From contig DGUG01000106.1 of NCBI GenBank assembly GCA_002394535.1, positions 1 to 7,739 of the forward strand: a DNA stretch of 7,739 nucleotides. Direction: 5' to 3'. The DNA comes from Lachnospiraceae bacterium UBA4316 (GTDB lineage: Bacteria; Bacillota; Clostridia; Lachnospirales; Lachnospiraceae). The notes beneath the pieces were generated by a model. That model searched no databases. It was not told the origin of the DNA and was given only the letters and a program-made list of their open reading frames with translations. The translations under genes were made by a program, and so were the position numbers. Below are positions 1 through 7,739 of this stretch, piece by piece (position 1 is the stretch's first letter; every line of letters begins with the position of its first letter).

Positions 1-518
1 GATCGCTGACTTTTTTATACAGAGCCAAAGTCAGGGAACTCGATGCACTCAATATTACTGCTATACGTGCGGATTATCAGAAAACACTCGGATTTGACAG
101 GAGTATCGCCGAAATGCTTGCTTATGCGACAAGGGGATATTCTCTTGCGTTTCAGGCGTTGGGATATCATTGCTGGAATGCAGTGTGCAACTGCAAAAAA
201 AGAGAGAACATCGATCTGGAACTTGTACTGAATGAACTTGATATGACACTTGCCGAAATGGCATATGATAAGATATGGGATGAACTCTCGGATAAAGACA
301 GGGAAGTATTATCTGCTATGAATGACGTAAACAACGAAGATTCGAACGGAAAGATCAAGGTTGAGACAATACGTGAAAAGGCTTCGATGACGTCGGATGT
401 ATTTACAAAGTACAGAAAGCGTCTGATCGACGACGGTATCATCGAGAGCAGCAATTTCGGTTATGTAAGATTCCGCCTTCCGCGCATGGAGGAATATATA
501 TCATCGATAACAGGGTAG
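1..518 (+). CDS. AAA-type ATP-binding protein, C-terminal part (5' end outside window)
   Basis: The reading frame is open from base 3, so the 171 residues seen are the C-terminal part of a longer protein; no real start lies in the window. The segment containing TRGYSLAFQALGYHCW resembles the helical lid region that follows the P-loop ATPase core in the archaeal-type/Orc1-like ATP-binding proteins common in Clostridia. The last ~75 residues, with VETIREKASMTSDVFTKYRK then DDGIIESSNFGYVRFRLP, look like a winged-helix domain: a recognition helix followed by a beta wing. The Walker A and B motifs would lie upstream and cannot be checked. The family is usually about 350-400 residues long, so roughly half is missing. 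The cellular role of these proteins is not settled; DNA binding is inferred from the winged helix. The HD-GYP gene starts 17 bases after the stop and is probably co-transcribed. Confidence 0.75.
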   Translation, partial: SLTFLYRAKVRELDALNITAIRADYQKTLGFDRSIAEMLAYATRGYSLAFQALGYHCWNAVCNCKKRENIDLELVLNELDMTLAEMAYDKIWDELSDKDREVLSAMNDVNNEDSNGKIKVETIREKASMTSDVFTKYRKRLIDDGIIESSNFGYVRFRLPRMEEYISSITG

Positions 519-535
519 AGTAAAAAGGTGCTTTT

Positions 536-1885
536 ATGGTTCTGGATTACAACATTTTTCTTGAGGTTGCTGTAATACCTCTTGATATGATCATATATAC
601 GTATCTGGTGCTTCGTTATACGAACATGACGAAGATCAATATCGCGTTCCGGCGGTTTGCGTTTGTTGTTATGGCCGCCGACATATTTGATGTTGCGACG
701 GCGATAGTCACGAGTGCACACGAAAGGGTACCTAATCCCGTTCACTATTTTTTCAACATAACCGATTCGCTTCTGGCATCACTTTCCGCATTTACATTTG
801 TGTATTACATATACGCGTATTCCGACATGGGGCACGAATCAAAGATCAAGCGTAACATCATGAACTTTACGCTCCTTACGATCAACTATCTGCTTCTCCT
901 TACGAACCCGTTAACCGGACTGGTGTTTACATACGACAGCGCGGGAAACTATATTCACGAGATTCTCTTCGTACCTGTTGCATACGGCTTTCCGCTGTTG
1001 TTCTTCGTGATCGGAAGCGTTTACATGTTCAGGCACAGGGAGCGTTACCGCAAGACGCAGTTAAGGGCGATGATTGCGGCGATACTTGTTGCGGCCGTAT
1101 TGTTTTCGCTCCAGATGATCTTCTTCGATAATGTGCTGATCACCCTGTTCATGGCTTCGATGGGCGTACTTGTCATATTCGTATCGCTTGAGACGCCGGA
1201 TTATCTGAGCCTGTTAAAGACCAAGGCGGAACTGAACGAAGCAAGGGAGCAGGCGGCTGCCGCGTTTGCCAAGGAGAAGCTCTCCAAGCAGGTGATGCTT
1301 GCCCTGTCCAAGGCGGTTGATGCCAAGGACCACTACACGAACGGTCATTCCGAACGTGTGGCAAAGTATGCGAGGGAGATCTCAAGGAGAATGGGCAAAT
1401 CAGAGAAGGAGCAGGAAGAGATATACGAACTCGGTCTGCTTCACGATATAGGCAAGATCGGGGTTTCCGAAGCGATCATCAACAAGGTCGGAGCCCTTAC
1501 GGATGATGAGTTCAACCAGATCAAGGAACATACGGTAATAGGCTGCGATATATTAAAAACAATCGATGAGATGCCGTGGCTCTGGGAAGGCGCAAGATGG
1601 CACCACGAGAGGTTTGACGGCAAGGGATATCCCGACGGACTGTCGGGCGTAAGCATCCCCGAAAGAGCCCGTATAATCTGTCTTGCCGACTGTTATGACG
1701 CAATGACGAGCAAACGTTCGTATTCCAAGCCGCGCCGGCAGGAAGAAGCCAGAGCGGAGATAGAAAGATGCTCCGGCACACAGTTTGATCCGGATATCGC
1801 AAAGCATCTTCTGGATATGATCGATGAAGATGCAAACTATGAATTAAGAGAACCGGAAGAGGAAAATGCGGATGAGATTAAGTGA
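536..1885 (+). CDS. Membrane-anchored HD-GYP domain protein (probable c-di-GMP phosphodiesterase)
   Basis: A 449-residue protein in two parts. The N-terminal ~218 residues contain about seven hydrophobic segments (roughly 7-28, 40-61, 74-96, 108-130, 143-165, 176-197, 199-218), like the 7TM sensor modules placed before signalling domains in Clostridia. A charged helical linker (about 225-252, probable coiled coil) leads to a complete HD-GYP domain. Its landmarks are GHSER with H271, LLHDIGKIG with H303-D304, HHERFDGKGYP at 356-366, LADCYDAMTS with D385, and GTQFDP. All expected metal ligands and the GYP signature are present, so it should be catalytically competent. The family hydrolyses cyclic di-GMP to pGpG or GMP, and some members act on cGAMP. 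The sensor ligand cannot be read from sequence. The start is preceded by AAAAGGTG at a usable distance. The stop overlaps the start of the broken DHH gene by 14 bases, suggesting translational coupling in the original operon. Confidence 0.92.
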   Translation: MVLDYNIFLEVAVIPLDMIIYTYLVLRYTNMTKINIAFRRFAFVVMAADIFDVATAIVTSAHERVPNPVHYFFNITDSLLASLSAFTFVYYIYAYSDMGHESKIKRNIMNFTLLTINYLLLLTNPLTGLVFTYDSAGNYIHEILFVPVAYGFPLLFFVIGSVYMFRHRERYRKTQLRAMIAAILVAAVLFSLQMIFFDNVLITLFMASMGVLVIFVSLETPDYLSLLKTKAELNEAREQAAAAFAKEKLSKQVMLALSKAVDAKDHYTNGHSERVAKYAREISRRMGKSEKEQEEIYELGLLHDIGKIGVSEAIINKVGALTDDEFNQIKEHTVIGCDILKTIDEMPWLWEGARWHHERFDGKGYPDGLSGVSIPERARIICLADCYDAMTSKRSYSKPRRQEEARAEIERCSGTQFDPDIAKHLLDMIDEDANYELREPEEENADEIK

Positions 1886-1961
1886 TCTTGAAGGATACGA
1901 TAAGATAACGATACAGTGTCATGACAATCCGGACCCGGATGCGCTTGCATCGGCGTTATAG
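1872..1961 (+). pseudogene. DHH-family phosphoesterase, N-terminal 29 codons only, cut off at a junction
   Basis: An ATG at 1872, eight bases after AGAGGA (1858-1863) and overlapping the HD-GYP stop, opens a frame that reads MRLSDLEGYDKITIQ then CHDNPDPDALAS before ending in TAG at 1959. The segment H-D-N-P-D-P-D-A-L-A-S (residues 17-27) is motif I of DHH phosphoesterases, whose aspartates bind the catalytic metal. Related clostridial proteins start in nearly the same way and continue with S-G and an alternating hydrophobic segment for about 300 residues. Here homology stops after ALAS, at the point where the antisense TIR gene also loses its expected continuation. What remains cannot be functional. 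It is the start of a real gene because the motif, ribosome site and overlapping start all agree; the call rests on family memory, not an alignment. Confidence 0.72.
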
Positions 1962-2770
1962 CCTGATGCGGCATTATCCGGAAGGACGGACCGTACCGCG
2001 TAGATCGAATCTTTAAGAAGACCTTCGGACAGGAGAGAAGCGGATGCGTCTGCCATGGCTCCCGCATATTTGTCCGCGATGATTTTGTTCTGTCTGCTGA
2101 TCTTGATCGTGAATATAAGACATGTTGCCGCAAATACGGTAAGGATTGCAAAGGCCGTCGATGCGATTGCAATACGGCGTCTTACCTGACGCTCGCGGTG
2201 ACGCTGCCGCAGGTCATCGTAATTGAGGCCGAACATCGCGGCATAAAGCTTTAAGACAACGTTATCGAGTTTTTTGAGACGATCCCTGTTATTATCTCCT
2301 CTGCAGTCGGCCGCAAGAGGTTCACGCTCAACCGTGACCGTAATGTCGTTGCCGTTTGCATCCTTTGCGGCAACATCTTCATGAAGCATTATCTCGGGAA
2401 ATGACTCCAAAGGTTCGCCCTCTGCAAGAACGAGAAGAACATGCTCGCGGTCGTGAGTCTGTATGAATGTCTCGATCTCTTTTAAGCACCATCTGGATTC
2501 GCGAAGGCGCGGAGTACAGATGACGATCAGAAACCGGGAGTTATCAAGCGCTTCGGAAATGGGATCGGACAGATTTCCGGAAAGCGGAAGTTCCGCCTCG
2601 TCACGGAATATCCTCTCGATCTTTGTTTTCCACGTTGTGATCTTTTTGATCACGGATGAGGGCATCCTGTAGCTTTCAAGTTTTTTGTGGAGATTTTCCG
2701 ATACGAACGAATCAAGCTCGCAATGCCTGTAGCTTATGAACGCATCGTATCTGACGTTTTCAAGTGACAT
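1919..2770 (-). CDS. TIR domain protein with one transmembrane helix, C-terminally truncated
   Basis: The 283-codon frame starts with a clear TIR domain (residues about 7-128). Visible motifs are YDAFISYRH (box 1), FRDEAELPLSGN (box 2 region), FLIVICTPR, and ESRWCLKEIETF. In the last of these, E98 sits where the catalytic glutamate of NAD+-cleaving TIR domains lies. A basic stretch (RQRHRERQVRRR, 188-199) precedes one hydrophobic helix at about 199-222, so the TIR domain is probably cytoplasmic and the rest outside. Related clostridial proteins continue with a long repeat or WD40-like region, beginning with a segment like LLSEGLLKDSIYAVRSVLPD (here 247-265). In this gene that region stops at about residue 275, and the last eight residues (SASGSGLS) are antisense DHH sequence. 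The start is supported by GGAGG nine bases upstream and lies 24 bases after the pyrI stop. Function (defence, cell death or signalling) is unproven. Confidence 0.85.
   Translation of the reverse strand: MSLENVRYDAFISYRHCELDSFVSENLHKKLESYRMPSSVIKKITTWKTKIERIFRDEAELPLSGNLSDPISEALDNSRFLIVICTPRLRESRWCLKEIETFIQTHDREHVLLVLAEGEPLESFPEIMLHEDVAAKDANGNDITVTVEREPLAADCRGDNNRDRLKKLDNVVLKLYAAMFGLNYDDLRQRHRERQVRRRIAIASTAFAILTVFAATCLIFTIKISRQNKIIADKYAGAMADASASLLSEGLLKDSIYAVRSVLPDNAASGYNADASASGSGLS
1938..1969. other. Junction joining the truncated DHH and TIR genes
   Basis: Left of about 1950 the plus strand reads as a DHH phosphoesterase; right of about 1950 the minus strand reads as a TIR-transmembrane protein, and each stops making family sense here. 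Bases 1947-1953 (GCATCGG) fit both genes: Ala-Ser-Gly in the DHH frame and Ala-Asp-Ala in the TIR frame. This is a microhomology of about 7 bases. The site is also rich in small inverted repeats: GATGC (1938-1942), GCATC (1947-1951) and GATGC (1965-1969), which allow short fold-backs. No longer repeat, target duplication, integrase gene or GATC ligation site is visible. A tail-to-tail join on microhomology fits a genomic inversion, or a chimera made during amplification or assembly. Confidence 0.6.
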
Positions 2771-2794
2771 CTTCCGTATCCTCCGTTCGACCTG

Positions 2795-3223
2795 TTATAT
2801 CCGGGAGTACGTCTCCTCACAGTATTTGCATCTGTATGTCTCTGTTGCGGGATCGGTCAGTACGAATATGTGATCGAGTTCCTGCTCTATGCTTGTGATG
2901 CATCTGGGGTTCTTGCACTTGATCACGTTTTTGATCTCCTTGGGCAGATACAGTCTTTTCTTTTCAACGATCTCGCCGTCCTTTATGACATTGACCGTGA
3001 TCTTATGGTCAATGAATCCGAGCACGTCAAGGTCGAGCATATCGATCGGACATTCGACTTTGAGGATGTCTTTCTTGCCCATCTTTTCACTCTTTGCATT
3101 CATGATCATGGCAACGGTACAGTCGAGTTCGTCGAGCTTTAAGTCGTGATATATCCGGAGGCTTTCGCCCGCATTCATATGATCGAGAACAAATCCCTCT
3201 TCAATTTTTCCTACGTTTAACAT
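2795..3223 (-). CDS. pyrI: Aspartate carbamoyltransferase regulatory chain
   Basis: A 142-residue protein matching the regulatory subunit of class B aspartate carbamoyltransferase. The N-terminal allosteric domain (about 1-95) contains the H-M-N-A-G and G-K-K-D-I-L-K stretches that line the nucleotide-binding site in the family. The C-terminal zinc domain carries four cysteines, C103-X4-C108 and C132-X2-C135, the expected zinc ligands that contact the catalytic chain. E. coli PyrI is 153 residues, so the length is close to normal. Its presence predicts a nucleotide-regulated holoenzyme rather than a bare catalytic trimer. The ribosome site AAGGAGA overlaps the pyrB stop, and the genes are 15 bases apart, typical of coupled pyrBI expression. 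Confidence 0.96.
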   Translation of the reverse strand: MLNVGKIEEGFVLDHMNAGESLRIYHDLKLDELDCTVAMIMNAKSEKMGKKDILKVECPIDMLDLDVLGFIDHKITVNVIKDGEIVEKKRLYLPKEIKNVIKCKNPRCITSIEQELDHIFVLTDPATETYRCKYCEETYSRI

Positions 3224-3238
3224 TTGATCTTCTCCTTA

Positions 3239-4156
3239 TCAGTCAGCCAGTTCCAAAAGAGTAAGTATAAGCGCCATGCGGATGTACATGCCGTATTTTA
3301 CCTGCTTGAAATACATGGCGCGTTCATCTTCGTCGACCTCGACGGATATCTCGTTGACACGGGGCAGAGGATGGAGCACCATCATATCTTTCTTGGCGAG
3401 CGTCATCTTTTCCTTGTTCAGTATGTAGAAATCTTTGAGTCTTACGTAGTCTTCTTCGTTGAAGAATCTCTCACGCTGTACTCGTGTCATGTAGAGTATA
3501 TCAAGCTCGGGCATGACGTCGTCGAGTTTTATGACTTCCTTGAACTTGATCCCGTTCCTGATCAGGACGTCTTCTCTTATGTAGTCCGGAATGCGAAGCT
3601 CGGGAGGGGAGATAAATACGAAAGAGACATTCCTGTATCTTATCAGCGCATTGATGAGAGAGTGTACGGTACGTCCGAACTTCAGATCGCCGCAAAGTCC
3701 GATCGTCATATCCGAAAGACTTCCCTTTAACGAGCGTATCGTCATAAGGTCGGTCAGTGTCTGTGTGGGGTGCTGATGACCACCGTCTCCGGCGTTGATC
3801 ACAGGTATCCATGATTTGCTTGCGGCAACCATCGGGGCACCTTCCTTGGGATGGCGCATTGCACAAATGTCGGCGTAGCTTGATATTATCCTTATGGTAT
3901 CCGATACGCTTTCGCCCTTTGCCGCGCTTGAAGAATCCGCGGTGGCAAATCCGAGTACCTGTCCTCCCAGACGAAGCATTGCGGATTCAAAAGATAATCT
4001 TGTTCTTGTTGACGGCTCATAGAAGCATGTGGCAAGTATTTTGCCGTCGCACTTATGGGCATATTTTGCCGGATCCTTCTGGATGTCATCGGCAAGGTCC
4101 ATAAGAGTATCCAACTCTTCCACGGAAAAGTCCATGGGACTCATTAAATGGCGCAT
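3239..4156 (-). CDS. pyrB: Aspartate carbamoyltransferase catalytic chain
   Basis: A 305-residue protein that condenses carbamoyl phosphate with aspartate, the committed step of de novo pyrimidine synthesis, in the cytoplasm. The carbamoyl phosphate site is visible as [11 protein letters not shown] (47-57), followed by SAAKGES (77-83), MRHPKEGAP (100-108), [12 protein letters not shown] (125-136), [11 protein letters not shown] (156-166), RVQRERF (225-231) and HPLPR (262-266). All expected active-site residues are present, and E. coli PyrB is 311 residues. The start is supported by a GGAAGGGAGAA ribosome site. Upstream, only about 30 bases separate the start from a strong hairpin terminator, so transcription is likely to involve read-through or attenuation. 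pyrI follows 15 bases downstream. Confidence 0.97.
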
Positions 4157-4184
4157 TACATTCTCCCTTCCTTATCTGCATAAC

Positions 4185-4211
4185 AAAAAAGAGTCTCCGA
4201 AAGGAGACTCT
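4185..4211 (-). terminator. Intrinsic terminator after the nitroreductase, possible pyrB attenuator
   Basis: On the minus strand a perfect 9-bp stem (AGAGTCTCC, loop of four, GGAGACTCT; bases 4190-4211) is followed directly by a run of six T (complement of 4185-4190). It begins 5 bases after the nitroreductase stop, the normal place for a terminator. It also lies only about 30 bases before the pyrB start, and I see no convincing promoter between hairpin and gene. It could therefore also control how much transcription reaches pyrBI. Confidence 0.9.
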
Positions 4212-4216
4212 GAAAA

Positions 4217-4756
4217 TCATTTGTAAGACAACAGATCCGATACCGATTTTCTCTTGGGCATTTCGGGTGCCTCGGCCGGATGTCCTATACATATGAGATT
4301 GACGAGTTCCTGATTCTCGGGAATCTCAAGAACATCGGAAAGTGTATCATCAAATATTCCCATAATAACGGTGCCGAGTCCGTACTCATGAGCTGCGAGA
4401 CAGAACGTTTGAGATGCAATCCCGGCATCAAACATCTGCCATGTATCCTTGCGGCTGGTGGTGTATGATCCGTCCTTCTCGAAACCGCATCTGCCCTTGA
4501 TAACCGTAACCGCGATTATCATCGGTGCCGAATCCATTGTTCCGGCATTATATGTAAATCCGGTAGTGCATTCCCTGGCGATCTTAGCTTTAAGAGCCGG
4601 ATCTTCAACCGCGATATATCTGACTATCTGGGTATTCTTCCAGGAGGGTGAATAAGAGGCAGCCTCCACGATCTTCTCCAAAGTGGCGTGATCGACAGGC
4701 TCGTCAGTGAACTTACGTATACTTCTTCTTGTTCGGATGTTTTCTAATGCTTCCAT
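4217..4756 (-). CDS. Nitroreductase family FMN-dependent oxidoreductase
   Basis: I place the start at base 4756, giving 179 residues, because AAGGAGG lies just upstream (4761-4767). An in-frame ATG further upstream (4786) would put that ribosome site inside the gene. The protein begins with the family's FMN-phosphate-binding pattern RTRRSIRKF (8-16), then EAASYSPSWKNTQ (flavin and substrate contact). Near the C-terminus are the GLGTVIMGIFDD stretch (FMN re-face loop) and IGHPAEAPEMPKRK, typical of small clostridial nitroreductases. These are cytoplasmic NAD(P)H-dependent flavoproteins of 170-200 residues; the natural substrate cannot be predicted. It lies alone between the divergent intergenic region and its terminator. 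Its TGA stop overlaps an ATG (ATGA) that opens a short frame across the terminator. Confidence 0.93.
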   Translation of the reverse strand: MEALENIRTRRSIRKFTDEPVDHATLEKIVEAASYSPSWKNTQIVRYIAVEDPALKAKIARECTTGFTYNAGTMDSAPMIIAVTVIKGRCGFEKDGSYTTSRKDTWQMFDAGIASQTFCLAAHEYGLGTVIMGIFDDTLSDVLEIPENQELVNLICIGHPAEAPEMPKRKSVSDLLSYK

Positions 4757-4793
4757 GTAACCTCCTTGCTGTACTGATCCCGGCATTGCATAT

Positions 4794-4823
4794 TTCGTAC
4801 CAGCAGCTGCAATCCGGAGTCAA
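4794..4823 (-). promoter_or_regulatory. Candidate sigma-A promoter for the nitroreductase
   Basis: On the minus strand TTGACT (complement of 4818-4823) is followed after 18 bases by TACGAA (complement of 4794-4799). Transcription would start about 35 bases before the gene start. The -35 is good and the -10 only fair. An AT-rich stretch at 4824-4862 could hold an alternative. Confidence 0.4.
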
Positions 4824-4901
4824 TTGTACTATATATTGTAGCCGTCAGTCATTAAAAATAATAATATCCTATCCTGCAATAAAATGCAATGGGAACATTT
4901 G

Positions 4902-4930
4902 TTGATAACGCGGGTGATTTTTTATATAAT
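4902..4930 (+). promoter_or_regulatory. Sigma-A promoter of the PH-folC-HD-folP operon
   Basis: TTGATA (4902-4907), a 17-base spacer and a perfect TATAAT (4925-4930) form a near-consensus housekeeping promoter. Transcription should start near 4937, giving a leader of about 60 bases. No terminator or riboswitch is apparent in this leader. A second -35-like TTGACA at 4933-4938 has no matching -10. The direct repeat TGCAAT-AAAA-TGCAAT lies just upstream of the -35, but nothing shows that it is an operator. Confidence 0.75.
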
Positions 4931-4997
4931 ATTTGACATATTGCGAGGTACAGAAACCCGGACAGAATAATGAAGTGACGGAAGGAGATTTGAGGAT

Positions 4998-5456
4998 ATG
5001 GCAGACAATAAGAATATAATCGATGAAGCAAGAGACGCAAAAGATTCAAATGAACCTGAAATCAAGTATCAGGATGAGGCTCCTGTATTTACGGAGCGCA
5101 AGAGATGGCTGTTTTTCGGTTTGCCCTGGACATTTACCCAATATCTTCTGAAGGACGAGATACTTACCACAAATAAAGGATTTTTCAAAACAATAATCAA
5201 TGATTGCTATATGTATAAAATTGTGGATGTGCAGCTTGAAAAATCATTGTGCGAGAAGATGTTCGGTCTGGGAACGGTTGTGTGCTATACATCGGATACC
5301 ACGGATAAGGTGTTAAGGCTTCAGCATGTAAGGCACTCCGAACAGATCAAGAACTTTATTCTCGAAAAATCAGAGAAGATGCGGATGAAGCGCCGTACGC
5401 TTAACACAATGAGTCTTAATGCCGATGCTTCCGACGGGGTAGACGACATTGGTTGA
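4998..5456 (+). CDS. Small PH-domain-like (YdbS/bPH2 type) protein
   Basis: A 152-residue protein with no signal peptide or clear membrane helix. After a charged, probably disordered N-terminus (1-30) comes a compact beta-rich domain. It contains FFGLPWTFTQYLLKDEIL, then GFF, then YKIVDVQLEKSLCEKMFGLGTVV, then a strand-helix ending. This order matches bacterial PH-like proteins, whose signature includes Y-x-I-x-D-V and a G-L-G-T turn. The C-terminal helix (about 112-133) is very basic (EKMRMKRR). The role is unknown; family members occur as stand-alone proteins or beside membrane partners. AAGGAG lies ten bases before the ATG, and this is the first gene after the operon promoter. Its stop overlaps the folC start by 8 bases. 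Link to folate is by position only. Confidence 0.78.
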   Translation: MADNKNIIDEARDAKDSNEPEIKYQDEAPVFTERKRWLFFGLPWTFTQYLLKDEILTTNKGFFKTIINDCYMYKIVDVQLEKSLCEKMFGLGTVVCYTSDTTDKVLRLQHVRHSEQIKNFILEKSEKMRMKRRTLNTMSLNADASDGVDDIG

Positions 5457-6783
5457 TATCAAAGGCTTTGAGCAGGCCCGCAAATATGTGGAGTCTGCGG
5501 CGAAACTTGGAAGCCGCCCCGGGCTTGACAGAATCAGGAGGTTGTGTGTTCTTCTCGGCAATCCTCAGGACGATCTTAAGTTCATTCATGTGGCGGGTAC
5601 AAACGGCAAGGGAAGCACCGCGGCCATGATAGAGTCGATTCTGTGCTGCGCCGGGCTGAGAGTGGGAATGTATTATTCTCCGGCGCTTACGGGAATCTGC
5701 GATCACTTCAGGGTTAACGGCGAAACTATTGATATGAAGGACTATACGGAGGCCGTGGCCGAGGTGGCAAAAGCTAATTCAAAGCTTAAATGTGAGTCGC
5801 CTGGGGGCGCGACGCAGTTTGAGATAGAGACTGCCGTCGCTTTTTTGTACTTCAGGCAAAAATCATGTGATGTTGTCATACTCGAATGCGGAATGGGCGG
5901 TAAGGACGACGCTACAAATGTGGTGAAGAACAAACTCTGCTGCGTTATAACATCCGTAGGATTTGATCATATGCACCATCTCGGACATACACTTAAACAG
6001 ATAGCTGCTCATAAAGCGGGTATCATAACTACAAACTGTCCGGTGATTGCCCTTGATTCAAAAGAAGAAGTATTAAACGTCATCAGAAAAAGATGCGAGA
6101 TGACAGGAAGCACACTATATCCTGTAAGTGCGGCTGTACGTGAGGACTACGATCTTTTTCCGATGGGGACATCCATGAGCTTCGATGGCATGAGCAATGT
6201 TGTGGTGTCTCTTGCCGGAGCTTATCAGACAGAAAATGCGCCTCTTGCGGTAAAGGCGGTCCGTGTACTGGCAGCCTTAAAATTACTTGAAGGGTGTGTG
6301 ATAGATGAAAATGTGATCAGGGAGGGTCTTAAAAAAACAAGGTGGCCCTACCGGTTCGAATGTATATGCGGCGATCCGCCTATTATAGTTGACGGTGCTC
6401 ATAACATAGATGCCGCCATTGCGCTTAAAGAGACAATCAAGGAGTGTATGGGCAATCGCAGCGTAATACTTATCATCGGTATATTTGTGGACAAGGAATA
6501 TGAGAGAATAGTTGAGATCTTGTCCGATGTAGCACAGGAAATGATTACCGTCTCAACGAAAGTTAAGGGACGTTCTCTTTCGGCGGCTAGGCTTGCGGTA
6601 TGTGCCGAAAAATATTGTTCTGATGTCACTACCTGCAAGAATCTGAAGGAGGCATATAAAACAGCGCTTAGCCATGCAAATAATATATCCGAAAGAGGAG
6701 GATCTCCGGCAGTGATCGCCTGCGGATCGCTGTCATATCTGGCGGAGTTTACAGACATTGTATTGGAGGATATGAAGAAATAA
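5449..6783 (+). CDS. folC: Folylpolyglutamate synthase / dihydrofolate synthase
   Basis: A 444-residue Mur-ligase-fold enzyme that adds glutamate to dihydropteroate and/or tetrahydrofolates using ATP, in the cytoplasm. The P-loop AGTNGKGST lies at 49-57. E146 in ECGMGGKDDATN and H174 in FDHMHHLG match the family's magnesium ligands. K189 in HKAGI matches the carbamylated lysine, although the residue before it is His rather than the usual Glu. WPYRFE and VDGAHN (314-319) are the C-domain motifs. The start is TTG at 5449: an in-frame TAG at 5440 rules out anything earlier, and the next start-like codon would remove conserved sequence. Overlap with the PH gene suggests translational coupling, which would help a weak TTG start. 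The HD gene follows after 8 bases. Confidence 0.95.
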   Translation: MVDIKGFEQARKYVESAAKLGSRPGLDRIRRLCVLLGNPQDDLKFIHVAGTNGKGSTAAMIESILCCAGLRVGMYYSPALTGICDHFRVNGETIDMKDYTEAVAEVAKANSKLKCESPGGATQFEIETAVAFLYFRQKSCDVVILECGMGGKDDATNVVKNKLCCVITSVGFDHMHHLGHTLKQIAAHKAGIITTNCPVIALDSKEEVLNVIRKRCEMTGSTLYPVSAAVREDYDLFPMGTSMSFDGMSNVVVSLAGAYQTENAPLAVKAVRVLAALKLLEGCVIDENVIREGLKKTRWPYRFECICGDPPIIVDGAHNIDAAIALKETIKECMGNRSVILIIGIFVDKEYERIVEILSDVAQEMITVSTKVKGRSLSAARLAVCAEKYCSDVTTCKNLKEAYKTALSHANNISERGGSPAVIACGSLSYLAEFTDIVLEDMKK

Positions 6784-6791
6784 CAGGTAAT

Positions 6792-7274
6792 ATGGACAGG
6801 GTAAACAACATTATAAATAACAGAAGATACAGGGAGCTTCTGGGAGAAATAGAAGAACTCGAAAAAGAGAGGATATACTGTCATCACGGAATGGAGCATA
6901 ATCTGGATGTTGCAAGGATCGCGGTGATGATGGCGGCTGACGAAGGAATAGACGTGCAAAGAGAAATCGTATATGCCGCAGCGCTTATACATGACATAGG
7001 CCGTAAGGAACAGTATATTCACGGAGTGGAGCATGAAATAGCAAGTGCAGCCATCGCACCTTTGATACTGGAGGAGTGCGGATATACGGATGATGAGATT
7101 GACATGATAATAGCTGCCATAATCAACCACGGAAATGAAGCTGTGAGGGATGAAGAAAACCTGACAGGACTTATATACCGTGCCGACAAGGCATCGAGAA
7201 AATGCTATCTTTGCAAGGCGGCTGATACATGCCATAAGCCTGAGGAAAAGCGGGTGAAGAGAATACTATACTGA
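6792..7274 (+). CDS. HD-domain hydrolase with C-terminal Cys cluster, in folate operon
   Basis: A 160-residue HD-superfamily phosphohydrolase. Metal ligands are visible as H36 (MEHNLDVARIA), H67-D68 (LIHDIGRKE) and D132 (YRADKAS), with further histidines at H81 (GVEHEIAS) and H113 (INHGNEA). After the HD core comes C138-X2-C141-X5-C147-H148, which looks like a metal-binding knuckle. A similar cysteine pattern after the final HD aspartate recurs, as far as I recall, in clostridial homologues. No GYP motif is present, so a cyclic di-GMP role is unlikely. It lies 8 bases after folC and 34 bases before folP, with only a weak ribosome site (CAGGTAA), suggesting translation coupled to folC. The substrate is unknown; position suggests a pterin or folate-related phosphate ester. 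Confidence 0.87.
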   Translation: MDRVNNIINNRRYRELLGEIEELEKERIYCHHGMEHNLDVARIAVMMAADEGIDVQREIVYAAALIHDIGRKEQYIHGVEHEIASAAIAPLILEECGYTDDEIDMIIAAIINHGNEAVRDEENLTGLIYRADKASRKCYLCKAADTCHKPEEKRVKRILY

Positions 7275-7308
7275 TTAAAAGATTGCAGTATGAGAGGTAA
7301 CAGCGGAA

Positions 7309-7739
7309 ATGATCATAAGAAACAGCGAGTTTGATTTCAATAAAAATACATATGTGATGGGCATTCTGAATGTTACTCCCGATTCATTTTCCGACGGTGG
7401 TTTACATAACACAACAGATGCCGCTGTGGCTCATGGCATGAAAATGATAGAAGAGGGTGCTGCAATCATTGACGTCGGAGGTGAATCAACCAGACCGGGT
7501 CATGAGAAAATAAGCGTCAAAGAAGAGCTTGAAAGGGTTATTCCCGTTATAGAAGAATTAAGGCATAAAACCGATATTCCCATATCGATCGATACTACGA
7601 AACCGGAAGTGGCTGCTACGGCAATGGCAGCAGGCGCCGATATTGTTAATACTGTTGAAGGAGCCGGTATGACGCAGAAGATGGCAGAGGTTATATCAAA
7701 AAGCGGTGCTTTTACGGTACTTACATACGAGAAGAATTA
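7309..7739 (+). CDS. folP: Dihydropteroate synthase, N-terminal part (3' end outside window)
   Basis: The first 143 residues of dihydropteroate synthase, which joins dihydropterin pyrophosphate to p-aminobenzoate; it is the sulfonamide target. Signatures are GILNVTPDSFSDGG (18-31), with N21 for magnesium/diphosphate, and DVGGESTRPG (55-64), with T61. SIDTTKPEV (93-101) contains the pterin-binding D95, and N114 follows in DIVNTVEG. The usual Asn-Asp pair at 114-115 is Asn-Thr here. The strand that normally ends in Met-His reads TVLTYEKN at the window edge. The start is fixed by an in-frame stop at 7291 and a GAGAGGTAA ribosome site (7292-7300). The family is about 260-280 residues, so roughly half is visible. 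Confidence 0.95.
   Translation, partial: MIIRNSEFDFNKNTYVMGILNVTPDSFSDGGLHNTTDAAVAHGMKMIEEGAAIIDVGGESTRPGHEKISVKEELERVIPVIEELRHKTDIPISIDTTKPEVAATAMAAGADIVNTVEGAGMTQKMAEVISKSGAFTVLTYEKN

Follow-up and report, generated by a model that had tools for sequence, protein, structure and literature searches.

DHH/DHHA1 phosphoesterases are a described family that includes NrnA, exopolyphosphatase-related proteins and manganese pyrophosphatases, and bacterial TIR proteins with a C-terminal β-propeller or WD40-like part form a second described group. Bacterial genomes are also known to lose the DNA between short direct repeats, by illegitimate recombination. All three bear on a contig from a Lachnospiraceae genome in which a DHH gene and a TIR-transmembrane gene, read from opposite strands, are both cut at one point. 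Their intact relatives match the two described groups: the DHH protein of one relative (G023) has the same domains as the DHH/DHHA1 phosphoesterases, and the intact TIR proteins carry a TIR domain followed by a mostly β part. The window, meaning the whole stretch of DNA that was analysed, is an entire contig (C90) of 7739 bases from a draft genome (G000; 2.12 Mb, 235 contigs, 70.86% complete). Here we compare it with related genomes and argue that the junction is probably the scar of one deletion between natural neighbours.

Results

Two truncated genes meet at the junction

The features of the window that matter here are the following.

536..1885, plus strand: gene for an HD-GYP protein (Pfam HD_5, 113.9 bits), its stop codon overlapping the DHH start
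1872..1961, plus strand: 5′ remnant (29 codons) of a DHH/DHHA1 phosphoesterase gene, recognised by N-terminal matches to DHH proteins and by alignment
1946..1955, no strand assigned: putative deletion junction, with the breakpoint placed to within this interval by codon comparison with relatives
1919..2770, minus strand: TIR-transmembrane gene (283 amino acids), cut after residue 275, recognised by Pfam TIR_2 (PF13676) and by its relatives
2795..3223, minus strand: pyrI, aspartate carbamoyltransferase regulatory chain (Pfam PyrI and PyrI_C)
3239..4156, minus strand: pyrB, aspartate carbamoyltransferase (Pfam OTCace_N and OTCace)

The DHH remnant starts at ATG 1872 (an alternative ATG lies at 1866), overlaps the HD-GYP stop codon at 1883-1885 and ends at TAG 1959-1961, preserving the motif HDNPDPDALASA. 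That such a DHH start, overlapping the HD-GYP stop, runs into a truncated TIR-transmembrane gene on the other strand had been proposed from the sequence, and our analysis confirms it. The 29-codon frame is indeed DHH-like: its N-terminus shares 76-86% identity over 28-29 residues with the DHH proteins from the ten other genomes that match best (best E 1.5e-12), and window positions 1872-1955 match residues 1-28 of the G023 DHH protein at 85.7%. With a full-length relative as the query, homology stops at 1955. The open DHH frame is 500-552 amino acids long in nine of those ten genomes and 318 in G002, which carries a frameshift. The fragment in the window gives no Pfam match, and its 29 codons hold neither a complete DHH nor a complete DHHA1 domain. 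The intact G023 protein has both Pfam domains and reaches the cutoff of no NCBIfam equivalog, and in the PDB the DHH family profile picks up remote relatives, 4py9 and 8iu7 among them, that cover roughly residues 6-166. The DHH enzyme is thus predicted to be lost in this strain except for its first motif.

On the minus strand, the window protein scores 39.1 bits against TIR_2, above the curated cutoff of 28, and has a single hydrophobic stretch at about residues 199-226. Homology to relatives breaks at residue 275 (base 1946) with both full-length queries and in 7 of 10 alignments with relatives, a count that excludes the remnant gene of G010; the other three extend to residues 278 (G033), 281 (G002) and 283 (G031). 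The last eight residues are encoded by the opposite strand of the DHH sequence. The closest relative, G034, is 80% identical over residues 1-276 and has a frame of 800 amino acids, and the window protein does not follow its clade's plan of about 800 residues with a mostly β C-terminal part. In a low-confidence model of a full-length relative (mean pLDDT 57.8, pTM 0.39, from four sequences), the TIR domain is followed by this mostly β part after about residue 304. Since the model is of low confidence and its TM-scores to the query are 0.12-0.22 among the 50 PDB matches listed, we call the C-terminal part of the intact relatives only a likely β-propeller; WD40 scores below the Pfam cutoff in an intact relative. 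The predicted product of the window gene would accordingly be a TIR domain with one membrane helix, lacking the likely β-propeller domain.

The 275 TIR codons that were kept are open and deviate at 3 of 149 otherwise invariant columns, compared with 0-12 in nine relatives. We found no surplus of changes at invariant sites in these codons, which suggests that the loss is either recent or has left a stub that is still in use.

In related genomes the two genes lie side by side and converge

The comparison of gene order that the original prediction had called for was run on 61 genomes, 37 of them from the same genus and the window's own genome included. Close relatives were defined as same-genus genomes whose TIR gene reaches 70% identity or more across at least 264 residues (n=10). 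In nine of the ten (G034, G001, G023, G014, G024, G033, G018, G002 and G021) a DHH gene lies beside the TIR gene, tail to tail, in the order and orientation seen in the window; in G021 the DHH gene is cut by the end of the contig. G031, the remaining relative, has its DHH match on a different contig, and its TIR gene extends past the end of its own. The sequences that flank the junction thus adjoin in the undeleted state, with order and orientation unchanged, in all nine close same-genus relatives that could be tested. In an eleventh genome, G010, only a remnant of the TIR gene is present, and the 14 kb examined contain no DHH gene.

Where both genes are whole, the distance from start to start is 3862 bases in G034 and G001, 3881 in G023, 3898 in G014 and 3895 in G018, and their coding ends overlap by 8 bases in all of these except G023, where the overlap is 16. 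The corresponding distance in the window is 899 (1872-2770). Because gene order and orientation are the same and the distance is 899 instead of 3862-3898, one deletion of about 2963-2999 bases would be enough to explain the junction.

Damage to one member of the pair is seen in several relatives as well. The TIR gene of G010 (L103:6741-7256) has an in-frame gap, with about residues 120-728 missing, and that of G033 (L099:1544-3520) likewise has an in-frame gap. Frameshifts occur in the TIR gene of G024 (L097:592-2959) and in the DHH gene of G002 (L101:9829-11378); both are draft genomes, and either frameshift is possibly an error.

The junction bases suit both reading frames

The sequence GCATCGG at 1947-1953 had been said to fit both reading frames, and it does; at the protein level the overlap is wider, with about nine bases (1947-1955) compatible with both the DHH and the TIR frame. 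In the DHH frame these bases encode A-S-A; in the TIR frame, with base 1946 added, they encode A-D-A. Residues A26, S27 and A28 of the DHH protein, and N272 and A275 of the TIR protein, are invariant in seven relatives. The orthologous DHH and TIR sites of eight relatives agree, in register, at 8, 7, 5, 7, 5, 5, 5 and 5 of 9 bases; about 2 of 9 would be expected for unrelated bases by a simple estimate of 9 times one quarter, made with no shuffle. The alternating GATGC/GCATC repeats to which the original prediction drew attention are present (1938-1942, 1947-1951 and 1965-1969), but their proposed significance does not stand: all are 5-mers, and no inverted repeat pair of at least 7 bases was found in 1850-2050.

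A second sequence carries the same junction, and the lost parts are not seen

The top protein match to the TIR stub, P0001, has 283 residues and an identical junction tail, and differs at residue 121, where it has S and the window protein L. Eight of 11 relatives have E or D at this position (window 2408-2410, minus strand). The P0001 cluster has two member sequences on three contigs, the longest of 8521 bases, compared with 7739 for the window contig. The junction is therefore present in at least two non-identical sequences. P0001 could come from another assembly of the same sample; as a sequence that differs from ours, it would argue against an assembly accident. A natural TIR protein of about 280 residues ending at this point had been named as an observation that would speak against truncation. 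P0001 has that length, but it ends in the same antisense DHH sequence as the window protein, which points to the same event and not to a natural protein end.

The original prediction also proposed searching the assembly for the missing DHH remainder, the TIR C-terminal part and a reciprocal junction. None came to light: queries with DHH codons 29 onward and with 500 residues of the TIR C-terminal part gave 0 matches in the source genome (71% complete) at E up to 1, and the same two queries matched 5 of 5 control genomes. A small match on contig C6 was set aside, as it sits in a 248-codon frame that looks by eye like an unrelated gene. The absent remainders would fit a deletion, and nothing in this 71% complete genome, the missing share of which could hold the lost parts, points to an inversion with its reciprocal junction. 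We also looked for an intact DHH gene of the same species by its N-terminal 28 residues and recognised none among the best 120 of 3316 matches. The best of those listed were P0194 (26/28, of the ADALASG kind) and P0153 (25/28), and none of the matches with the HDNPD motif among these 120 was identical at all 28 residues.

The outer neighbours vary among relatives

Orthologues of the HD-GYP protein occur in G030 (76%) and G023 (73%); both have other neighbours there, and the DHH-TIR pair lies beside neither (0 of 2). Nor does a TIR gene lie beside pyrI at any of 23 loci in relatives, three of which end downstream at a contig end. The slot downstream of pyrI (window 2771-2794; L107-L129) is variable: the gene that follows pyrBI in relatives may be a gene of 418-425 amino acids (proA-like by eye), an HD-GYP gene, bPH-folC or others. 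Missing outer adjacencies of this kind are common for accessory genes and are no evidence of a chimera, but synteny cannot vouch for either the HD-GYP/DHH or the TIR/pyrI border.

DHH and TIR-membrane genes are recurrent neighbours in Lachnospiraceae

The genome collection yielded at least 495 confirmed relatives of the TIR part, of which the best 80 loci were kept. A DHH gene directly adjoins the TIR gene in 16 of them: convergent in five (L135, L137-L140), in tandem with the DHH gene first in ten (L173-L175, L189, L200, L210-L214) and divergent in one (L198). The five convergent loci belong to genomes already counted among the relatives (G021, G014, G033, G018, G001). The DHH gene at the adjacent loci is of the DHH/DHHA1 type and encodes about 500 amino acids. 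At L203 it lies about 5 kb from the TIR gene, and 63 of the 80 loci have no DHH gene within the flanking DNA examined, some of it cut by contig ends. These include L136 (TIR 77%), with none within 6.0 kb upstream and 5.4 kb downstream, and L141-L146 (TIR 65-72%), with none in the flanking DNA examined. Conversely, of 20 DHH places found at E <= 1e-6, the window's own counted, 12 have a TIR match no more than 4 kb away. None of 57 control loci around HD-GYP and pyrI has a DHH gene, the control flanks being shorter (196 kb compared with 886 kb in total).

DHH and TIR-membrane genes are thus neighbours more often than expected, and in this respect, the one that counts here, the description of the two as unrelated genes does not hold. 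The occurrence of three arrangements, at 16 of the best 80 loci, suggests a functional pair. In PADLOC, the TIR proteins find only weak matches and the DHH protein none at E up to 0.01. A literature search found no description of a DHH-TIR gene pair; in the excerpt of PMC2743648, "DHH" is the name of an agency.

Discussion

We favor, at a probability of roughly 0.87, one deletion of some 3 kb that likely removed the far parts of two convergent neighbours and whose ends likely lay in short matching sequences. An ancestor of this strain would have had an intact DHH-TIR pair, and the event would have removed all of the DHH gene beginning at about codon 29, together with the part of the TIR gene past residue 275. 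The loss may have occurred by slipped replication or by microhomology joining between the copies of a direct repeat of 7-9 bases. A-S-A in the DHH frame and A-D-A in the TIR frame, read from opposite strands, would push the two sites towards similar bases, and the codons of relatives suggest that the sites agreed at 7-9 bases in this lineage. We infer the repeat at both ends because the search for an intact allele from this species recognised none. In five of the eight relatives, agreement between the sites is limited to 5 of 9 bases. Further observations count against the deletion: the pair is not universal, L136 and L141-L146 having no nearby DHH gene; the closest TIR relative is just 80% identical; and the relatives compared have the pair in places other than beside the HD-GYP orthologues or pyrI.

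A chimeric contig or an inversion that unites two unrelated places would account for two genes cut at a single point on opposite strands, and the outer adjacencies unseen in relatives might be taken the same way. A random join would not, however, recreate the convergent arrangement, in the same orientation, of all nine testable relatives. An inversion is set aside, as no flank is reversed relative to relatives, and the source genome (71% complete) gives no sign of a reciprocal junction or of the remainders. The natural neighbour order and the recurrence of the junction in P0001 make a chimera of non-neighbours, which the original prediction had raised, extremely improbable, and of its other suggestion, a recent inversion or deletion, the deletion stands and the inversion does not. 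The warning that any operon reading across 1950 would be void falls away with the chimera, even though the outer adjacencies remain unseen in relatives. A subtler artefact is that a chimeric molecule or an assembly shortcut skipped about 3 kb between true neighbours in a genome that is in fact intact, which the 235 contigs of the draft and the mere 7.7 kb of the window contig make conceivable. Against this, a non-identical second sequence, necessarily another contig, has the same junction; the words of short-read assemblers are longer than the 7-9 base overlap; and the skipped parts are unmatched elsewhere in the assembly. We regard this artefact as quite unlikely.

Selection might have kept the short TIR protein, a TIR domain with a membrane helix, as a working form; this reading is an addition to the deletion rather than an alternative to it. 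The open codons and few changed invariant columns would suit such a role, as would the presence of the short form in two sequences and the same-clade TIR gene of G010 with its large in-frame gap. A recent loss would look identical, however, and the two short sequences have L or S at residue 121, where most relatives have E or D; we consider a working form doubtful.

With a single deletion as the preferred reading, the suspected chimera is cleared and the contig can be read across 1950; annotation should record the two stubs as what a deletion left of a genuine pair of neighbours. The deletion itself is an ordinary kind of event, and the recurrent DHH-TIR neighbourhood is the more interesting lead, its function being testable. 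We offer tentatively, as a possibility that we would not bet on, that the DHH gene and the TIR-membrane-propeller gene constitute a two-gene module of Lachnospiraceae, as yet undescribed, that serves in signalling or defence, occurs in three arrangements and is prone to breakage, and that the deletion disarmed both partners here and left the TIR effector domain readable. If the pair is a module, joint loss would be expected when one partner is harmful or useless without the other.

Set beside the known systems, the locus stands out by what has been lost. The intact relatives of the DHH gene encode proteins of about 500 residues, and the window copy is 29 codons only; compared with TIR proteins that have a β-propeller or WD40-like part, the window copy is without everything past residue 275. 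With deletions between short direct repeats the locus has in common that two gene parts were lost together and that a short sequence fitting both genes, presumably the one copy kept, lies at the junction; it differs in that the repeat at both ends is deduced here from the codons of relatives.
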